From Teichococcus aestuarii (GTDB taxonomy: Bacteria; Pseudomonadota; Alphaproteobacteria; Acetobacterales; Acetobacteraceae), in assembly GCF_003116135.1 (NCBI RefSeq), contig NZ_PDOA01000007.1, positions 62,001-126,000 of the forward strand: DNA of 64,000 nt, in the 5' to 3' direction. The notes under the pieces were generated by a model that saw nothing but the letters and a program-made list of their open reading frames with translations, was not told where the DNA came from and did not search any database. Position numbers and translations under genes: made by a program. Below, piece after piece: positions 1 to 64,000 of the stretch; the stretch's first letter is position 1, and the number at the start of each line of letters is the position of its first letter.

Positions 1-792
1 GAGGCGAGCCCCGGCACCGACCTCACCTTCTTCGACTGGCCGGTGGAGCGCGAGCGGCGCGGCACCGCCAGCGTCACCCGCACCGGGCTTCGGGTGGCGG
101 GCGAGGCGGCCCTGGCCTGGTGGGCGGAGCGCCTGGCGGGGAACGGCGTGACCCCCGGCCCGCTGCGCGAGATCGATGGCCGCCTGCAACTCGATTTCGA
201 GGACCCCGAGGGCCAGCGCCTGGCGCTGGTCGATGATGGCGGCGCGGGCGTTGCCCACCCCTGGGCGCGCAGCCCGGTGCCGGCGGAGATGCAGATCCGC
301 GGCCTCGGCCCGATCACCATGAGCGTGGCCGACCTTGCCCATTCCGAGGCGTTCGCCACGGAGGTGATGGGCATGCGCCGCGTCCGCACCTACCAGTCGG
401 ACGACGCCGCCCCGGTGACGGTGCATGTCTTCGCGATGGGCGAGGGCGGCCCGGCGGCCGAGCTGCACATGCGGGTGGAGCCGCACCTGCCCCGCGCCCG
501 CCAGGGTGCCGGCGCCGTGCACCATGTGGCCTTCCGCATCCCCGATGCCGATTACGGCGCCTGGGTGGACCGCTTCGACCGCTACCGCCTGCCCTCCAGC
601 GGCCCGGTGGACCGCTACTACTTCCGCAGCCTCTACATCCGCGAGCCGGGCGGCATCCTCTACGAGATCGCGACCGACGGCCCCGGCTTCGACGCCGACG
701 AGCCGAAGGAATCGCTCGGTGAGCGCCTGGCCCTGCCGCCCTTCCTGGAGCCGCGGCGCGCCGCCATCGAGCGGGGGCTGAAGCCGCTTTGA
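1..792 (+). CDS. MhqO-like ring-cleaving dioxygenase (VOC superfamily), 5' partial
   Basis: The reading frame is open from base 1, so the start lies outside the window; 263 residues are visible of a family that is usually about 310-320. The visible part has two vicinal-oxygen-chelate modules. The second begins near base 300 with the pattern '[11 protein letters not shown]' and contains '[10 protein letters not shown]' and '[14 protein letters not shown]', which supply the expected His and Glu metal ligands. Known relatives (Bacillus MhqO and similar) are putative metal-dependent dioxygenases of hydroquinone or catechol detoxification. The next gene overlaps by 4 bp and is a MhqD-like hydrolase, the same pairing as in mhq loci. 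The substrate is inferred from family and context only. Confidence 0.8.
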
Positions 793-1451
793 GCTGGCTG
801 TCGCGCGGCACCGGCGCGCATGCCGGCCTGCCCGTCGCCCTGGAGGGGGCGCCGCTGCACAGGGCCCGCGCGGCGGTGGTGCTGCTGCACGGCCGGGCGG
901 GCAACCCATACGCCATCCTGCGCCACGCGCGGGTGCTGGGCCAGCCGGACCTCGCCCTGCTGGCGCCGCAGGCGGAGGGGCGCAGCTGGTATCCCGCCCG
1001 CTTCGTCCGCCCGCTGGCGGAGAATGCGGCGCATCTGGACTCCGCCTTCTCCGTGGTGGATGGGCTGATCGCCGCGGCCGGCCTGCCCCCGGAGCGTGTG
1101 GCGCTGATGGGCTTCTCGCAGGGCGCCTGCGTCTCGCTGGAATATGTGGTGCGGCGCCGCCCGCGGCTGGGCGCCGTGATTGCGCTGAGCGGCGGGCTGA
1201 TGGGCGCGGCGCCACCCGACCCGGCGCCGGAGCCCGGCTTGGCCGGCCTGCCGGTGCTGCTCGCCGGCGGCAGGGAGGACCGGCAGATCCCGCTCGCCCG
1301 CGTGCTGGAGACGGAGGATGCGCTGGGCCGCCTCGGCGCCGACGTGACCCTGCATCTCCGGGATGGCGACCTGCACGGCGTGACGGAGGCGGAGCGCCGC
1401 CTCGCCGCCACCCTGCTGGCCCGGCTGGGCACGGCGCCGGCTGGCGCCTAG
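789..1451 (+). CDS. phospholipase/carboxylesterase family alpha/beta hydrolase (MhqD-like)
   Basis: A 220-residue alpha/beta hydrolase of the carboxylesterase/phospholipase family. The oxyanion-side motif '[10 protein letters not shown]', nucleophile elbow 'GFSQGA', the Asp in 'GGREDRQIP' and the His in 'DGDLHGV' make a complete Ser-Asp-His triad. It probably acts in the cytoplasm, with no signal peptide. The start used is TTG at 789, inside the stop of the upstream gene, which implies translational coupling with the MhqO-like gene. Family members are esterases of unknown natural substrate; in Bacillus the homologous pair responds to quinones. The start is moderately certain because TTG is used and no strong ribosome site is visible. 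Confidence 0.8.
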
Positions 1452-1496
1452 CGCGGCGGAGCGCCTGAGGGCGGGGGCCGGGTTGGGCCCCGGCCA

Positions 1497-2489
1497 TCAG
1501 CCGCCGAAGCGGTCGGACCAGGCGGGCTGCGCCCCCGCCCAGGGGAGCGCCGTGGCGGCATGCACGCCGCGCGCGATGGCCCGCGCCATCACCTGGGTCG
1601 CCAGATGGCCGAGCGCGGTGAGGTCGGCGCCCGGCTTCGCGCTCGTGGCGGCGGCGAAAATCGTGTCGCCGTCATTGGGGGCATGCGCCGGCAGCACGGC
1701 GCGCGCCAGCCCGTCATCGGCCATGATGGCGAGGCGCTTCGCCTGCGCCTTGCTCAGCGCCGCGTCGGTGACGACCAGGCCGATGGTGGTGGCGCTGGGC
1801 GCGCCGCCCTTCAGCCGGGGGGCGAGATCCGCCGGCGTGAAGCGCGCCGGCAGGCCGAGGCCGCCGAACTCCGCCCCCTGCTCGAAGGGCGCCGCCCAGA
1901 AATGCGGCCCGTCCCCCACCAGCGGCGAGCCGACGGCGTTGACCGCGACGAGCGCCGCCACGCAATGCCCGCTGGCGGTGACGCCGCTGGCGGAGCCTAG
2001 CCCGCCCTTCACCGTGGCGGTGGTGGCGCCCGTGCCGGCGCCAACGCTGCCCAGCGCGAAGGCCCCCGGCGCCGCCTCCCGCGCCGCCGCGTAGCCCAGC
2101 TCGCGATAGGGCGGGAAGCGGCCCCAATCCTTGTCCCCGCCATTCAGCAGGTCGAACAGGATGGCCTGGGGTGCCAGCGGAATGGGCATCCTGGCGAAAA
2201 CCTGGCCGCGCCCCTGCTCGCGCAGCCAGGCCTGCACCCCGCCCCCCGCGTCCAGCCCGAAGGTGGAGCCGCCGGAGAGCACGATGGCGTCCACCCGGTC
2301 GAGCGTGGCGTCGCTGTCGAGCAGGGCGGTGTCCCGCGTGCCGGGGGCGCCGCCGCTGATTCGCACGGCGGCGACCACCGGGGTATCGAACAGCACCACC
2401 GTGACGCCCGAGCCCAGCCGCAGGTCGGTGGCATGGCCGACGGCGAGGCCGGGGATGTCGGTCAGCAGGTTCAGGGCCGGGGCGGTCAT
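1497..2489 (-). CDS. P1 family (S58) peptidase, DmpA-like
   Basis: A 330-residue member of the P1/S58 family (L-aminopeptidase/D-esterase DmpA and relatives). These are N-terminal-nucleophile enzymes that cleave themselves into two chains. The segment 'SATTIGLVVTDAALSKAQA' matches the conserved cleavage/nucleophile region, and 'DDGLARAVLPAHAPNDGDT' is the conserved C-terminal block. Substrates are usually N-terminal residues of small peptides or beta-aminopeptides. The start at 2489 is chosen because 'MTAPALNLLTDIPGLAVGHA' matches the usual family N-terminus; an in-frame extension 14 codons upstream lacks similarity. It is a lone gene, convergent with the esterase before it and divergent from the ABC operon after it. 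Confidence 0.85.
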   Translation of the reverse strand: MTAPALNLLTDIPGLAVGHATDLRLGSGVTVVLFDTPVVAAVRISGGAPGTRDTALLDSDATLDRVDAIVLSGGSTFGLDAGGGVQAWLREQGRGQVFARMPIPLAPQAILFDLLNGGDKDWGRFPPYRELGYAAAREAAPGAFALGSVGAGTGATTATVKGGLGSASGVTASGHCVAALVAVNAVGSPLVGDGPHFWAAPFEQGAEFGGLGLPARFTPADLAPRLKGGAPSATTIGLVVTDAALSKAQAKRLAIMADDGLARAVLPAHAPNDGDTIFAAATSAKPGADLTALGHLATQVMARAIARGVHAATALPWAGAQPAWSDRFGG

Positions 2490-2629
2490 GCCGGCATGAT
2501 GCCGCCGGCCACGCCGCTTGCAAACCGGCACGGCAATTGCGAGACCCGGCGGCCATGGCCGGCGCCGGCCGCGCCGCCCTCGACGCGGGCGGCCGGCACG
2601 GGCAATTTACGGCCCGGAGGTTCCACCGC

Positions 2630-3439
2630 ATGCTTCTGCCCGCTCCCCGCACCCTGCTGTTCCGCACCGCGATCGGCGCGGCCTTCCTGCTGATGCTGGC
2701 GCCGGTCGCGATGGTGATGGTCATCAGCGTGTTCCGGCAGGAGATCGTCAGCTTCCCGCCGCCCGGCCTGACGCTGGAATGGTACGTGAACGCCTGGGCG
2801 CGGCAGGAATTCGCGCGCGGCTTCGTCACCAGCCTGCAGGTGGCGCTGCTGGCCACGGCCATCGGCGTGCCGCTGGGCACGGCGGCGGCGCTGGCCCTGC
2901 AGCGCAGCGCCATCCGCGGCAAGGGCGCGCTGAACACGCTGCTGCTGGGGCCGCTGGCCGTGCCCGGCGTGGTGGCGGGCACCGCGCTCTACATGTTCTA
3001 CCTGCGCGCCGAGTTCTGGCTGGACCGGGACCTGACGGCGACGCTGGAGGGGCTGGTCGCCGCGCATGTGCTGCTGACCATCCCCTGGACGGTGCGGCTG
3101 GTCTCGGCCAGCCTGCAGGGGCTGGACCGCGCGGCGGAGGAGGCGGCGGCCAATCTCGGCGCCCGTCCGCTCACCGTGTTCCGCCGCGTGACGCTGCCCA
3201 TGCTCCGCCCCGGCATCGTCGCCGCCGCGCTGTTCTCCTTCATCCAGAGCTTCGAGAATCTGGAGCTGACGCTGCTGCTGGTGGGGCCGGGGCGCACCAC
3301 CCTGCCGGTGGCCATGCTGAGCTACCTGGAATTCCGCATCGACCCGACGCTCGCCGCCGTCGCCACGGTGCAGATCGTGCTGGTGGCCGGGCTGATGCTC
3401 ATCACCGACCGCTTCGTGAAACTGTCGAGGGTTGTCTGA
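2630..3439 (+). CDS. ABC transporter permease (PotC-like)
   Basis: A 269-residue inner-membrane permease of the spermidine/putrescine-iron-thiamine class. About six hydrophobic segments are visible, starting with residues 8-30. The EAA loop that contacts the ATPase reads 'AEEAAANLGARPLTVFRRV', near residue 175. The start at 2630 has a good ribosome site (CGGAGG, bases 2615-2620); the in-frame ATG at 2537 would add an unlikely 31-residue leader. This is the first gene of a six-gene plus-strand operon, ending 31 bp before the ATPase. It pairs with the second permease at 5612, whose EAA loop is almost identical. Confidence 0.85.
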   Translation: MLLPAPRTLLFRTAIGAAFLLMLAPVAMVMVISVFRQEIVSFPPPGLTLEWYVNAWARQEFARGFVTSLQVALLATAIGVPLGTAAALALQRSAIRGKGALNTLLLGPLAVPGVVAGTALYMFYLRAEFWLDRDLTATLEGLVAAHVLLTIPWTVRLVSASLQGLDRAAEEAAANLGARPLTVFRRVTLPMLRPGIVAAALFSFIQSFENLELTLLLVGPGRTTLPVAMLSYLEFRIDPTLAAVATVQIVLVAGLMLITDRFVKLSRVV

Positions 3440-3470
3440 CCGTGCCACACCGGGCTGAGGACGAGAGCTG

Positions 3471-4532
<1,062 letters not shown>

Positions 4533-4567
4533 CGACGACGATGCCCAAAAACAACGGGAGACAAGGC

Positions 4568-5608
4568 ATGACGACAACCCGCCGCGCGGCGCTGACCGGC
4601 AGCGCTGCCGCCCTCGCATCCCTCACCGCCGGCCTGCCCGGCTTGGCCCGCGCCCAGTCGAAGCAGGTGGTGGTCGGCACCTGGGGCGGCGACTATGGCG
4701 AGCTGCTGCGCCAGAACATCGACCAGCCCCTGGTGGTGCCGCAGGGCATCGAGGTGCTGCAGGACATCGCGGTGGCCGACCCGCGCAAGACCAAGCTGCT
4801 GGCCGAGCGCCAGGCCCGCCGCGGCACCTACGACATCGCCTGCCTGTCAGACACCGACATGCACATGGTGGCGGCGCAGAACGTGTTCGAGCCGCTGGAG
4901 ATGGGCAAGCTGAAGCGCGGCTCCGCCATCCTGCCGGCGCTGGCCAAGCCCTATGCGGTGCCGCACATCTATTCCGCGCTGGTGCTGCTCTACAACCCGA
5001 GCAAGGTGACCACGCCGCCCACCGGCTTCGCCGACATGTGGGACCCGAAGTACCGCGGCCGCGTCGGCTTCTCGGACATCCTCTACAGCACCAACACCTT
5101 CTCTGCCGCCATGGCCGGCGGCGGCAGCTTCAGCGATTACGAGCCCGCCAAGAAGAAGCTGATGGAGATGCGCTCGCTCGATGCCCGCATCTACCCCTCG
5201 AACGAGGCGCTGGCCGGCGCCCTGAAGTCCGAGGAGGTGTGGCTGACGCCGATGTGGCTGGCGCGCGGCTTCATGTGGCAGAAGGCCGGCATCCCAGTGA
5301 AGCATGTGGTGCCGAAGGAGGGCGCCTACGCCATCGTCTTCGAGGCGGCGATCCCGAAGAACAGCCGCAACAAGGACAACGCCTACACCTATCTGGACGC
5401 GATGCTGCAGCCCTCCGCCCAGGCCGCCTTCGCCGACCGCATGGGCTACCTGCCCACGGTGAAGGACGCGCCGCTGCCGGCCGCGATCGCCCAGCAGATC
5501 AGCCTCAGCGAGGCCGAGCAGGAGCGCCTGCGCGCGCCGGACTACGACTACCTGCTGAAGTCGCACAGCGAGATCCTGGATTTCTGGAACAAGCAGTTCA
5601 AGGCGTAA
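4568..5608 (+). CDS. extracellular solute-binding protein, PotD/AfuA-like
   Basis: A 346-residue periplasmic binding protein. The N-terminus 'MTTTRRAALTGSAAALASL' carries a twin-arginine-type signal, with likely cleavage after 'ARAQ', so it may be exported folded by Tat. The mature part starts 'VVVGTWGGDYGELLRQN', typical of family-1 binding proteins that serve PotABC-type importers. The start at 4568 is preferred over the in-frame ATG 13 codons upstream because the signal peptide begins there and 'GGGAGACAAGGC' provides a ribosome site. It lies between the ATPase and the second permease, three bases before the latter. Polyamine, iron or an organic acid are all possible ligands; the amidohydrolase in the same operon argues for an amide or lactam-type compound. 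Confidence 0.85.
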   Translation: MTTTRRAALTGSAAALASLTAGLPGLARAQSKQVVVGTWGGDYGELLRQNIDQPLVVPQGIEVLQDIAVADPRKTKLLAERQARRGTYDIACLSDTDMHMVAAQNVFEPLEMGKLKRGSAILPALAKPYAVPHIYSALVLLYNPSKVTTPPTGFADMWDPKYRGRVGFSDILYSTNTFSAAMAGGGSFSDYEPAKKKLMEMRSLDARIYPSNEALAGALKSEEVWLTPMWLARGFMWQKAGIPVKHVVPKEGAYAIVFEAAIPKNSRNKDNAYTYLDAMLQPSAQAAFADRMGYLPTVKDAPLPAAIAQQISLSEAEQERLRAPDYDYLLKSHSEILDFWNKQFKA

Positions 5609-5611
5609 CCG

Positions 5612-6442
5612 ATGGCCGCGCTCGTCCTTCCCGCCGGGTTGCTGGTGGTCATGCTGCTGGTGGCGCCGATGGCGCTGCTGGCGCGCATCTCGCTCAACCG
5701 CTTCAGCCCGACCGAACTGATGGTGGAGGCGACGACCGCGGAGAACTACTGGCGCGCGGTGCAGGACCCCTACTACCAGCAGGTGCTCGGCACCACGCTG
5801 GGCGTGGCGCTGGGCTGCACCGTGCTGGCCCTCGCCCTCGGCTTTCCCGCCGCCTACTGGCTGGCGCGGATGGAAAGCCGCTGGAAGAGCCTCGCCACCA
5901 TCCTCGTGCTGTTCCCGCTGCTGGTGGGCAACGTCGTCCGCTCGGCCGGGTGGATGGCGCTGCTCGGCAATGAGGGCGCCATCAACGCGGCGCTGATGGG
6001 GGCCGGCATCACCGGCGGGCCGCTGCCGCTGCTCTACAATGGCGGCGCGGTGGTGGTGGGCATCGTCGCCGTGGTGCTGCCCTACATGATCCTGACGCTG
6101 GCTGCCGTCATCGAGGGCATCCCGCGCCAGGCGGAGGAGGCGGCGGCCAATCTCGGCGGCCGGCCGATGACGGTGTTCCGCCGCGTCGTGCTGCCGCTGG
6201 CGCTGCCGGGCGTGGTGGCGGGCTCGGTGCTGGTGTTCATCCTGTGCATGAACGCCTACGCCACGCCGGTTCTGCTCGGCGGGCCGCAGTTCAAGATGAT
6301 GGCGCCCGCCGTCTACGACCAGTTCGTGCGCGGCAACAACTGGCCCTTCGGCGCGGCGCTGGCCTTCATCCTGCTCGCGGTGACCCTGGTGCTGACGGTG
6401 GTCGGCAGCACCCTGCTCGGCCGCCGCTACCGCGCGGCGTGA
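5612..6442 (+). CDS. ABC transporter permease (PotB-like)
   Basis: A 276-residue inner-membrane permease with six predicted hydrophobic segments. The EAA loop 'AEEAAANLGGRPMTVFRRV' is the partner of that in the permease at 2630. It starts three bases after the binding-protein stop, so the two genes are almost certainly co-translated. It forms the heterodimeric channel of this importer. Both permeases are of normal length, so no truncation is evident. Confidence 0.85.
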   Translation: MAALVLPAGLLVVMLLVAPMALLARISLNRFSPTELMVEATTAENYWRAVQDPYYQQVLGTTLGVALGCTVLALALGFPAAYWLARMESRWKSLATILVLFPLLVGNVVRSAGWMALLGNEGAINAALMGAGITGGPLPLLYNGGAVVVGIVAVVLPYMILTLAAVIEGIPRQAEEAAANLGGRPMTVFRRVVLPLALPGVVAGSVLVFILCMNAYATPVLLGGPQFKMMAPAVYDQFVRGNNWPFGAALAFILLAVTLVLTVVGSTLLGRRYRAA

Positions 6443-6471
6443 CGCCCACAGCCTGGAAGGAAACGCCAACC

Positions 6472-8072
6472 ATGGCGGAGATGACGAATGTCGGTGAGGA
6501 AATCACCGGGCGCAACCTGAAGATGGGCATGCCGCCGGTCCCGGCGGCGACGTCGCGCGACCGCGGGCAGGGGCCCTATGGGCGGCTGGTGCTGCGCGGC
6601 GCCACCATCATCGACGGCACCGGCGCGCCACCCTGGGGGCCAGCCGACATCGTCATCGAGCGCGACCGCATCGCCGCCATCGTCGCGGTCGGCGTGCCGG
6701 GCAAGCCGATCAGCCCCTCCCGCCGCCCGCCCGAGGGCGAGGTGGAGATCGACTGCCACGGCAAGTTCGTGACGCCGGGCCTGATCGACTGCCACACCCA
6801 CACCGGCGTGCCCTACCACGCGCTGCACGGCACGCCGGCGCCGGCGGACTACGTGTACAAGCTGTGGCTGGCGCATGGCGTCACCACCATCCGCGAGATG
6901 GGCAGCTTCAGCGGGCTGGGCTGGATGCTGGAGCAGAAGGCGGCCTCAGCGGCCAACCGCATCGCCGCGCCCAACATCGTCGCGCATTCCTACTTCCCCG
7001 CCGTCAACGACATGCTGAAGACCATCCACACGCCGGAGGAGGGGCGCGCCTGGCTGCGCCGCCTGGCCGAGCGTGGCGCGGATGGCGTGAAGTTCTTCGG
7101 CGCGCCGCCCGCCATCATGAAGGCGGCGCTGGAGGAGTGCCGCAGCCTCGGCCTGCGCAGCGGCTGCCACCACGCGCAGCAGGCGGTGACGCGGATGAAC
7201 GCGCTAACCACCGCCGAATGGGGCCTGACCAGCGCGGAGCACTATTACGGCCTGCCCGAGGCGCTCTACGACAACCGCATCGTCCAGAGCTACCCCAACG
7301 GCTACAACTACAACGACGAGTATTTCCGCTTCTCCTCCGCCGGCCAGACCTTCCAGCAGGCGGCCGAGCCCGGCAGCGCCAAGTGGAACGCGGTGATGCA
7401 GCGCTTCCTCGACCTCGACTTCACCTTCGTCCCGACCATGACGATCTACGACGCCAACCGCGACGTCATGCGCACCCGCCGCGCCGACTGGCACGATGCC
7501 TACACCTGGCCCAGCATGTGGCGCTTCTTCCAGCCCGCGCGCGGCGGCCACGGCTCCTACTGGTTCCGCTGGACCATCGGCAACGAGGTGGACTGGAAGA
7601 CCCACTACAAGCTCTGGATGACCTTCCTCAACGAGTACAAGAACCGTGGCGGGCGGGTCTGCACCGGCAGCGATTCCGGCTTCATCTTCCAGACCTTCGG
7701 CTTCGGCTATGTGCGCGAGCTGGAGCTGCTGCAGGAGGCGGGCTTCAACCCGCTGGAGGTGCTGCGCTCGGCCACGCTGCAGGGCGCCGAGCTGCTCGGC
7801 ATCGATGGCGAGACGGGCAGCGTCGAGGTCGGCAAGCGCGCCGACCTGCTGGTGCTGGACGAGAACCCGCTGGAGGACTTCAAGCTGCTCTACGGCACCG
7901 GCGCGCTGCGGCTGAATGACGCGACCGGCCAGCCCGAATGGCGCCAGGCGCTGCGCCACACCATCCGCGCCGGTCTGGTGCTGGACGTGCCGGAGCTGCT
8001 GGCCGATCTGCGCCGCATGGTGGCCGAGCAGAAGGCGGTGGAGGCGGAGGCGGCGAAGGCGCCCACGCCCGC

Positions 8073-8076
<4 letters not shown>
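6472..8076 (+). CDS. metal-dependent amidohydrolase family protein
   Basis: A 534-residue amidohydrolase-superfamily enzyme. The beta-strand-1 motif 'DCHTHTG' gives the two metal-binding His (108 and 110). Further likely ligands are in 'VKFFGAP' (candidate carboxylated Lys), 'GCHHAQQ', 'SAEHYYG' and the catalytic Asp in 'TGSDSGF'. The C-terminal 'GSVEVGKRADLLVLDENP' is the typical beta-sandwich return. It is probably cytoplasmic, since no signal is seen. The start at 6472 follows 'TGGAAGGAAA'. The gene sits directly behind a complete importer and overlaps a COG0523 GTPase, so it probably hydrolyses the imported compound, with metal supplied or monitored by the GTPase. The substrate is unknown; family members act on cyclic amides, ureas and prolyl dipeptides. 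Confidence 0.8.
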
Positions 8077-9065
<989 letters not shown>

Positions 9066-9070
9066 ACCTG

Positions 9071-9110
9071 CAGAAAAAAGATGGGGGTCTGGGGGAATTC
9101 CTTCCCCCAG
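9071..9110. repeat. 40-bp hairpin repeat, copy 1; likely bidirectional terminator
   Basis: This copy lies between two convergent genes. The left 17 bases, cagaaaaaagatggggg, are identical to the copy at 29575. They are followed by a perfect 9-bp stem (9089-9097 with 9102-9110) closing a TTCC loop. The two outermost stem pairs differ from copy 2 but stay complementary. The A6 run at the left becomes a T-tract for minus-strand transcripts, about 11 nt beyond the stem, so terminator activity is plausible but not typical. Confidence 0.75.
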
Positions 9111-9116
9111 CCTGCC

Positions 9117-10613
9117 TCAGGCCGCCTGCCGCACTTCCTGGAAGCTGCGCGCGAAATCCTGGCGCTCCGCCTCCGTCATGTGCAGCCCGCGCTTGGTGCG
9201 GCGCCACAGGGCGTCCTCGGGCGTGCGCACCCATTCCTGGCGCACCATCCAGTCCAGCTCGCGCTCGGTGATGCCGCCGCCGAGGTCGCGGCCGAGGTCG
9301 GCGGCGCTTCGCGCCTGCCCCAGTACGGCATCCAGTTCGCCACCATAGCAGTGGAACAGCCGGCGGAGCTGGGCCGCCGGCAGGAACGGGTAGCGCCGCG
9401 CCGCCTCGGCCAGGAACTCGGCGCTGGAGCGGCCGCCGAGGTCGCCGCCCGGCAGGGTGGCGCCCGCCGTCCAGGCCGCCCCCGCATGGCCGAGCGCCGT
9501 GGCGATCTGCCCTGCCGCATCCTCGGCGAGGCGGCGGTAGGTGGTGATCTTGCCACCGAAGACGGAGAGCAGTGGCGCGCCGTCCGTGTTCATCTTGAGC
9601 ACGTAGTCGCGCGTCACGGCGGAGGGGTTCTCGGCGCCGTCATCGTGCAGCGGCCGCACGCCGGAATAGCTCCAGACGATGTCCGAGGGCGAGACGGGGC
9701 GGCGGAACTGGCGGGAGACGGCGCGGCAGAGATAGGCCGCCTCCTCCGGCGTGCAGCGCGGCGCGCCGGCATCGGCGTCGTGCGGGACGTCGGTGGTGCC
9801 GATCAGGGTGAAGCGGCCCTCGTAGGGGATGACGAAGACCACGCGGCGGTCGTCATTCTGCAGGATATAGGCCTGGTCGCCCTCGTAGAGCGCGGGCACC
9901 ACGATGTGGCTGCCGCGCACGAGGCGGATGCGGTCCTTCGCCGCCACGCCCGTCTCGCCCAGCGCCTGCATCACCCACGGCCCGGCCGCGTTGGCGATGG
10001 CACGGGCGCGCACGGTGCGTACCTCGCCGCCCTCCTCGCGCAGCGTGGCGGTCCAGCCCTGGGCATCGCGCTTCGCGCCGGTGAAGGCGGTACGCACCAG
10101 GATGGTGGCGCCGCGCGCCGCAGCGTCCCGCGCGTTGAGGATGACGAGGCGCGCATCCTCCACCCAGGCATCGGAATAGGCGAAGCCATGGCGGGATTCG
10201 CCGTTCAGCGGCGCGCCCCAGGGGTGGGTTCGGAAATCCAGCGCCTCGCTCGCCGGCAGGGTCACGCGCCGGGCGAGGTTGTCGTAGAGGAAGAGGCCGG
10301 CGCGCAGCATCCAGCGCGGGCGCATGCCCGCCAGGTGGGGCAGCACGAAGCGCATCGGCCAGACGATGTGCGGGGCGAGGCGCAGCAGCACCTCGCGCTC
10401 GCCCAGCGCCTCGCGCACCAGGCGGAACTCGTAGTGCTCCAGGTAGCGCAGGCCGCCATGCACCAGCTTGGAGGAGGCGGAGGAGGTGGCGCCGCCCAGG
10501 TCGCCGCGCTCGGCGAGCAGAACTGAGAGGCCCCGCCCCGCCGCGTCGCGCGCGATGCCGGCGCCATTGGCGCCGCCGCCGATCACCAGCAGATCGACAG
10601 TGTCGGTGGTCAT
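9117..10613 (-). CDS. glpD: aerobic glycerol-3-phosphate dehydrogenase (GlpD-like)
   Basis: A 498-residue FAD enzyme, normal length for GlpD. It oxidises sn-glycerol 3-phosphate to dihydroxyacetone phosphate at the inner membrane and passes electrons to quinone. The N-terminal dinucleotide site reads 'LVIGGGANGAGIARDAAGRG'; 'SSASSKLVHGGLRYLEHYEF' and 'SVFGGKITTYRRLAEDA' are classic family blocks. The start codon overlaps the stop of the upstream permease by one base (TGATG), so it is the last gene of the DeoR-HAD-PhnDCEE operon. Being downstream of a phosphonate-type importer instead of with glpF or glpK is unusual. It implies that the imported compound yields glycerol 3-phosphate or a close analogue. 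Confidence 0.9.
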   Translation of the reverse strand: MTTDTVDLLVIGGGANGAGIARDAAGRGLSVLLAERGDLGGATSSASSKLVHGGLRYLEHYEFRLVREALGEREVLLRLAPHIVWPMRFVLPHLAGMRPRWMLRAGLFLYDNLARRVTLPASEALDFRTHPWGAPLNGESRHGFAYSDAWVEDARLVILNARDAAARGATILVRTAFTGAKRDAQGWTATLREEGGEVRTVRARAIANAAGPWVMQALGETGVAAKDRIRLVRGSHIVVPALYEGDQAYILQNDDRRVVFVIPYEGRFTLIGTTDVPHDADAGAPRCTPEEAAYLCRAVSRQFRRPVSPSDIVWSYSGVRPLHDDGAENPSAVTRDYVLKMNTDGAPLLSVFGGKITTYRRLAEDAAGQIATALGHAGAAWTAGATLPGGDLGGRSSAEFLAEAARRYPFLPAAQLRRLFHCYGGELDAVLGQARSAADLGRDLGGGITERELDWMVRQEWVRTPEDALWRRTKRGLHMTEAERQDFARSFQEVRQAA

Positions 10614-11446
10614 CAGAGAAGCCTCGAACGGAGACGGGTGACGATGATCTCGGCCACCAGCACCACGGCCAGGATCGCCAGCAGCACAGTGGAGACGCGG
10701 TCCCACTGGAAGAAGTTGATGGCGTCGTCCAGCACCAGCCCGATGCCGCCGGCGCCCACCAGCCCCAGCACGGCGCTCTCGCGCACGTTGATGTCCCAGC
10801 GGAACAGGGCGATGCCCCAGAAGGCCGGCTGCACCTGCGGCCAGACGCCCTTCAGCATCTCGGCCCCCCAGGAGGCACCGGCGGCGCGCAGCGCCTCGCG
10901 CGGGCCGTGGTTGGTCTCCTCCAGCGCCTCGGAGAGCAGCTTGCCGACGAAGCCTACCGAGCGGAAGGCGATGGCGAAGACGCCCGCCGCCGCGCCGGGG
11001 CCGAAGATGGCGACGAAGAGCAGCGCCCAGACCAGCGAGTTGACCGAGCGCGAGGCCACCAGGCTGAACTGCGCCACCACGTTGAGGGGCTTGATCGGGC
11101 AGATGTTGCGCGCCGCCATCAGCGCCAGCGGCACGGCGAGGATGAAGCAGAACAGCGTGCCGAGCGTCGCGATGTGCAGCGTCTCGATCAGCGCGTTGTG
11201 CACCTCGGGGTAGTAGTGCGCCACATTGGGCGGCCACATGCGGATCAGCAGGTCGGCCATCTGCTCCGGCGCGTCGGCCAGGAACTCCGGGATGATGTCG
11301 ATGCTGCGCACCGCCCAGACGATGGCGGCGACGCAGACCAGCCACACCGCGAAGCGCGAGAGCCGTTGGCCCGGCGTGTGGCGCGTCCATTCACGCCGCA
11401 GCGGCGCCATCGGGTCGCCGAAGGAGGGGGAGGTCATGCTGTTCAT
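10613..11446 (-). CDS. phnE: phosphonate-type ABC transporter permease (PhnE-like, second)
   Basis: A 277-residue integral membrane protein of the PhnE family. It has hydrophobic segments at about residues 35-50 and several after residue 95, with the characteristic 'ESAVLGLVGAGGIGLVLDD' near the C-terminus. It is one of two adjacent PhnE-like permeases that probably heterodimerise. The start overlaps the stop of the first permease by 4 bp (ATGA). An alternative Met lies three codons later. The C-terminus leads by TGATG into glpD. The binding protein and ATPase are upstream in the same operon. Confidence 0.85.
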   Translation of the reverse strand: MNSMTSPSFGDPMAPLRREWTRHTPGQRLSRFAVWLVCVAAIVWAVRSIDIIPEFLADAPEQMADLLIRMWPPNVAHYYPEVHNALIETLHIATLGTLFCFILAVPLALMAARNICPIKPLNVVAQFSLVASRSVNSLVWALLFVAIFGPGAAAGVFAIAFRSVGFVGKLLSEALEETNHGPREALRAAGASWGAEMLKGVWPQVQPAFWGIALFRWDINVRESAVLGLVGAGGIGLVLDDAINFFQWDRVSTVLLAILAVVLVAEIIVTRLRSRLL

Positions 11447-12243
11447 CGCAGGGCGGCCCGGACGCGGCCGGAGATGATCTCGGCCAGGAAGATGAGGGCG
11501 ATGATGGAGAGCAGGATGGCGGCGACGAAGTCGTAGTCGAAGCGCTTGAACGCCGCGAACAGCGTGCCGCCGATGCCGCCCGCGCCGACGATGCCGACCA
11601 GGGTGGAGTTCCGCAGGTTGCTGTCGAGCTGGTAGAGGCAGAAGCCGATGAAGCGCGAGGCCACCTGCGGCAGCACCGCATAGGCCAGCACCTTCATCAC
11701 GCCCGCGCCCGTGGCGCGGATCGCCTCCACCTGCTTCATCGAGATCTCCTCGATCGCCTCGGCGAAGAGCTTGGCGATGAAGCCGACCGAGGCCACCACC
11801 AGCGCCGCCGTGCCGGCCAGCGCGCCGAAGCCGATCGCCTTGACGAAGAGGATGGCGACGATGACGTAGTGCAGCGAGCGGCAGACGGCGATCACCGCGC
11901 GCACCGGCCCCGAGATCCACCAGGGCGAGAGGTTGCGCGCCGCCAGCACGCCGAGCGGCAGCGAGATGGCGATGCCGATGGCCGAGGCCAGCACCGCGAT
12001 CTGCAGGCTTTCCAGCATGCCTTCCAGCAGCAGGCCCCAGCGCTCGAAATTGGGTGGCACCATGCGGGCGAGCAGCCGCCCGCCCTCGCCGAGGCCGTGC
12101 CCCAGCCGGTCCCAGCTAAGGCCCAGGCGCGAGCTGGCCCAGATGGCGTAGGCGACGATCGCCAGCAGCGCCAGCCGCATCGGCCAGTTGGGCGCGAAGG
12201 CGACGCGCCGCGCCGCCTCCGGCGAGGGATGCGTGGCGCTCAC
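11443..12243 (-). CDS. phnE: phosphonate-type ABC transporter permease (PhnE-like, first)
   Basis: A 266-residue PhnE-like permease with about six hydrophobic segments. The conserved '[18 protein letters not shown]' parallels the motif in the neighbouring permease. The GTG at 12243 is taken as the start because it forms a GTGA overlap with the ATPase stop and has AGGA about eight bases upstream; a TTG two codons earlier is less likely. It acts in the inner membrane with the second permease and PhnC. Sequence alone does not separate phosphonate, phosphite, phosphate-ester or phosphate substrates in this family. Confidence 0.85.
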
Positions 12244-13037
12244 AGCCAATCCTCGCCGCCATAGATGGCCTGCAGGTGGTGGGTCTGCAGGGCCTCCGGC
12301 GGGCCGTCGAAGATCACGCTGCCGCCGGCCATGCCGACGATGCGGCGGGCGTAGCGCTTGGCGAGATCGACGTTGTGGATGTTGATGATGACCGGCACGT
12401 TCTCCGCCGCCGTCAGCTTCGCCAGCAGCTCCAGCACCTCGACCGCGGTGCGCGGGTCGAGCGAGGAGGTGGGCTCGTCGGCGAGCAGGATCTCGGGGCG
12501 CTGCATCAGCGCGCGGGCGATGCCGACGCGCTGGCGCTGGCCGCCCGAGAGCGCGTCGGCGCGGCGGGTGGCGTGCTCAGGCAGGCCCACCGCGTCCAGC
12601 AGCATGAAGGCGCGCTGGATGTCGGCCTCCGGGTACTTGCGCAGCCAGGCGCGCCAGAACGGCACGTAGCCGAGCCTTCCGCTCAGCACGTTCTCCATCA
12701 CCGTCAGGCGCTCCACCAGGTTGTATTCCTGGAACACCATGCCGATGCGCCGCCGCGCCAGCCGCAGGTCCCTGCCGCGCAGCCCGGTCAGCTCGGTGCC
12801 GCGCAGGCGGATCTCGCCCCGCGTCGGCTCGACCAGCCGGTTGATGCAGCGCAGCAGGGTGGACTTGCCGGTGCCGGAGGGGCCGATGATGGCGGTGATC
12901 CCCTCGGCCGCGACCGCGAGGTCGATGCCCTTCAGCACCGGCTTGCCGGCGGTGTACTCCTTGAACAGGCCCCGGATCTCCAGGGCATGCTCGAGGCGGG
13001 TTGCCGGCGGCGGCGCGGCGGTCAGCGTGGCGGACAT
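12240..13037 (-). CDS. phnC: phosphonate-type ABC transporter ATP-binding protein (PhnC-like)
   Basis: A 265-residue ATPase with Walker A 'GPSGTGKS', Q-loop '[14 protein letters not shown]', signature '[19 protein letters not shown]', Walker B '[12 protein letters not shown]' and the switch His in '[10 protein letters not shown]'. Those blocks, especially 'QEYNLV' and 'IHNVDLA', are typical of PhnC. The Met at 13037 starts 19 bp after the binding-protein stop. A 19-codon in-frame upstream extension has no family similarity. It energises the two PhnE-like permeases that follow with 4-bp overlaps. Confidence 0.9.
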
Positions 13038-13056
13038 GGCGTTGGCTTTCCGGCGC

Positions 13057-14145
13057 TCAGCGTGCCGCGGGGGCGGCACCCGTGGGCGCGACATGGGTGG
13101 GGGCGGCGGGCTGCTGCTGGGCGCGCTTGCGGGCCTCGGCCTCCAGCTCCTTGCGGGCCTCGGCGTCGAAGGCGGCGCGGTTGTAGGGCGCGTTCACGGC
13201 ATCGGCCACGGCGCGCACCGGGGCCCACTGCTCGGCATAGGTGGCGGGCCAGAAGCGGTCATTGCCGCCGAGGTCCTTGGCCATCTGCTCGGGGAAGCGG
13301 TAGTCGAGGAAGCACTGGCGGATCTTCTGGGAGAGTTCCGGCTTCAGGTCGTGCGCCACGGCGAAGCCGCTGGTGGGGAAGGGCTCGCTCTCCCACAGGA
13401 TGCGGAAGTTCTCGCGCTTCACCTGGCCGCGCGCCACCATGCGGGTCCAGACGTCGGAGGCCACGGGCGCCGCATCGTAGTCGCCGGCGTTGACGCCCAT
13501 CACGCTGCGGTCATGCCCGCCGGAATAGACCACCTGGTAATCGGTCTCCGGCGTCAGGCCGAGGCCGGGGAAGAAGGCGCGCGGCGCCAGGTTGCCCGAG
13601 TTGGAGGTGGCGGAGGTGTGCGCCACGCGCTTGCCCTTGAGGTCGGCCAGCGTCCTGTAGGGGCTGTCCGCCTTCACCAGCATGACGACCTTGTAGCTCT
13701 CGAAGCCATCCGCGTTGCCCTTCACGGCGAAGGGCACGGCGCCGGCGAGGTTCACCGCGAAGGCGGTGGGGCCGGTGGAGAAGCCCGCCACATGCAGCCG
13801 GCCGGAGCGCATCGCCTCCACCTGGGCGGCGTTCGAGGTCACCTGGAAGTACACGGCGCGCTTTCCGGTGCACTTGCCGAGGTATTCCAGGAAGGGGCGG
13901 AACTGGCTGGAATAGAGCGCCGGGTCCTCCACGGGGGTGTAGGTGAAGACGATGGTGGAGGGGTCGCGCAGCTTCGAGGCGTCGGCCGGGGTGTCGGCCA
14001 CCATGTCGCGGTTGGCGTCGCAATAGCCTTCGTCGAGCGAACCGCGGAAGGCGCAGGCGCCGTCCTGCGCCAGGGCGGGCGCCGCGCCGGGCAGGGCCCA
14101 GAGGGTGAGGGCGAGCGCGGTGCTCGCCAGGATCGTGTTCTTCAT
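13057..14145 (-). CDS. phnD: phosphate/phosphite/phosphonate-type solute-binding protein (PhnD-like)
   Basis: A 362-residue periplasmic binding protein. It has a clear Sec signal, with a hydrophobic stretch at residues 6-22 and cleavage near 'ALAQ'. The mature part shows family blocks '[19 protein letters not shown]', '[20 protein letters not shown]' and '[18 protein letters not shown]'; the Ser/Thr/Asn-rich loop is where family members bind the phosphoryl group. The last 30 or so residues are unusual: a charged helix of Glu, Arg and Lys, then a short Ala/Pro tail. It overlaps the HAD gene stop by 4 bp. Ligand identity is not deducible; GlpD in the operon favours a glycerol-linked phosphate or phosphonate. 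Confidence 0.85.
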
Positions 14146-14981
14146 GCGGCCGTTTCCTCTCGCATCGCGCCACGCGCCTGGAGCAGCGCGTCGGCGAATT
14201 CGGCAAAGCCCGCGCCGCCCTCGGCACGGGTGATGTAGGCCGGCGGCGTCGCCATGCCGGCCAGGAAGGGGGCGACATTCGCCACCCCCACGGAGAAAGG
14301 CACAGCGCCGAAGAGCGGCGCGTCATTGCCGCTGTCGCCCACGAAGGCCACGCTGTCGCGCAGCGCGGCGAAGGGGCGGAAGCGGGCGGCGAACAGCGCC
14401 TCGATGCCCGCGCGCTTGTCCCAGCCGCCGATCCAGGCATTGACGTGGATGGAGGAGACCTTGGCCTCGGCGCCGCCGTCCAGGAACACCTGCGCGATGC
14501 GCCGCGCGGCGCCGAGGTCGAGCGGCCCGGCATCCTCGCAGAAATCCACCGCCACATCGAAGAGGCGGAAGGGCTGGTCGGCGGCGATGGCGGCGCCCGG
14601 CACGGCGGCCATGGCCGCATCGGCCAGCGCCATCAGCCGCGCGCGGTTGGCCAGGCGCTCCGCCTCGGTCTGGGCCTGCCAGCGGAGCATCCGCCGCGCC
14701 TGGCGGTCCAGCGCGTACCACAGCGCGCCATTCTCCCCCACCACCGCGGCCACCGGCCAATGCCGGGCGATGGCGTCGCACCACCCGGCCGGGCGGCCGG
14801 TGACGGGGATGACGGCGATGCCGGCGGCGTCCAGCGCCTGCAACGCCGAATAGGCCTCGGCCGGCAGGCGGCCATCGGTGGTCAGGGTGTCGTCGATGTC
14901 GGTCAGCACGTAGCGCAGCCCCGCCAGCCCTGTGGCGGGGGCGTCGCTGAGCGGCCGGGGAGGGGCGGATTCTTGTGTCAT
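14142..14981 (-). CDS. HAD-IIB family phosphatase
   Basis: A haloacid-dehalogenase-type phosphatase of up to 279 residues. Motif I is 'LTDIDDTLTTDG' (nucleophile Asp and acid/base Asp), motif II 'VIPVTGRP', and motif IV 'VAFVGDSGNDAPLF'. The middle cap region places it in class IIB, with sugar-phosphate and mannosyl-phosphoglycerate phosphatases. The ATG at 14981 lies inside a 22-bp palindrome and a likely -10 element, so transcripts from that promoter could not use it. The GTG at 14909 gives 'MLTDIDDTLTTDG', a normal HAD N-terminus, with GGCGGGG upstream. In this operon it may dephosphorylate a product of the imported compound. Confidence 0.8.
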   Translation of the reverse strand: MTQESAPPRPLSDAPATGLAGLRYVLTDIDDTLTTDGRLPAEAYSALQALDAAGIAVIPVTGRPAGWCDAIARHWPVAAVVGENGALWYALDRQARRMLRWQAQTEAERLANRARLMALADAAMAAVPGAAIAADQPFRLFDVAVDFCEDAGPLDLGAARRIAQVFLDGGAEAKVSSIHVNAWIGGWDKRAGIEALFAARFRPFAALRDSVAFVGDSGNDAPLFGAVPFSVGVANVAPFLAGMATPPAYITRAEGGAGFAEFADALLQARGAMREETAA

Positions 14982-14994
14982 ATATATGACACAA
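14973..14994. promoter_or_regulatory. 22-bp perfect palindrome, candidate operator
   Basis: The left half TTGTGTCATAT is followed at once by its exact reverse complement, giving 22 bp with no mismatch and no spacer. It lies between the DeoR-type regulator and the HAD gene and covers the annotated HAD start. It abuts a second dyad at 14995. DeoR/GlpR or GntR-type repressors would be natural ligands; which protein binds is not known from sequence. Confidence 0.8.
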
Positions 14995-15008
14995 CTGCCA
15001 CGCTTCAA
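14979..15008 (-). promoter_or_regulatory. putative sigma-70-type promoter embedded in the dyads
   Basis: On the minus strand TTGAAG (15008-15003) is followed after 16 bases by TATATA (14986-14981), a reasonable -35/-10 pair in an otherwise GC-rich region. The -35 lies in the spacer of the right dyad and the -10 in the centre of the left palindrome, so a bound repressor would occlude both. This would drive HAD-phnDCEE-glpD independently of the regulator gene. Confidence 0.5.
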
Positions 15009-15016
15009 TGTGGCAG
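14995..15016. promoter_or_regulatory. second dyad, CTGCCAC-N8-GTGGCAG
   Basis: Seven-base arms CTGCCAC and GTGGCAG are separated by eight bases, giving 22 bp in total. It abuts the 22-bp palindrome at 14973-14994 with no gap, so the two centres are 22 bp apart, about two helical turns. A CTGCCAC half-site also occurs at 15832-15838, just upstream of the regulator start, which fits autoregulation but could be chance. Confidence 0.6.
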
Positions 15017-15030
15017 GTCAAACAGGTTTT

Positions 15031-15822
15031 TCAGGATTCCACGGCGATTGTGAGGCGAGTCCCACATCGCCCCAGCGCCGCCTCCAGCGCCGCCGGGGGC
15101 GGGGCCTCCGTGACCACGTCGGTCAGGCTCTCCAGCGGTGCCAGCACTTCCAGGAAGGCGCGGCCGAACTTGGAAGAGTCCACAAGCAGCAGCCGCCGCT
15201 CCGCCCGCTCCAGCATGGCGCGCTTGACCCAGGCGGCGCGGCTCTCCGCTTCGCACGGCCCTTCCTCGGTGAGGCCGGAGGCGCCGATCACCGCCATGTC
15301 CACGTTGAAGCGCCGCAGGAAGGCATGGGTCTCGGCGCCGTAGAGGCCGCGCTCCACCACGCTCAGCTCCCCCGGCGCCACCAGCACGCGCAGCGCCTCG
15401 GAGGTGCCGGCGGCCAGCGCCGCGTCCAGGCTGTTGGTCAGCAGCGTGGCGCGCACGCCGCGCGCGGCGAGGGCGCGGGCGAAATGGGTGGTGGTGCTGC
15501 CGGCATCCAGCATCACCACCGCGCCCTCCTCCACCAGCGCCGCCGCCTCCCGCCCGATGCGCGAGCGCTCGGCCACCAGCACGCGCTCGCGCTCGCCGAG
15601 GCCCGGCTGCACAGCGGGGTGCGAGGCGGAGGCGCCGCCATAGGTGCGGCGCACCATGCCCCGGGCGGAAAGCTCCTCCACATCGCGCCGCACCGTCTCG
15701 GCGGAGACGTTGAAGCCATCCGCCAGCGTGCTGATGCGGACGGTGGGGTCGGTCGCGAGCGCCTCGAGAATCGCCGCGTGACGGGCGGCTTTCCCGAGCG
15801 CATCCTTGCTGCGTCTGGCCAT
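15031..15822 (-). CDS. DeoR/GlpR family transcriptional regulator
   Basis: A 263-residue repressor-type regulator. The N-terminal helix-turn-helix reads 'RISTLADGFNVSAETVRRDV', followed by the family signature 'ELSARGMVRRTYGGA'. The C-terminal part ('MLDAGSTTTHFARAL', 'LLTNSLDAALA', 'VDSSKFGR') is the DeoR sugar-phosphate-sensing domain. Known relatives sense phosphorylated sugars or glycerol 3-phosphate. It is the first gene of the HAD-phnDCEE-glpD operon and probably controls it through the dyads at 14973-15016. It is divergent from the DapA-like gene, 114 bp away, and may control that too. The start at 15822 follows 'GGGTGGGGGC'. Confidence 0.88.
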   Translation of the reverse strand: MARRSKDALGKAARHAAILEALATDPTVRISTLADGFNVSAETVRRDVEELSARGMVRRTYGGASASHPAVQPGLGERERVLVAERSRIGREAAALVEEGAVVMLDAGSTTTHFARALAARGVRATLLTNSLDAALAAGTSEALRVLVAPGELSVVERGLYGAETHAFLRRFNVDMAVIGASGLTEEGPCEAESRAAWVKRAMLERAERRLLLVDSSKFGRAFLEVLAPLESLTDVVTEAPPPAALEAALGRCGTRLTIAVES

Positions 15823-15936
15823 GCCCCCACCCTGCCACAGCGCTGCGCGCCCGCAAGAGTGGCGCGCCGGGGCGCGGTTTGCCTGCCGGTGCTTCTCGGG
15901 TAAAGGAATCCGCACCGTACCGGAGGGAATTCCCGC

Positions 15937-16875
15937 ATGCCGCTCGATCACACCGCCAAGGGTGTCTACCCGATCGCTCCCACCCCGTTCCATGCCGATG
16001 GCCAGGTGGACTACGCCTCGATCGACCGCATGACGGATTTCTACCGCTCGGTCGGCAGCACCGGCATGACGGTGCTGGGCGTGATGGGCGAGGCGCCGAA
16101 GCTCGACGGCGCCGAGGCGCTGGAGATCGCCCGCCGCTTCATCCGCCGCGCCGAGGGGCTGCCGGTGATCGTCGGCGTCTCCGCCCCCGGCTTCGCGGCG
16201 ATGCGCGCCCTGGCCCGCAACGCGATGGAGGCCGGCGCCGCCGGCGTGATGATCGCGCCGCCCAACACGCTGCGCACGGACGACCAGATCACCACCTACT
16301 ACCGCCAGGCCTCCGAGGCGATCGGCGAGGACGTGCCCTTCGTCATCCAGGACTTCCCGCAGACCTTCTCCGTGGTGATGACCAACGCCGTCATCCGCCG
16401 CATCGTGCAGGAGAACGCGGCCTGCGTGATGCTGAAGCACGAGGACTGGCCGGGCCTGGAGAAGATCTCCGCCCTGCGCGGCTTCCAGGCGGATGGCTCG
16501 ATGCGCCCCATCTCCATCCTCTGCGGCAATGGCGGGCTGTTCCTCGACTTCGAGGTGGAGCGCGGCGCCGATGGCGCGATGACCGGCTACGCCTTCCCCG
16601 ACATGCTGTGCGACGTGGTGCGGCTGCAGGCCGAGGGCCAGCGCGACGCGGCGCACGACCTGTTCGACGCCCACCTGCCGCTGCTGCGCTACGAGCAGCA
16701 GCAGGGCCCGACGGGGCTGGCCGTGCGCAAGTACGTCATGGCGCGGCGCGGCATCATCGCCTCCGACGCGCAGCGCAAGCCGGGCGCCAGCCTCACCGCC
16801 AAGGCCAAGGCCGAGGTGGAGTACCTGCTCGCCCGCGTGGCGCGCCACGACCCGCGCGCGGGCGCGCTGGGCTGA
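15937..16875 (+). CDS. dihydrodipicolinate synthase (DapA) family aldolase/lyase
   Basis: A 312-residue class I aldolase of the DapA/N-acetylneuraminate lyase superfamily. The Schiff-base Lys is in 'CVMLKHED' (residue 167). At the position where DapA has 'YN-P' with the catalytic Tyr this protein has 'IQDFPQ', so the tyrosine is missing. Genuine lysine-pathway DapA activity is therefore unlikely, and a keto-acid aldolase or dehydratase role is more plausible. The start at 15937 has a strong 'CGGAGGGA' site. The next gene, a 2-hydroxyacid dehydrogenase, is 19 bp downstream. The pair could process a 2-oxo acid released by cleavage. It is divergent from the DeoR-type regulator. Confidence 0.82.
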   Translation: MPLDHTAKGVYPIAPTPFHADGQVDYASIDRMTDFYRSVGSTGMTVLGVMGEAPKLDGAEALEIARRFIRRAEGLPVIVGVSAPGFAAMRALARNAMEAGAAGVMIAPPNTLRTDDQITTYYRQASEAIGEDVPFVIQDFPQTFSVVMTNAVIRRIVQENAACVMLKHEDWPGLEKISALRGFQADGSMRPISILCGNGGLFLDFEVERGADGAMTGYAFPDMLCDVVRLQAEGQRDAAHDLFDAHLPLLRYEQQQGPTGLAVRKYVMARRGIIASDAQRKPGASLTAKAKAEVEYLLARVARHDPRAGALG

Positions 16876-16894
16876 GCGGCGAGGGGGCCGTCCG

Positions 16895-17881
16895 ATGAAG
16901 GTTTTCCTGACCCACACCGAGACGGCCTTCGCCAACTACTATGGCGAGCGCCCGCTGGCGGCGCTGCGCCGCCACGCCGAGGTGGTGCGCAACCCCACCG
17001 GCCGCGTGCTGCAGGGCGCCGCCCTGGCCGAGGCCGCGGCCGGCTGCCACGCCATCGTGGCCGACCGCGCCACGCCGGGCCTGGCCGAGACCTTCGCCGC
17101 CGCGCCCGATCTCGTGGCCTTCCTGCGCTGCGCGGTCGACATCAGCACCATCGACGTCGCCGCCGCCTCGGCGGCCGGGGTGCTGGTGACGCGGGCCACG
17201 CCGGGCTTCACCGATTCCGTGGCTGAGCTGGGCCTCGGGCTGATGATCGACCTGGCGCGCGGCGTCTCCACCGCCGTGCGGGCGGCGCGGGCCGGGCAGG
17301 CCATGGTGCCGGCCATGGGCACGCAGCTGCGCGGCGCCACGCTGGGGCTGGTGGGCTATGGCCGCATCGCGCAGCGGCTGGGGGCGCTGGCCCGGGCCTG
17401 CGGCATGCGGGTGCTGGCCAACGACCCCCATCCGCCGGCCACGGAGGATGTGACCTTCCTGGACCTGCCGGCGCTGCTGGCCGAGGCCGATTTCGTCGTC
17501 TGCCTCGCCCCCGCCACGCCGGAGACCCGCGACCTGATGGACGAGGCCGCCTTCGCGCGGATGCGGCGCGGTGCCTTCTTCATCAACCTGGCGCGCGGCG
17601 AGCTGGTGGACGAGGCCGCCCTGGCGGCGGCGCTGGAGCGCGGCCACCTCGGCGGTGCCGCGCTCGATGTCGGCCGCGCGCCGGACCAGATGCCGAGCCC
17701 CGCCCTGGCCCACCGGCCGGATGTGGTGGCCACCCCGCATATCGGCGGCCTGACGCGCGCGGCCACCGAGCACCAGGCGATGGACACGGTGCGGCAGGTG
17801 GCCGCCCTCGCCGCCGGCACCCTGCCCGAAGGCGCTGTGAACGCCGCCGAGGCGCGCCGCCTCAGCCGAAGCGGGCGATAG
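16895..17881 (+). CDS. D-isomer-specific 2-hydroxyacid dehydrogenase family protein
   Basis: A 328-residue NAD(P)-dependent dehydrogenase. The nucleotide-binding loop is 'LGLVGYGRIAQRLGALA', the catalytic Arg is in 'NLARGELVDEAAL' and the catalytic His in 'ATPHIGGL'. The usual Glu that pairs with the His (as in 'DVFxxEP') is not present; the segment reads 'ALDVGRAPDQMPSPAL'. It is probably the second gene of an operon with the DapA-like enzyme, reducing a 2-oxo acid or oxidising the corresponding hydroxy acid. Its last 20 bp overlap the end of the convergent kinase gene. Confidence 0.82.
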   Translation: MKVFLTHTETAFANYYGERPLAALRRHAEVVRNPTGRVLQGAALAEAAAGCHAIVADRATPGLAETFAAAPDLVAFLRCAVDISTIDVAAASAAGVLVTRATPGFTDSVAELGLGLMIDLARGVSTAVRAARAGQAMVPAMGTQLRGATLGLVGYGRIAQRLGALARACGMRVLANDPHPPATEDVTFLDLPALLAEADFVVCLAPATPETRDLMDEAAFARMRRGAFFINLARGELVDEAALAAALERGHLGGAALDVGRAPDQMPSPALAHRPDVVATPHIGGLTRAATEHQAMDTVRQVAALAAGTLPEGAVNAAEARRLSRSGR

Positions 17882-19991
17882 CCGCCTCGCTGGGGCTGAA
17901 GGCGGTCGGCGGCATGCTGTCGTCGCGCAGCACCCGCTCCGCCGGCAGGCTGATGCGGCAGGTCAGGACGTTGCCGGCTGTGCCCAGCTCGACCCCGCCG
18001 CCCAACTGCCGGCGGATGGTGCTTTCCACCAGCCGCAGCCCGAAGCCGGGCAGGGGCGGCCCGGCCAGGGCCGGTCCGCCATGCTCCGCCCAGAGCAGGG
18101 TCAGCCGGCCCTCCCGCACGAACCAGGACAGTTCCACCCGCCCGCCCTCGTGCGAGAGGGCGCCGTGCCGGGCGGCATTGCTGGCCAGCTCGTGCAGCAC
18201 CATCGCCAGGGGCTGCACGCTGTGCGCCGCGAGCGTCAGTGGCGGCCCCTGCCGCAGGACGCGCTTCCCCGCCTGGTAGGCGGCCAGGGTTTCGTGCAGC
18301 AGGGCATGCCACTCGCCGCCGCTCCAGCGCTCCCGCGCCAGCAGGGTGTGCGCCTTGGCCAGGGCACCGACCCGGCCGCGCACCGCCTCGGCGAAGTCGG
18401 CCGGGTCGTCGGCCCGGCTCATGCGCAGCAGCGACTGCACCACGGTCAGCACGTTGCGCGCGCGGTGGTCCACCTCGCTCACCAACACCTGCTCGCGCTC
18501 GATCGCCTTCTGCGCGGCGGTGATGTCCATCACCACGCCGCTGAGCCGGGCCGGGCGGCCGTCGGCCTCGCGCTCCACCACCGCGCCCTGGCTGCGCAGC
18601 CAGCGCACCGTGCCTTCCGGGCGGAGGATGCGGAACTTCACGTCGTAGAGGTCGGGGCCATCCGGCGCCAGCGCGGCGGCGATGGTCGCGCGCAGGCGGG
18701 GCCGATCCTCGGGATGGGTTGCCGCCAGCAGCGCCGCGTGGTCCCCGAGGCTGCCGGGCGGGCGGCCATAGAGCGCCTCCCGCCCCGGGGAGCCGGTGAG
18801 GGTGTCGCCCGCCGCCTCCCATTCCCATGTGGCGATCCGGCCCGCCTTCAGGGCGCGCGCCAGCCGCGCCTCGCTCTCGGCCAGGGCGGCGGTCCGGCGT
18901 TGCAGCGCCTGGCTGGCCTCGGCCAGGGCGGCCCCCACATCGTTCAGCTCCCGCACCGGCAGGTTCGGCAGCCGCACCGCGCGGCCCTGGCCCAGCGCCT
19001 TCGCCGCCTCCGCCAGGGCCCGCACCGGCCGGGCGATCCGCCGGGCGAAGAGCAGCGCCAGCAGGACCGCCACCAGCGCCAGGAGCAGGAAGGCCGCACC
19101 CATGAAGGTCCTGGAGGGATAGAGGGCGTCCTCCACCAGCCGCACCGGGGCCAGCACGCCCACCCGCCAGCCGAACAGCTCGGAAACGGCATAGCCCACC
19201 AGCACCCGCTCGCCGGTCAGGCTGCGGGTCTGCCAGAGGGTGGTCTGCTCATCCGCCAGCACCAGCGCGGCGTCGATCCGCTGGCCCTGGAACTCCTCCT
19301 GCCGTTCCGTGCGCGCCATCAGCCGCCCGTCCCTGTCGACCGCCACGGCGATCCAGCCCGGTGGCAGCCGGGCCTGCAGCAACTGCCGGCGCAGCCAGTC
19401 CGGGCTCATGTCAAGGCTCAGCGCCCGAAGCAGCCGGCCCCCCCGCGACACCGGCACGACCAGCCGCAGCGGCGCGCCTTCATCGGCCCGCACCTCCAGG
19501 AAGCCGGGCAGTGTTGGCCTGTCCCCGTCCGCCGCAGCCGTGCCGCGCGGGTCGGCGAAGTGGCCGGCCGGGTCGAGCAGGGTGACGCTGCCGTCCAGCA
19601 GGGTCTCGATGGCGCGCGCCTGGCGGGCGAATCCCTCCAGCATGGATGGCTCCGGCACGGCCTCGTCCAGTTCCGGCGAGGCGGCGAGCGCCTGCAGCGC
19701 GGCAATGCGGCTCGCCAGATCCCGCTCCAGCACGATGGTGATGGCCCGGGCGCGGTCATGCGCGGCGCGCCACAGGCGCTCCCGCTCGGCCTCGAACAGG
19801 CCGTGCAGCATCAACCCGGAGAGCAACACGACCGGCACCAGCAGCACGAAGCACAGCAGGAACAGATAGAAGGCGAGGGAGCGCCTGGGGCGGCGCCCGA
19901 CGGCGCCCGGTGCTGGCCGCCCCCGGCCCGGTCCTAGGGATGGATCGGGCAAGGGCATCTCCGGCAAAGCCGGGCCGGGCGATTCGCCCAC
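17862..19991 (-). CDS. membrane HWE-family sensor histidine kinase with PAS domain
   Basis: A 709-residue sensor kinase. A transmembrane segment lies at about residues 38-65. A periplasmic region that looks like a dCache/Cache sensor follows, with a second segment at about 292-315, then HAMP-like sequence ('ARPVRALAEAAKALGQG'). A PAS/PAC region contains 'ATHPEDRPRLRATIAAAL'. The kinase core is HWE-type: H-box 'SEVDHRARNVL' near residue 505, N-box 'HELASNAARHGAL', and 'LLWAEHGGP', the W-x-E motif that names the family. GTG at 19991 has AAGGCGGAG upstream; an ATG 11 codons later is possible. No response regulator is adjacent. HWE kinases commonly feed the PhyR general stress pathway or single-domain receivers; the receiver at 50895 is distant. 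Confidence 0.87.
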   Translation of the reverse strand: MGESPGPALPEMPLPDPSLGPGRGRPAPGAVGRRPRRSLAFYLFLLCFVLLVPVVLLSGLMLHGLFEAERERLWRAAHDRARAITIVLERDLASRIAALQALAASPELDEAVPEPSMLEGFARQARAIETLLDGSVTLLDPAGHFADPRGTAAADGDRPTLPGFLEVRADEGAPLRLVVPVSRGGRLLRALSLDMSPDWLRRQLLQARLPPGWIAVAVDRDGRLMARTERQEEFQGQRIDAALVLADEQTTLWQTRSLTGERVLVGYAVSELFGWRVGVLAPVRLVEDALYPSRTFMGAAFLLLALVAVLLALLFARRIARPVRALAEAAKALGQGRAVRLPNLPVRELNDVGAALAEASQALQRRTAALAESEARLARALKAGRIATWEWEAAGDTLTGSPGREALYGRPPGSLGDHAALLAATHPEDRPRLRATIAAALAPDGPDLYDVKFRILRPEGTVRWLRSQGAVVEREADGRPARLSGVVMDITAAQKAIEREQVLVSEVDHRARNVLTVVQSLLRMSRADDPADFAEAVRGRVGALAKAHTLLARERWSGGEWHALLHETLAAYQAGKRVLRQGPPLTLAAHSVQPLAMVLHELASNAARHGALSHEGGRVELSWFVREGRLTLLWAEHGGPALAGPPLPGFGLRLVESTIRRQLGGGVELGTAGNVLTCRISLPAERVLRDDSMPPTAFSPSEAAIARFG

Positions 19992-20187
19992 CCGCTCCGC
20001 CTTGCATGGCGGCTACCCTGTGCTTCCACCCGGCCCCCTTTCTGGAAGGTCTGGTGCCGCTCAGCCTCTGCCCGGCGACACGGTCAGTGTGATCGTACTC
20101 GCTTTGCCACGCAGTCTCGACATCCGAATGCTATAAATCCGCGAGACAATTTTCAACCTGGGCGTTCCTGCCCCGGTGCTTCTTTCC

Positions 20188-20928
20188 TCAATGGCCGGTT
20201 TCCGAGCGGCCGGCGGCGATCGCCGCGCGCATCCGCGCCACGGCGCCCGGCAGCCCCTCGAACACCGCGGCGCCGATCAGGAAGTGGCCGATGCTCACCT
20301 CCTCCACCTGCGGGATGGCGGCGATGCCGACCACGCTTTCATAGTCCAGCCCATGCCCGGCATGGCAGGCGAGGCCGAGGCCGGCGGCGTGCCCGGCGGC
20401 GGCGCGCAGCCGGGCGAGGAGCGGGCCGCGCGCCCCGGGCGCGGTGTCGGCATAGGTGCCGGTGTGCAGCTCGATCGCCTGCGCGCCGAGCGCGGCCACC
20501 GCGTCGATCTGCGCCGGGTCGGGCTCCACGAAGAGCGAGACCTCGATGCCGGCGCCCGCGAGCCGGTGCACCGCCTCGGCCAGGGAAGGGCCGGCGCGCA
20601 GCACGTCGAGCCCGCCCTCGGTGGTCAGCTCGGCGCGCTTCTCCGGCACCAGGCAGCAGGCGGCGGGGGCGAGGGAGAGGGCGATGCCCACCATCTCCTC
20701 GGTGGCCGCCATCTCGAAGTTCAGCCGCAGCCCCGGCTCGGCCGCCATGCGGCGGGCATCCTCGTCACGGATGTGGCGCCGGTCCTCGCGCAGATGGATG
20801 GTGATGCCGTCCGCCCCGGCGGCAAGGCAGGCGCGCGCCGCCTCCACCGGGCAGGGGAAGCGGCCGCCCCGCGCGTTGCGCAGCGTGGCGACGTGGTCGA
20901 CATTGACCGAAAGGCGCAGCGGCTTCAC
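20188..20928 (-). CDS. pdxJ: pyridoxine 5'-phosphate synthase
   Basis: PdxJ of 246 residues, normal length. It condenses 3-amino-1-hydroxyacetone 1-phosphate with 1-deoxy-D-xylulose 5-phosphate to form pyridoxine 5'-phosphate. Diagnostic blocks are 'LSVNVDHVATLRNARGG', 'GADGITIHLREDRRHI', 'CLVPEKRAELTTEGGLDV' and 'SIGHFLIGAAVFEGL'. The GTG at 20928 is chosen: it overlaps the pdxA stop as GTGA and stands nine bases after GAGGAG, whereas the GTG two codons earlier is too close to that site. It is co-translated with pdxA, which makes the preceding intermediate. Confidence 0.95.
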   Translation of the reverse strand: MKPLRLSVNVDHVATLRNARGGRFPCPVEAARACLAAGADGITIHLREDRRHIRDEDARRMAAEPGLRLNFEMAATEEMVGIALSLAPAACCLVPEKRAELTTEGGLDVLRAGPSLAEAVHRLAGAGIEVSLFVEPDPAQIDAVAALGAQAIELHTGTYADTAPGARGPLLARLRAAAGHAAGLGLACHAGHGLDYESVVGIAAIPQVEEVSIGHFLIGAAVFEGLPGAVARMRAAIAAGRSETGH

Positions 20929-21914
20929 GGACACTCTCTCCTCTGGCGATGCGCGGCGAGCTCTGCGGCCAGCCGCAGCGCGGCGATCAGGCTGCCGGGA
21001 TCGGCCCGGTCCTGGCCGGCGATGTCGAGCGCCGTGCCGTGGTCCGGGCTGGTGCGGACCACCGACAGGCCGAGGGTGACGTTCACCCCGCCATGCATGT
21101 CGAGCGTCTTCACCGGGATCAGCGCCTGGTCGTGATACATGCCGAGCGCCGCGTCGTAGCCGGCGCGGGCCTGGGGGGTGAACAGCGTGTCGGCCGGGTA
21201 GGGGCCGCGCGCGTCGATACCCCAGGCGCGCAGCGCGGCCACGGCGGGGGCGACGATGTCGCGGTCCTCCGTGCCCATGGTGCCGTCCTCGCCGGCATGG
21301 GGGTTCAGCCCGGCCAGCGCCAGACGCGGCGCGGCGATGCCGAAATCCTGGCGCAGCCCGGCCGCCGTGGCGCGGCCGATGGCGACGATCCTCTCCACCG
21401 TCAGGCTCTCGATGGCGCTGCGCAGCGACTGGTGGATGGTGACCGGCACGGCGCGCAGCCCGGCGGCGGTCAGCAGCATCACCGGCGGGCCGTCTCCCGG
21501 CGCCAGGGCGGCGAGGAACTCGGTGTGGCCGGGGTGGCGGAAGCCGGCGGCGGTGAGCACGGATTTCTGGATCGGGTTGGTCACCACCCCGCCCACGCGC
21601 CCTTCGAGGGCCAGCGCCACGGCCCGCTCGATGGCGGCGATGACGGGGGGCGCGTTGCGCGCATCCGGCCGGCCGGGCCGCACGGGGGCGGCCAGCGGCA
21701 GCGGCAGCACCGGCAGGGCCTCCCGGAACAGGCCAGCAGCCTCCGCCGGCTCCGTCACCGTGCGGGTGGGGATGCCGGGCAGCAGCGCCACGTCGCCCAG
21801 GAACAGGAAGGCCGGGCCGCTCTCCCGCAGCGCCGCCCAGGCGCGCGCCGCGATCTCGCCGCCGATCCCGGCGGGTTCGCCCATCGTCAGGGCCAGGGGC
21901 GGCGGTAGGGTCAT
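20925..21914 (-). CDS. pdxA: 4-hydroxythreonine-4-phosphate dehydrogenase
   Basis: PdxA of 329 residues. It oxidises 4-phosphohydroxy-L-threonine, giving the amino-ketone substrate of PdxJ. Diagnostic blocks are 'PLALTMGEPAGIGGEIAARA', 'GVVTNPIQKSVL', 'FRHPGHTEFLA', 'GLNPHAGEDGTMGTED', 'AALGMYHDQALIPVKTL' and 'VRTSPDHGTALDIAG'; the metal-binding His residues fall in these blocks. The Met at 21914 matches the usual family start; another Met five codons upstream is possible and neither has a strong ribosome site. Together with pdxJ it forms the core of DXP-dependent vitamin B6 synthesis. Confidence 0.93.
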   Translation of the reverse strand: MTLPPPLALTMGEPAGIGGEIAARAWAALRESGPAFLFLGDVALLPGIPTRTVTEPAEAAGLFREALPVLPLPLAAPVRPGRPDARNAPPVIAAIERAVALALEGRVGGVVTNPIQKSVLTAAGFRHPGHTEFLAALAPGDGPPVMLLTAAGLRAVPVTIHQSLRSAIESLTVERIVAIGRATAAGLRQDFGIAAPRLALAGLNPHAGEDGTMGTEDRDIVAPAVAALRAWGIDARGPYPADTLFTPQARAGYDAALGMYHDQALIPVKTLDMHGGVNVTLGLSVVRTSPDHGTALDIAGQDRADPGSLIAALRLAAELAAHRQRRECP

Positions 21915-21987
21915 GGGAAGAGTCGGCATCCGGCGTGTGGTGGCAGCATGGGCCACCACGCGCCGGCAGGCGTCAAGGCCGGTGGTG

Positions 21988-22875
21988 TCAGCGCAGGCCC
22001 GCGAAGGTGTCGCAGGCGGCCAGCTCGCCACGCTCCAGCCCGGTGCGGAACCAGCGCACCCGGTCCTGCGAGGAGCCGTGGGTGAAGCTCTCGGGCTGCA
22101 CCTGGCCCTGGGCACGGCGTTGCAGGCGGTCGTCGCCCACGGCGGCGGCGGCGTTCAGCCCTTCCTCCACGTCGCCCTTCTCCAGGATGGCGCGCGCCTG
22201 GTCGGCCTGCCTGGCCCAGAGCCCGGCGAAGCAATCGGCCTGCAGCTCCACCCGCACCTGGATGGCGTTGGCCTCCGTCTGCTCGCCCGCCTGCTGCTGC
22301 AGGGAGCGCGTCAGGTCGAGGATGCCGAGCTGCTGCTGCACATGGTGCCCCACCTCATGCGCCACGATGTAGGCGGCGGCGAAATCGCCATTGGCGCCGA
22401 GCTGGCGCTGCAGCTGTGCCATGAAGTCGAGGTCGATGTAGATGCGCTGGTCGTTCGGGCAGTAGAACGGGCCGACCTGGGACTGCGCCGCGCCGCAGCC
22501 GGACTGCACGGCGCCGTTGAACAGCACCAGCACCGGGTCCTGGTAGGGCCGGCCGAGCTGGCGGAACTGCGCCTTCCAGACCAGCTCCGTGTCGCCCAGC
22601 ACCTGGGCGACGAAGCGGCGTTCCGCATCGCCGCCGGCGGTGGCCTCGCCGCCCGGGCCGGGGCGGGCCTGCTGGGTCTGCTGGGTCTGCTGCGTGGGCA
22701 CGCCGCCCTCATCCATGAACAGCACGGAAGGGTCGATGCCCAGCGCCAGGCAGATCACCACCAGCACCACGCCGCCCAGCCCGCCGCCCACGGCGAGGCC
22801 CCGGCCGCCGCCCCGGCTGCCACCCTGGCCCCGCCGATCCTCGATATTCCGGCTTTCCGGACCATCCAGCCGCAT
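21988..22875 (-). CDS. YpfJ/KPN_02809 family neutral zinc metallopeptidase
   Basis: A 295-residue membrane-anchored protein. The N-terminus is charged and Gly/Arg-rich. One transmembrane segment follows at about residues 28-46, then a Gln/Thr-rich stretch ('QQTQQTQQ'), then the peptidase domain. 'AYIVAHEVGHHVQQQ' (about residues 168-182) is the zinc-binding HExxH, and 'VRVELQADCFAGLWA' supplies the third ligand region. The C-terminal 'FTHGSSQDRVRWFRTGL' is a family hallmark. The catalytic domain probably faces the periplasm. The biological substrate is unknown in the whole family. Monocistronic. Confidence 0.9.
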   Translation of the reverse strand: MRLDGPESRNIEDRRGQGGSRGGGRGLAVGGGLGGVVLVVICLALGIDPSVLFMDEGGVPTQQTQQTQQARPGPGGEATAGGDAERRFVAQVLGDTELVWKAQFRQLGRPYQDPVLVLFNGAVQSGCGAAQSQVGPFYCPNDQRIYIDLDFMAQLQRQLGANGDFAAAYIVAHEVGHHVQQQLGILDLTRSLQQQAGEQTEANAIQVRVELQADCFAGLWARQADQARAILEKGDVEEGLNAAAAVGDDRLQRRAQGQVQPESFTHGSSQDRVRWFRTGLERGELAACDTFAGLR

Positions 22876-22962
22876 TGTCGTTCATCCTTGTTCCGCCGGC
22901 GGCGCACCGGCCATTGGCAACGCGCGGCCATGGGCCCGGTTGCGTGAGCGGTCAAGGTGCGG

Positions 22963-24303
22963 TCAAGGGGCGGGGCTCGCGTGCTCCTCGGCGGCGGCGG
23001 CCAGCGGCAGGCCGCCGCGCGCGCAGGCCTCGCCCAGCAGCAGCAGGGCGGGGCCGTCCTCCACCCAGCCCTGCGCCTGCCGCGCCACCTCGGCGAAGCT
23101 GCCGCGCAGCACGCGCTGCCGCGACGTGCCGCCGCGCTCGATGAAGGCCGCCGGCTGCGAAGGGTCGCCCCCCGCCGCCACGATGCCCGCGAACAGCGCC
23201 GGCAGGGTGGTGACGCCCATATAGACCGCGACCGTCTGCCCCGGCTGGGCCAGGCTGGCAAAGTTCACATCCAGCCGGCCCTCCCGCGTGTGGCCGGTGA
23301 CGAGGGTGAGGCTGCGGGCGGCGTCGCGGTGGGTGAGGGGAATGCCCGCCTGCGCGGCGCAGGCCAGCGCCGCGGTGATGCCGGGCACCACCTCGCAGAC
23401 AAGGCCGGCGGCCTCCACCGCCTCCTTCTCCTCGCCGCCGCGGCCGAAGATGAAGGGGTCGCCGCCCTTCAGCCGCACGACCTTCATGCCCTCCCGCGCC
23501 AGGCGGACCAGCAGCGCGTTGATCTCCGCCTGCGGCACGCAGTGATGCGACCGCACCTTGCCGACATAGATGCGCCGCGCGTCGCGCCGCGCCATCTCCA
23601 GCACCTCCGCCGGCACCAGGCGGTCATGCACGATGACATCGGCCTCGCCCAGCAGGCGCAGCGCGCGCAGGGTGAGGAGGTCGGCGGCGCCCGGCCCGGC
23701 GCCGACCAGATGCACGCTGCCGGCCGGCGCCGCCTCGGCCGCATCCAGCGCGGCGGCGAAGGCGGCGCGCGCCTCGGCCTCGCGCCCGGCCTCGGCCAGT
23801 TGCGCGGCGGGGCCGGTCAGCGCGGCGTCGAGGAAGCGGCGGCGCGCAGCGAGGTCGGGCAGGCGGGCGCGCACGGCGCGCTGGAAGTGCCGCGCCAGCG
23901 CCGCCACCCGCCCGAGGCCCGGCGCCAGCACCGTCTCGATCCGCTGCCGCACCATGCGCACCAGCGCCGGCGCCGCGCCGCCCGAGCCGATGGCGATGGT
24001 GATCGGGTCGCGGTCCACGATGGCGGGGGTGATGAAGCCGCACAGCTCCGGCCGGTCCACCACGTTCACCGGGATGCCGCGGGCGCGGCAGGCTTCCGCC
24101 AGGGCGCGCAGATCCTCTTCCGGCGCGCCGGCGGCGCAGGCCAGCGCGATGCCTTCCAGCAGCGCGGGCGAGAAGCGGGCGGCATGGCGCGGGCGGGCGC
24201 CGGCGGCGGCGAGCAGCGCGGCCTTGGCCTCCAGCGCCTCGCCGGCGCCCAGCAGCAGCACGTCGCGGCCCTGGAGGTCCAGGAAGATGGGGAAGTGGCG
24301 CAT
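22963..24303 (-). CDS. cysG: siroheme synthase (precorrin-2 dehydrogenase / uroporphyrinogen-III C-methyltransferase)
   Basis: A 446-residue bifunctional enzyme. Residues 1 to about 190 are the NAD-dependent precorrin-2 dehydrogenase/ferrochelatase part, starting 'MRHFPIFLDLQGRDVLLLGA'. From about residue 195 comes the SAM-dependent methyltransferase, with 'VHLVGAGPGAADLLTLRALR', 'VVRLKGGDPFIFGRGGEE' and 'VVPGITAALACAAQAGIPLT'. The nucleotide-binding loop of the first domain is GAGEALEAK where many homologues have GGGxVAxRK. It makes siroheme for sulfite and nitrite reductases. No such reductase is in the window. It stands alone, 62 bp from glpK. Confidence 0.93.
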   Translation of the reverse strand: MRHFPIFLDLQGRDVLLLGAGEALEAKAALLAAAGARPRHAARFSPALLEGIALACAAGAPEEDLRALAEACRARGIPVNVVDRPELCGFITPAIVDRDPITIAIGSGGAAPALVRMVRQRIETVLAPGLGRVAALARHFQRAVRARLPDLAARRRFLDAALTGPAAQLAEAGREAEARAAFAAALDAAEAAPAGSVHLVGAGPGAADLLTLRALRLLGEADVIVHDRLVPAEVLEMARRDARRIYVGKVRSHHCVPQAEINALLVRLAREGMKVVRLKGGDPFIFGRGGEEKEAVEAAGLVCEVVPGITAALACAAQAGIPLTHRDAARSLTLVTGHTREGRLDVNFASLAQPGQTVAVYMGVTTLPALFAGIVAAGGDPSQPAAFIERGGTSRQRVLRGSFAEVARQAQGWVEDGPALLLLGEACARGGLPLAAAAEEHASPAP

Positions 24304-24365
24304 GGTCGCCCGTCCTTACGCGGCCTGCACGCGGCGGGGCAACAGGCGGCGGCCCGCGCCCTTGC

Positions 24366-25883
<1,518 letters not shown>

Positions 25884-25968
25884 GCGGTGTGGTGTCCTCC
25901 CGGGTGCTCCGGCGGCCACCATGTCGGCTTCCGGCGCGGCCGTCGAGCCGGGGCGGGAGGGGCGCGGC

Positions 25969-26517
25969 TCAGCCGGGCAGGCGCCAGCGGCCGAGCGGGC
26001 TGCTGTCGGCGCGCAGCACCGCCACCTCGCCGGAGGCGGGGAAGAGGCCTGTCAGCGCGGTGATGTTCACCTGGTGCGTCACCAGCAGGGCGGCGCCGCG
26101 CGGCGCGCGGTCGGCGATCCAGCGGCGCAGCGCGGCGGTGGCCTCCGGCTGCGCCGCGCTGTCCCGGAAGAAGGAATTCAGCGCCGGCAGCGCCTCCACC
26201 GGGCCGAGGCCGAGCAGGCGGGCCGTCTCCAGGCAGCGGCACCACTGGCTGGACCAGACCGGCAGCGCGCCGAGCCCCTGCGCGCGGAAGGCCGCGCCGA
26301 TGCGCGCCGCCTCCTGCTGGCCGGCCTCGGAGAGGTTGCGCTGCGTGGCGCACTCCTCCAGCCGGAAGCCGGGCGGGTCGCCCACGCCAGGGGCCGTGGC
26401 GTGGCGCATCAGCGCCACATGGCCGCCCGCGCGCAGCGCCGCCCAGAGGTCGGGCGCCTCGGCGCGGGCCGTGGCGGAGAAGGCGAGGCCGGCCAGCAGG
26501 GCGCGGCGGCTCACCAT
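25969..26517 (-). CDS. histidine phosphatase family protein, exported
   Basis: A 182-residue phosphoglycerate-mutase-like phosphatase. The N-terminus '[19 protein letters not shown]' is a signal peptide with paired Arg, so periplasmic location is likely. The catalytic motif is '[10 protein letters not shown]' (RHG-type, here RHA), '[15 protein letters not shown]' is the second block, and '[14 protein letters not shown]' gives the catalytic His near the end. Export distinguishes it from glycolytic mutases. It resembles SixA-like or phytase-like secreted phosphatases of unknown substrate. It overlaps the DUF427 gene by 7 bp, so the two are co-transcribed. Confidence 0.85.
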
Positions 26518-27008
26518 CCGCGCGTGCCCGGCTCGCCCTTGAAGGGGCCGGTGACACGGCTGGTCACCCAGCCGCCATAGAAGCCGCCGGGCTGTGGCCG
26601 CGCCTGCTCCTCCCCCACCCAGCAGGAGTCGACGCGGCCGGCATAGAAGGCGAGGTGGCCGGCGATGGGCCGGAAGGCGGGCACCGGTTCCGGATAGCTC
26701 CAGGCCGCCTCGGGGGCGGTGTGGCCGTCCAGCGCCAGGGTCCAGTAGGCGGCGCGGCCCTTCCACTCGCACCAGGACTGGCCGGGGGCGGGCTGCAGCA
26801 CGCCGGGGCGGATGTCGGCTGGCGGGAAGTAGTAGACGGGCGGGTGGCTGGTCTCCAGCACGCGCCACCCGGCGGTGGTCTCGGCGACCACCTGCCCGGC
26901 GAAGACCACGCGCAGCCGCTCCGGCACCGGCTCCAGCCGGGGCGGACGCGGATAGTCCCACACCGATTCCTGCCCCGGCCCCGGCTCGACGCGCTGCGGA
27001 CGATCCAT
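26511..27008 (-). CDS. DUF427 domain-containing protein
   Basis: A 165-residue protein of the DUF427 family. The characteristic segments are 'LRVVFAGQVVAETTAGWRVL', 'TSHPPVYYFPPADI', 'CEWKGRAAYWTL' and 'HLAFYAGRVD'. The family has a small beta-fold and no established biochemical role. No signal peptide or membrane segment is visible. The Met at 27008 is the only sensible start before the conserved region. It lies upstream of, and overlaps by 7 bp, the exported histidine phosphatase gene. Confidence 0.88.
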   Translation of the reverse strand: MDRPQRVEPGPGQESVWDYPRPPRLEPVPERLRVVFAGQVVAETTAGWRVLETSHPPVYYFPPADIRPGVLQPAPGQSWCEWKGRAAYWTLALDGHTAPEAAWSYPEPVPAFRPIAGHLAFYAGRVDSCWVGEEQARPQPGGFYGGWVTSRVTGPFKGEPGTRGW

Positions 27009-27084
27009 GGCCCTGTTCCCCTTGCCCTGCCTCTCCGCCGCATCTGGGGGCGGCGCGCGGCCTGACCAGGGGCAGGCCGGCGCG

Positions 27085-28284
27085 TCAGGGCGCCTGCACC
27101 AGCGCCACGCCGCCGCGCGCCACCACCCGGCCCCGCTTGACCACCAGCCGGCGCGGCGGGTGGGCCACCACCGCCTCGGCCAGCGTCTCCGCCTCCACCA
27201 GCACCACATCGCCGAAATCGCCGACGCGCAGGCCGTAATGCGGCAGGCGCATCACCGCCGCGCCGCCCTCGGTGCAGACGGAGAGCGCCATCTCCACCTC
27301 GTCGTCGCGCCGGAAGTTGTTGCGCAGGCCGAGCAGCATGGCGCGCTCCAGCATGTCGGCATTGCCGTAGGGGCCCCAGGTGTCGCGGATGCCGTCCGAG
27401 CCCGAGCAGACGCGGATGCCGCGCGCCCGCAGCCGCGCCACGGGCGGCACGGGGCGGCTGGCGGAGCCCGTGGTCATGATGCCGATGTCGAGCGCCGCGA
27501 TCTGGTCGAGCAGCCCGTCCACCATGGCGGTGTCGGCATCGCCCAGGCAGAAGGCGTGGCTGACCACCACCTGCCCCTGCATGCCCAGCGCCAGGGTGCG
27601 CTCGAAGATCAGCTCCAGGCTGAAGGCGCCGAGCAGGCCGGGCTCGTGCAGGTGGATGTCCACCGGCTTGCCGAAGCGCTCGGCCAGGCCGAACACCGCG
27701 TCGAGATGCCCCTTCGGGTCGCGGTCGATGGCGCAGGGGTCGAGGCCGCCCACCACGTCGGCGCCCATGCGCATCCCGGCCTCCAGCAGCGCCAGCGTGC
27801 CCGGGCGCGCCAGCAGGCCGGATTGCGGGAAGGCGACGGTCTCGATGTCCATCGCCTCCCGGTAGGCGTCGCGCGTCGCCAGCACGCCTTCCAGCCCCTC
27901 CAGCCCCAGCTCGGTGTCGATATCGACATGGCTGCGGATATGGGTGGTGCCGTGGCGCAGCGACTGCACCACCTGCCGCGCCGATTGCCGCGCCGGGTCG
28001 ATGCCCCATTCGCGCTTCAGCCGCCGCTCCGTGTCGATCTTGTCGATCAGCGCCGGGCCGGCCTGGTGCGGCCGCCAGCCCATGCCGAGCAGCGACTTGT
28101 CGAGATGGGTGTGCGCCTCGACCAGGCCGGGGATCAGCAGGGCGCCGCCGCCGGCCTCCACCGGCACGCCGGGCGGCGCCGTCACCTCCGGCCCGAGGCC
28201 GGCGATGCGGCCGCCCTGGATCAGCAGGGCGGCGGGGGTGCCGCCCATCGGGCGGATGTCGGTGATCAGCAGATCCTGGGTCAT
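27085..28284 (-). CDS. cytosine deaminase-like amidohydrolase (CodA/AtzC group)
   Basis: A 399-residue amidohydrolase. The metal-binding motif is 'EAHTHLDKSLLG', as in CodA and N-isopropylammelide hydrolase. Further ligands are in 'RSHVDID', 'IHLHEPG', 'VVSHAFCLGD' and the catalytic Asp in 'CSGSDGIRDTWGPYGNADML'. It is a soluble cytoplasmic enzyme that deaminates or hydrolyses a pyrimidine or triazine-like ring. The CodA-type 'HDDVxDPW' loop is replaced by 'SDGIRDTW', so the substrate may not be cytosine. The gene is flanked by short gaps on both sides and has no transporter neighbour. Confidence 0.83.
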   Translation of the reverse strand: MTQDLLITDIRPMGGTPAALLIQGGRIAGLGPEVTAPPGVPVEAGGGALLIPGLVEAHTHLDKSLLGMGWRPHQAGPALIDKIDTERRLKREWGIDPARQSARQVVQSLRHGTTHIRSHVDIDTELGLEGLEGVLATRDAYREAMDIETVAFPQSGLLARPGTLALLEAGMRMGADVVGGLDPCAIDRDPKGHLDAVFGLAERFGKPVDIHLHEPGLLGAFSLELIFERTLALGMQGQVVVSHAFCLGDADTAMVDGLLDQIAALDIGIMTTGSASRPVPPVARLRARGIRVCSGSDGIRDTWGPYGNADMLERAMLLGLRNNFRRDDEVEMALSVCTEGGAAVMRLPHYGLRVGDFGDVVLVEAETLAEAVVAHPPRRLVVKRGRVVARGGVALVQAP

Positions 28285-28342
28285 GGGGCCTTCCGGGGCT
28301 GGCGGCGGCGCCGCGCGGGGACAAAGGGGGTGCGGGGCGCGG

Positions 28343-28738
28343 CTAGCCGGCGGCGAGCCGCAGGAGCAGCAGCGGCGCCGCCAGGCCCAGCACCGCGAAG
28401 GTCAGCGCCATGCCGGCCTGGCGCAGGATCAGCGTCTCCGGCTCGCGCGAGATGCCGATGGCGTGCAGGACCCGGCCCGCCAGCGCCAGGCCGCCCAGCA
28501 GGTGCAGCAGGGCGGGCCCGCTGCCGGCGGCCTCCAGCAGCAGCAGGAGCAGCAGGGTCAGCGGCGCGTATTCGGTGAAGTTGCCCTGCGCCCGGCTGGC
28601 CCGCAGCAGCCGGACATCCTCGCCGAGCCCGAGCGCCACGCGCGCGGCCAGCCGCGCGCGGATCACCAGCAGGGAGAGCGCCAGCAGCAGCAGCCCGGAG
28701 AGGGCGGCGTAGAGGGAGGTGACGGGCAGCGCGGTCAT
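28343..28738 (-). CDS. MAPEG family membrane protein
   Basis: A 131-residue integral membrane protein with four hydrophobic segments. The family motif 'RASRAQGNFTEYAPLTLLLL' is clear, at about residues 46-65. MAPEG proteins include glutathione transferases and peroxidases, and bacterial members of this size are often called YecN-like. No residue pattern allows a firm enzymatic assignment. The Met at 28738 precedes the first membrane helix directly. It faces a divergent flavin reductase gene across 185 bp. Confidence 0.85.
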   Translation of the reverse strand: MTALPVTSLYAALSGLLLLALSLLVIRARLAARVALGLGEDVRLLRASRAQGNFTEYAPLTLLLLLLLEAAGSGPALLHLLGGLALAGRVLHAIGISREPETLILRQAGMALTFAVLGLAAPLLLLRLAAG

Positions 28739-28923
28739 GCGGCGGGCAGGCTCCGGCAGGGCCAGGACGGCGTCGGGGGTGGGGCCGCGGCCACGCCCTG
28801 GCGCGCCCGGCCCGGGCACGGTATGCGATTCCCGCAGGCCCTGCCAGGAGGGGGCGGAACCGCCCCGGCCCGCGCGCCCGCCCATCCCCTCCCGACCCTC
28901 CCCACCCAGCCCAGGGCCGCCGC

Positions 28924-29574
28924 ATGACCGAGACGCGTGACTTCGACTTCGCCAGCCTCACCCCGCGCGAGCGCTACAAGCTGCTGATCGGCACCGTGGT
29001 GCCGCGCCCGATCGCCTGGGTGGTGACGGTGGACGGTGCCGGCCGGCCGAACGCCGCGCCCTATAGCTTCTTCAACTGCCTCTCGGCCGACCCGGCGATC
29101 GTGGCGCTCGGCATCGAGTTCCGCGCCGACGGCTCGCCCAAGGACACGGGGCGCAACATCCGCGAGACGGGCTGCTTCACCGTCCACATCGTCTCGGACG
29201 CGCTGCTGGAGGCGATGAATGTCTGCGCCGTGCCCTTCCCCCCGGGGGTGGACGAGCTGGAGCGCGCGGGCCTGGCGCTGCTGCCCGGCACGGCGGTGGC
29301 CAGCCCGCGCATCGCCGCCGCGCCGGCGGCGCTGGAATGCCGGCTGCACTCCTTCCTGGAGATCGGCGCCTCGCGCGAGATCGTGCTGGGCGAGGTGGTG
29401 CACGCCCATCTGCACGCCGGCATCGTCAACGACAGCCTGCATGTGGACCCGGCGGGGCTGGACGCGGTGGGCCGCATGGGCGGCCACGCCTATGCCCGCA
29501 CGCGCGACCATTTCGACCTGCCCACCATGGACGCGGCCCGCTTCGAATCCGGCGACTGGCCCCGCCGCACCTGA
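28924..29574 (+). CDS. flavin reductase family protein
   Basis: A 216-residue FMN-binding split-barrel protein of the flavin-reductase-like family. The conserved blocks are 'YKLLIGTVVPRPIAWVVTV', 'NAAPYSFFNCLSADPAIVAL', 'KDTGRNIRETGCFTVHIVSD' and 'CRLHSFLEIGASREIVLGEV'. Such proteins reduce flavin for two-component monooxygenases or act as small oxidoreductases. No partner oxygenase is adjacent. Expression is probably monocistronic: the stop is followed directly by a hairpin repeat. Confidence 0.87.
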   Translation: MTETRDFDFASLTPRERYKLLIGTVVPRPIAWVVTVDGAGRPNAAPYSFFNCLSADPAIVALGIEFRADGSPKDTGRNIRETGCFTVHIVSDALLEAMNVCAVPFPPGVDELERAGLALLPGTAVASPRIAAAPAALECRLHSFLEIGASREIVLGEVVHAHLHAGIVNDSLHVDPAGLDAVGRMGGHAYARTRDHFDLPTMDAARFESGDWPRRT

Positions 29575-29614
29575 CAGAAAAAAGATGGGGGCGCGGGGGA
29601 ATTCCTTCCCCCGC
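29575..29614. repeat. 40-bp hairpin repeat, copy 2; likely terminator
   Basis: Starts at the base after the flavin reductase stop codon. It matches the copy at 9071-9110 in 35 of 40 positions. The 9-bp stem is 29593-29601 with 29606-29614, loop TTCC, followed by CCTTTT. The two outer stem pairs are GC/GC here against CT/AG in copy 1, so pairing is preserved although four bases changed. That is evidence of selection on the RNA or DNA hairpin. Confidence 0.75.
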
Positions 29615-29677
29615 CCTTTTCACTTCTCTCTCGCTCGGATAGCCCCGGAGCCTTCGCCAGCAAGAGGAGCGACCTCC

Positions 29678-30469
29678 ATGGATTTCACGCAGGAACTGGC
29701 CGGCCGGCGGGTGGTGGTGACGGGTGCCTGCGGCGTGGTGGGCCGCTGGATCGTGGATACCTTCGCCCGCGCCGGCGCGCGGCTCTGCCTGACGGACGCC
29801 GACGCCGCCGGGCTGGAGGCGCTGGCCGCCGCCACGCCGCTGGGCGAGGGCGGCTTCGCCCGCGCCGTGGACCTGACCGACGCCGCCGCCATCGAGGCGC
29901 TGGCCGCCGAGATCGGCGCGCGCTGGGGCGCGGCCGAGGTGCTGGTGAACAATGCCGGCGTCTATCCCAGCGGCTTCCTGCTCGACATCGACGCGGCGGA
30001 GTGGGACCGCATCATGGATGTCAACCTGCGCGCGCCCTTCGTGCTGACCCGCGCCCTGGCGCGGCAGATGGTGGGGCAGGGGGTGAAGGGCAGCATCATC
30101 AACATCTCCTCCGGCGCCTCGCGCAAGATGCGCCGCTCGGTGGTGCCCTACTGCGTCTCCAAGACGGCGCTGGACCGGCTGACCAAGGGCTTCGCCATCG
30201 AGCTGGCGGAATACGGCATCCGCGTGAACGCGCTGGAGCCCGGCTTTGCCCCCGGCAGCACCGCCAGCCCGCTGACGGCGGCGCATGTGGAGGCCACCGT
30301 GGCGGCCATTCCGCTCGGCCGCGGCAGCTCGCCCGAGGATGTCGGCAACGCGCTGGTCTACCTGGCCAGCAGCGCCTCCGCCTACATGACGGGCGGCACC
30401 ATGACGGTGGATGGCGGCAACTCCATCGGCTCGCTCGCCGTGCACCAGGACAAGAAGTCGGCGCTGTGA
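29678..30469 (+). CDS. SDR family NAD(P)-dependent oxidoreductase
   Basis: A 263-residue short-chain dehydrogenase. The catalytic Ser is in 'IINISSGASRK' and the Tyr-x3-Lys is 'YCVSK'; 'VLVNNAGVYPSG' is the structural NNAG block and 'MTGGTMTVDGGNSI' the C-terminal family block. The cofactor loop reads 'TGACGVVGRWI', so the second-to-last Gly of TGxxxGxG is Val, a modest deviation. The start at 29678 has AGAGGAG about nine bases upstream. The stop overlaps the GTG of the deacetylase gene (GTGA), so the two are coupled. The substrate is unknown. Confidence 0.87.
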   Translation: MDFTQELAGRRVVVTGACGVVGRWIVDTFARAGARLCLTDADAAGLEALAAATPLGEGGFARAVDLTDAAAIEALAAEIGARWGAAEVLVNNAGVYPSGFLLDIDAAEWDRIMDVNLRAPFVLTRALARQMVGQGVKGSIINISSGASRKMRRSVVPYCVSKTALDRLTKGFAIELAEYGIRVNALEPGFAPGSTASPLTAAHVEATVAAIPLGRGSSPEDVGNALVYLASSASAYMTGGTMTVDGGNSIGSLAVHQDKKSAL

Positions 30470-31365
30470 GCGGGGCGGAGCGGGGCCCCTGGCCGGCCTA
30501 CCAGTGGCCGGAGGGGAAGCGCAGTGCCTTCTGCCTCAGCGTCGATGTCGACGCGGACGCGCCCTATCTCTGGGCGCAGCGCCGGCCGGAGGATGCCCGC
30601 ATGCTGGGCCAGCTGGAGCAGCGCCGCTTCGGCCTGCGGCAGGGCATCTGGCGCCTGCTCGACCTGCTGGACCGCTTCGGGGTGAAGGGCAGCTTCTTCG
30701 TCCCCGGCGTGGTGGCCGAGGCCAACCCGCACCTGCTGCCCGCCTTCCTGGAGCGCGGGCACGAGGTGGGGCTGCATGGCTGGTTCCACGAGATCGTGGC
30801 GCAGAGCAGCGATGCCGAGTTCACTGCGGCGCTGGAGGCCTCGCTCGGCCTGTTCCGCCGGCAGACGGGCGCCGCGCCGCGCGGCTTCCGCTCCCCCGCC
30901 TGGGAGATGACGCCGCACATGCTGGCCGAGCTGCGCCGCCACGGCCTCTATGACAGCTCGCTGATGGGCGCCGACCACCCCTACGAGATGGAGGGCGTGG
31001 TGGAGGTGCCGGTGCAGTGGGCGATCGACGACGCGGTGCACTTCAAGTTCTCCGCCCTGCCAACGGATCGCGGCCCGCCCATGGCGCCCGGCCCGGTGCT
31101 GGAGGGCTGGCTGGACGAATGGGCGGCGCTGCACCGGCTGGGCCAGATGATGACCGTGACGGTGCATGACTGGATCTCCGGCCGGGCGCAGCAGCTGGTG
31201 CTGCTGGAGCGGCTGCTGGCGCGCGTCACCGCGGAGCCGGAGGCCTGGGTGGCGACGGTGGGGGAGGTGGCGGCGCATCATGCCGCCTCGGCCAATGTCG
31301 GGCGCTTCGCCGTCGCGGCGGCGCTGCCGGAGCCGGTGGAGCCGCGCCGCCTCGGCCGCGGCTGA
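30466..31365 (+). CDS. polysaccharide deacetylase family protein, cytoplasmic
   Basis: A 299-residue NodB-homology protein without a signal peptide. Motif 1 is 'CLSVDVDADAP', motif 2 'EVGLHGWFHE' (the His pair for metal), motif 3 'GFRSPAWEMTPHML'. This variant, with 'GWxHE' and no export signal, resembles PuuE/allantoinase-like and other cytoplasmic deacetylases or deformylases that act on small N-acyl compounds instead of cell-wall glycans. GTG at 30466 is used because of the 4-bp overlap with the SDR gene. The coupled SDR suggests a two-step small-molecule pathway. Confidence 0.82.
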   Translation: MSGAERGPWPAYQWPEGKRSAFCLSVDVDADAPYLWAQRRPEDARMLGQLEQRRFGLRQGIWRLLDLLDRFGVKGSFFVPGVVAEANPHLLPAFLERGHEVGLHGWFHEIVAQSSDAEFTAALEASLGLFRRQTGAAPRGFRSPAWEMTPHMLAELRRHGLYDSSLMGADHPYEMEGVVEVPVQWAIDDAVHFKFSALPTDRGPPMAPGPVLEGWLDEWAALHRLGQMMTVTVHDWISGRAQQLVLLERLLARVTAEPEAWVATVGEVAAHHAASANVGRFAVAAALPEPVEPRRLGRG

Positions 31366-31501
31366 GCGCGGCCACCATGCGTGGGCGAGGCGAATGGCCT
31401 CGCTGGCAGGCCGGGGGGCGAAGCTGCTATCCTGGCCGCCGCGCCTTTCCTGTGCTTCCTCCTGGTCCTCCCGGCCCGCCGTTTCCCGAAAGCCTCGCCT
31501 G

Positions 31502-32695
31502 ATGCGGATGCCCCGACTGCGCCTGACCCATCCCTGGCTGGCGGCCCTGCCGGCCCTGGCGCTGCTGCTGGGCGCGCCCGCCGCGCCGCGCGCCGCCGGG
31601 CTGGTCTATGTGTTGAACTCGGGCGACGCCACCATCCAGGTGCTGGATGCCGAGACGCGGGCGGAGGTGCGCCGCATCCCCGTGCTGCGCGAGGTGCACC
31701 ACCTGGCCCTGACGCCGGATGGCGGCACTCTGATGGTGGGCGATTCCGGCGCCAACGAGATGCTGATGATCAACCCCGCCACGGGCGAGCTGATCCGGCG
31801 CGAGGCGCTCTCCAACCCCTACCACCTGGGCTTCAGCCCGGATGGCCGCTTCCTGGTCATCACCAGCCTGCGGCGGGACCAGGTGGACATCTACCGCTGG
31901 GACGGCGCGGCGCTGACCCTGGCCAAGCGGCTTGGCATGCCGGACATGCCGAGCCACCTCGCCTACAGCCCGGACAACCGCGTGGTCTATGTCACCCTCC
32001 AGGGCAGCGGCACCGTCGCCGCCATCAGCCTGGAGACGCTGGAGCCGCTCTGGACCGTGCCGGTGGGGCCGGAGCCGGCCGGCATCATCTGGCACCGGGA
32101 CAGGCTGCTGGTCGGCATCATGGGCAGCGACCACGTGGCGGTGCTGGACCCCGCCACCCAGGCGGTGGAGCGCACCGTCTCGGTCGGGCGCGGCGCGCAC
32201 GCGCTGTTCCCCTCGCCGGACGGCAGCACGATCTACGTCACCAGCCGGGTGGACAGCCGCATCACGCTGCTCGACCCGGCCAGCCTCGAGGTGGTGCGCA
32301 GCCTGAAGGTGCCGGGCGGGCCGGACTGCATCAGCATCGACCCGCAGGGCCGGCTCTGGGTGACGCTGCGCTGGCAGGGCCGCATCGGCGTGCTGGATGT
32401 CGAGACCGGCAAGCTGGAGACGCAGCGCGTCGGCCGCTCGCCGCACGGCATCCTCTACGCGGCCGCGGCCAGCGCCGCGCCGGAGGCCGCCGGGAACACG
32501 GCCGCCGGGAGCGCCGCTCCCGCCACGCCGGCGGCCACCGCAAGCCCGGCGCCGGCGCCCGCCGTGGCCCCTGTCACGGCTCCGGCGAAGGCGCCTGGCA
32601 CGGCCCCCGGGGCTGCCCCGGCGGCAGCTCCGCCGCCCGCGCCCGCAGTGGCCGCTCCGCCCGCCGCCGGGGCGCCGGCCGCCCCGGCCCGTTGA
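31502..32695 (+). CDS. exported YncE-like beta-propeller protein with Ala/Pro tail
   Basis: A 397-residue protein with a Sec signal ('WLAALPALALLLGAP', cleavage near 'PRAA'). About seven blades follow, of the type 'VLDAETRAEVRRIPV', 'ALTPDGGTLMVGDSGANEM' and 'LDPATQAVERTVSVGRGA', as in YVTN/YncE propellers. The last 75 or so residues are almost only Ala, Pro, Gly, Val and Thr, a likely extended tail in the periplasm or through the wall. Propellers of this kind bind ligands or partner enzymes. The next gene, a Tat-type exported deacetylase, begins 5 bp later. The start at 31502 precedes the signal; no strong ribosome site is visible. Confidence 0.8.
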   Translation: MRMPRLRLTHPWLAALPALALLLGAPAAPRAAGLVYVLNSGDATIQVLDAETRAEVRRIPVLREVHHLALTPDGGTLMVGDSGANEMLMINPATGELIRREALSNPYHLGFSPDGRFLVITSLRRDQVDIYRWDGAALTLAKRLGMPDMPSHLAYSPDNRVVYVTLQGSGTVAAISLETLEPLWTVPVGPEPAGIIWHRDRLLVGIMGSDHVAVLDPATQAVERTVSVGRGAHALFPSPDGSTIYVTSRVDSRITLLDPASLEVVRSLKVPGGPDCISIDPQGRLWVTLRWQGRIGVLDVETGKLETQRVGRSPHGILYAAAASAAPEAAGNTAAGSAAPATPAATASPAPAPAVAPVTAPAKAPGTAPGAAPAAAPPPAPAVAAPPAAGAPAAPAR

Positions 32696-32700
32696 GCGGC

Positions 32701-33498
32701 ATGCCGGTGCCATCCTCCCGCCGGGGCCTGCTGCGCGTGGCGCTGGGCGGGCTGGCCGCCCTGCCGGCCGCCAGCCAGGCCCTGGCGCAACCGCCCCTCT
32801 CCAGGCCGGCCCTGGCGCAATGCCGCGCCGGCACGCTCTACCTCACCATCGACACGGGCTGGGGCCGGGAGGCGGAGGACATCGCCGCCGCCATGCGCGC
32901 GCGGGACGTGCGCGCCACCCTCTTCGTCGCCGACGAGCCGGATTACCGCGGCGGCCGCACCCTGGGCGAGGGCTGGGCGCCGTTCTGGCGCGCCCGCGCG
33001 GCGGAGGGCCACGCCTTCGCCAGCCACACCTTCCGCCACTGGTATTTCGGCGCCGATCCCGGGCTGGGGCGGGTGCGCTACGCCTCCCGCCGGGGGGAGG
33101 GGGCGGTGGTGCTGGATGGCGCCGGCCTCTGCGCCGAGCTGGCGCGGCCGGTCGATGCGCTGCGCGCCATGGCGCCGGAGGCCCGGATCCTGCCGCTGTG
33201 GCGCGCGCCGGGCGGCCGCACCAGCCCCAACGCGCTGCGCCTGGCCGCCGCCTGCGGCCTGCGCCACCAGGGCTGGACCGCGAACGGCTTCCTGGGCGAC
33301 GAGCTGGACAGCGCCGCCCACCCCAACGCCGCGCTGCTCGCCCGCGCCCTGGGCGCCATTCGCGATGGCGAGGTGCTGGTGATGCACTGGGGCGTGCGCA
33401 GCCGGCGCGAGCCCTACGGGCTGGTTTTTCCTGCCTTGCTGGACGGGCTGCTGGCGAAGGGCTTCTGCTTCGCCACCCTGCCGGCCCAAGGTGCTTGA
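32701..33498 (+). CDS. exported polysaccharide deacetylase family protein
   Basis: A 265-residue NodB-type protein. The N-terminus 'SSRRGLLRVALGGLAALPAA' is a twin-arginine signal. Motif 1 is 'YLTIDTGWG' (TIDTG in place of TFDDG), motif 2 'FASHTFRHW' provides the metal His pair, 'LWRAPGGRTSPNAL' is motif 3 and 'VLVMHWG' motif 5. Catalysis is plausible, on a periplasmic or surface glycan. It begins 5 bp after the beta-propeller stop, so the two are co-expressed. The stop codon lies inside the first unit of a 17-bp tandem repeat. Confidence 0.82.
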   Translation: MPVPSSRRGLLRVALGGLAALPAASQALAQPPLSRPALAQCRAGTLYLTIDTGWGREAEDIAAAMRARDVRATLFVADEPDYRGGRTLGEGWAPFWRARAAEGHAFASHTFRHWYFGADPGLGRVRYASRRGEGAVVLDGAGLCAELARPVDALRAMAPEARILPLWRAPGGRTSPNALRLAAACGLRHQGWTANGFLGDELDSAAHPNAALLARALGAIRDGEVLVMHWGVRSRREPYGLVFPALLDGLLAKGFCFATLPAQGA

Positions 33499-33591
33499 GA
33501 AGACCGGGTGCTTGAGAAGACCGGGTGCTTGAGAAGACCGGGTGCTTGAGAAGGCCGGGTGCCTGAGACGACACGCGGTGCCTGAGGAAAG
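33491..33591. repeat. 17-bp tandem repeat (minisatellite), 4 units plus decayed units
   Basis: The unit GTGCTTGAGAAGACCGG occurs at 33491, 33508 and 33525 without change and at 33542 with one change (A to G). A degenerate unit follows at 33559-33575, and a partial one at 33578-33591. The array starts within the last codons of the deacetylase gene, so the stop TGA is part of unit 1, and it ends 12 bp before the next start codon. The period is not a multiple of three. There are no spacers, so it is not a CRISPR array. Confidence 0.95.
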
Positions 33592-33603
33592 AGGAGGGCG
33601 CGC

Positions 33604-34551
33604 ATGATCGACGCGCTGCAGGATGCCTGGAACATGGGCCAGGGCTGGCTGTTCGAGGTGCTGGTCCAGCCCGCGCTCTACGCGCTCGGCCTGATGGAAT
33701 GGGCCGAGGACGCCTTCGAGTGGATGAACTTCGCGCTGTTCGGCGTGGTGCAGGTGCTGGTGATCTACGCCGTGTGCCGGCCGCTGGAGGCCTGGAAGCC
33801 GGTGGAGCCGCGCACCGACGGGCGCAGCATCCGCACGGATGTCTTCTACACCGTGCTCACCCGGCTCGGGCTGCTGCCGCTGCTGGCCTTCATCGCCTTC
33901 GCCTCGCTCGGCGCCTGGTGGGAGGCCTCGGTGGCCGACAGCGGCTGGGTGCCGCCGACGCTGGAGACCCTCTTCCCGATCCTGCGGGACTGGCCGCTGC
34001 TGGCGCTGGCCGTCTACATCGTGGTGCTGGATTTCGGCGAGTACTGGCGGCACCGCTTCCAGCACACCTTCGGCTGGTGGTGGGCGCTGCATTCCATCCA
34101 CCACGCCCAGCGCCAGATGACCTTCTGGACGGATGACCGCAACCACATCCTGGACGACGTCATCGGCGCCGTCTGGTTCGGCGGCATCGCGCTGCTGATC
34201 GGCGTGCCGCCGGGGCACTTCCCCATCGTGGTGCTGGTGCTGCGGCTGGCGGAGGCGCTGAGCCACGCCAATGTGCGCCTCTCCTTCGGCCGGGTGGGGG
34301 AGCGGCTGCTGGTCTCGCCGCGCTTCCACCGGCTGCACCACAGCGAGCTGGCGCCGGGCGAGGAAGGCCGCAACTACGGCGTGCTGCTGCCGGTGTGGGA
34401 CTGGATGTTCGGCACCGCCGATTTCCGCCGCGACGTGTTCCGCCCCACCGGCGAATCCTCGCTGCCGGAGGCGCTGGCCACCGGCGGCTGGTGGCGCCAG
34501 CAGGTGCTCGGCCTGCGCCGCATGGGCGCGGCGCTGCTCGGCCGCGGCTGA
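33604..34551 (+). CDS. sterol desaturase/fatty acid hydroxylase family protein
   Basis: A 315-residue membrane di-iron protein. The three His clusters are H150-RFQ-H154, H163-SI-HH167 and H242-RL-HH246, with an extra 'SHANVRLSFGR' region, as expected for the fatty-acid-hydroxylase superfamily. At least four hydrophobic segments are visible. Relatives hydroxylate or desaturate lipids, sterols or carotenoids. The start at 33604 follows 'GAGGAAAGAGGAGG'. It lies behind the minisatellite and may belong to the same transcript as the upstream deacetylase. Confidence 0.87.
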   Translation: MIDALQDAWNMGQGWLFEVLVQPALYALGLMEWAEDAFEWMNFALFGVVQVLVIYAVCRPLEAWKPVEPRTDGRSIRTDVFYTVLTRLGLLPLLAFIAFASLGAWWEASVADSGWVPPTLETLFPILRDWPLLALAVYIVVLDFGEYWRHRFQHTFGWWWALHSIHHAQRQMTFWTDDRNHILDDVIGAVWFGGIALLIGVPPGHFPIVVLVLRLAEALSHANVRLSFGRVGERLLVSPRFHRLHHSELAPGEEGRNYGVLLPVWDWMFGTADFRRDVFRPTGESSLPEALATGGWWRQQVLGLRRMGAALLGRG

Positions 34552-34596
34552 GCCGCGCCGCTTGACGGCGCCGCCCGGGCGGGGAAGGTGAGGGGG

Positions 34597-35205
34597 ATGA
34601 GCGAAGACCCCCGCATCTCCTCCCCCGCCGCGCTGCGCAACCGCGACCCCATCCTGGCGGTGCTGCGCCGCCACCTGCCGCCCGCCGGGCTGCTGCTGGA
34701 GATCGCCAGCGGCGGCGGCGAGCACGCGGTGCACTTCGCCGCCCACCTGCCCGGCTGGACGGTGCAGCCCACCGACCCGACGCCGGAGGCACGCGCCAGC
34801 CTCGCCGCCCGGCTGGCCGAGACGGGCCTGCCCAACCTCCGCCCGCCCCTGGCGCTCGACGTGCGGGCGCCGGATTGGCCGGTGACGCGGGCGGATGCCG
34901 TGCTCTGCGTCAACATGATCCACATCGCCCCCTGGGCGGCGACGCCGGCGCTGATGGCGGGCGCCGCGCGCTGCCTGCCGCCCGGGGCGCCGCTGCTGCT
35001 CTATGGCCCCTACCGGCGGGGCGGAGCCCACACCGCCCCCGGCAACGCCGCCTTCGACGAGAGCCTGCGCCAGCGCGACCCGGAATGGGGCGTGCGCGAC
35101 CTGGAGGCGGTCACCGCCGCCGCCGTCGCCGCCGGCTTCCGCCCCGGCCCGGTGGAGGAGATGCCGGCCAACAACCTGATGCCGCTGTTCCACCGCGCGG
35201 GCTGA
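34597..35205 (+). CDS. DUF938 family SAM-dependent methyltransferase
   Basis: A 202-residue class I methyltransferase-like protein. The SAM motif I is 'LLLEIASGGGEHAVHFA' and the family signature continues 'WTVQPTDPTPEA', 'NMIHIAPWAAT' and 'LLLYGPYRRGG', diagnostic of DUF938. No substrate is known for the family. The ATG at 34597 follows 'GGTGAGGGGG' at short spacing; the in-frame GTG at 34588 is an alternative. It is 45 bp downstream of the hydroxylase gene on the same strand. Confidence 0.88.
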   Translation: MSEDPRISSPAALRNRDPILAVLRRHLPPAGLLLEIASGGGEHAVHFAAHLPGWTVQPTDPTPEARASLAARLAETGLPNLRPPLALDVRAPDWPVTRADAVLCVNMIHIAPWAATPALMAGAARCLPPGAPLLLYGPYRRGGAHTAPGNAAFDESLRQRDPEWGVRDLEAVTAAAVAAGFRPGPVEEMPANNLMPLFHRAG

Positions 35206-35295
35206 GCGCGCGCGGCGCCGCCTTCACCGCGCCGCAAGCATTGCCGCGCCATCCTGCCGGCCGGGCGGACGATGCCGGGCCAGGAGGGCGGAGCG

Positions 35296-35808
35296 ATGCG
35301 CGGCGGATGGATGATGCGGGGCCTGGGGATGCTGGCGCTGGGCGCGGTGCTGGGCACCGGGCTCGGCCCGGCGCTGGAGGGGTTCACGGCGGCCGGCCCG
35401 GCCCGGGCCGAGGCGCCCATGCCCCGCTTCGCGGCGGCCGACCCGGCGGCGCTGTCGGCGGTGGAGCAGGCGCGCGGCCCCCTGCTGGTCCGTGTCCGGG
35501 CCAACGGCCTGCCAGTGGAGGTCGAGACTCTGCGCCTCGACCTGAACGGCGATGGCGAGCCGGAGATCCTGGCCCGCCTCTCCACCCCGCGCGGCTGCGC
35601 GCCGCTCGGCCGGGCGGATTGCCCGATGCTGGTGCTGCAGCGCCAGCCCGATGGCCGCCATGTCGAGATCGGCACCTTCTTCGCCGACCGGGTGCGGCTG
35701 GCCGGCGAGCGCAGCCAGGGCTGGCAGGATCTGGAGATGCGCTTCGTCAACGGCCCCTGGCGGCGCGCCGCCTGGAACGGCACGCTCTACCGGAGCACGC
35801 GCCGCTGA
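35296..35808 (+). CDS. exported hypothetical protein with calcium-loop-like motif
   Basis: A 170-residue protein that I do not recognise. The N-terminus has a signal or membrane segment ('MLALGAVLGTGLGPAL', residues 10-25) and a possible cleavage site near 'PARAEA'. 'RLDLNGDGEPEILARL' resembles an FG-GAP or EF-hand-like D-x-N-x-D-G loop. Two Cys ('RGCAPLGRADCP') may form a disulfide in the periplasm. The ATG at 35296 is chosen for the strong 'AGGAGGGCGGAGCG' site; an ATG eight codons upstream lacks one. Confidence 0.7.
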   Translation: MRGGWMMRGLGMLALGAVLGTGLGPALEGFTAAGPARAEAPMPRFAAADPAALSAVEQARGPLLVRVRANGLPVEVETLRLDLNGDGEPEILARLSTPRGCAPLGRADCPMLVLQRQPDGRHVEIGTFFADRVRLAGERSQGWQDLEMRFVNGPWRRAAWNGTLYRSTRR

Positions 35809-35953
35809 GCCTTTTCGGTTCGGACTCGTCACAAAATCTTGAGCGGGCCCGGCCGCCCCGGCTTGGCTCTGGCCATCCTCCCGCCACGCCCGCAGGCTGA
35901 AGGCGCGGCCCGCAAGAGGCCGCCCATGAAGCAAGCCCTGTGGAGGATATGCC

Positions 35954-36952
35954 GTGAAATCCCTCTCCCGCCGGTTCCTGCTCGGCGCGGCCTGCCTCGG
36001 CTGTGGCGGCGCGCATCTCGGGTTGCGCGCCACGCCGGCCCAGGCCCAGTCCACCTCTTCCCCGCGCTGGAGCCCGCCGGCCTCGGGTGAGCGCTGCCCC
36101 TCCCGCTGGGGCCCGCAGGACCGGCGCGGCAGCATGAACCTGATGACGCCGGAGCGCGCCAAGCGCGCCGCCGGGCTGGTGCGCAACGGCACCATGGTGG
36201 AGCTGGGCCACACCCTGGCGCAGACCATGCCCTTCTTCGGCACCCGCCGCTTCGACGTGCACCTGAAGCGCACCTTCATGAACCCCCAGGCCAACCGGCG
36301 CGGCAGCAACGAGGAGCTGGTGGTCTCCGAGATCGGCCAGGTCGGCACGCAGCTCGACGCCTTCCCGCACCAGACCATCGGCGACGAGGTGTACAACTGC
36401 GTCAAGTACGAGGACATCGCCGGCCGCGACGGCTTCCGCGAGATGGGGGTGGACCGGGTCGGCACCATCTTCACCCGCGGCGTGCTGATCGACGTGGCCG
36501 GGCTGAAGGGGGTGCAGACCCTGCCCGACGACTACGAGATCACCGTGGCCGACCTGGAGCAGGCGCTGCAACGGCAGGGCGTGGCGCTGGAGGAGGGCGA
36601 CGCCGTCATCATCCACACCGGCTGGGGCCTGCTCTGGGGCCGCGAGAATGCGCGCTACGTCGCCGGCTGCCCCGGCATCGGCGTGGCGGCGGCGCAGTGG
36701 ATCCTGCAGCGCAACCCGATGCTGATGGGCTCCGACAACTGGCCGGTGGAATGCGCGCCCTCCAAGACCATGCCGGATGCCAGCCTGCCGGTGCATCAGC
36801 TGGCGCTGGTGGTGCATGGCGTGCACCTGCTGGAGAACATGAAGCTGGACGAGCTGGCGCGGCGCGGCCAGTCGGAGTTCGCCTTCATGCTGCAGCCGCT
36901 GAAGATCAGCGGCGGCACCGGCTCCACCGTGGCGCCCACCGCCATGTTCTGA
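35954..36952 (+). CDS. exported cyclase (kynurenine formamidase-like) family protein
   Basis: A 332-residue protein with a signal peptide carrying paired Arg ('SLSRRFLLGAACLGCGG', cleavage near 'AQAQS'). The cyclase-family metal motif HxGTHxDxPxH reads 'QVGTQLDAFPH' here, so two ligand positions are Gln. The later blocks 'GVLIDVAGLKG' and 'GDAVIIHTGWG' are conserved. GTG at 35954 is used, with TGGAGGA upstream. Family members hydrolyse N-formylkynurenine, isatin or similar. The Gln substitutions point to a divergent subgroup, and export is also unlike cytoplasmic KynB. Confidence 0.82.
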   Translation: MKSLSRRFLLGAACLGCGGAHLGLRATPAQAQSTSSPRWSPPASGERCPSRWGPQDRRGSMNLMTPERAKRAAGLVRNGTMVELGHTLAQTMPFFGTRRFDVHLKRTFMNPQANRRGSNEELVVSEIGQVGTQLDAFPHQTIGDEVYNCVKYEDIAGRDGFREMGVDRVGTIFTRGVLIDVAGLKGVQTLPDDYEITVADLEQALQRQGVALEEGDAVIIHTGWGLLWGRENARYVAGCPGIGVAAAQWILQRNPMLMGSDNWPVECAPSKTMPDASLPVHQLALVVHGVHLLENMKLDELARRGQSEFAFMLQPLKISGGTGSTVAPTAMF

Positions 36953-36971
36953 GCGTGCCGCGGCGCCGCGC

Positions 36972-37901
36972 TCAGGCGGCGCCGATGGCGGCCTCCGCCA
37001 GGTTCAGCTCGGCGCGCAGCAGCGCCAGCGCGGCGGCGGCGCGGCGGTGGCCGGCCACCGCCTGCGCCACCCGCTCCGGCATGGTGGCGTAATGCTCGTA
37101 GCTGCGCGCGATATAGGCCGGGAGGTCCATCACGTTGAGCTCCCGGTCCCCCTTGCCGGTGATCGAGCCGCGGAAATGCAGGTGCCCCCGGAGGCCCAGC
37201 CGGCGGCCGATCTCGGGATAGACGGGCCAGACCGGATGATTGAGCAGCCGGTCGCCCAGCGCATCGCCCAGCTCGCCGGTGTGCTCCTCCACCAGGCCGA
37301 GCCGCCGCAGCACCGCATGGGCGATGTCCGAGATGACGTAGGGCTTGGGGTGGATCACGGTGTGCATGAAGGCGCGGCCCCGCCAGCCCTGCAGCAGGGC
37401 GGCGCCGTCGAGGCCGAAGCCCGCCATGTGGGCGGTGAAGGCCTGGCTCGCCAGCGCGAACTCGTCGAAATAGCCGAGCCGGGCATAGACGAAGCTGTTG
37501 AACATGCGGGCCGTGCGCTCGGGCGGCAGGCCGGCCACGAAGGCGGCGGCGATCAGGGCGGAATTGCCGGTGCCCATCGGCCCCTGGATGTTCCCCGCGG
37601 TGTCGCCGAGGGAGACGCAGTCCGGATGGTAGCCGCCGAAGGTCACGCCGGGGATGAAGTGCAGGTTGGCGTGCGCCGCCTGCGCCAGCGCCTGGCGGCG
37701 CAGCGGGCCGAAGCGGGCGCCGCCGATCGGCTGGACGAAGGCATGGTCGTAGCCGGGAATGGCGGCGGCGATCTCCTTCGCCTGGCGGGCGGTATCCGGG
37801 CGCGTGGTCGGGAAGTGGTCGATCCGCGCCCCCGGCAGCCAGATCTGGAGCGCGTCCCGGAAGGAGCCCGTCTGGCAATTGCCGATGAGCAGAATTTTCA
37901 T
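36972..37901 (-). CDS. WcbI-type polysaccharide biosynthesis domain protein
   Basis: A 309-residue protein beginning 'MKILLIGNCQTGSFRDALQI', the hallmark of the WcbI family, with 'TTRPDTARQAKEIAAAIPGYD' and 'VTFGGYHPDCVSLGD' following. WcbI proteins take part in capsular polysaccharide production, and the crystal structure of one binds coenzyme A, so an acyl transfer role is possible. No signal peptide is seen. It lies 86 bp downstream of the GSCFA gene on the same strand, and convergent to the cyclase gene. The start at 37901 is set by the conserved N-terminus. Confidence 0.82.
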   Translation of the reverse strand: MKILLIGNCQTGSFRDALQIWLPGARIDHFPTTRPDTARQAKEIAAAIPGYDHAFVQPIGGARFGPLRRQALAQAAHANLHFIPGVTFGGYHPDCVSLGDTAGNIQGPMGTGNSALIAAAFVAGLPPERTARMFNSFVYARLGYFDEFALASQAFTAHMAGFGLDGAALLQGWRGRAFMHTVIHPKPYVISDIAHAVLRRLGLVEEHTGELGDALGDRLLNHPVWPVYPEIGRRLGLRGHLHFRGSITGKGDRELNVMDLPAYIARSYEHYATMPERVAQAVAGHRRAAAALALLRAELNLAEAAIGAA

Positions 37902-37987
37902 CTCGACGTCTGACACCTCTTCAGGACCCGTGGCGCATCGCCCGGCGCCTTCGGCCGGGCAGGAAAACATAGGAAACCGGCGGCGCC

Positions 37988-39163
37988 TCAGCGCAGGCTG
38001 CGCTCGATCTCCTCCTCGTCGCAGATGATGTCGAGGTTCTGCGCGTATTCGGCGGCATAGTCCTGCCGCAGGGAGGGCGGCACCGTGCCAGCCCCGGTAT
38101 CGGACGGCGGCGGCCCGGCGGGGGGCTCCTCCGGCAGCGGAAAGGGCTCGGCCGCCGCGGCCTCGCCATCCTCCTCCTCCGCCGCGCGCAGCAGGTGCCG
38201 GCTGAACACGTCCATCACCGCCGCCACGCCCTCCGGCGTCACGGAGCGCAGATCCTCCTCGTAGTACCGGCCACGGGCTTGCGGGCCGGTGATGATCTCG
38301 AAGGAGGGGAAGTAGAGGACGCCCGGCAGGCCGTCGGCCACCTCCTGCGCGGCCACCCGCAGCACGGACTTGCTGTAGACCGTGGCCGGCAGCACGTGCT
38401 GCGCCGTGTAGGTGGCGATCAGCGAGACGGGCGAGACCGTCAGGATCACCCGCACCCGGGGGTTCACCGCCCGCAGGCGGGCCAGGAAGGTGGCGAGGTC
38501 GGCGCGCGTCTCGGCGGCGGTGAAGTTGTGGAAGGCGTAGTCCTCCGCCGGCCGGCCCGCGCCGACCACGCCGGGCGCCAGCGGATAGGCCGCGCCGTCC
38601 AGCCGGCTGACCCAGCCCTCCGTCAGCCCCAGGGTGAAGACGAAGACGTCGCATTCCTCGAAGGCGCGGCGGATCGCCTGCAGATGCGGCTCCCGCGCCC
38701 GCCGCACCGCCTCCGGGCTGTCATGCCCCGTCTCCAGGATGCGCGGGCGGAAGGCGTCGACATACCGCCCGTCCGGCCGCTGCCAGACATCGTCCTGCGG
38801 CTCGAACAGGCTGTAGGCGCGGTTGAAGGTCTGCAGCAATTGCCGGCAGGTGTAGATGTTGCCGTAGCGGGCGGAGAACAGGTCGTAGCCATGCGGGTCG
38901 GCCTCCGGGTCGCCGCCGCTCTCCGCGCGGAGATAGCTGAAGCCCTGCGCCACCAGATGCCGCGCGATGTGCTGGGCGAAGCAGCTCCCGGCCGTGGCCA
39001 CGGCGTCGCGCGGGCCGATGGTGAAGGGGGTGCCGGCCAGCGGATCGACCGCATCCCGCGCCGCCGGGCGCGAGACGGCGCGCGACCAGAAGGCGTGGTC
39101 CGGAAGACCGAGATAGGGATTCGTCAAGGGGTCCACCCGCCATGGTTGCGGACGCCCCGTCAT
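37988..39163 (-). CDS. GSCFA domain-containing protein
   Basis: A 391-residue protein. The domain's name motif appears as 'ATAGSCFAQHIARHL' (about residues 56-70), followed by 'SARYGNIYTCRQLLQTFNRA' and 'DVFVFTLGLTEGWVSR'. GSCFA domains are distant relatives of SGNH hydrolases and may act as esterases or acyltransferases on glycans; the function is not proven. The C-terminal 70 residues are rich in Glu, Ala and Pro. It precedes the WcbI-type gene on the same strand, which suggests a two-gene surface-glycan modification unit. Confidence 0.85.
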   Translation of the reverse strand: MTGRPQPWRVDPLTNPYLGLPDHAFWSRAVSRPAARDAVDPLAGTPFTIGPRDAVATAGSCFAQHIARHLVAQGFSYLRAESGGDPEADPHGYDLFSARYGNIYTCRQLLQTFNRAYSLFEPQDDVWQRPDGRYVDAFRPRILETGHDSPEAVRRAREPHLQAIRRAFEECDVFVFTLGLTEGWVSRLDGAAYPLAPGVVGAGRPAEDYAFHNFTAAETRADLATFLARLRAVNPRVRVILTVSPVSLIATYTAQHVLPATVYSKSVLRVAAQEVADGLPGVLYFPSFEIITGPQARGRYYEEDLRSVTPEGVAAVMDVFSRHLLRAAEEEDGEAAAAEPFPLPEEPPAGPPPSDTGAGTVPPSLRQDYAAEYAQNLDIICDEEEIERSLR

Positions 39164-39202
39164 GGCGCCCGCGTGCTTTGTGGCGCGGGCCGGGCGGGTC
39201 GG

Positions 39203-40324
39203 TCAATCGCTCCCCAGCCCGGCCAGACGCCGGGCCTTGCGCAGCAGGCGGGCGGCCAGGGAGGGGCGCTCCGTCACCTCCCGTGCCTCGCCGCCGCGGC
39301 TGACCACGAAAGCCCTTTGCGGGGCCGGTGCCAGACCCCAGAAATCCAGGATGGCATGGGTGGAGGAAAGGCCGACATCCAGCATGTAGGGGCCGGCCTC
39401 GCCGATCCGGCCCTCATGCTCCTGCGCCTCGCCGGGCGGGTGCAGCGGCACGCCATGCGCCAGGCTGTCGATGCTGTAGGCCTCGACCAGCCGCCGGCCG
39501 TCCGGCGCCAGCCACAGACGGTGCGTCACGCCATCGGCCGTGGCGCTGCCGGCCGGCCGCTCCAGGTCCTGCCCGTGCAGCGCCAGCCACTGCTTCAGGA
39601 TCTCGTCGGCATTGGCCGGGGCCACCGTCCGGTCCGCGGCACCCTGCCAGACGGATATCCGCGGCCAGGGCCCGGCATGGCCGGACGCGGCCCGCACCGG
39701 CGCGGCCCGTTCCTCGGCGCTCAGGATTTTCGGTTGGAACATGGCCTCGAAGGCCTGCGGTACGCTGGCGGCGGCGCCATGGGGCAGGCCCGCGAGAATG
39801 GCCCCGGCCGCGAACACCTCCGGATAGCAGGCCAGAAGAGCCGAGCTCATGCCGCCGCCCGCCGACAGGCCGGTGACGAAGACGCGGTGCGGGTCCAGCC
39901 GGTGCTCGCGCAGCATGTGGTCCACCATCTGGCGGATGGAGGCGGCCTCGCCGGAATCGCGGCGCGTATCGTCCGGGGCGAACCAGTTGAAGCAGCGCTT
40001 GGGGTTGTTCTCGCTGCGCTGCTCGGGCAGCAGCAGGGCGAAGCCGAGGCGGTCCGCCATGGCGGACCAGCCGCAGCCGCGGTCATAGCCCGCAGCGGTC
40101 TGGGTGCAGCCATGCAGCGCCACCACCAGCGGCGCGCCGGGGCGGAGCGCGGCCGGCACATGGACGAGCATCCGTAGCGCGCCCGGGTTTTCGCCGAAAT
40201 CGGCGATCTCGTTCAGGCGGCCATCATCCGCGGGGCCTTCCGGCGCGCCGACGAACAGGCGGCTCCAGCGCTGGCGCAGGCGGATCAACCTGTCCAGGCC
40301 ATGCAGCGCAAGCGTCACGGTCAT
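39203..40324 (-). CDS. PHB depolymerase family esterase
   Basis: A 373-residue alpha/beta hydrolase of the PHB-depolymerase/feruloyl-esterase-like group. Oxyanion region 'VVALHGCTQTAAGYDRG', lipase box 'VTGLSAGGGMSSA' near residue 150, Asp in 'WQGAADRTVAPANADEI' and His in 'DVGLSSTHAILDFWG' complete the catalytic set. No convincing signal peptide is visible, so it may be intracellular or exported by another route. The start at 40324 is uncertain: AAAGG directly precedes it, and an in-frame ATG ten codons upstream is possible. Confidence 0.83.
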   Translation of the reverse strand: MTVTLALHGLDRLIRLRQRWSRLFVGAPEGPADDGRLNEIADFGENPGALRMLVHVPAALRPGAPLVVALHGCTQTAAGYDRGCGWSAMADRLGFALLLPEQRSENNPKRCFNWFAPDDTRRDSGEAASIRQMVDHMLREHRLDPHRVFVTGLSAGGGMSSALLACYPEVFAAGAILAGLPHGAAASVPQAFEAMFQPKILSAEERAAPVRAASGHAGPWPRISVWQGAADRTVAPANADEILKQWLALHGQDLERPAGSATADGVTHRLWLAPDGRRLVEAYSIDSLAHGVPLHPPGEAQEHEGRIGEAGPYMLDVGLSSTHAILDFWGLAPAPQRAFVVSRGGEAREVTERPSLAARLLRKARRLAGLGSD

Positions 40325-40412
40325 CCTTTCAGCGTTGTGCGCGCCTCCGATCATCCGGGCGGCAGGGCTGCTCCCGGCACCGCGGAGGAAACCGCGCGGA
40401 AGGAAGCCGGGA

Positions 40413-41099
40413 TCAGGCCCCTTCCTTGCTTGGTTGCAACGCACAAACACTGCGATGGATGCTGCGGATCAGGTCCGGCAGGTCCTTCGTGTCCACCGGC
40501 GTGGCGGCGACATAGCGCGAGACGATGTTCGCGGTGATCACCAGCGCCGCCGGAATGGTCCGTGGCGGGGCATCCTGCGCCCCGAGCGCCAGGATGCCAC
40601 CGGCGATCGGCAGGTCCGGCGGCACGGGCAGCGGCGGAAAAGCCAGGGATGGAGAAGGCAGCGGCGGAGAAGGCAGGGGCGGCGTGTCCTCCGCTTCCGG
40701 CGCCCCGGCATCCGCCGGCATCTCCGCCGGTTCCTGCGCCGCGGCCATGCCGGCAGGGACTGCCGCCGGAAGTGGTTCGGCGGCGGGCGGCTCGGCGGCG
40801 GGCGGCTCGGACGCGGCGATGTCGGAAGCGGTGGCATCCGCGGCGGCGGGAGCCGGCGCGGCAGGAGCAGCGGGCGCCTCGGGCGCGGGAACCGCCACGG
40901 GCCCGGGCTGTTCCAGAAGATGCCGGAGCGTGGCGGCCGTTTCGAAGAAGCCATCCTCCCGCATGATCAGCCAGGGCTCGCCCTGGATCCAGAACACGCG
41001 CCGTTGCATCGACAACACAGCCACCTGTTGTGCATCAGCCGCGATCAGGCGGCAGCCGCGCGCCTTCGCAATGGCGGCCTCTTCAGGCGTCAGGTTCAC
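40413..41099 (-). CDS. hypothetical protein with C-terminal MucR N-terminal-like module, no zinc finger
   Basis: A 228-residue protein in three parts. Residues 1-64 are a compact unknown region starting 'MNLTPEEAAIAKARGCRLIA'. Residues 65 to about 180 are a low-complexity Ala/Pro/Glu linker. Residues 182-221 match the N-terminal half of Ros/MucR regulators: LV-x2-TA-x-IV-x2-YV-x4-V-x4-LP-x-LI-x3-H can be read off directly. In MucR this half mediates oligomerisation and is followed by a zinc-finger DNA-binding domain. Here the protein ends a few residues later, so that domain is absent. I infer that it could co-assemble with MucR; the N-terminal region is unidentified. Confidence 0.7.
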   Translation of the reverse strand: MNLTPEEAAIAKARGCRLIAADAQQVAVLSMQRRVFWIQGEPWLIMREDGFFETAATLRHLLEQPGPVAVPAPEAPAAPAAPAPAAADATASDIAASEPPAAEPPAAEPLPAAVPAGMAAAQEPAEMPADAGAPEAEDTPPLPSPPLPSPSLAFPPLPVPPDLPIAGGILALGAQDAPPRTIPAALVITANIVSRYVAATPVDTKDLPDLIRSIHRSVCALQPSKEGA

Positions 41100-41352
41100 G
41101 AAACTTTTGTCCTCCGAAGCCGGTCCGTGCGGGAGCGGTGGGTTCGCTTCTCGGCGGCCCGCTGTTGGATACTAACATGACTGGTGAAGCGACATGATAA
41201 CCGCATGCGCGGAAGAATTGATAGAATTTGTTTTGATGGCGATGAATTAACGCGCTTCGTCCGTTTTTTTCTACAGTTGTTTGCGGTCCGCGCGCGAAGT
41301 TGAGAAGCGCCATCCCCTCCTCCCTTCAAGGGGCCGGGGAACGGCGGCGTCC
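41100..41352. other. AT-rich divergent intergenic region
   Basis: This 253-bp stretch lies between the MucR-like gene (minus) and the lipid kinase gene (plus). Bases 41170-41280 are markedly AT-rich for this genome, with 'GAATTGATAGAATTTG' and a run of seven T near 41263. I see no convincing gene here. It probably holds the promoters of both genes, and an AT-rich element like this would also suit MucR-type, H-NS-like binding. Confidence 0.6.
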
Positions 41353-42240
41353 ATGCTGTGTTACCTCGGCATGCAAGCTCTTCTGTTCCACAATCCTTCC
41401 GCGGGGCAGGGCGACCATTCCCTGCGGGAGCTCACGGCGGCGCTCGAGAGAGCCGGCCTCTCCCTGCGCGTCTGTCCCAGCAAGGGCGAGGCCGTCGCCA
41501 GCGCGTTGGAGACGGCGCCGGATCTGGTCATCGTGGCCGGCGGCGACGGCACGGTCGGGCGCATCGCCACGCGGATGCCCAACAGGGCCCATCTGGCCAT
41601 CCTGCCCTTCGGCACCGCCAACAACCTGGCACGCTCCCTGGGGCTGTGGGATTCGCATCGGGCCTTCGCCGAATCCTGGAGGCAGGCCCGCCAGGTCCGG
41701 CTCGACCGCGCCTTCGTGGAAGGCCTGGGCGAGCGCCAGCGCTTCCTGGAGGCGGTGGGCTTCGGTGCGCTCGCGCGCGCTGTGGACCATGCCGACAAGA
41801 GCGGCACGGAAGGCATCGAGGCCGGGCGTGCCGCCTTCCGCACCATCCTCTCCCATGCCGAGCCGCGGCGCTTCCGGGCCCTGCTGGACGGCGAGCCATG
41901 GGAAGGGGAAAGCCTGTTCGCCGAAGCCATGAACATCCCGCTCTTCGGCCCCAACCTGGCCATCGCGCCGCAGGCCCGCCCCGGAGACGGCCGGCTGGAC
42001 CTTGTGGTGCTGCCACCCGAGCGGCGCGAGGCCATGATCGCGTGGCTGCACGCCCCCGAGCAGGGGCCGCCGCCGACGTTAAGCCGCGCCGCGCATGAGA
42101 TCGTCCTCTCATGGCCCGCCGGCCCGGTGCGGCAGGACGACACGTGCCGCGACGAGACGCTGCCCGAGGAAATCCGCCTGGGGCTGGAGCAGGAGGCGCT
42201 CACCGTGCTGGTTCCCGCCGCGGCGGAGGGCGTGGCATGA
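41353..42240 (+). CDS. diacylglycerol kinase family lipid kinase
   Basis: About 295 residues with the DAGK catalytic fold. 'VIVAGGDGTVGRIA' is the GGDGT nucleotide site and 'AILPFGTANNLARSLG' the PxGTxN block; 'APQARPGDGRLDLVVLP' is the C-terminal family motif. It likely phosphorylates a lipid such as diacylglycerol or a sphingoid base. Two ATGs compete: 41353, and 41371, whose product 'MQALLFHNPSAGQG' has the standard N-terminus. Neither has a clear ribosome site. It overlaps the following phosphatase gene by 4 bp (ATGA). Confidence 0.83.
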   Translation: MLCYLGMQALLFHNPSAGQGDHSLRELTAALERAGLSLRVCPSKGEAVASALETAPDLVIVAGGDGTVGRIATRMPNRAHLAILPFGTANNLARSLGLWDSHRAFAESWRQARQVRLDRAFVEGLGERQRFLEAVGFGALARAVDHADKSGTEGIEAGRAAFRTILSHAEPRRFRALLDGEPWEGESLFAEAMNIPLFGPNLAIAPQARPGDGRLDLVVLPPERREAMIAWLHAPEQGPPPTLSRAAHEIVLSWPAGPVRQDDTCRDETLPEEIRLGLEQEALTVLVPAAAEGVA

Positions 42241-43082
42241 GCGCCGCCGGAGCCGGGCTGCCGGATGGGTTGAGCCCCGCCCTTCTGGCCGAGATCGAGG
42301 CGATGGCGCTGGAACTGGCCCGTCTGGCCGGGACGCAGATGGCGCAGGCGCTGGGCCATACCCTGGCCGTGGAATACAAGAGCGATCCCGCCGGGCAGCT
42401 CAGCCTGCGCGACCCGGTCTCGGAAGTGGACCGCGCCGTGGAAGTGCTGATGCGCGCCCGGCTGGCGGAGCGCTTTCCCGACCATGACGTGCTCGGCGAG
42501 GAGATGCCGGACCGCCCCGCCTTCGGCAGCCGCTTCGTCTGGGCTGTGGACCCCGTGGACGGTACCGCCAACTTCATCAACGGCTTTCCGCTTTTCTCCG
42601 GCTCCGTGGGCGTGTTGCTGGACGGCCGGCCGATCGCGGGCGCGGTGTGGTGCGCCTCGAGCCACGCGCTGCGCGCCGGTGTCTATCACGCGACGGTGCA
42701 GAGCACGTTGCGCTTCGAGGAGGAGCCCGTCGCCCGCGCCTACAATCCAGCGATCCGCCGGCGCCTCGCCGGGCTGGCCAACCATGCGCCGAACATCCCC
42801 TCCGCCTGGGAGGTGCGGCGGACCGGCTCGGCCGCGATCGAATGCGCCTTCATCGCGGCGGGGCTGCTGGAAGTGGCCCGGTTCGAGCGGCCCAATGCCT
42901 GGGACGTGGCCGGCGGGTTCGCGCTGGTGCAGGCGGCGGGGGGCACCATCCGCACCCTTGGCGCAGAAGGGTGGGAGGATTTCGCGGGGTTCGGCGCCGC
43001 CGAGGAACTGGCGGGCTGGCGCCGGCCCGTGGTGCTGGGGCGGGCCGAGGCGGTGGAGCTGCTCTGCGCGGCCACCCGCTGA
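42237..43082 (+). CDS. inositol monophosphatase family protein
   Basis: A 281-residue Mg-dependent, Li-sensitive-type phosphatase. Metal motif A is 'WAVDPVDGTANFINGFP', preceded by 'DVLGEEM' with the metal-binding Glu; motif B is 'NAWDVAGGFALVQAAGG'. Substrates in the family include inositol phosphates, histidinol phosphate and PAPS. The ATG overlaps the kinase stop (ATGA). Coupling to a lipid kinase suggests a shared phospholipid or polyol-phosphate pathway, as inference. Confidence 0.86.
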   Translation: MSAAGAGLPDGLSPALLAEIEAMALELARLAGTQMAQALGHTLAVEYKSDPAGQLSLRDPVSEVDRAVEVLMRARLAERFPDHDVLGEEMPDRPAFGSRFVWAVDPVDGTANFINGFPLFSGSVGVLLDGRPIAGAVWCASSHALRAGVYHATVQSTLRFEEEPVARAYNPAIRRRLAGLANHAPNIPSAWEVRRTGSAAIECAFIAAGLLEVARFERPNAWDVAGGFALVQAAGGTIRTLGAEGWEDFAGFGAAEELAGWRRPVVLGRAEAVELLCAATR

Positions 43083-43135
43083 AGGCGTGGAGAGGAGGGA
43101 GAGCGGCGTGGCTCTCCCTCAGGCGGAGGCGGCGG

Positions 43136-43405
43136 TCAGTTCAAGCTGGCATGGCGCACCAGCGCCACCAGCTCGGCCGGAAGATCCTCGTCCTGCTCCA
43201 GGGCGGCAGGCTGCTCGAGATTGGCCCGCAGCCAGGCATCCAGCGCCCGGTCGGGCAGGCTGCGGAGGGCGGGCGGAGCTTGCGTCTTCATCGTCTGTGG
43301 CCTGTCATCAGTCACGGGCTTCGCCCTCCCGGGCGCTTGCGTCTCGGCAGGATAACGGAGCGGAACAACGTACGGTTGCGGCTGCACCGTCATGATGACC
43401 GACAT
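43136..43405 (-). CDS. small hypothetical protein
   Basis: An unidentified reading frame of 89 codons. If translation starts at the internal ATG at 43291 the product is 51 residues, 'MKTQAPPALRSLPDRALDAW' onward: an acidic helix-prone peptide with Leu repeats. The upstream half ('VQPQPYVVPLRYPAETQ') is low in predicted structure. An 8-bp dyad, TGGCAGAA and TTCTGCCA (43405-43430), abuts the longer start. I cannot assign a function. Confidence 0.45.
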   Translation of the reverse strand: MSVIMTVQPQPYVVPLRYPAETQAPGRAKPVTDDRPQTMKTQAPPALRSLPDRALDAWLRANLEQPAALEQDEDLPAELVALVRHASLN

Positions 43406-43457
43406 GGCAGAAGGCGTAACCTTTCTGCCACAGCACCGGCCCGGGCGGCCGCCGCCC

Positions 43458-44327
43458 TCAACCCGTGGCGTGGGCGAAGGTTTCGGCCAGCCCTTCCGCC
43501 AGCGACCGGGGCGAGACCCCCAGCGTGGCGCGCATCTCGGCGATGTCGAAGGCCTTGTCCTCGGTCAGGCGGCGCAACTCGTCCGGGCCGATGCGCGGCA
43601 GGCCGGGCACCAGCGCGGCCACGCGGCCCAGCAGGACGAGCGGCGCCAGCGGCATGGGCAGCACCGGCGGCGCCCGGCGCCCGGCGGCATGGGCCACCGC
43701 CGCCAGGAAATCCCGGTAGGCGACGGGCTCCGGGCCGGCCACCACCAGGGTGCGGGGGGTGGGCCAGTCGCGGTCCAGCGCCGCCAGCAGGCAGGCGGTC
43801 AGGTCGTCCTGGTAGATGGGCTGCACCAGGGCGCGGCCGCCCCCCGGCAGCGGCGCCACGGGCAGCCGGCGCAGCAGGGCCGCCAGGCGCTGCACGTTGT
43901 TCTCGCCCTGGGCGCCGTAGATCATGGTGGGGTGCAGCATCACCCCCGGCTGGGGCCCCGACAGGAAGGCGGCCTCCCCGGCACGCACGCCATCGCCATG
44001 CGCGTCCGGCCAGCGCGAGAAGCGGCGCGTGGAACCGATCAGCACCAGCGTGGCCCCCGGCGGCGCCGCCCGCTGGATGGCGGCCGCCCAGCGCGCATGG
44101 GCGGTGGAGACGATGCGCTCCGCCCCCTCCAGCGCCCGCGCCAGCGCCTTGTGGTCGCCGATCTCGGCCAGGCGGGGCTCGAGCGGGATGCCGCGCGCCG
44201 CCCAGCGGGCCGGGTTGCGCACCACGGGGATGACGCTGTCGCCGCGGGCGAGGAGGGCGCGGCAGAGGGCCGCGCCAGTGCGCCCCGAGGCGCCGAGCAC
44301 TGTGATGGCGGAGGCGGACCGGGTCAT
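43458..44327 (-). CDS. NAD(P)-binding, atypical SDR/epimerase-like protein
   Basis: A 289-residue protein with the N-terminal loop 'ITVLGASGRTGAALCRALLA', the TGxxGxxG-like site of NmrA/complex-I-NDUFA9-type atypical SDRs. 'VMLHPTMIYGAQGENNVQRL' is the conserved middle block and replaces the YxxxK of classic SDRs. It may act as an isoflavone-reductase-like or regulatory NAD(P) sensor. It is divergent from the carbonic anhydrase gene across 142 bp. Confidence 0.8.
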   Translation of the reverse strand: MTRSASAITVLGASGRTGAALCRALLARGDSVIPVVRNPARWAARGIPLEPRLAEIGDHKALARALEGAERIVSTAHARWAAAIQRAAPPGATLVLIGSTRRFSRWPDAHGDGVRAGEAAFLSGPQPGVMLHPTMIYGAQGENNVQRLAALLRRLPVAPLPGGGRALVQPIYQDDLTACLLAALDRDWPTPRTLVVAGPEPVAYRDFLAAVAHAAGRRAPPVLPMPLAPLVLLGRVAALVPGLPRIGPDELRRLTEDKAFDIAEMRATLGVSPRSLAEGLAETFAHATG

Positions 44328-44469
44328 GCCGCCGTCGCTAGAGGCTTCCGGCGGCAGGGGCAAGGGGCCCTGGCGCGCGGGGGAGGGGGGTGCTGGACCA
44401 TTGCCGCCCCCTGACGCATCCTGCCGCGCGGACGGGGGCCACCCCGCCGGGAAGAACACAGGAAACGCC

Positions 44470-45000
44470 ATGCCGCTCTATGAACTGGATGGAATCGCGC
44501 CCCGCCTGCCGGAGGCCGGCCGCTACTGGATCGCCCCCGACGCGCATGTGATCGGCGACGTGACGCTGGGCGAGGATGTGGGCATCTGGTTCGGCGCCGT
44601 GCTGCGCGGGGACCGGACGCCCATCATCGTCGGCGCCGGCACCAACATCCAGGAGGGCGCGATGCTGCACGCCGATCCCGGTGCGCCGCTGACCATCGGC
44701 GCCGGGGTGACGGTCGGCCACCATGCCATCGTGCATGGCTGCACCATCGGCGACGGCACGCTGGTGGGCATGGGGGCCACGGTGCTGAACAATGCGCGGG
44801 TCGGCCGCAACTGCCTGATCGGCGCCAATGCCCTGGTGACCGAGGGCAAGGAATTCCCCGACAACTCGCTGATCATCGGCTCGCCCGCCAAGGCCGCGCG
44901 GGAGCTGGACGAGGCGGCGATCGCCGGCCTGCGCGCCTCGGCCGAGAACTACGTGCGGAACTGGCGCCGCTTCGCCAAGGGGCTGCGCCGCATCGACTGA
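44470..45000 (+). CDS. gamma carbonic anhydrase family protein
   Basis: A 176-residue left-handed beta-helix protein with hexapeptide repeats ('VIGDVTLGEDVGIWFGAVLR'). The zinc His residues are in 'EGAMLHADPG' and 'VTVGHHAIVHG', and 'NIQEGAMLH' and 'VLRGDRTPI' carry the conserved Gln and Arg. This is the YrdA/CaiE/PaaY-like group; activity as carbonic anhydrase is possible but not proven. The ATG at 44470 has 'GGGAAGAACACAGGAAA' upstream. It ends 24 bp before convergent dctD. Confidence 0.88.
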   Translation: MPLYELDGIAPRLPEAGRYWIAPDAHVIGDVTLGEDVGIWFGAVLRGDRTPIIVGAGTNIQEGAMLHADPGAPLTIGAGVTVGHHAIVHGCTIGDGTLVGMGATVLNNARVGRNCLIGANALVTEGKEFPDNSLIIGSPAKAARELDEAAIAGLRASAENYVRNWRRFAKGLRRID

Positions 45001-45024
45001 ACGCCCGGCGGCGGGCGGGGCGCC

Positions 45025-46391
<1,367 letters not shown>

Positions 46392-46395
<4 letters not shown>

Positions 46396-48221
46396 AGCGC
46401 CTTCCCGAAGGTCATGACGAATTCCGCGCCTTCCGCGCCCTCCGGGCGTTCCGGCGCCTCCAGCGTGCCGCCGAGATCGGCCACGATGTCGCGGCAGATC
46501 ACCAGCCCCAGGCCGAGACCGGCGGATTTGGTGGTGGTGAAGGGCATGAACAATGAGCGGCGCACCACGGGGGCGAGGCCGGGGCCGTTATCGGCCACCC
46601 GCAGCGTGGCGCCGCCCTCCGGCGCGGCGGCGGCGCTGATGCGGATGCGGCCATCGGCGCGGCCCTGCAACGCCTCGATGGCGTTCTGGACGAGGTTCAC
46701 CAGCACCTGCTCCAGCCGCACCCGCTCGGCGCGGAGCCGGGGCTCGCCCTCCACCGACACCTCCACCGCGACGCCGTGCTGCCGCAGCCGGTGGCCGACC
46801 AGCAGCAGCGCCCCCTCGATGGCGGCGCGCAGGGCCACCGGCTCGCTCTCGCCGCCACCCTTGCGGGCGAAGCCGCGCAGCCCCTCGGTGATGGTGCCGA
46901 TCCGCCCTGTCAGCCCGGCGATCGTCTCCACCGCGCGCCCGGCCGTGGCCGCGTCGCCGCGCCCCAGCAGCTTCAGCGCGTTGTCGGCGAAGGTGCGGAT
47001 GGCGGCCAGCGGCTGGTTGATCTCATGCGCCACGCTGGCGGTGATCTGGCCGAGGATGGCCAGGCGGTTGGCCTGGGCCAGCTCGTCGCGCAGCCCGTGC
47101 AGCGTGGCCTCGGCGCGCTGGCGTTCCACCGCCTCGGCGCGCAGCCTTGCATTGGCGGTGCGCAGCTCGGCGGTGCGGAGGCTCACCTGCTCCTCCAGCT
47201 CCTGCCGGCGGGCGGCGTCGCGCGCCAGGTCGCGGCGCAGCCGGCCGCGCCGCCGCAGCGCCAGCGCCATGCCCGCCAGCCCCGCCCCGCCCAGCAGCAG
47301 CGCGCCCAGCCGGGCCGCCAGCCGGGCCGGCTCCAGCACCGGGCGCACCGGGGCCAGCAGGGTGAGTGTCCAGCCGGTGCCGGGCACGGGGCGGGTGACG
47401 GGCAGGGCCGGGCTGTCCTCCGGCCGGGCGCCGGGCGGCAGGCGGCGCAGCGTGGCATCGCCGGCCAGCGGCGCGAGGCGGAGGTCGCCGAGCGGCGCAT
47501 TGCCGAATTGCAGGCTCTCGCGGATCGCCTCGCGCTCCGGCCCCGCCAGCGGCCGGGTGGCCAGGAAGTGCCAGGCCGGCACGCTGGTGACGGTGACGAT
47601 GCCGCGCGGGTCCGTGGCCAGGACGGGACCGGGCAGCCGGCGCCAGGCTTCCTCCACCGCCTCGAACTCCGCCTTGACGACGATGACGCCGACCGGCCCG
47701 TCCCGCCCGTCCAGCCGCCGCGCCAGGTAGAGGCCGGGGCGGTTGCTGACGGTGCCGAGGGCGAAGTGCTCCGCCGCGCCCTCGCGCAGCGCATCGCGGA
47801 AATAGGGGCGGAAGGCATAGTCGCTGCCGACGAAGCTGGTGCCGGTGCGCCAGTTGCTGGCGGCCAGCGCCACGCCGGTGCGGTCCAGCGCGTAGATCAC
47901 GGCGGTGCGGGTGCCCTGGGCCAGCGCCTCCAGCTTGGCGTTCAGCGCCTCCAGCCGCGCCGGGCTGGGGGCGGCGAGCGCCTCCCGCAGGTCGGGGTCC
48001 TGCGCCAGGATGAGGGGCAGGCTGCGCTGCTTCTCGATCTCGGCCTGCAGCACGGCGCCGCGCAGCTCGGCGGCGGCGCCGGCCGAGGCGGCGAGGTCGG
48101 CCAGCACCCAGCGCCGCGCCAGATGGTCGGCGCCACGGTCGAGCGCGAGCAGCACGGCCAGGGCCGCGACAACCTGGAACAGGCTCCGCCATAGGCGGGC
48201 CGCGCCGGGCGCGGCGCTCAT
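46392..48221 (-). CDS. dctB: C4-dicarboxylate sensor histidine kinase (DctB)
   Basis: A 609-residue kinase. A membrane segment lies at about residues 14-30, then a periplasmic double-PAS/Cache sensor of about 260 residues ('[14 protein letters not shown]' and '[13 protein letters not shown]' are typical of DctB), and a second membrane segment near 295-315. The H-box is '[19 protein letters not shown]' near residue 395, the N-box '[10 protein letters not shown]', with '[10 protein letters not shown]' and '[12 protein letters not shown]' as the ATP lid. It senses C4-dicarboxylates, normally together with DctA, and phosphorylates DctD. It is divergent from dctA, 272 bp apart. Confidence 0.92.
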
Positions 48222-48240
48222 GCCGGATGCCCGTCAGGCC

Positions 48241-48256
48241 GGGCGGAAAACCGCAC
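48241..48256. promoter_or_regulatory. putative DctD enhancer site 1
   Basis: GGGCGGAAAACCGCAC, an inverted repeat with arms GCGG and CCGC around AAAA. It is closely similar to site 2, whose centre is 32 bp away, about three helical turns. It lies in the dctB-dctA divergent region, about 150 bp upstream of the predicted dctA transcript start. Confidence 0.65.
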
Positions 48257-48272
48257 AACGCCTCTGGAAGCT

Positions 48273-48288
48273 GTGCGGAAATCCGCAC
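48273..48288. promoter_or_regulatory. putative DctD enhancer site 2
   Basis: GTGCGGAAATCCGCAC, with seven-base arms GTGCGGA and TCCGCAC around AA. It shares its core GCGGAAA-CCGCAC with site 1. Position and spacing fit an NtrC-class activator that loops to the sigma-54 promoter about 100 bp downstream. Confidence 0.7.
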
Positions 48289-48374
48289 GATCAGCGCCGG
48301 CGTGCCGGCCACGCCGCCGCACAAACATGTATAAGATCAAGGAGTAAGCCAGAGCGGCCGGACCCTGCCCGCTC

Positions 48375-48390
48375 TGGCACCCCCCTTGCC
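48375..48390 (+). promoter_or_regulatory. sigma-54 (-24/-12) promoter of dctA
   Basis: TGGCAC, five bases, TTGCC: the GG and GC dinucleotides have the obligatory 10-bp spacing and the consensus TGGCAC-N5-TTGC is met exactly. It is about 105 bp upstream of the dctA start. Together with the two dyads and DctD this gives a complete regulatory circuit. Confidence 0.88.
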
Positions 48391-48493
48391 ATGGGGGTTC
48401 CGAGCACCGCCCTCGCGGCGGTCCACACCACGGAACGACACCGCCGGCGCGGCGGCACGGCCACGCCGGAACTTCAGGCAGGGGGGGATATCC

Positions 48494-49834
48494 ATGGCCT
48501 ATGCACCCATCCAAGCGGCGACCGCGCCCGGCGCGCCGCGCAAATTCTACCAGCACCTGTATGTGCAGGTTCTCTTCGCCATCGCCGTCGGCATCCTGCT
48601 CGGGCACTTCTATCCGCAGACCGGCGCGGACATGAAGCCGCTGGGCGACGCCTTCATCAAGCTCGTGAAGATGGTCATCGCGCCCGTCATCTTCCTCACC
48701 GTGGTCACCGGCATCGCCGGGGTGCGCGACATCGGCAAGGTCGGCCGCGTCGCCGGCAAGGCGATGCTCTACTTCCTGGTCTTCTCCACCCTGGCGCTGA
48801 TCGTCGGGCTGATCGTGGCCAACATCGTGCAGCCCGGCGCCGGGCTGAACGTGGACCCCGCCACGCTCGACCCCAAGGCCGTCTCCGGCTACGCCGCCAA
48901 GGCGCACGAGACGACGCTGGTCGGCTTCCTGACCAACATCATCCCCGCCTCGCCGGTAGCCGCCTTCGTCTCGGGCGACATTCTGCAGGTGCTGTTCTTC
49001 TCGGTGCTGTTCGGCATCGCCCTCGCCTCGGTGGGCGACAAGGCGGAGCCGGTCATGGCCGTGCTGCACTCCGCCTCGGCCGGCATGTTCAAGCTGGTGG
49101 CCATCCTGATGAAGGCCGCGCCGATCGGCGCCTTCGGCGCCATGGCCTTCACCATCGGCCGCTACGGCATCGGCTCCATTGCCAGCCTGGCGCTGCTGAT
49201 CGCCACCTTCTACCTCACGGCGCTGATTTTCGTGCTGGTCGTGCTGGGGGCGGTCGCCCGCTACAACGGCTTCTCGATCCTGGCGCTGATCCGCTACATC
49301 AAGGAGGAACTGCTGCTGGTGCTCGGCACCTCCTCCTCCGAGGCGGCGCTGCCGACGCTGATGGAGAAGATGGAGCGCGCCGGCTGCCGCAAGTCGGTGG
49401 TGGGGCTCGTGGTGCCCACCGGCTACAGCTTCAACCTGGACGGCACCAACATCTACATGACCATGGCGGCGCTGTTCATCGCTCAGGCCACGGGCATCGA
49501 GCTGAGCCTGTGGGACCAGGTGCTGCTGCTGCTGGTGGCCATGCTCTCCTCGAAGGGCGCGGCGGGCATCACCGGCGCGGGCTTCATCACCCTGGCCGCC
49601 ACCCTCTCGGTGGTGCCGGCGGTGCCGGTGGCCGGCATGGCGCTGATCCTCGGCATCGACCGCTTCATGTCCGAGTGCCGGGCGCTGACCAACCTGGTGG
49701 GCAATGCGGTGGCCTGCATCGTCGTCGCCCGCTGGGAAGGCGAGCTGGACCAGAAGCAGCTGCGCCTGGCGCTCAGCGGCAAGGCGCTGCCGGAGGCGCC
49801 GGAGGCCATCGGGCTGGCGCAGCCGGCCGAGTGA
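48494..49834 (+). CDS. dctA: C4-dicarboxylate:cation symporter (DctA)
   Basis: A 446-residue transporter of the glutamate/dicarboxylate symporter family, normal length. It imports succinate, fumarate and malate. Motifs: '[19 protein letters not shown]' (first helix), '[17 protein letters not shown]' (the re-entrant hairpin HP1 serine-rich motif), '[20 protein letters not shown]' (helix 7 NMDGT-type cation site, here NLDGT) and 'GRITA'-like HP2 region '[17 protein letters not shown]'. The ATG at 48494 follows 'CAGGGGGGGATATCC'. Transcription is from the sigma-54 promoter, and a strong terminator follows at 49882. Confidence 0.94.
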
Positions 49835-49881
49835 CGCGCCGCGCGCGCCGGGGCGACCAGCCCCGGACCGCGCCGGAGGCC

Positions 49882-49915
49882 GGCCGGGGGAGCATCCGCT
49901 TCCCCGGCCTTTTTT
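49882..49915 (+). terminator. rho-independent terminator after dctA
   Basis: Stem GGCCGGGG (49882-49889) with CCCCGGCC (49902-49909), extended by a G-T and an A-T pair, followed by six T. It is 48 bp after the dctA stop and well formed. Confidence 0.85.
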
Positions 49916-50032
49916 GCGCCGCTGCCCGGCGGCCCCGCCGCTTGTGGCCGGCCCGCGGCCGCCGCAACATGCCGGCCCGCCACGGCCTGCCCGCCGTGGC
50001 CTGCCCGCCGGATTGCCAAGGGAGTTCCACCC

Positions 50033-50866
50033 GTGCCGGAGACCACCGCGACGGACCTGCCCCGGCAGGCCGCCGCCGCCCTGGAACGGCTGCGCCTCGC
50101 CACGCCGCTGGTCCACAACATCACCAATGTCGTCGTCGCCAATGTCACGGCCAATGCCCTGCTGGCGGTGGGCGCCTCGCCGGCCATGGTGCAGGCGGAG
50201 GAGGAGGTGGCCGATTTCGCCCCCCACGCCGCCGCGCTGGTGGTGAATATCGGCACCCTCACCGCGCCGCAGCTGCGGGCCATGCGCCGCGCCGTCCCGG
50301 CGGCGCGGGCGGCGGGCGTGCCGTGGGTCCTCGACCCCGTGGCGGCCGGCGCCACCCCGTTCCGGCTGGCGGCGGCGCAGGAGATGGCGGCGCTGCGCCC
50401 CGCCGTGCTGCGCGGCAACGCCTCCGAGATCCTGGCCGTGGCCGGCGAGGCCGGCCTCGCCTCCCGCGGCGTCGACAGCGCGCATCCCACGGCGATGGCG
50501 CACGCGGCGGCGGCGCGGCTGGCGCGCGCGCTCGGCATCACGGTCGCCGTCACCGGGGCGGTGGATCATGTCACCGACGGGGAGAGGGCCGTCGCGGTGG
50601 CCAATGGCCACCCATTGCTCACCCGCGTCACCGGCATGGGCTGCACCGCGACGGCGCTGATCGGCGCCTTCCTGGGCGCCGGGCTGCCGGGGATGGCGGC
50701 GGCGGTGGCCGGGCTGGCCACGCTGGGCGTGGCGGCCGAGCGGGCGGCGGGGCAGGCGTGTGGCCCCGGCAGCTTCCAGGTCGCGCTGCTCGACGCGCTG
50801 CATGCGCTGGAGGCACCGGCCCTGGCCGCCTCCGCCCGCCTGGCCCCGGCGCCCGCCGGAGGCTGA
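50033..50866 (+). CDS. thiM: hydroxyethylthiazole kinase
   Basis: A 277-residue ribokinase-like fold enzyme. It phosphorylates 4-methyl-5-(2-hydroxyethyl)thiazole in thiamine salvage. Diagnostic blocks: 'TPLVHNITNVVVANVTANAL', 'NIGTLT', 'VPWVLDPVAAGATPFR', 'RGNASEILAVAG', and 'TRVTGMGCTATALIGAF' with the catalytic Cys. GTG at 50033 is used, with AAGGGAG 8-14 bases upstream. No thiE or thiD is adjacent, and no thi-box is recognisable upstream. Salvage would then depend on partners elsewhere. Confidence 0.93.
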   Translation: MPETTATDLPRQAAAALERLRLATPLVHNITNVVVANVTANALLAVGASPAMVQAEEEVADFAPHAAALVVNIGTLTAPQLRAMRRAVPAARAAGVPWVLDPVAAGATPFRLAAAQEMAALRPAVLRGNASEILAVAGEAGLASRGVDSAHPTAMAHAAAARLARALGITVAVTGAVDHVTDGERAVAVANGHPLLTRVTGMGCTATALIGAFLGAGLPGMAAAVAGLATLGVAAERAAGQACGPGSFQVALLDALHALEAPALAASARLAPAPAGG

Positions 50867-50894
50867 CCAGGGGGCGGCGCGGCGGCGCCTTGCC

Positions 50895-51257
50895 TCAGCC
50901 CGGGCGGCCCACCAGGGCGATCACCGCCTCGATCACCTCGCCGATGATGAAGGGCTTCTCGAAGATGCGGGCGAACAAATGTCCGCTCTCGCGGGCGAGG
51001 TCGGCATGCGCGCCGCTCATCAGGATGATCGGCATGCCGGTGCCAAGGCGGCCCCGGATCGCCTGGGCGAACTCCACGCCGTTCATGACCGGCATCATGT
51101 AGTCGGTGATGACGAGATCGGGGCGCTCGCGGTCCAGCACGTCCAGCCCCTTCCTGCCGTTGCTGGCACGGACCACCATGAACCCTTCATCCTCCAGGGC
51201 GAAGGCGAGCACGTCCGTGATGAGGAACTCGTCGTCCGCGACCAAGATCGTTGTCAT
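50895..51257 (-). CDS. single-domain response regulator (CheY-like)
   Basis: A 120-residue receiver without an output domain. The acidic pair is in 'LVADDEFLI', the phospho-acceptor is D52 in 'LVITDYMMP', Ser in 'ILMSGAHAD' and Lys in 'FEKPFIIGE'. It lies 30 bp downstream of the KaiC-like gene, in the same direction, so the two are probably an operon. Such receivers commonly act as phosphate sinks or bind a partner. No kinase is adjacent; the HWE kinase at 17862 is an orphan in this window, but a link is only speculation. Confidence 0.87.
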   Translation of the reverse strand: MTTILVADDEFLITDVLAFALEDEGFMVVRASNGRKGLDVLDRERPDLVITDYMMPVMNGVEFAQAIRGRLGTGMPIILMSGAHADLARESGHLFARIFEKPFIIGEVIEAVIALVGRPG

Positions 51258-51287
51258 GATGTGGTACCGCTCTGAACGCTCGCGCGG

Positions 51288-52727
51288 TCAGCTCCCCTTC
51301 TTCGTAGGGGAGCCGGAAAGCACCATGGACATCTTCTCGAAGCTCGGCTTGAGGAGGATGCCATCGCTGGTGATGGTGACGTCGCGCAGGGAGGGGTCGT
51401 AGTCGCTGTCGCGCACCTTCAGGATGGTCAGCACCCGCCTCACATCCGCTTCCACCTCGACGAAACGGAGCATCAGCAGATTGTCCATGAGGCTGGAGAG
51501 TTCCGGCGCCGGCGCATTGATCTCCGCTCCGAACAGGCCGCGCATCTCCCATGTGGACACGGTGGTGACGCCGCGTTCGCGCAACTCGTTGGTCAGGGCC
51601 GTGTAGAAGTCGATCAGCCGGTCCGGGCGGGCGGCGGCGCGGGCCATGCCGCTCAGGCTGTCGATCATCACGCGCCGCACCTTGCGCCGTTCGACGGCCC
51701 CGAGCAGCTGATGGCCCAGCCGGTCCAGGGACCGCTGCGAGGCAGGCTGCCAGATGATCTCGACCGCGCCGGAGGCGACCAGGCCGCGCAGGTCGATGCC
51801 CAGGTTGGCGGCCTTCAGGCAGAGGCGCTCCGGCGTCTCGTAGAAGCCGAACAGCAGCCCCGGCTCCTCCGGCGTGCAGCGTGACAGGAAATGCAGGCCG
51901 AGCGAGGTCTTGCCGCTGCCCGAAGGCCCCAGCACCAGGGTGATGGAGGCAGGCGGCAGGCCGCCGCCCAGCATCTCGTCCATCACCGGGATGCCGCTGC
52001 TCTCCCGCGCCACGCTCACCGGCTCCTGCGAGGCGATCTGCCCCCAGACGGTCTCCAGCCTGGGATATACCACGACGCCCTGGCTGTTGATCTCGAACTC
52101 GTGCAGGCCGGCAAGGGCGCCGCTGCCGCGGGTCTTGCGCAGGTGGATGCGGCGCAGGGAGCGGCTGCCGACCAGCTCCTCCCCCAGCTCGATCACCCCG
52201 TCCACCATGGTGTGCTCCGGGCTGCCATCATCCAGCCGGGCGCTGGTGAGGAACAGCACGGTGCAGCCGGCGAAGGCGGCATGGCCCTGCAGCTCCGCGA
52301 TGAAGCGCTTGGTGTCGAGCTGCGTCTCGGCGCGGGAACGGGCGTTGAGCACCCCGTCCACCACCATCACCGAGGCCTTCTGCCGGCTGATCTCGCGCCG
52401 CAGCAGCTTGACCACCTCGTCCAGCCCCTCATTCTCCAGCGTGTCGAAGGCGCTGACGAACTGCATCTCCGCGCCCACCCGGTCCCGCCGGAAGAAGCTC
52501 AGCGTCGACAGGAACTGGAACAGCCGCTCATGCGTCTCGGAGAGCAGGGTGGCGAACAGGACGCGCCCGCCGCGGCTGGCGTGGTGGAAGGCGATCTGGC
52601 TGGCGAAGATGGTCTTCCCGGAGCCGGGACGCCCCTGGATGATATAGGATGAGCCGGCGACCAGCCCGCCCTTCAGCAGGATATCGAGGCCGGCGATCCC
52701 ACTTTCGATCCGGGGAAGTTGTTCCAT
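51288..52727 (-). CDS. KaiC-like double RecA-domain ATPase
   Basis: A 479-residue protein with two KaiC/RAD55-type domains. The first Walker A is 'GRPGSGKT' (about residues 32-39) with 'SETHERLFQFL', and Walker B in 'VMVVDGVL'. The second Walker A is 'GPSGSGKT' (about 266-273) with 'YETPERL' and 'RVMIDSLSG'. Architecture and length match KaiC and the bacterial circadian-clock-like KaiC homologues. No KaiA or KaiB is in the window. A CheY-like receiver follows within 30 bp. Non-cyanobacterial KaiC homologues have been tied to stress adaptation; that role is an inference here, supported by the neighbouring stress genes. Confidence 0.87.
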   Translation of the reverse strand: MEQLPRIESGIAGLDILLKGGLVAGSSYIIQGRPGSGKTIFASQIAFHHASRGGRVLFATLLSETHERLFQFLSTLSFFRRDRVGAEMQFVSAFDTLENEGLDEVVKLLRREISRQKASVMVVDGVLNARSRAETQLDTKRFIAELQGHAAFAGCTVLFLTSARLDDGSPEHTMVDGVIELGEELVGSRSLRRIHLRKTRGSGALAGLHEFEINSQGVVVYPRLETVWGQIASQEPVSVARESSGIPVMDEMLGGGLPPASITLVLGPSGSGKTSLGLHFLSRCTPEEPGLLFGFYETPERLCLKAANLGIDLRGLVASGAVEIIWQPASQRSLDRLGHQLLGAVERRKVRRVMIDSLSGMARAAARPDRLIDFYTALTNELRERGVTTVSTWEMRGLFGAEINAPAPELSSLMDNLLMLRFVEVEADVRRVLTILKVRDSDYDPSLRDVTITSDGILLKPSFEKMSMVLSGSPTKKGS

Positions 52728-53074
52728 GGGGTTCGCCTTGCTGAGAGTCCGGAGGGCGGATCATTCGCGAAACGGATGGGATATGATCCTCTGGAACCGC
52801 CCGGGCGCGACCACGGCCCGGTCCTCTGGACCATGCCCGGCCAGTGCGGTGATGCTCCGTCCCTTCAACGGACATTCGCGCGTGACGTCAAGACCACGCT
52901 TCTGGCTCTCGCCCTGGGAAAAAGCGGCCGCGGCGGGCTGCGTGGCCCGCCGCGGCAGGCCGGCACGGAGGAAAGCGCCCGTGCCGGTTCCCGAACTGTT
53001 TACAAACGGTGGGCGCTGCCGGGCGCGCGGCCCGCAGGCGGAGCCGCCACATGGCTGCCGCCCACGGCCAGCCT
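52728..53074. other. 347-bp intergenic region with two hairpins, no gene seen
   Basis: It lies between the KaiC-like gene start and the DUF892 gene end, both minus strand. It contains the terminator hairpin at 52919-52956 and, 3 bp further right, a second perfect 9-bp stem (52960-52968 with 52979-52987, loop of 10). The left third should hold the promoter of the kaiC-like operon, but I cannot identify its elements. I find no convincing coding frame. Confidence 0.6.
52919..52956 (-). terminator. rho-independent terminator after the DUF892 gene
   Basis: A perfect 12-bp stem, GCCGCGGCGGGC (52927-52938) with its complement at 52945-52956, loop TGCGTG. On the minus strand it is followed by CGC and five T. 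It stands about 120 bp beyond the DUF892 stop. Confidence 0.75.
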
Positions 53075-53581
53075 TCAGGCCGCCTGCTTCACCGCCAGCG
53101 GGTTGATGGCGGAATTCGCCATCTCGTTCAGCAGGCTGTCGGTCTCCTTCTCCTCCGCCAGCGTCGCCTCGATCAGCCCCAGCACCTCCTTGTCGCCGCG
53201 GGCCTTGGCCCAGGCCAGCAACGTGCCGTAGCGCGCCATCTCGTAGTGCTCCACCGCCTGGGCGGAGGCGATCAGCCCCGCATCCAGCACCGGGCCGGGC
53301 CCCTGCGCGCTCTCGATCAGCTCCTCGCATTCCTCGACCAGGCCGTTGATGGCCTCGCAGGTCACGCCCTGGGCGCGCTTGCCGAGCGCCTCGAAGACCT
53401 GCTGCAGGCGCTCGATCTGGCCCTGGGTCTGCTCGCGGTGCTTGAGGAAGGCGGCCTTCAGCGCCTCGTCCTGGGCGACTTTCGCCATCTTCGGCAGCGC
53501 CTTCAGGATCTGCCGTTCAGCGTAGTAGACATCCTTCAGCGTGTGCAGGAAGAGGTCGTCCAACGTCTTGATAGTGGCCAT
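53075..53581 (-). CDS. YciE/YciF-like ferritin-like protein (DUF892)
   Basis: A 168-residue helical protein. 'LKDVYYAERQILKALPKMAK' near the N-terminus and 'QAVEHYEMARYGTLLAWAKA' are DUF892 hallmarks; the Glu and His residues there form the ferritin-like metal site. Relatives (YciE, YciF) are induced by osmotic and general stress, with no proven reaction. The start at 53581 follows CAGGAG. A GGAAC-N18-GTT promoter lies 63-88 bp upstream, which predicts control by an EcfG-type general stress sigma factor. Confidence 0.9.
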   Translation of the reverse strand: MATIKTLDDLFLHTLKDVYYAERQILKALPKMAKVAQDEALKAAFLKHREQTQGQIERLQQVFEALGKRAQGVTCEAINGLVEECEELIESAQGPGPVLDAGLIASAQAVEHYEMARYGTLLAWAKARGDKEVLGLIEATLAEEKETDSLLNEMANSAINPLAVKQAA

Positions 53582-53643
53582 GTCTGATCTCCTGATTGAC
53601 GCCGCGCCCGTGGCGGGGCGCAGCGCGATGTCGCCAGGGCCAG

Positions 53644-53669
53644 AACATCCGGGCGGGGGGCAAGGTTCC
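53644..53669 (-). promoter_or_regulatory. EcfG-type (general stress) promoter of the DUF892 gene
   Basis: On the minus strand GGAAC (53669-53665) is followed after exactly 18 bases by GTT (53646-53644). This is the core pattern reported for alphaproteobacterial sigma-EcfG promoters. The gene it precedes belongs to a stress-induced family, and the same pattern occurs at 55756-55781. Confidence 0.65.
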
Positions 53670-53739
53670 CGCCTTCGTGCAACCTCATCCCCCGTTCAGG
53701 GCTTGCAACGAGAGGTTCATAACAAAGGAGGCCCGCTCC

Positions 53740-53922
53740 ATGGCCGACACATCAGGATATCGCTCGGTGCGCCCGCACAATGTCGGCCCGCACGACGTGC
53801 AGAAGGATGAGAAAACCGAGGCGACGACGCGGCGGCAGCCGGAGAAGGCCTACAACACCGAGGTCGCGGAACAGGCCGCCATCACCGGTGCCAACCGGCC
53901 GGAGCAGTCCAAGAAGGACTGA
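53740..53922 (+). CDS. small charged hypothetical protein (60 residues)
   Basis: A 60-residue, highly hydrophilic product: Lys, Glu, Arg, Gln and Asn dominate ('DVQKDEKTEATTRRQPEKAY') and no hydrophobic core is visible, so it may be disordered. A strong ribosome site, AAAGGAGG, stands eight bases before the ATG, which is the main argument that it is real. It is divergent from the DUF892 gene across 158 bp. I do not recognise the family. Confidence 0.65.
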   Translation: MADTSGYRSVRPHNVGPHDVQKDEKTEATTRRQPEKAYNTEVAEQAAITGANRPEQSKKD

Positions 53923-54047
53923 GCCGCGCGGTCTGGTTCGTTTCCCCCGCACCGCCCGCCGCGCCCGGCAGGGGGGGCGGGCAAGGTTGCGCCGCGGCGC
54001 GCTTGTGTCCAAGCTCGCCGCAGAACAACCTGGAGGAAACGAACTTG

Positions 54048-55022
54048 GTGCGACACCTGCTGGGCCGCCGCGGCCTGCTGGCGGCCCCGGCCCTGCTTCT
54101 GGCCCGGCCGGGCCTTGCGCAGCCATCCTGGCCGACACGGGCAATCTCGATCGTCACCGGCTACGCCCCCGGCGGCCTGACCGACGTGACCACCCGCGCT
54201 ATCGCACAGCGCATGGAGCGCGACCTGGGGCAGCCCATCGTGGTCGAGAACCGGGTCGGGGGAGCGACCTCGGTGGCTTCCACCCATGTCGCCCAGGCCG
54301 CGCCCGACGGGTACACCCTGCTGATGGGCGCATCCTCCCTGGCCATCAACCCGGCCCTGCAGCCTGACCTGACGCCGCGCGAGCCGATGCGGGAGCTGCT
54401 GCCGCTCGGCCTTGCCTACCGCACCGCCTTTGTCCTGCACGTGCATCCCAGCCTGCCCGTGAAGTCGGTGCCGGAGCTGATCGCCTATGCGAAGGCCAAT
54501 CCCGGCAAGCTGAACTTCGGCAGCAGCGGCACGGGCGCGGTCAACCACCTGGCGCTGGAACTGCTCCGGCAGCAGGCGGGCATCGACGTGCTGCACGTGC
54601 CCTATCGTGGCGGCGTGCCGGCGCTGACCGACCTGCGGACCAACCGGATCCAAGCGATGTTCCAGGCGGCGCTGGAGGCCCTGCCGGTGGTGCAGGAAGG
54701 CATCACCCGCGCCATCGCCGTCAGCAGCAAGGAGAGGATGCCGCTCTTCCCCGACGTGCCGCCGGTGGCCGACACCCTACCGGGCTTCGAGGCGGTGTTC
54801 TGGCAGGGGCTGTTCGCGCCGCGCGGCCTGCCGGCGCCGATCGCGCAGCGCCTGACCGAAACGCTGCGCAACGCCACGGAGGACCAGGACCTGCGCGCCC
54901 GCATGGCGGCACAGGGTGTCGCCATCGAAACCGGGGATGGCGAGGCCATGCGCCGCATCCTGGCCGAGGACACCAGGCTGTGGGGAGAGCTGATACGGCG
55001 CGGCAACATCCGCCCGGAATAA
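54048..55022 (+). CDS. Bug/TctC family tripartite tricarboxylate transporter binding protein
   Basis: A 324-residue periplasmic binding protein of the Bug family. Signal: 'HLLGRRGLLAAPALLLARPG', paired Arg, cleavage near 'GLAQ'. Family blocks: 'VTGYAPGGLTDVTTRAIAQR', 'VVENRVGGATSVASTHVAQA', 'NFGSSGTGAVNHLALELL' and 'VPYRGGVPALTDL'. GTG at 54048 is used; a TTG one codon before is equally spaced from GGAGGA. No TctA or TctB is adjacent, which is common: Bug proteins are often orphans and may serve as sensors. The ligand is unknown. Confidence 0.87.
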   Translation: MRHLLGRRGLLAAPALLLARPGLAQPSWPTRAISIVTGYAPGGLTDVTTRAIAQRMERDLGQPIVVENRVGGATSVASTHVAQAAPDGYTLLMGASSLAINPALQPDLTPREPMRELLPLGLAYRTAFVLHVHPSLPVKSVPELIAYAKANPGKLNFGSSGTGAVNHLALELLRQQAGIDVLHVPYRGGVPALTDLRTNRIQAMFQAALEALPVVQEGITRAIAVSSKERMPLFPDVPPVADTLPGFEAVFWQGLFAPRGLPAPIAQRLTETLRNATEDQDLRARMAAQGVAIETGDGEAMRRILAEDTRLWGELIRRGNIRPE

Positions 55023-55162
55023 CGCCGTTCAGCCTGCCTTCCGGTGCAACCGGTGCAACCCGCCGGCCTCCCGGAGCTTCTTGACCCATCGGGCCGATCC
55101 GGCGCGGCAGGGAAAGCCTGCCGCGCGGCGGCCAAAACCCGAGCGGAACAGGGCGCAGCGCC

Positions 55163-55417
55163 ATGGGCATTATCTGGACCATCATCATCGGCTTCCTCGC
55201 GGGCCTCGTCGCGAAGTGGATCATGCCGGGCGACAAGGAGCCGAGCGGGTTCATCCTGACCACGCTGCTGGGCATCATCGGCGCCTTCGTCGCTTCCTAT
55301 CTCGGCCAGGCGGTCGGCTGGTACCGTGCGGGAGAAGGAGCGGGCTTCATCGGCGCCGTGGTCGGGGCCATCATCGTGCTGGCCATCTACGGCATGGTGG
55401 CGCGCCGCCGCGCCTGA
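55163..55417 (+). CDS. GlsB/YeaQ/YmgE family stress-response membrane protein
   Basis: An 84-residue protein with three hydrophobic segments. 'IIGFLAGLVAKWIMPGDKEP' followed by 'ILTTLLGIIGAFVASYLGQ' is diagnostic of the transglycosylase-associated/YeaQ family, which is induced under stress and starvation. It sits in the inner membrane. It is followed 19 bp later by a strong terminator, so it is monocistronic or the last of its transcript. Confidence 0.92.
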   Translation: MGIIWTIIIGFLAGLVAKWIMPGDKEPSGFILTTLLGIIGAFVASYLGQAVGWYRAGEGAGFIGAVVGAIIVLAIYGMVARRRA

Positions 55418-55436
55418 GGCCGGAGACCATGCGGAA

Positions 55437-55469
55437 AGCCCGGGGAAAGCGATTTCCCCGGGCTTTTTT
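55437..55469 (+). terminator. rho-independent terminator after the GlsB-like gene
   Basis: A perfect 12-bp stem AGCCCGGGGAAA (55437-55448) with TTTCCCCGGGCT (55453-55464), loop GCGA, followed by a T run to 55469. It starts 20 bp after the stop codon. The convergent gene ends at 55482, and a left-side AAA could also serve that transcript weakly. Confidence 0.92.
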
Positions 55470-55481
55470 CATGCGGTGGCC

Positions 55482-55727
55482 TCAACTGGTGTGGCCGTCG
55501 ATCGCCGCCTTCATCGGGCAGTAGCCCTGCGTGCCGCGCCAGGCGAGATAGGCCCCGGCGCCGAGCGCCACAATGTTGAGCAGGAAATTGGGCCGCGGCT
55601 TGGTGCCGGCGGCCGCCAGCGCCAGCCCGCCCACGACATACATCGCCTGTTCGGCAACGCTGAGATTGCCGCGCTGCTGCGACTGCGCGGGGCTGTAATA
55701 CTCGCGGGAGTGGGGGACCGGGTTCAT
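55482..55727 (-). CDS. DUF2892-like small membrane protein
   Basis: An 81-residue protein. 'NLSVAEQAMYVVGGLALAAA' and 'AYLAWRGTQGYCPMKAAI' follow the usual pattern of DUF2892/YgaP-type membrane segments: N(V/L)S..E.....GG, then RG..G.CP. Two membrane helices are likely. The ATG at 55727 follows AAGGAG. A GGAAC-N18-GTT promoter stands 29-54 bp upstream, which links it to the general stress response. Function unknown. Confidence 0.75.
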   Translation of the reverse strand: MNPVPHSREYYSPAQSQQRGNLSVAEQAMYVVGGLALAAAGTKPRPNFLLNIVALGAGAYLAWRGTQGYCPMKAAIDGHTS

Positions 55728-55755
55728 GCGTGTTCTCCTTGCTGACCGCCAGGAG

Positions 55756-55781
55756 AACACCCGGACCGGCGCGGGAGTTCC
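55756..55781 (-). promoter_or_regulatory. EcfG-type (general stress) promoter of the DUF2892-like gene
   Basis: Minus-strand GGAAC (55781-55777), 18 bases, GTT (55758-55756). The expected transcript start is about 20 bp upstream of the start codon, just ahead of AAGGAG. It has the same spacing as the site at 53644-53669. Confidence 0.65.
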
Positions 55782-55802
55782 ACCCGCGCCGGCCGCACCC
55801 TC

Positions 55803-57413
55803 TCAGGCGCGCCTGATGTTCCACATGATGGCGAAGCCCGGCACGCGCCCCTGCAGGTTGCGGTTGATCGCCGTCATCGACTTGTAGGCGCCGACGGGGA
55901 TGTAGGGCACCTCGTCCATCACCACGCGCTGCATCTCCTCGGCGAGGCTTTTCTGCGCCGCGAGGTCGGGCGCCAGGAACCAGCGGTCGCGCAGCTCCTC
56001 CAGCTTCGGGATGTCCGGCCAGCCCGGCCAGGCCGCCGTGCCGTTGCCGCGCAGCGGGAAATGCGCCGCCGGGTCGACGAAGTCGAAGGAGGAGAAGGCG
56101 GTGAACAGCATGCTCCAGCCGCCCTTGTCCACCGGCTCGCGCGAGGTGCGGCGCTGCACCACCGTGCCCCAGTCGCTGAAGGCGATGTCGGCGTTCATGC
56201 CGAGCCGCCGGACCAGGTCGGCGCCGACCTGCGACATGGCGGAGGGCGCCAGGATGTCGGTGGGGCCGATCAGCCGCATCAGCTGGTCGGTGTAGCCGGC
56301 CTCCTTCAGCAGCGCCTTGGCGCGGTCGATGCTGCGCGGCCCCATCAGCGGCTCCAGCCCCGCCTTGGTGGCGAGCGGCGTGCCGGGGGTGAAGACGCCC
56401 ACCTCGTCGAAGAAGAGCGAGGGGTCGGGGCCCACCACCGCACTCATGAAGTCCGACTGGCTGATGGCCGGCAGCAGCGCCTGCCGCACCTTCTTGTCGT
56501 TGAACGGCGCGTGCAGGTGGTTGACGCGCAGGATGCCGACCAGCGGCAGCGGGTCGATCGCCTCGATGGAGAGCTGGCGGCTGCGCTTCAGCAGCTCCTG
56601 GATCTCCGGCGGCGGCTGCTCGAACCAGTCGATCTCGCCCGTCTGCAAGGCGGCCGCTGCGGTGGAGGCGTCGGTGATGATGTGCCACTCGACGCGGTCG
56701 AAATGCACCTGCTTCGGCCCCGCCGTCAGGCTGGGCTGGCCCACCGGCGTCGGGCTGTAGTCGGCGTTGCGCTCATAGACCACCATGCTGCCCGAGTTGA
56801 ACTCGTCCGCCTTGAAGCGGAACGGGCCGCAGCCGGTGGTGTCGCGGATCTGGGTGAAGGCGTCGGTCTTGGCCAGCCGCTCGGGGATGATGAAGGCCGG
56901 GCTGTTGCTGACCTGCGCCAGCGCCGCCTTCAGCATGGGGAAGCGCTGCTTCAGCCGGAACACCAGCCGCCGGTCGTCCTGCGCCGAGACCTCCTCGACG
57001 AAGGTGGCGAGCTTCTGGCCGATGGGGCTGCGCTTCATCCAGCGCTGCAGGCTGGCCACGGCGTCCTGCGCCCGCACCTTCTCGCCATCGTGGAAGCGCG
57101 GCCCGTCGCGCAGGGTGATGACGACGCGCCTTCCGTCCTCCTCCTCCACCATCCCCTCGGCCAGCTGCGGCTGCGGGTTGAACTGCCCGTCCATGCCGAA
57201 CAGCGTGTCGTGGATCATGTAGGCGTGGTTGCGGGTGATGTTGGCCGTCGTCCAGACCGGGTCGAGGCTGGTCAGGTTGGCCTGCGGCACCAGCTTCAGC
57301 ACCCGGTTGCGCGCCGGCTGCGCGATGGCGACGCGCGAGAGCGGCGGGGCGGCCACCCCGGCGGCGAGGCCGGCGGCGGCGCCCGCCAGAAGTCCGCGGC
57401 GTTGCAAGGTCAT
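55803..57413 (-). CDS. family-5 (peptide/opine) ABC transporter substrate-binding protein
   Basis: A 536-residue periplasmic binding protein of the DppA/OppA class. The signal 'MTLQRRGLLAGAAAGLAAGV' has paired Arg, cleavage near 'AIAQ'. Blocks: 'PQANLTSLDPVWTTANITRN', 'FHDGEKVRAQDAVASLQRW' and 'FDFVDPAAHFPLRG'. The Met at 57413 has a GGAGGGG site. No permease or ATPase gene follows in the window, so it is an orphan or serves a distant transporter. The substrate is not deducible. Confidence 0.9.
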   Translation of the reverse strand: MTLQRRGLLAGAAAGLAAGVAAPPLSRVAIAQPARNRVLKLVPQANLTSLDPVWTTANITRNHAYMIHDTLFGMDGQFNPQPQLAEGMVEEEDGRRVVITLRDGPRFHDGEKVRAQDAVASLQRWMKRSPIGQKLATFVEEVSAQDDRRLVFRLKQRFPMLKAALAQVSNSPAFIIPERLAKTDAFTQIRDTTGCGPFRFKADEFNSGSMVVYERNADYSPTPVGQPSLTAGPKQVHFDRVEWHIITDASTAAAALQTGEIDWFEQPPPEIQELLKRSRQLSIEAIDPLPLVGILRVNHLHAPFNDKKVRQALLPAISQSDFMSAVVGPDPSLFFDEVGVFTPGTPLATKAGLEPLMGPRSIDRAKALLKEAGYTDQLMRLIGPTDILAPSAMSQVGADLVRRLGMNADIAFSDWGTVVQRRTSREPVDKGGWSMLFTAFSSFDFVDPAAHFPLRGNGTAAWPGWPDIPKLEELRDRWFLAPDLAAQKSLAEEMQRVVMDEVPYIPVGAYKSMTAINRNLQGRVPGFAIMWNIRRA

Positions 57414-57501
57414 GTGCTTCCCCTCCTGTCGTTCATGCGTCCCGGGGCGCATCAGACAGGAGGGCGGCACGCTCCGCAACCCGTGAGCGGCGTTTCCGGC
57501 C

Positions 57502-58506
57502 TCAGCCCGGCGGATGATAGGCGGCGGCGCCGAGCAGCCCGGCATGCGGGCGCACCACCTGCCAGACGGGAATGCCGGACAGGTAGCCGTCGAAGCGCCC
57601 CTTGGCGAGGAAGGCGGCGGCCAGCGCCTCCCGGTCCAGCAGCGGGCCGAGGTTGCGGCACAGCCCGCCGGTCAGGAACACGCCGCCCTCCGTCAGCAGC
57701 GTCAGCGCCAGGTCGCCCGCCGCCGCGCCGAGCATGGCGGAGAACAGGCCGAGCGCCCGGCGGCAGATGGCGCACTCGCCGCTCGCGGCGCGGCGGCTGA
57801 CGTCGGCCGGCTCGCGCAGGGGCAGGTCCTGGCCCGCCATCTCCCCCAGGGCGAGGGCGATGTGCAGCAGGCCGGGGCCGGAGAGCAGCCGCTCCACCGA
57901 GACATGCCCGCCATGGCGGAGGCGCAGCCGGCGCAGGATCTCGTCCTGCGTCTCGTCCTGCGGCGAGAAGGAGGCATGGCCGCCCTCGCTGGGCAGGATG
58001 CGGGGCGGCCGGCCCGGCTCGCGCAGCACGAAGGCGACGCCGAGGCCGGTGCCCGGCCCCAGCACCACGGCCGCGCCGCCCGTTTTCGCGTCGCCCGGCT
58101 TCGTGCTGCCCGGTTTTGCGCTACCGGGGCGCAGCTCCACCAGGTCCTGCGGGCCCAGCACCGTCACGGCGGCGGCCTGCGCCACGAAGTCGTTGATCAC
58201 GGTCAGGCGCTCCAGCCCCAGCGCCTTTTTCGCCGCGGCGACGGAGAAGCGCCAGGGGCTGTTGGTGAAGGCCACGGCATCGCCCAGCACCGGCGTGGCC
58301 ACGGCCAGCACCGCCTCCGTCACCGCCGCGCGCTCCGCCGCCGGAAGGGCCGCGAGATAGGCCTGCGCCGCCTCGACCAGCCCGACATGCTCGGCCACCA
58401 CCAGCTTGCGCTCCGCGCGCGGCAGGCCATCCGGCCCGTCCGGCGCGCCGCAGAGCGCGAAGCGGGCATGGGTGCCGCCGATATCGCCGACCAGTCTCAG
58501 GCTCAC
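57502..58506 (-). CDS. glk: glucokinase
   Basis: A 334-residue ROK-independent bacterial glucokinase. 'LVGDIGGTHARFAL' is the ATP phosphate-1 loop, 'FTNSPWRFS' and 'INDFVAQA' are sugar-binding blocks, and 'VLGPGTGLGVAFVL' and 'LPSEGGHASFSP' are diagnostic of Glk. GTG at 58506 overlaps the stop of the PfkB gene (GTGA). A peculiarity is the 5-residue repeat GSAKP-GSTKP-GDAKT after the residue motif 'LVELRP', encoded by three 15-bp units. It probably forms a surface loop before the conserved GPGTGLG strand. Confidence 0.92.
   Translation of the reverse strand: MSLRLVGDIGGTHARFALCGAPDGPDGLPRAERKLVVAEHVGLVEAAQAYLAALPAAERAAVTEAVLAVATPVLGDAVAFTNSPWRFSVAAAKKALGLERLTVINDFVAQAAAVTVLGPQDLVELRPGSAKPGSTKPGDAKTGGAAVVLGPGTGLGVAFVLREPGRPPRILPSEGGHASFSPQDETQDEILRRLRLRHGGHVSVERLLSGPGLLHIALALGEMAGQDLPLREPADVSRRAASGECAICRRALGLFSAMLGAAAGDLALTLLTEGGVFLTGGLCRNLGPLLDREALAAAFLAKGRFDGYLSGIPVWQVVRPHAGLLGAAAYHPPG
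58079..58123. repeat. three in-frame 15-bp repeats within glucokinase
   Basis: Units CCCGTTTTCGCGTCG, CCCGGCTTCGTGCTG and CCCGGTTTTGCGCTA are 15 bp each on the plus strand and encode the pentapeptides GDAKT, GSTKP and GSAKP on the minus strand. Unit number changes would keep the frame. Confidence 0.8.
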
Positions 58507-59453
58507 AGGCTGTCTCCTTCCATGGGCACGCCGGCGATGCGCCGGCGCAGCGCCGCCACCTCCGCCCGCCCGGGATGCGCCGTTCCTGCGTTGGAGACCG
58601 CCGCGGCGCCGGCCGCCACGCCCCAGGCGAAGGCATCGCGCGGCGTGCGGCCGCGGGCCAGCGCCAGGGTCATCGCCGCCAGGAAGCTGTCGCCGGCGCC
58701 GACGGCGCCGCGCACCTCCACCTCCAGCGCCGGCAGGCGCAGCGTGCCCTCGGCGGTGGCCAGCATGGCGCCGTCCCGGCCCAGGGTGAGGGCCACCATC
58801 TCCACCTTGCCGCTCCGCACCAGCTCCGCCGCCGCCTGCTCCTGCGCCGCCGCCTCGGGCAGCTTGCGGCCGATGAGGGTCTCGAACTCGCCGAGGCTCG
58901 GCTTGATCAGGGTGAGGCCGCCCGCCTCCAGCGTGGCGCGCAGCGCGGCGCCGGAGGTGTCCACCACGAAGCGCAGCCCTGCCTCCCGCGCACGGGCCGA
59001 GAGGCGGGCGTAGAAATCCTCCGGTACGCCGGGGGCGAGGCTGCCGCTGGCCACCAGCCAGCCCTCGCGCAGCGCCGCCAGCGCCTCCAGCGCCGCCTGC
59101 CACTCGGCCTCCGCCACGCGCGGCCCCTCGGCCACGAAGCGGTATTCCTGGCCCGTCGAGCGGTCCAGCACCGTCTGGCTGATGCGGGTGCGGCCGGCGA
59201 TCGGCACAGTCTGGCGCGGGATGCCGCCCTCGTCGAGCAGCTCCTCCAGGAAGCGGCCGGTGACGCCGCCGGCCAGGATCACCGCCAGTGTCTCGCCGCC
59301 CAGCTCGCGCACCACCCGTGCCACATTCACGCCGCCGCCGCCCGGGTCCTGCCGCTCGGCGAAGGTGCGGATCTTGCGGATGGGATGCACCGCCGCCGCC
59401 TCGCTCGCCAGGTCGATGGTCGGGTTCAGCGTCAGGGTGGTGATGCGCGGCAT
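58503..59453 (-). CDS. 1-phosphofructokinase family (PfkB) hexose kinase
   Basis: A 316-residue PfkB-family kinase. 'TLTLNPTIDLASEA' is the typical PfkB/FruK/LacC start, 'DPGGGGVNVARVVRELGG' the substrate glycine block, and 'EVRGAVGAGDSFLAAM' holds the anion hole and catalytic Asp. It phosphorylates fructose 6-phosphate, fructose 1-phosphate or tagatose 6-phosphate. The coupled glucokinase makes the 6-phosphofructokinase (PfkB-2) reading the likeliest: the pair would perform the first and third steps of glycolysis. No PTS gene is visible. Confidence 0.88.
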   Translation of the reverse strand: MPRITTLTLNPTIDLASEAAAVHPIRKIRTFAERQDPGGGGVNVARVVRELGGETLAVILAGGVTGRFLEELLDEGGIPRQTVPIAGRTRISQTVLDRSTGQEYRFVAEGPRVAEAEWQAALEALAALREGWLVASGSLAPGVPEDFYARLSARAREAGLRFVVDTSGAALRATLEAGGLTLIKPSLGEFETLIGRKLPEAAAQEQAAAELVRSGKVEMVALTLGRDGAMLATAEGTLRLPALEVEVRGAVGAGDSFLAAMTLALARGRTPRDAFAWGVAAGAAAVSNAGTAHPGRAEVAALRRRIAGVPMEGDSL

Positions 59454-59550
59454 GGGCGGGGCACTCCGGCGGTTCGGGCGGGACGGGGGGCGTCTCCGCG
59501 CCCCAGGTCCGGAACGCGGCGCCCCCCGCGCGGGGTTGCAGCGGCGGCCG

Positions 59551-60432
59551 TCAGGCGGGGGCGGGTTCGCGCACCAGCATCACGTCGCAGGGCGCGGCCT
59601 GCAGCAGCCAGCCGGCGGTGCTGCCCACCAGCATCTCCATCAGCCGGCTGCGGCCATGGGTGCCCAGCACCAGCAGGTCGATCCCGGCATGGCGCACATA
59701 ATCCTGCAGCAGCCAGCCGATATTGCCCGGCTCCACCACCGTCTCGACCCGGCCGCGCAGCGCCGGCGGGATGTCGGCATGCGCCAGGAAGGCGCGGCCT
59801 TCCGCGGCGGCCGCGGCGGCGGCCTCCTCCCGGCTCGCGGCGCGGCCCAGCAGGGCGGGGAAGGGAGCCTCATAGGCATGGAACAGCGTCAGCGGCAGGG
59901 CGGGAAAGAGCGCCGCCGCCACCAGCAGCGCATGGCGCGAGCAGTCGGAGAAATCGGTCGCCACCAGCACGCGGGCATAGGGGGCGCGGGCGCGCTGCCG
60001 CACCGCCAGCACCGGCGCGGCGGACTGGCGCACCACCTCCTCCACCGTCGCCCCCGTCAGCAGCCGGCCCAGCGGCTCGGCGCGGGCCAGGCCGGTGACG
60101 ACCAGCCCCGCCGCCTGCCGCCTGGCCACCGCCAGCACCAGCGCCGCCGGGTCGCCATGGCCGACGACCACCTCCGCCCCGGTGCCGGCCAGCTCCGCCT
60201 CCAGCAGGGTGCGGGCCTCGGCATCCGGGTCGCGCGGGCGGCGCCATTCGGGGGCGGTGCCGTCCGGGGCGCGGGGCAGCACGATGTCGATCGATTCCAG
60301 CGCGTGCACCGCGACCAGCCGCGCCCCCCACTGCCCCGCCAGCTGCACCGCGCGGTCCTGCGCGCGGTCGCAGCGCGCGCTCAGATCCGTGGCCAGCAGC
60401 ACCGTCTCCGGCGCCTGCCTCGGAATGGCCAT
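59551..60432 (-). CDS. universal stress protein with two Usp domains
   Basis: A 293-residue tandem UspA protein. Domain 1 starts 'VLLATDLSARCDRAQDRAVQ'. Domain 2 starts 'VLVATDFSDCSRHALLVAAA' and ends with the ATP-binding pattern G-2x-G-9x-G(S) in 'GTHGRSRLMEMLVGSTAGWL'. Domain 1 has a degenerate version ('VTGLARAEPLGRLLTGATVE'). It is cytoplasmic. The start at 60432 is the first Met of the conserved region, and RBS-like AGAGGAG stands directly upstream. It is likely stress-induced; no GGAAC-type promoter was found ahead of it. Confidence 0.9.
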   Translation of the reverse strand: MAIPRQAPETVLLATDLSARCDRAQDRAVQLAGQWGARLVAVHALESIDIVLPRAPDGTAPEWRRPRDPDAEARTLLEAELAGTGAEVVVGHGDPAALVLAVARRQAAGLVVTGLARAEPLGRLLTGATVEEVVRQSAAPVLAVRQRARAPYARVLVATDFSDCSRHALLVAAALFPALPLTLFHAYEAPFPALLGRAASREEAAAAAAAEGRAFLAHADIPPALRGRVETVVEPGNIGWLLQDYVRHAGIDLLVLGTHGRSRLMEMLVGSTAGWLLQAAPCDVMLVREPAPA

Positions 60433-60595
60433 GCGGCGCTCCTCTCTTCCAGACCGTGCGCTCCGGTGCGCAGCCCCTGGATCAGATGGAGATATCGCAG
60501 ACCTGTCAACAGCCTGGGCCCCGCACCCGCCGGCACGGGGCGGCCGGCGCGAGGGGGGGTGACGCTGCCCCTGTGGCGGGCACGACATCGCCGCC

Positions 60596-60893
60596 ATGCA
60601 GGACATCGCTGCATTCCCGGCCGCGCTCCGGGGTGAGACCGCCCCGCCTCGGCCGCCGCTCTGGCTGCTGGTGCTGATCACCACCTCCGGCACGCTCGGC
60701 AGCCACATCTTGGTGCCGGCCCTGCCGCGGGCGGCGGCGGGGCTCCATGGCTGCAGCCAGATGGCGTTGGGCGCGCTGTGCGCGGCGCTCGCCGGCCATC
60801 GGCCCCGGCCCCGCCCTGGCGGCGGCCGCCGGCTTCGTGGCCTTCCTCGGCGCCCTTGCGGGCGGAGCGGCGGGGCCGGGCCATGGAGATGTG
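60596..60893 (+). pseudogene. remnant of a Bcr/CflA-type MFS transporter gene
   Basis: The first 52 codons read like the N-terminus of a drug-resistance MFS transporter: 'LWLLVLITTSGTLGSHILVP' followed by 'ALPRAAAGLH'. At about base 60750 this jumps to 'QMALGALCAALAG', typical of a helix near the C-terminus. After a +1 shift near 60791, 'AIGPGPALAAAAGFVAFLGA' in the next frame looks like the last helix. About 300 central residues are missing and the frame is broken. This reads as an old internal deletion with a frameshift. Family recognition is by pattern only. Confidence 0.65.
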
Positions 60894-60954
60894 ACCCTTG
60901 CCAGCCGGGGCGGCCCGCGCGACACCACCGGCCGGAACAGCGGGAGGCCCCAGC

Positions 60955-61452
60955 ATGGACGAAGTGGACCGGCGCATCCTCGGCCTGCTGCAGGAGGACG
61001 CCACGCTTTCCGTGGCGCAGCTCGCCGACCGCGTCGGGCTTTCCGCCACGCCCTGCTGGAAGCGGGTGCAGAAGCTGGAGGCGCAGGGGGTGATCACCCG
61101 CCGCGTGGCGCTGGTGGCGCCGGAGGCGGTGGGCCTCGGCCTCAGCGTGTTCGTGGCCATCGAGGCGGGGGACCACACGCCGGACTGGCTCGCCCGCTTC
61201 AACGCCGCCGTCTCCGCCATGCCGGAGGTGATGGAGGTCTACCGCATGGCCGGCGAGGTGGACTACATGCTGCGCGTGGCGGTGGCCGACATGGCCGCCT
61301 TCGACGGCTTCTACAAGCGCCTGATCAACGCGGTGCCGCTGCGCAACGTCACCTCGCGCTTCGCCATGGAGCGCATCAAGCACACCACCGCCTACCCGCT
61401 GAACGGCCCCGCCTTCCGCGACCGCACGGCGCCGCCGGCGGCCGAGGAATAG
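60955..61452 (+). CDS. Lrp/AsnC family transcriptional regulator
   Basis: A 165-residue regulator. Helix-turn-helix: 'LSVAQLADRVGLSATPCWKR', followed by 'VQKLEAQGVITRRVALV'. The C-terminal RAM/AsnC domain has 'EVYRMAGEVDYMLRVAVADM' and 'FAMERIKHTTAYPL', the ligand-binding and oligomerisation part. The ATG at 60955 has GGGAGG upstream. Target and effector are unknown; the adjacent transporter operon starts 272 bp later on the same strand and might be one target. Confidence 0.9.
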   Translation: MDEVDRRILGLLQEDATLSVAQLADRVGLSATPCWKRVQKLEAQGVITRRVALVAPEAVGLGLSVFVAIEAGDHTPDWLARFNAAVSAMPEVMEVYRMAGEVDYMLRVAVADMAAFDGFYKRLINAVPLRNVTSRFAMERIKHTTAYPLNGPAFRDRTAPPAAEE

Positions 61453-61724
61453 CATTCCCCGCAACGCCCCGGCGGCGGGACGGGCATGCTCCCGCGGGCG
61501 GCAACTTTGGGAAACACAACTCTTTCCCGCCGCCGGCGGCGGTCCTAGCTTTCCGGCGATGATTCAGCACCCGATCAACCCGCCGCCGCGCCCCGTCGCT
61601 CCGGGCCGAATGCCCGGCCGCCGCCGCGCCGCGCGCTGTCGGGGCTGAGCCGGCCCCCGCCACCTCGCCTACGCAACACGATCCCGCCTGCCGACGGCCC
61701 CACCCGGGCCGCGAAGGAGCCAGC
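61453..61724. other. intergenic region ahead of the organosulfur-type operon, with an inverted repeat
   Basis: 272 bp without a gene. GGGAAA (61509-61514) and TTTCCC (61523-61528) form an inverted repeat around CACAACTC. It could be a regulator site or small hairpin for the operon starting at 61725. I see no SAM or other known riboswitch. Confidence 0.4.
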
Positions 61725-62573
61725 ATGTCCGACACCCAGGCGGTTCCCGCGCCGCGTGGCCTCCTGCCCGGCGCCGCCGCCGGCCTCCGCCGCCCCACCC
61801 TGCGCCGTTCCGCGCTGCCGCCGAAGCTGCGCCGCTTCCTCTCGCCGCTGGTGCTGGTGCTGCTGTGGCAGGCGGCCTCGATGGCCGGGCTGATCGCGCC
61901 CCGCACCCTGGCCGCGCCCACCGCCATCCTGGCCAGCGCCTGGGAGCTGACCCTCTCGGGCGAGCTGCCCTCCCACCTGCTGGTCTCGCTCGGCCGGGTG
62001 CTGTCCGGGCTCGGCATCGGCCTCTCCGCCGGCATCGCCCTGGCGCTGGTCGCCGGCCTCTCGAAGCTGGGCGAGGAGATCGTCGACGCGCCGATGCAGA
62101 TGCTGCGCACCATGCCCTTCCTGGCGCTGGTGCCGCTGTTCATCCTGTGGTTCGGCATCGGCGAGACGCCGAAGATCGCGCTGGTGGCGCTCGGCGCCGC
62201 CTTCCCGGTCTACCTCACGCTGTTCTCCGGCATCCGCGGCGTGGAGCCCAAGCTGGTGGAGGCGGGGCGCATCTTCGGCCTCGACCGGCGCGGGCTGATA
62301 CGCCACGTCATCCTGCCCGGCGCGCTGCCCTCTGCGCTGGTCGGGCTGCGCTACGCGCTGGGCAGCGCCTGGCTCAGCCTCGTCATCGCCGAGCAGATCA
62401 ACGCGACCGCCGGCATCGGCTTCCTGGTCAACGACGCGCGCGAGTTCCTGCGCACCGACGTCATCGTGGTGGGGCTGCTGGTCTATGCGCTGCTCGGCCT
62501 CGGCGCCGATGCGCTGGTCCGCCTCGTCGAGCGCCGGGCGCTGGCCTGGCGCCCCAGCCTGGTGAAGGAGTGA
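61725..62573 (+). CDS. ABC transporter permease (SsuC/TauC-like)
   Basis: A 282-residue inner-membrane permease of the nitrate/sulfonate/taurine class. Six hydrophobic segments; the EAA loop is 'KLVEAGRIFGLDRRGLIRHV' and 'SLVIAEQINATAGIGFLVND' is the strongly conserved SsuC/TauC/NrtB block. The start at 61725 has GAAGGAG seven bases upstream. It is the first gene of an operon that continues with an ATPase 8 bp later. The sulfonate reading is supported by the acyl-CoA-dehydrogenase-like gene third in line. Confidence 0.87.
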   Translation: MSDTQAVPAPRGLLPGAAAGLRRPTLRRSALPPKLRRFLSPLVLVLLWQAASMAGLIAPRTLAAPTAILASAWELTLSGELPSHLLVSLGRVLSGLGIGLSAGIALALVAGLSKLGEEIVDAPMQMLRTMPFLALVPLFILWFGIGETPKIALVALGAAFPVYLTLFSGIRGVEPKLVEAGRIFGLDRRGLIRHVILPGALPSALVGLRYALGSAWLSLVIAEQINATAGIGFLVNDAREFLRTDVIVVGLLVYALLGLGADALVRLVERRALAWRPSLVKE

Positions 62574-62581
62574 CCGCCGCC

Positions 62582-63310
62582 ATGGCGCCGCAGAACAACA
62601 ATGCCGCCCCGCTCCGCGTCCGCAACCTGACCCGCCGCTTCGGCGAGAACACGGTGCTGCACGGGCTGGACCTCGACCTCGCCCCCGGCAGCTTCACCGC
62701 GCTGCTCGGCCGCAGCGGCTCCGGCAAGAGCACCCTGCTGCGCACGCTGGCCGAGCTGGACCCGGCGCCGGAGGGCGCCCGGCTGGAGCTGCCCCGCCCG
62801 GTGGCCGTGGCCTTCCAGGAGCCGCGCCTGCTGCCCTGGAAGACGGTGTGGCAGAACGTCTCGCTCGGCCTGCCCGGCCGCGACGCCCGCCCCCGCGCCG
62901 AGGCCGCGCTGGAGGAGGTGGGCCTCTCCCACCGCGTCGAGGCCTGGCCCGCCACCCTCTCGGGCGGCGAGGCGCAGCGCACCGCCCTGGCCCGCGCCCT
63001 GGTGCGCTCGCCCCGCCTGCTGCTGCTGGACGAGCCCTTCGCGGCGCTCGACGCGCTGACCCGCATCCGCATGCACGCGCTGGTGCTGGAGCTGTGGCGC
63101 CGCCACGGCCCCACCACCCTGATCGTGACGCATGACGTGGACGAGGCCGTGCTGCTGGCCGACCGCGTGCTGGTCCTGGAGCACGGGCGCATCGCCGAGG
63201 ATGTGGCGGTGGAGCTGCCGCGCCCGCGCCGCCATGCCGACCCCGGCTTCGCCGCGCTGCGCCGGCGGCTGCTGGAGGCGCTGGGCGTCTCGCTGGAGGA
63301 GGCGGCGTGA
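62582..63310 (+). CDS. ABC transporter ATP-binding protein (SsuB/TauB-like)
   Basis: A 242-residue ATPase. Walker A 'GRSGSGKS', Q-loop 'VAFQEPRLLPWKTVWQNV', signature 'LSGGEAQRTALARALVRSP', Walker B 'LLLLDEPFAALD', switch His in 'IVTHDVDEAVLLADRV'. The 'QEPRLLPW' string is typical of SsuB/TauB/NrtD. ATG at 62582 follows AAGGAG; an in-frame GTG at 62570 that overlaps the permease stop is an alternative. The stop overlaps the next start (TGATG). Confidence 0.9.
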   Translation: MAPQNNNAAPLRVRNLTRRFGENTVLHGLDLDLAPGSFTALLGRSGSGKSTLLRTLAELDPAPEGARLELPRPVAVAFQEPRLLPWKTVWQNVSLGLPGRDARPRAEAALEEVGLSHRVEAWPATLSGGEAQRTALARALVRSPRLLLLDEPFAALDALTRIRMHALVLELWRRHGPTTLIVTHDVDEAVLLADRVLVLEHGRIAEDVAVELPRPRRHADPGFAALRRRLLEALGVSLEEAA

Positions 63311-64000
63311 TGGACGGCCTGGCCCAGCCCGCGCCGCTGGCCGATCTGGTCCGCGCCTTCGCCGCTGGCGCCGCCGCGCATGACCGCGCCGGCAGCTTCC
63401 CGCACGAGAATTTCGCGCTGCTGCGCGAGGCCGGGCTGCCCGGCCTGACCGTGCCGCGCCGCTGGGGCGGCGAGGAGGCGGGCCTCGCGCGCTGCACCGC
63501 CGTCATCGGCACCCTCGCCGAGGGATGCCCGGCCACCGCGCTGGTGCTGGCCATGCAGCTCATCCAGCTCCGCACCCTGCTGGCCGACCCCGCCTGGCCC
63601 GAGGCGCTGCGCGCCCGGCTGGCGCGCGAGGCGGTGGAGGAGGGTGCGCTGTTCAACGCGCTGCGGGTGGAGCCTGAGCTCGGCACCCCCGCCCGCGGCG
63701 GCCTGCCCGCCACCATCCTGCGCCGCTCGCCGGAAGGCTGGCGCCTCTCGGGCCGCAAGATCTACTCGACCGGCGCGCCGGCGCTGCGCTGGATGCTGGT
63801 CTGGGCCCGCACGGACGAGGCCAGCCCGCGCACCGGCCTGGCGCTGGTCGAGGCCGGCACCCCCGGCCTGCGGATCGAGGAAAGCTGGGACCAGGCGGGG
63901 CTGCGCGCCTCGGGCAGCCACGACGTGGTGTTCGAGGAGGTGGCCCTGCCGCTGGCCCAGGCGCCGGACCTGCGCCCGCCGGCCGACTGGGCACGCCCGG
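63310..64000 (+). CDS. acyl-CoA dehydrogenase family protein (SfnB/DszC-like), 3' partial
   Basis: The frame is open to the window end; 230 residues are visible. The N-terminal helical domain reads 'LLREAGLPGLTVPRRWGGEE', as in acyl-CoA dehydrogenases and flavin-dependent monooxygenases of that fold. 'WRLSGRKIYSTGAPALRWML' and 'GLRASGSHDVVFEEVALP' are typical of SfnB, DszC and related organosulfur enzymes. Translational coupling (TGATG) to an SsuB-like ATPase supports a role in sulfonate, sulfone or dialkyl sulfide assimilation. A substrate-binding protein is not in the window and may follow downstream. Confidence 0.83.
   Translation, partial: MDGLAQPAPLADLVRAFAAGAAAHDRAGSFPHENFALLREAGLPGLTVPRRWGGEEAGLARCTAVIGTLAEGCPATALVLAMQLIQLRTLLADPAWPEALRARLAREAVEEGALFNALRVEPELGTPARGGLPATILRRSPEGWRLSGRKIYSTGAPALRWMLVWARTDEASPRTGLALVEAGTPGLRIEESWDQAGLRASGSHDVVFEEVALPLAQAPDLRPPADWARP

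Follow-up and report, generated by a model that had tools for sequence, protein, structure and literature searches.

The window, by which we mean the whole stretch of 64,000 nucleotides of Teichococcus aestuarii DNA analysed here, carries on its minus strand a gene for a DeoR/GlpR-family regulator (15822-15031), followed by two abutting dyads, a HAD-IIB hydrolase gene (14981-14142), and genes for a PhnD-like binding protein, PhnC, two PhnE permeases and GlpD. The hydrolase gene is probably the first gene of a DeoR-controlled operon.

15031..15822, minus strand: gene for the DeoR/GlpR-family regulator (deoR), 263 aa, with HTH_DeoR and DeoRC domains (Pfam)
14142..14981, minus strand: gene for the HAD-IIB hydrolase, 279 aa when read from the ATG at 14981-14979, with TIGR01484 above its cut-off and Pfam Hydrolase_3
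13057-14145, minus strand: gene for the PhnD-like binding protein (NCBIfam)
12240-13094, minus strand: gene for PhnC (NCBIfam)
9117..14145, minus strand: downstream part of the operon, covering the PhnD-like protein, PhnC, the two PhnE permeases and GlpD (NCBIfam)

The protein encoded at 15031-15822 is a member of the DeoR/GlpR family, with an N-terminal HTH_DeoR domain (PF08220, E=4.7e-15) and a C-terminal DeoRC sensor domain (PF00455, E=1.1e-37), each scoring above its gathering threshold in a scan of 15031-15900; its ATG start was picked through comparison of orthologs. It reached none of the NCBIfam equivalog cut-offs for the named DeoR regulators GlpR, AgaR, SrlR, UlaR and DeoR, the best scores being 124.7 bits for AgaR (cut-off 260) and 121.3 for PRK10906 DeoR/GlpR (cut-off 331), and a search of solved structures with the regulator returned one weak relative, 7l6l_A, Deoxyribose operon repressor (E=9.8e-07). 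The HTH motif ETVRRD, which we take to be the recognition helix of these proteins, is found in 37 of 38 DeoR proteins, including that of the window. Since this motif is retained, the regulator of the window should still recognise the same DNA motif as the DeoR proteins of its relatives.

Orthologs of the HAD hydrolase were collected from three sources: 58 related genomes, with matches in 16 (one of them the window's own); 299 genomes of the family, with matches at E <=1e-40 in 21; and named genome contigs, from which the best 80 of 547 were used. Among these best 80 of 547, HAD-IIB orthologs also occur far outside Acetobacteraceae, in Desulfobacterales, Spirochaetaceae, Microvirga and others (L042-L098), and for 45 of the 57 loci concerned no DeoR homolog was found. 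In loci L139 and L140, the operon, or just its initial genes where only that part was fetched, is plasmid-borne, the plasmids being pL11-C of Pseudoroseomonas cervicalis and p1318-1 of Roseomonas marmotae; the R. marmotae plasmid has the identical annotated gene order, and its copy lies near IS701 and IS5 transposases.

We show that orthologous operons (deoR, HAD hydrolase, phnD/C/E/E, glpD) have a control region in common, located in the interval from deoR to the HAD gene. At Roseomonas-type loci this region consists of TTGACC, CCACA, a weaker inverted TGnGG and CCACA/CAACA, with the half-sites at steps of about 11 bp. In the window it is here that the initial annotation placed its two dyads, both of which are present and can be read directly: a mismatch-free 22-bp palindrome, TTGTGTCATATATATGACACAA, at 14973-14994 (dyad 1) and, abutting it without a gap, CTGCCAC-GCTTCAAT-GTGGCAG at 14995-15016 (dyad 2), with their centres 22 bp apart. 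The counts below refer to 36 distinct regions with a tandem deoR gene (38 rows minus L048 and L055, in which deoR is divergent), where half-sites were placed by a score that favours them and the gap between half-sites 2 and 3 was fixed at 6 bases; the free pattern counts given further on are unaffected by this procedure.

15016..15021, minus strand: TTGACC, putative -35-like element of the HAD-phn-glpD promoter; TTGA stands at the matching distance from half-site 1 in 30 of 36 regions
15009..15013, minus strand: half-site 1, CCACA; CCACA in 34 of 36 regions
14998..15002, minus strand: half-site 2, inverted (CGTGG); GTGG in 20 of 36 regions, with 10 of the remaining 16 starting with TG
14987..14991, minus strand: position of half-site 3; CCACA or CAACA in 34 of 36 regions, TGTCA (half-site lost) in the window

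Half-sites 1 and 2 are separated by five or six bases. Half-site 3 is missing from the window and from L013, another genus member, which has GGGCA at this position, and is kept as CAACA by 11 of the 12 other genus members with the region. The two Microvirga loci with a divergent deoR gene (L048 and L055) have sites of the CCACA/TGTGG type in the common intergenic region.

Taken by itself, dyad 2 is unremarkable, as dyads of its dimensions (7-bp arms, 8-nt spacer) number 29 in the 64-kb window, where 18.3 are expected; its significance comes from conservation across orthologous operons, not from rarity. Of the 36 regions, 20 retain its 4-bp core, CCAC/GTGG, and dyad 2 probably represents half-sites 1 and 2 of a DeoR-family operator. 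The initial annotation had regarded both dyads as possible regulator-binding sites, to be refuted if neither were conserved before orthologous operons; dyad 2, with its core kept there, withstands this check, and dyad 1, which is absent there, does not. Its proposal of a DeoR-linked site overlapping the promoter region of the operon is supported, and dyad 2 belongs to that site. Two regulators, or two dimers bound 22 bp apart, had also been suggested; the conserved pattern is one of three half-sites of a single motif at steps of about 11 bp. A pair of abutting operators for two regulators was rejected, given that the arm of dyad 1 occurs in none of the compared loci from other genomes and that the genome holds no further copy of the palindrome within 3 mismatches.

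The motif also co-occurs with the regulator gene. Among the best 80 of 547 named loci, grouped by hand into those with a tandem upstream DeoR gene (25), those without a DeoR hit at E up to 1e-5 (45, part of which end at contig ends) and those with any other DeoR hit (10), two copies of C[CA]ACA lie 21-22 bp apart upstream of the HAD gene in 24 of 25, 0 of 45 and 1 of 10 loci, respectively, L041 being the tandem locus without them. The association with a tandem DeoR gene gives a Fisher p of 7e-18, although the species are related and the counts are not independent events; first-order shuffles gave 0.0006. With the free pattern TTGA-N4-C[CA]ACA, the corresponding counts in the same best 80 of 547 are 19 of 25, 0 of 45 and 2 of 10. 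A conserved repeat that co-occurs with its presumptive regulator gene, as expected of an operator, is thus observed at these loci (24 of 25 against 0 of 45). In Nitratireductor (L051, L066 and L089), the DeoR homolog lies downstream of the HAD gene and TGTGGTAGTTTGCAA is found in the upstream region.

At part of the loci, a motif of the same kind stands before deoR. Perfect TGTGG-N6-CCACA occurs in 12 of the 38 regions upstream of deoR, compared with 0.00013 occurrences per shuffled sequence, and in nine of these 12 it ends a few bases from the deoR ATG; the sites of L013 and L055 lie further up, and the L018 copy, at -61, looks like chance. In the other 26 regions, including those of the window and its sister species, the site is absent or degenerate.

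15824..15839, minus strand: degenerate candidate autoregulatory site before deoR, TGTGG-CAGGGT-GGGGG, matching at 5 of 10 positions with one half-site left; perfect at the matching place in nine relatives

The sister species, like the window, retains only one half of this site. A wider regulon sought with the pattern TGTGGYANNTNCMACA was rejected: it matched 2 of 16 genus genomes (none of them the window's), which equals its reversed control (also two genomes, G007 and G014), and of the two matches one falls where the site upstream of deoR stands (G006), the other lying apparently inside coding sequence (G009). This pattern would miss the degenerate sites of the genus. The pattern CCACAT-N15-17-CMACAT occurs at three places in the window's own genome versus one in the reversed control, one of the three (C85:67252-67278) being window 5252-5278. 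A perfect TGTGGCAGGTGCCACA was seen at 1501-1516 of L137, inside apparent coding frames; the ortholog search had yielded no HAD gene for this genus member. We found no literature on this operator among open-licence papers.

The arrangement of the control region suggests where transcription would begin. The -35 element of the promoter would be the conserved TTGACC at 15021-15016; the -10 hexamers are weak, and a simple sigma-70 consensus scan of 14900-15950 returned no sites. The HAD gene likely starts at the ATG at 14981-14979 on the minus strand, and dyad 1 overlaps this start codon, a point on which the initial annotation was silent. The RefSeq annotation of pL11-C places the HAD start six codons further downstream, and that of R. 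marmotae likewise uses a later ATG; this later ATG is absent from the window and from 8 of 11 genus rows. If the TTGACC promoter is right, the transcript would start within a few bases of the HAD ATG. In the alphaproteobacterium Methylorubrum, 7% of mRNAs are leaderless, with leaders of 0 to 9 nt (PMC9320726).

A different minus-strand promoter, TTGAAG-N16-TATATA, had been proposed previously. The sequence does exist, and its TATATA was created by the rewriting of the left arm of dyad 1 described below, so that it could be a real promoter new in the window's lineage. However, neither hexamer is conserved, TTGAAG falling in the variable spacer between half-sites and TATATA being specific to the window's genome, with TATATG in 11 genus relatives. 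Moreover, each hexamer matches at 4 of 6 positions by eye, the scan missed the pair, and a transcript from it would begin after the nearest HAD start codon. We consider such a promoter highly improbable.

It is also conceivable that the dyads act as RNA, dyad 2 as a terminator or attenuator behind deoR and the hairpin of dyad 1 hiding the HAD start codon. Both dyads of the window do fold well (44 nt, -18.8 kcal/mol; -10.3 for the sister sequence). On the other hand, among the three relatives folded along with the sister, the dyad 2 stem has just 4 pairs in L009, gives way to a different, weak fold in L037 (-1.6) and is absent in L028, and the CCACA repeats persist where this stem decays. Nor did the sequence match any Rfam family at the gathering score, the sole line, mir-935 at 26.9 bits versus 73, being noise. 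Dyad 2 was rejected as a Rho-independent terminator (a GC-rich hairpin with a T run), as 14900-15950 contains no terminator-like sites. Taken together, these results make an RNA-level role very unlikely.

Dyad 1 calls for a separate account. It is the only palindrome in the 64-kb window with arms of at least 11, where 0.15 are expected under a first-order Markov model, and the 5.2-Mb genome contains no second copy within 3 mismatches. Its two arms differ in conservation.

14984..14994, minus strand: left arm of dyad 1, minus-strand reading TTGTGTCATAT; rewritten in the window's lineage, with 5 of 11 positions differing from the sister species
14973..14983, minus strand: right arm of dyad 1, ATATGACACAA; conserved, likely the HAD start ATG plus codons 2-3

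The right arm, within which the likely HAD start is ATGACACAA, is the same in 11 of the 12 other genus members with the region and on plasmid pL11-C, and reads ATGAGACAA in L013. The left arm sits where half-site 3 (CAACA) stands in relatives; CAACATG is gone from the window, and among the 140 loci compared the rewritten arm occurs only in four, all from the window's own genome. Dyad 1 as a conserved operator is therefore supported by neither arm, one found in no other genome among these 140 loci and the other being coding sequence. In the relatives, the same place is occupied by a 21-nt block, CAACATGTATATGACACAAGA (window 14971-14991), which is identical in 11 of the 12 other genus members with the region (L003-L012 and L018) and in P. 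cervicalis pL11-C; the window and L013 differ in it. In the 11 genus rows, a count that omits the window and L013 and in which L011 lacks 6 bases downstream, all 21 positions of the block are invariant, versus 62 of 114 aligned positions downstream. This invariance extends to synonymous positions in ACA and CAA and exceeds the needs of a half-site; it may serve the translation of a near-leaderless mRNA or the binding of a second factor.

Comparison of the window with its sister species points to the origin of the palindrome. The sister sequence is an imperfect palindrome in which 6 of 11 positions are already paired, and 10 further genus members carry the identical CAACATGTATATGACACAA, part of this ancestral state. 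All five left-arm positions that mismatched the right arm have changed in the window, each to the complement of the right arm, while the six matching positions are unchanged. Depending on the divergence assumed, the probability of obtaining this pattern by independent substitution is 1e-8 to 2e-6. Both features of a quasi-palindrome template switch are thus observed, namely an imperfect ancestral palindrome and clustered changes that match the complement of the other arm (5 of 5 within the arm, with a flanking change that misfits). Because the changes hit exactly the five mismatches and spared all six matches, we favour a template switch, and the perfect palindrome is probably its product, not a second operator. 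This event does not account for a substitution immediately next to the palindrome, nor for three more in the spacer close by. Since a single genome of the species was compared, it may also be that an assembly error at the hairpin made the palindrome apparent.

Another possibility is that this lineage acquired dyad 1 as a functional operator, the palindrome having been perfected by selection and being bound over the start codon by DeoR or by a second dimeric regulator. The perfect 22-bp symmetry (0.15 expected per window), the placement at the promoter and start, and the tight conservation of the ancestral block (21/21 in 11 genus rows vs 62/114 aligned positions downstream) are all in keeping with this idea. 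Nevertheless, one arm is constrained as coding sequence, the genome contains no other copy within 3 mismatches, the window's DeoR retains the HTH motif of the family, and the changes resemble a single templated event, so we regard a gained operator as unlikely. We are slightly less sceptical, but still doubtful, of the idea that one natural template switch rewired a repressor-controlled promoter, erasing a half-site and creating a perfect palindrome at the start codon, with the result that control of the operon would now differ in kind, through weaker repression by DeoR, a new operator or a hairpin at the start codon.

From the sequences themselves, their conservation, their co-occurrence with the regulator gene and the precise set of changes, we infer that 14973-15021 forms the promoter/operator of the HAD-phnD-phnC-phnE-phnE-glpD operon and is bound by the DeoR repressor encoded upstream, with dyad 1 being a template-switch scar, a reading to which we assign a probability of about 0.7. 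According to this model, the repressor would recognise CCACA half-sites in an array ordered as -35 element (TTGACC), half-site 1, inverted half-site 2, -10 region and half-site 3. Bound to the array, it would cover the -35 and -10 elements and switch the operon off until an inducer, probably a phosphorylated metabolite of the pathway, releases it. In many relatives, DeoR would in addition repress its own gene through TGTGG-N6-CCACA over the -10 region of that gene; repressor sites over the -10 element are said to be typical of the DeoR family (PMC12632272). In the window's lineage, a template switch at the imperfect palindrome would have rewritten the left arm as the complement of the arm with the start codon, thereby producing the perfect palindrome and erasing half-site 3. 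Because half-site 3 is lost, repression of the operon in this species should be weaker or different.

Our analysis provides an operator motif (CCACA half-sites and TGTGG-N6-CCACA) for a repressor of the DeoR family that has no close named relative in NCBIfam. In Roseomonas-type bacteria, this repressor probably controls an operon encoding a phosphonate-type transporter and GlpD. The analysis also illustrates that a palindrome, however perfect, may be a side product of mutation and may have destroyed a binding site instead of forming one, which is a warning for the prediction of operators from single genomes. If the template switch is true, the locus would represent a natural case of a multi-base regulatory change arising in one mutational event.

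The system described here resembles the sugar-phosphate repressors GlpR and DeoR of E. coli, as well as MtnR, in combining HTH_DeoR and DeoRC domains and in having its gene adjoin the probable target operon. It differs from them in its CCACA/TGTGG half-sites, in a three-half-site array at steps of about 11 bp over the operon promoter, in an operon that combines genes for a phosphonate-type transporter, for a HAD hydrolase and for GlpD, and in scores below every listed equivalog cut-off. Bacillus subtilis IolR is a DeoR-family regulator with a tandem direct-repeat operator; family and directly repeated half-sites are alike, whereas the half-site sequence and the operon are not. An inverted repeat over the -10 region is common to the present system, to DeoR, for which it is stated, and to MtnR, for which it is proposed (PMC12632272). 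Quasi-palindrome mutations are described for E. coli lacZ reporters (PMC7202029), and template switching at quasi-palindromes is proposed as a source of perfect hairpins in RNA genes (PMC8794818). As in those cases, a cluster of changes perfects an inverted repeat with the other arm as template, whereas here the difference is one between species, lies within a repressor operator and has its mechanism deduced from sequence alone. The operator is therefore of an ordinary kind, newly delimited, and the scar within it is an unusual feature specific to one lineage.
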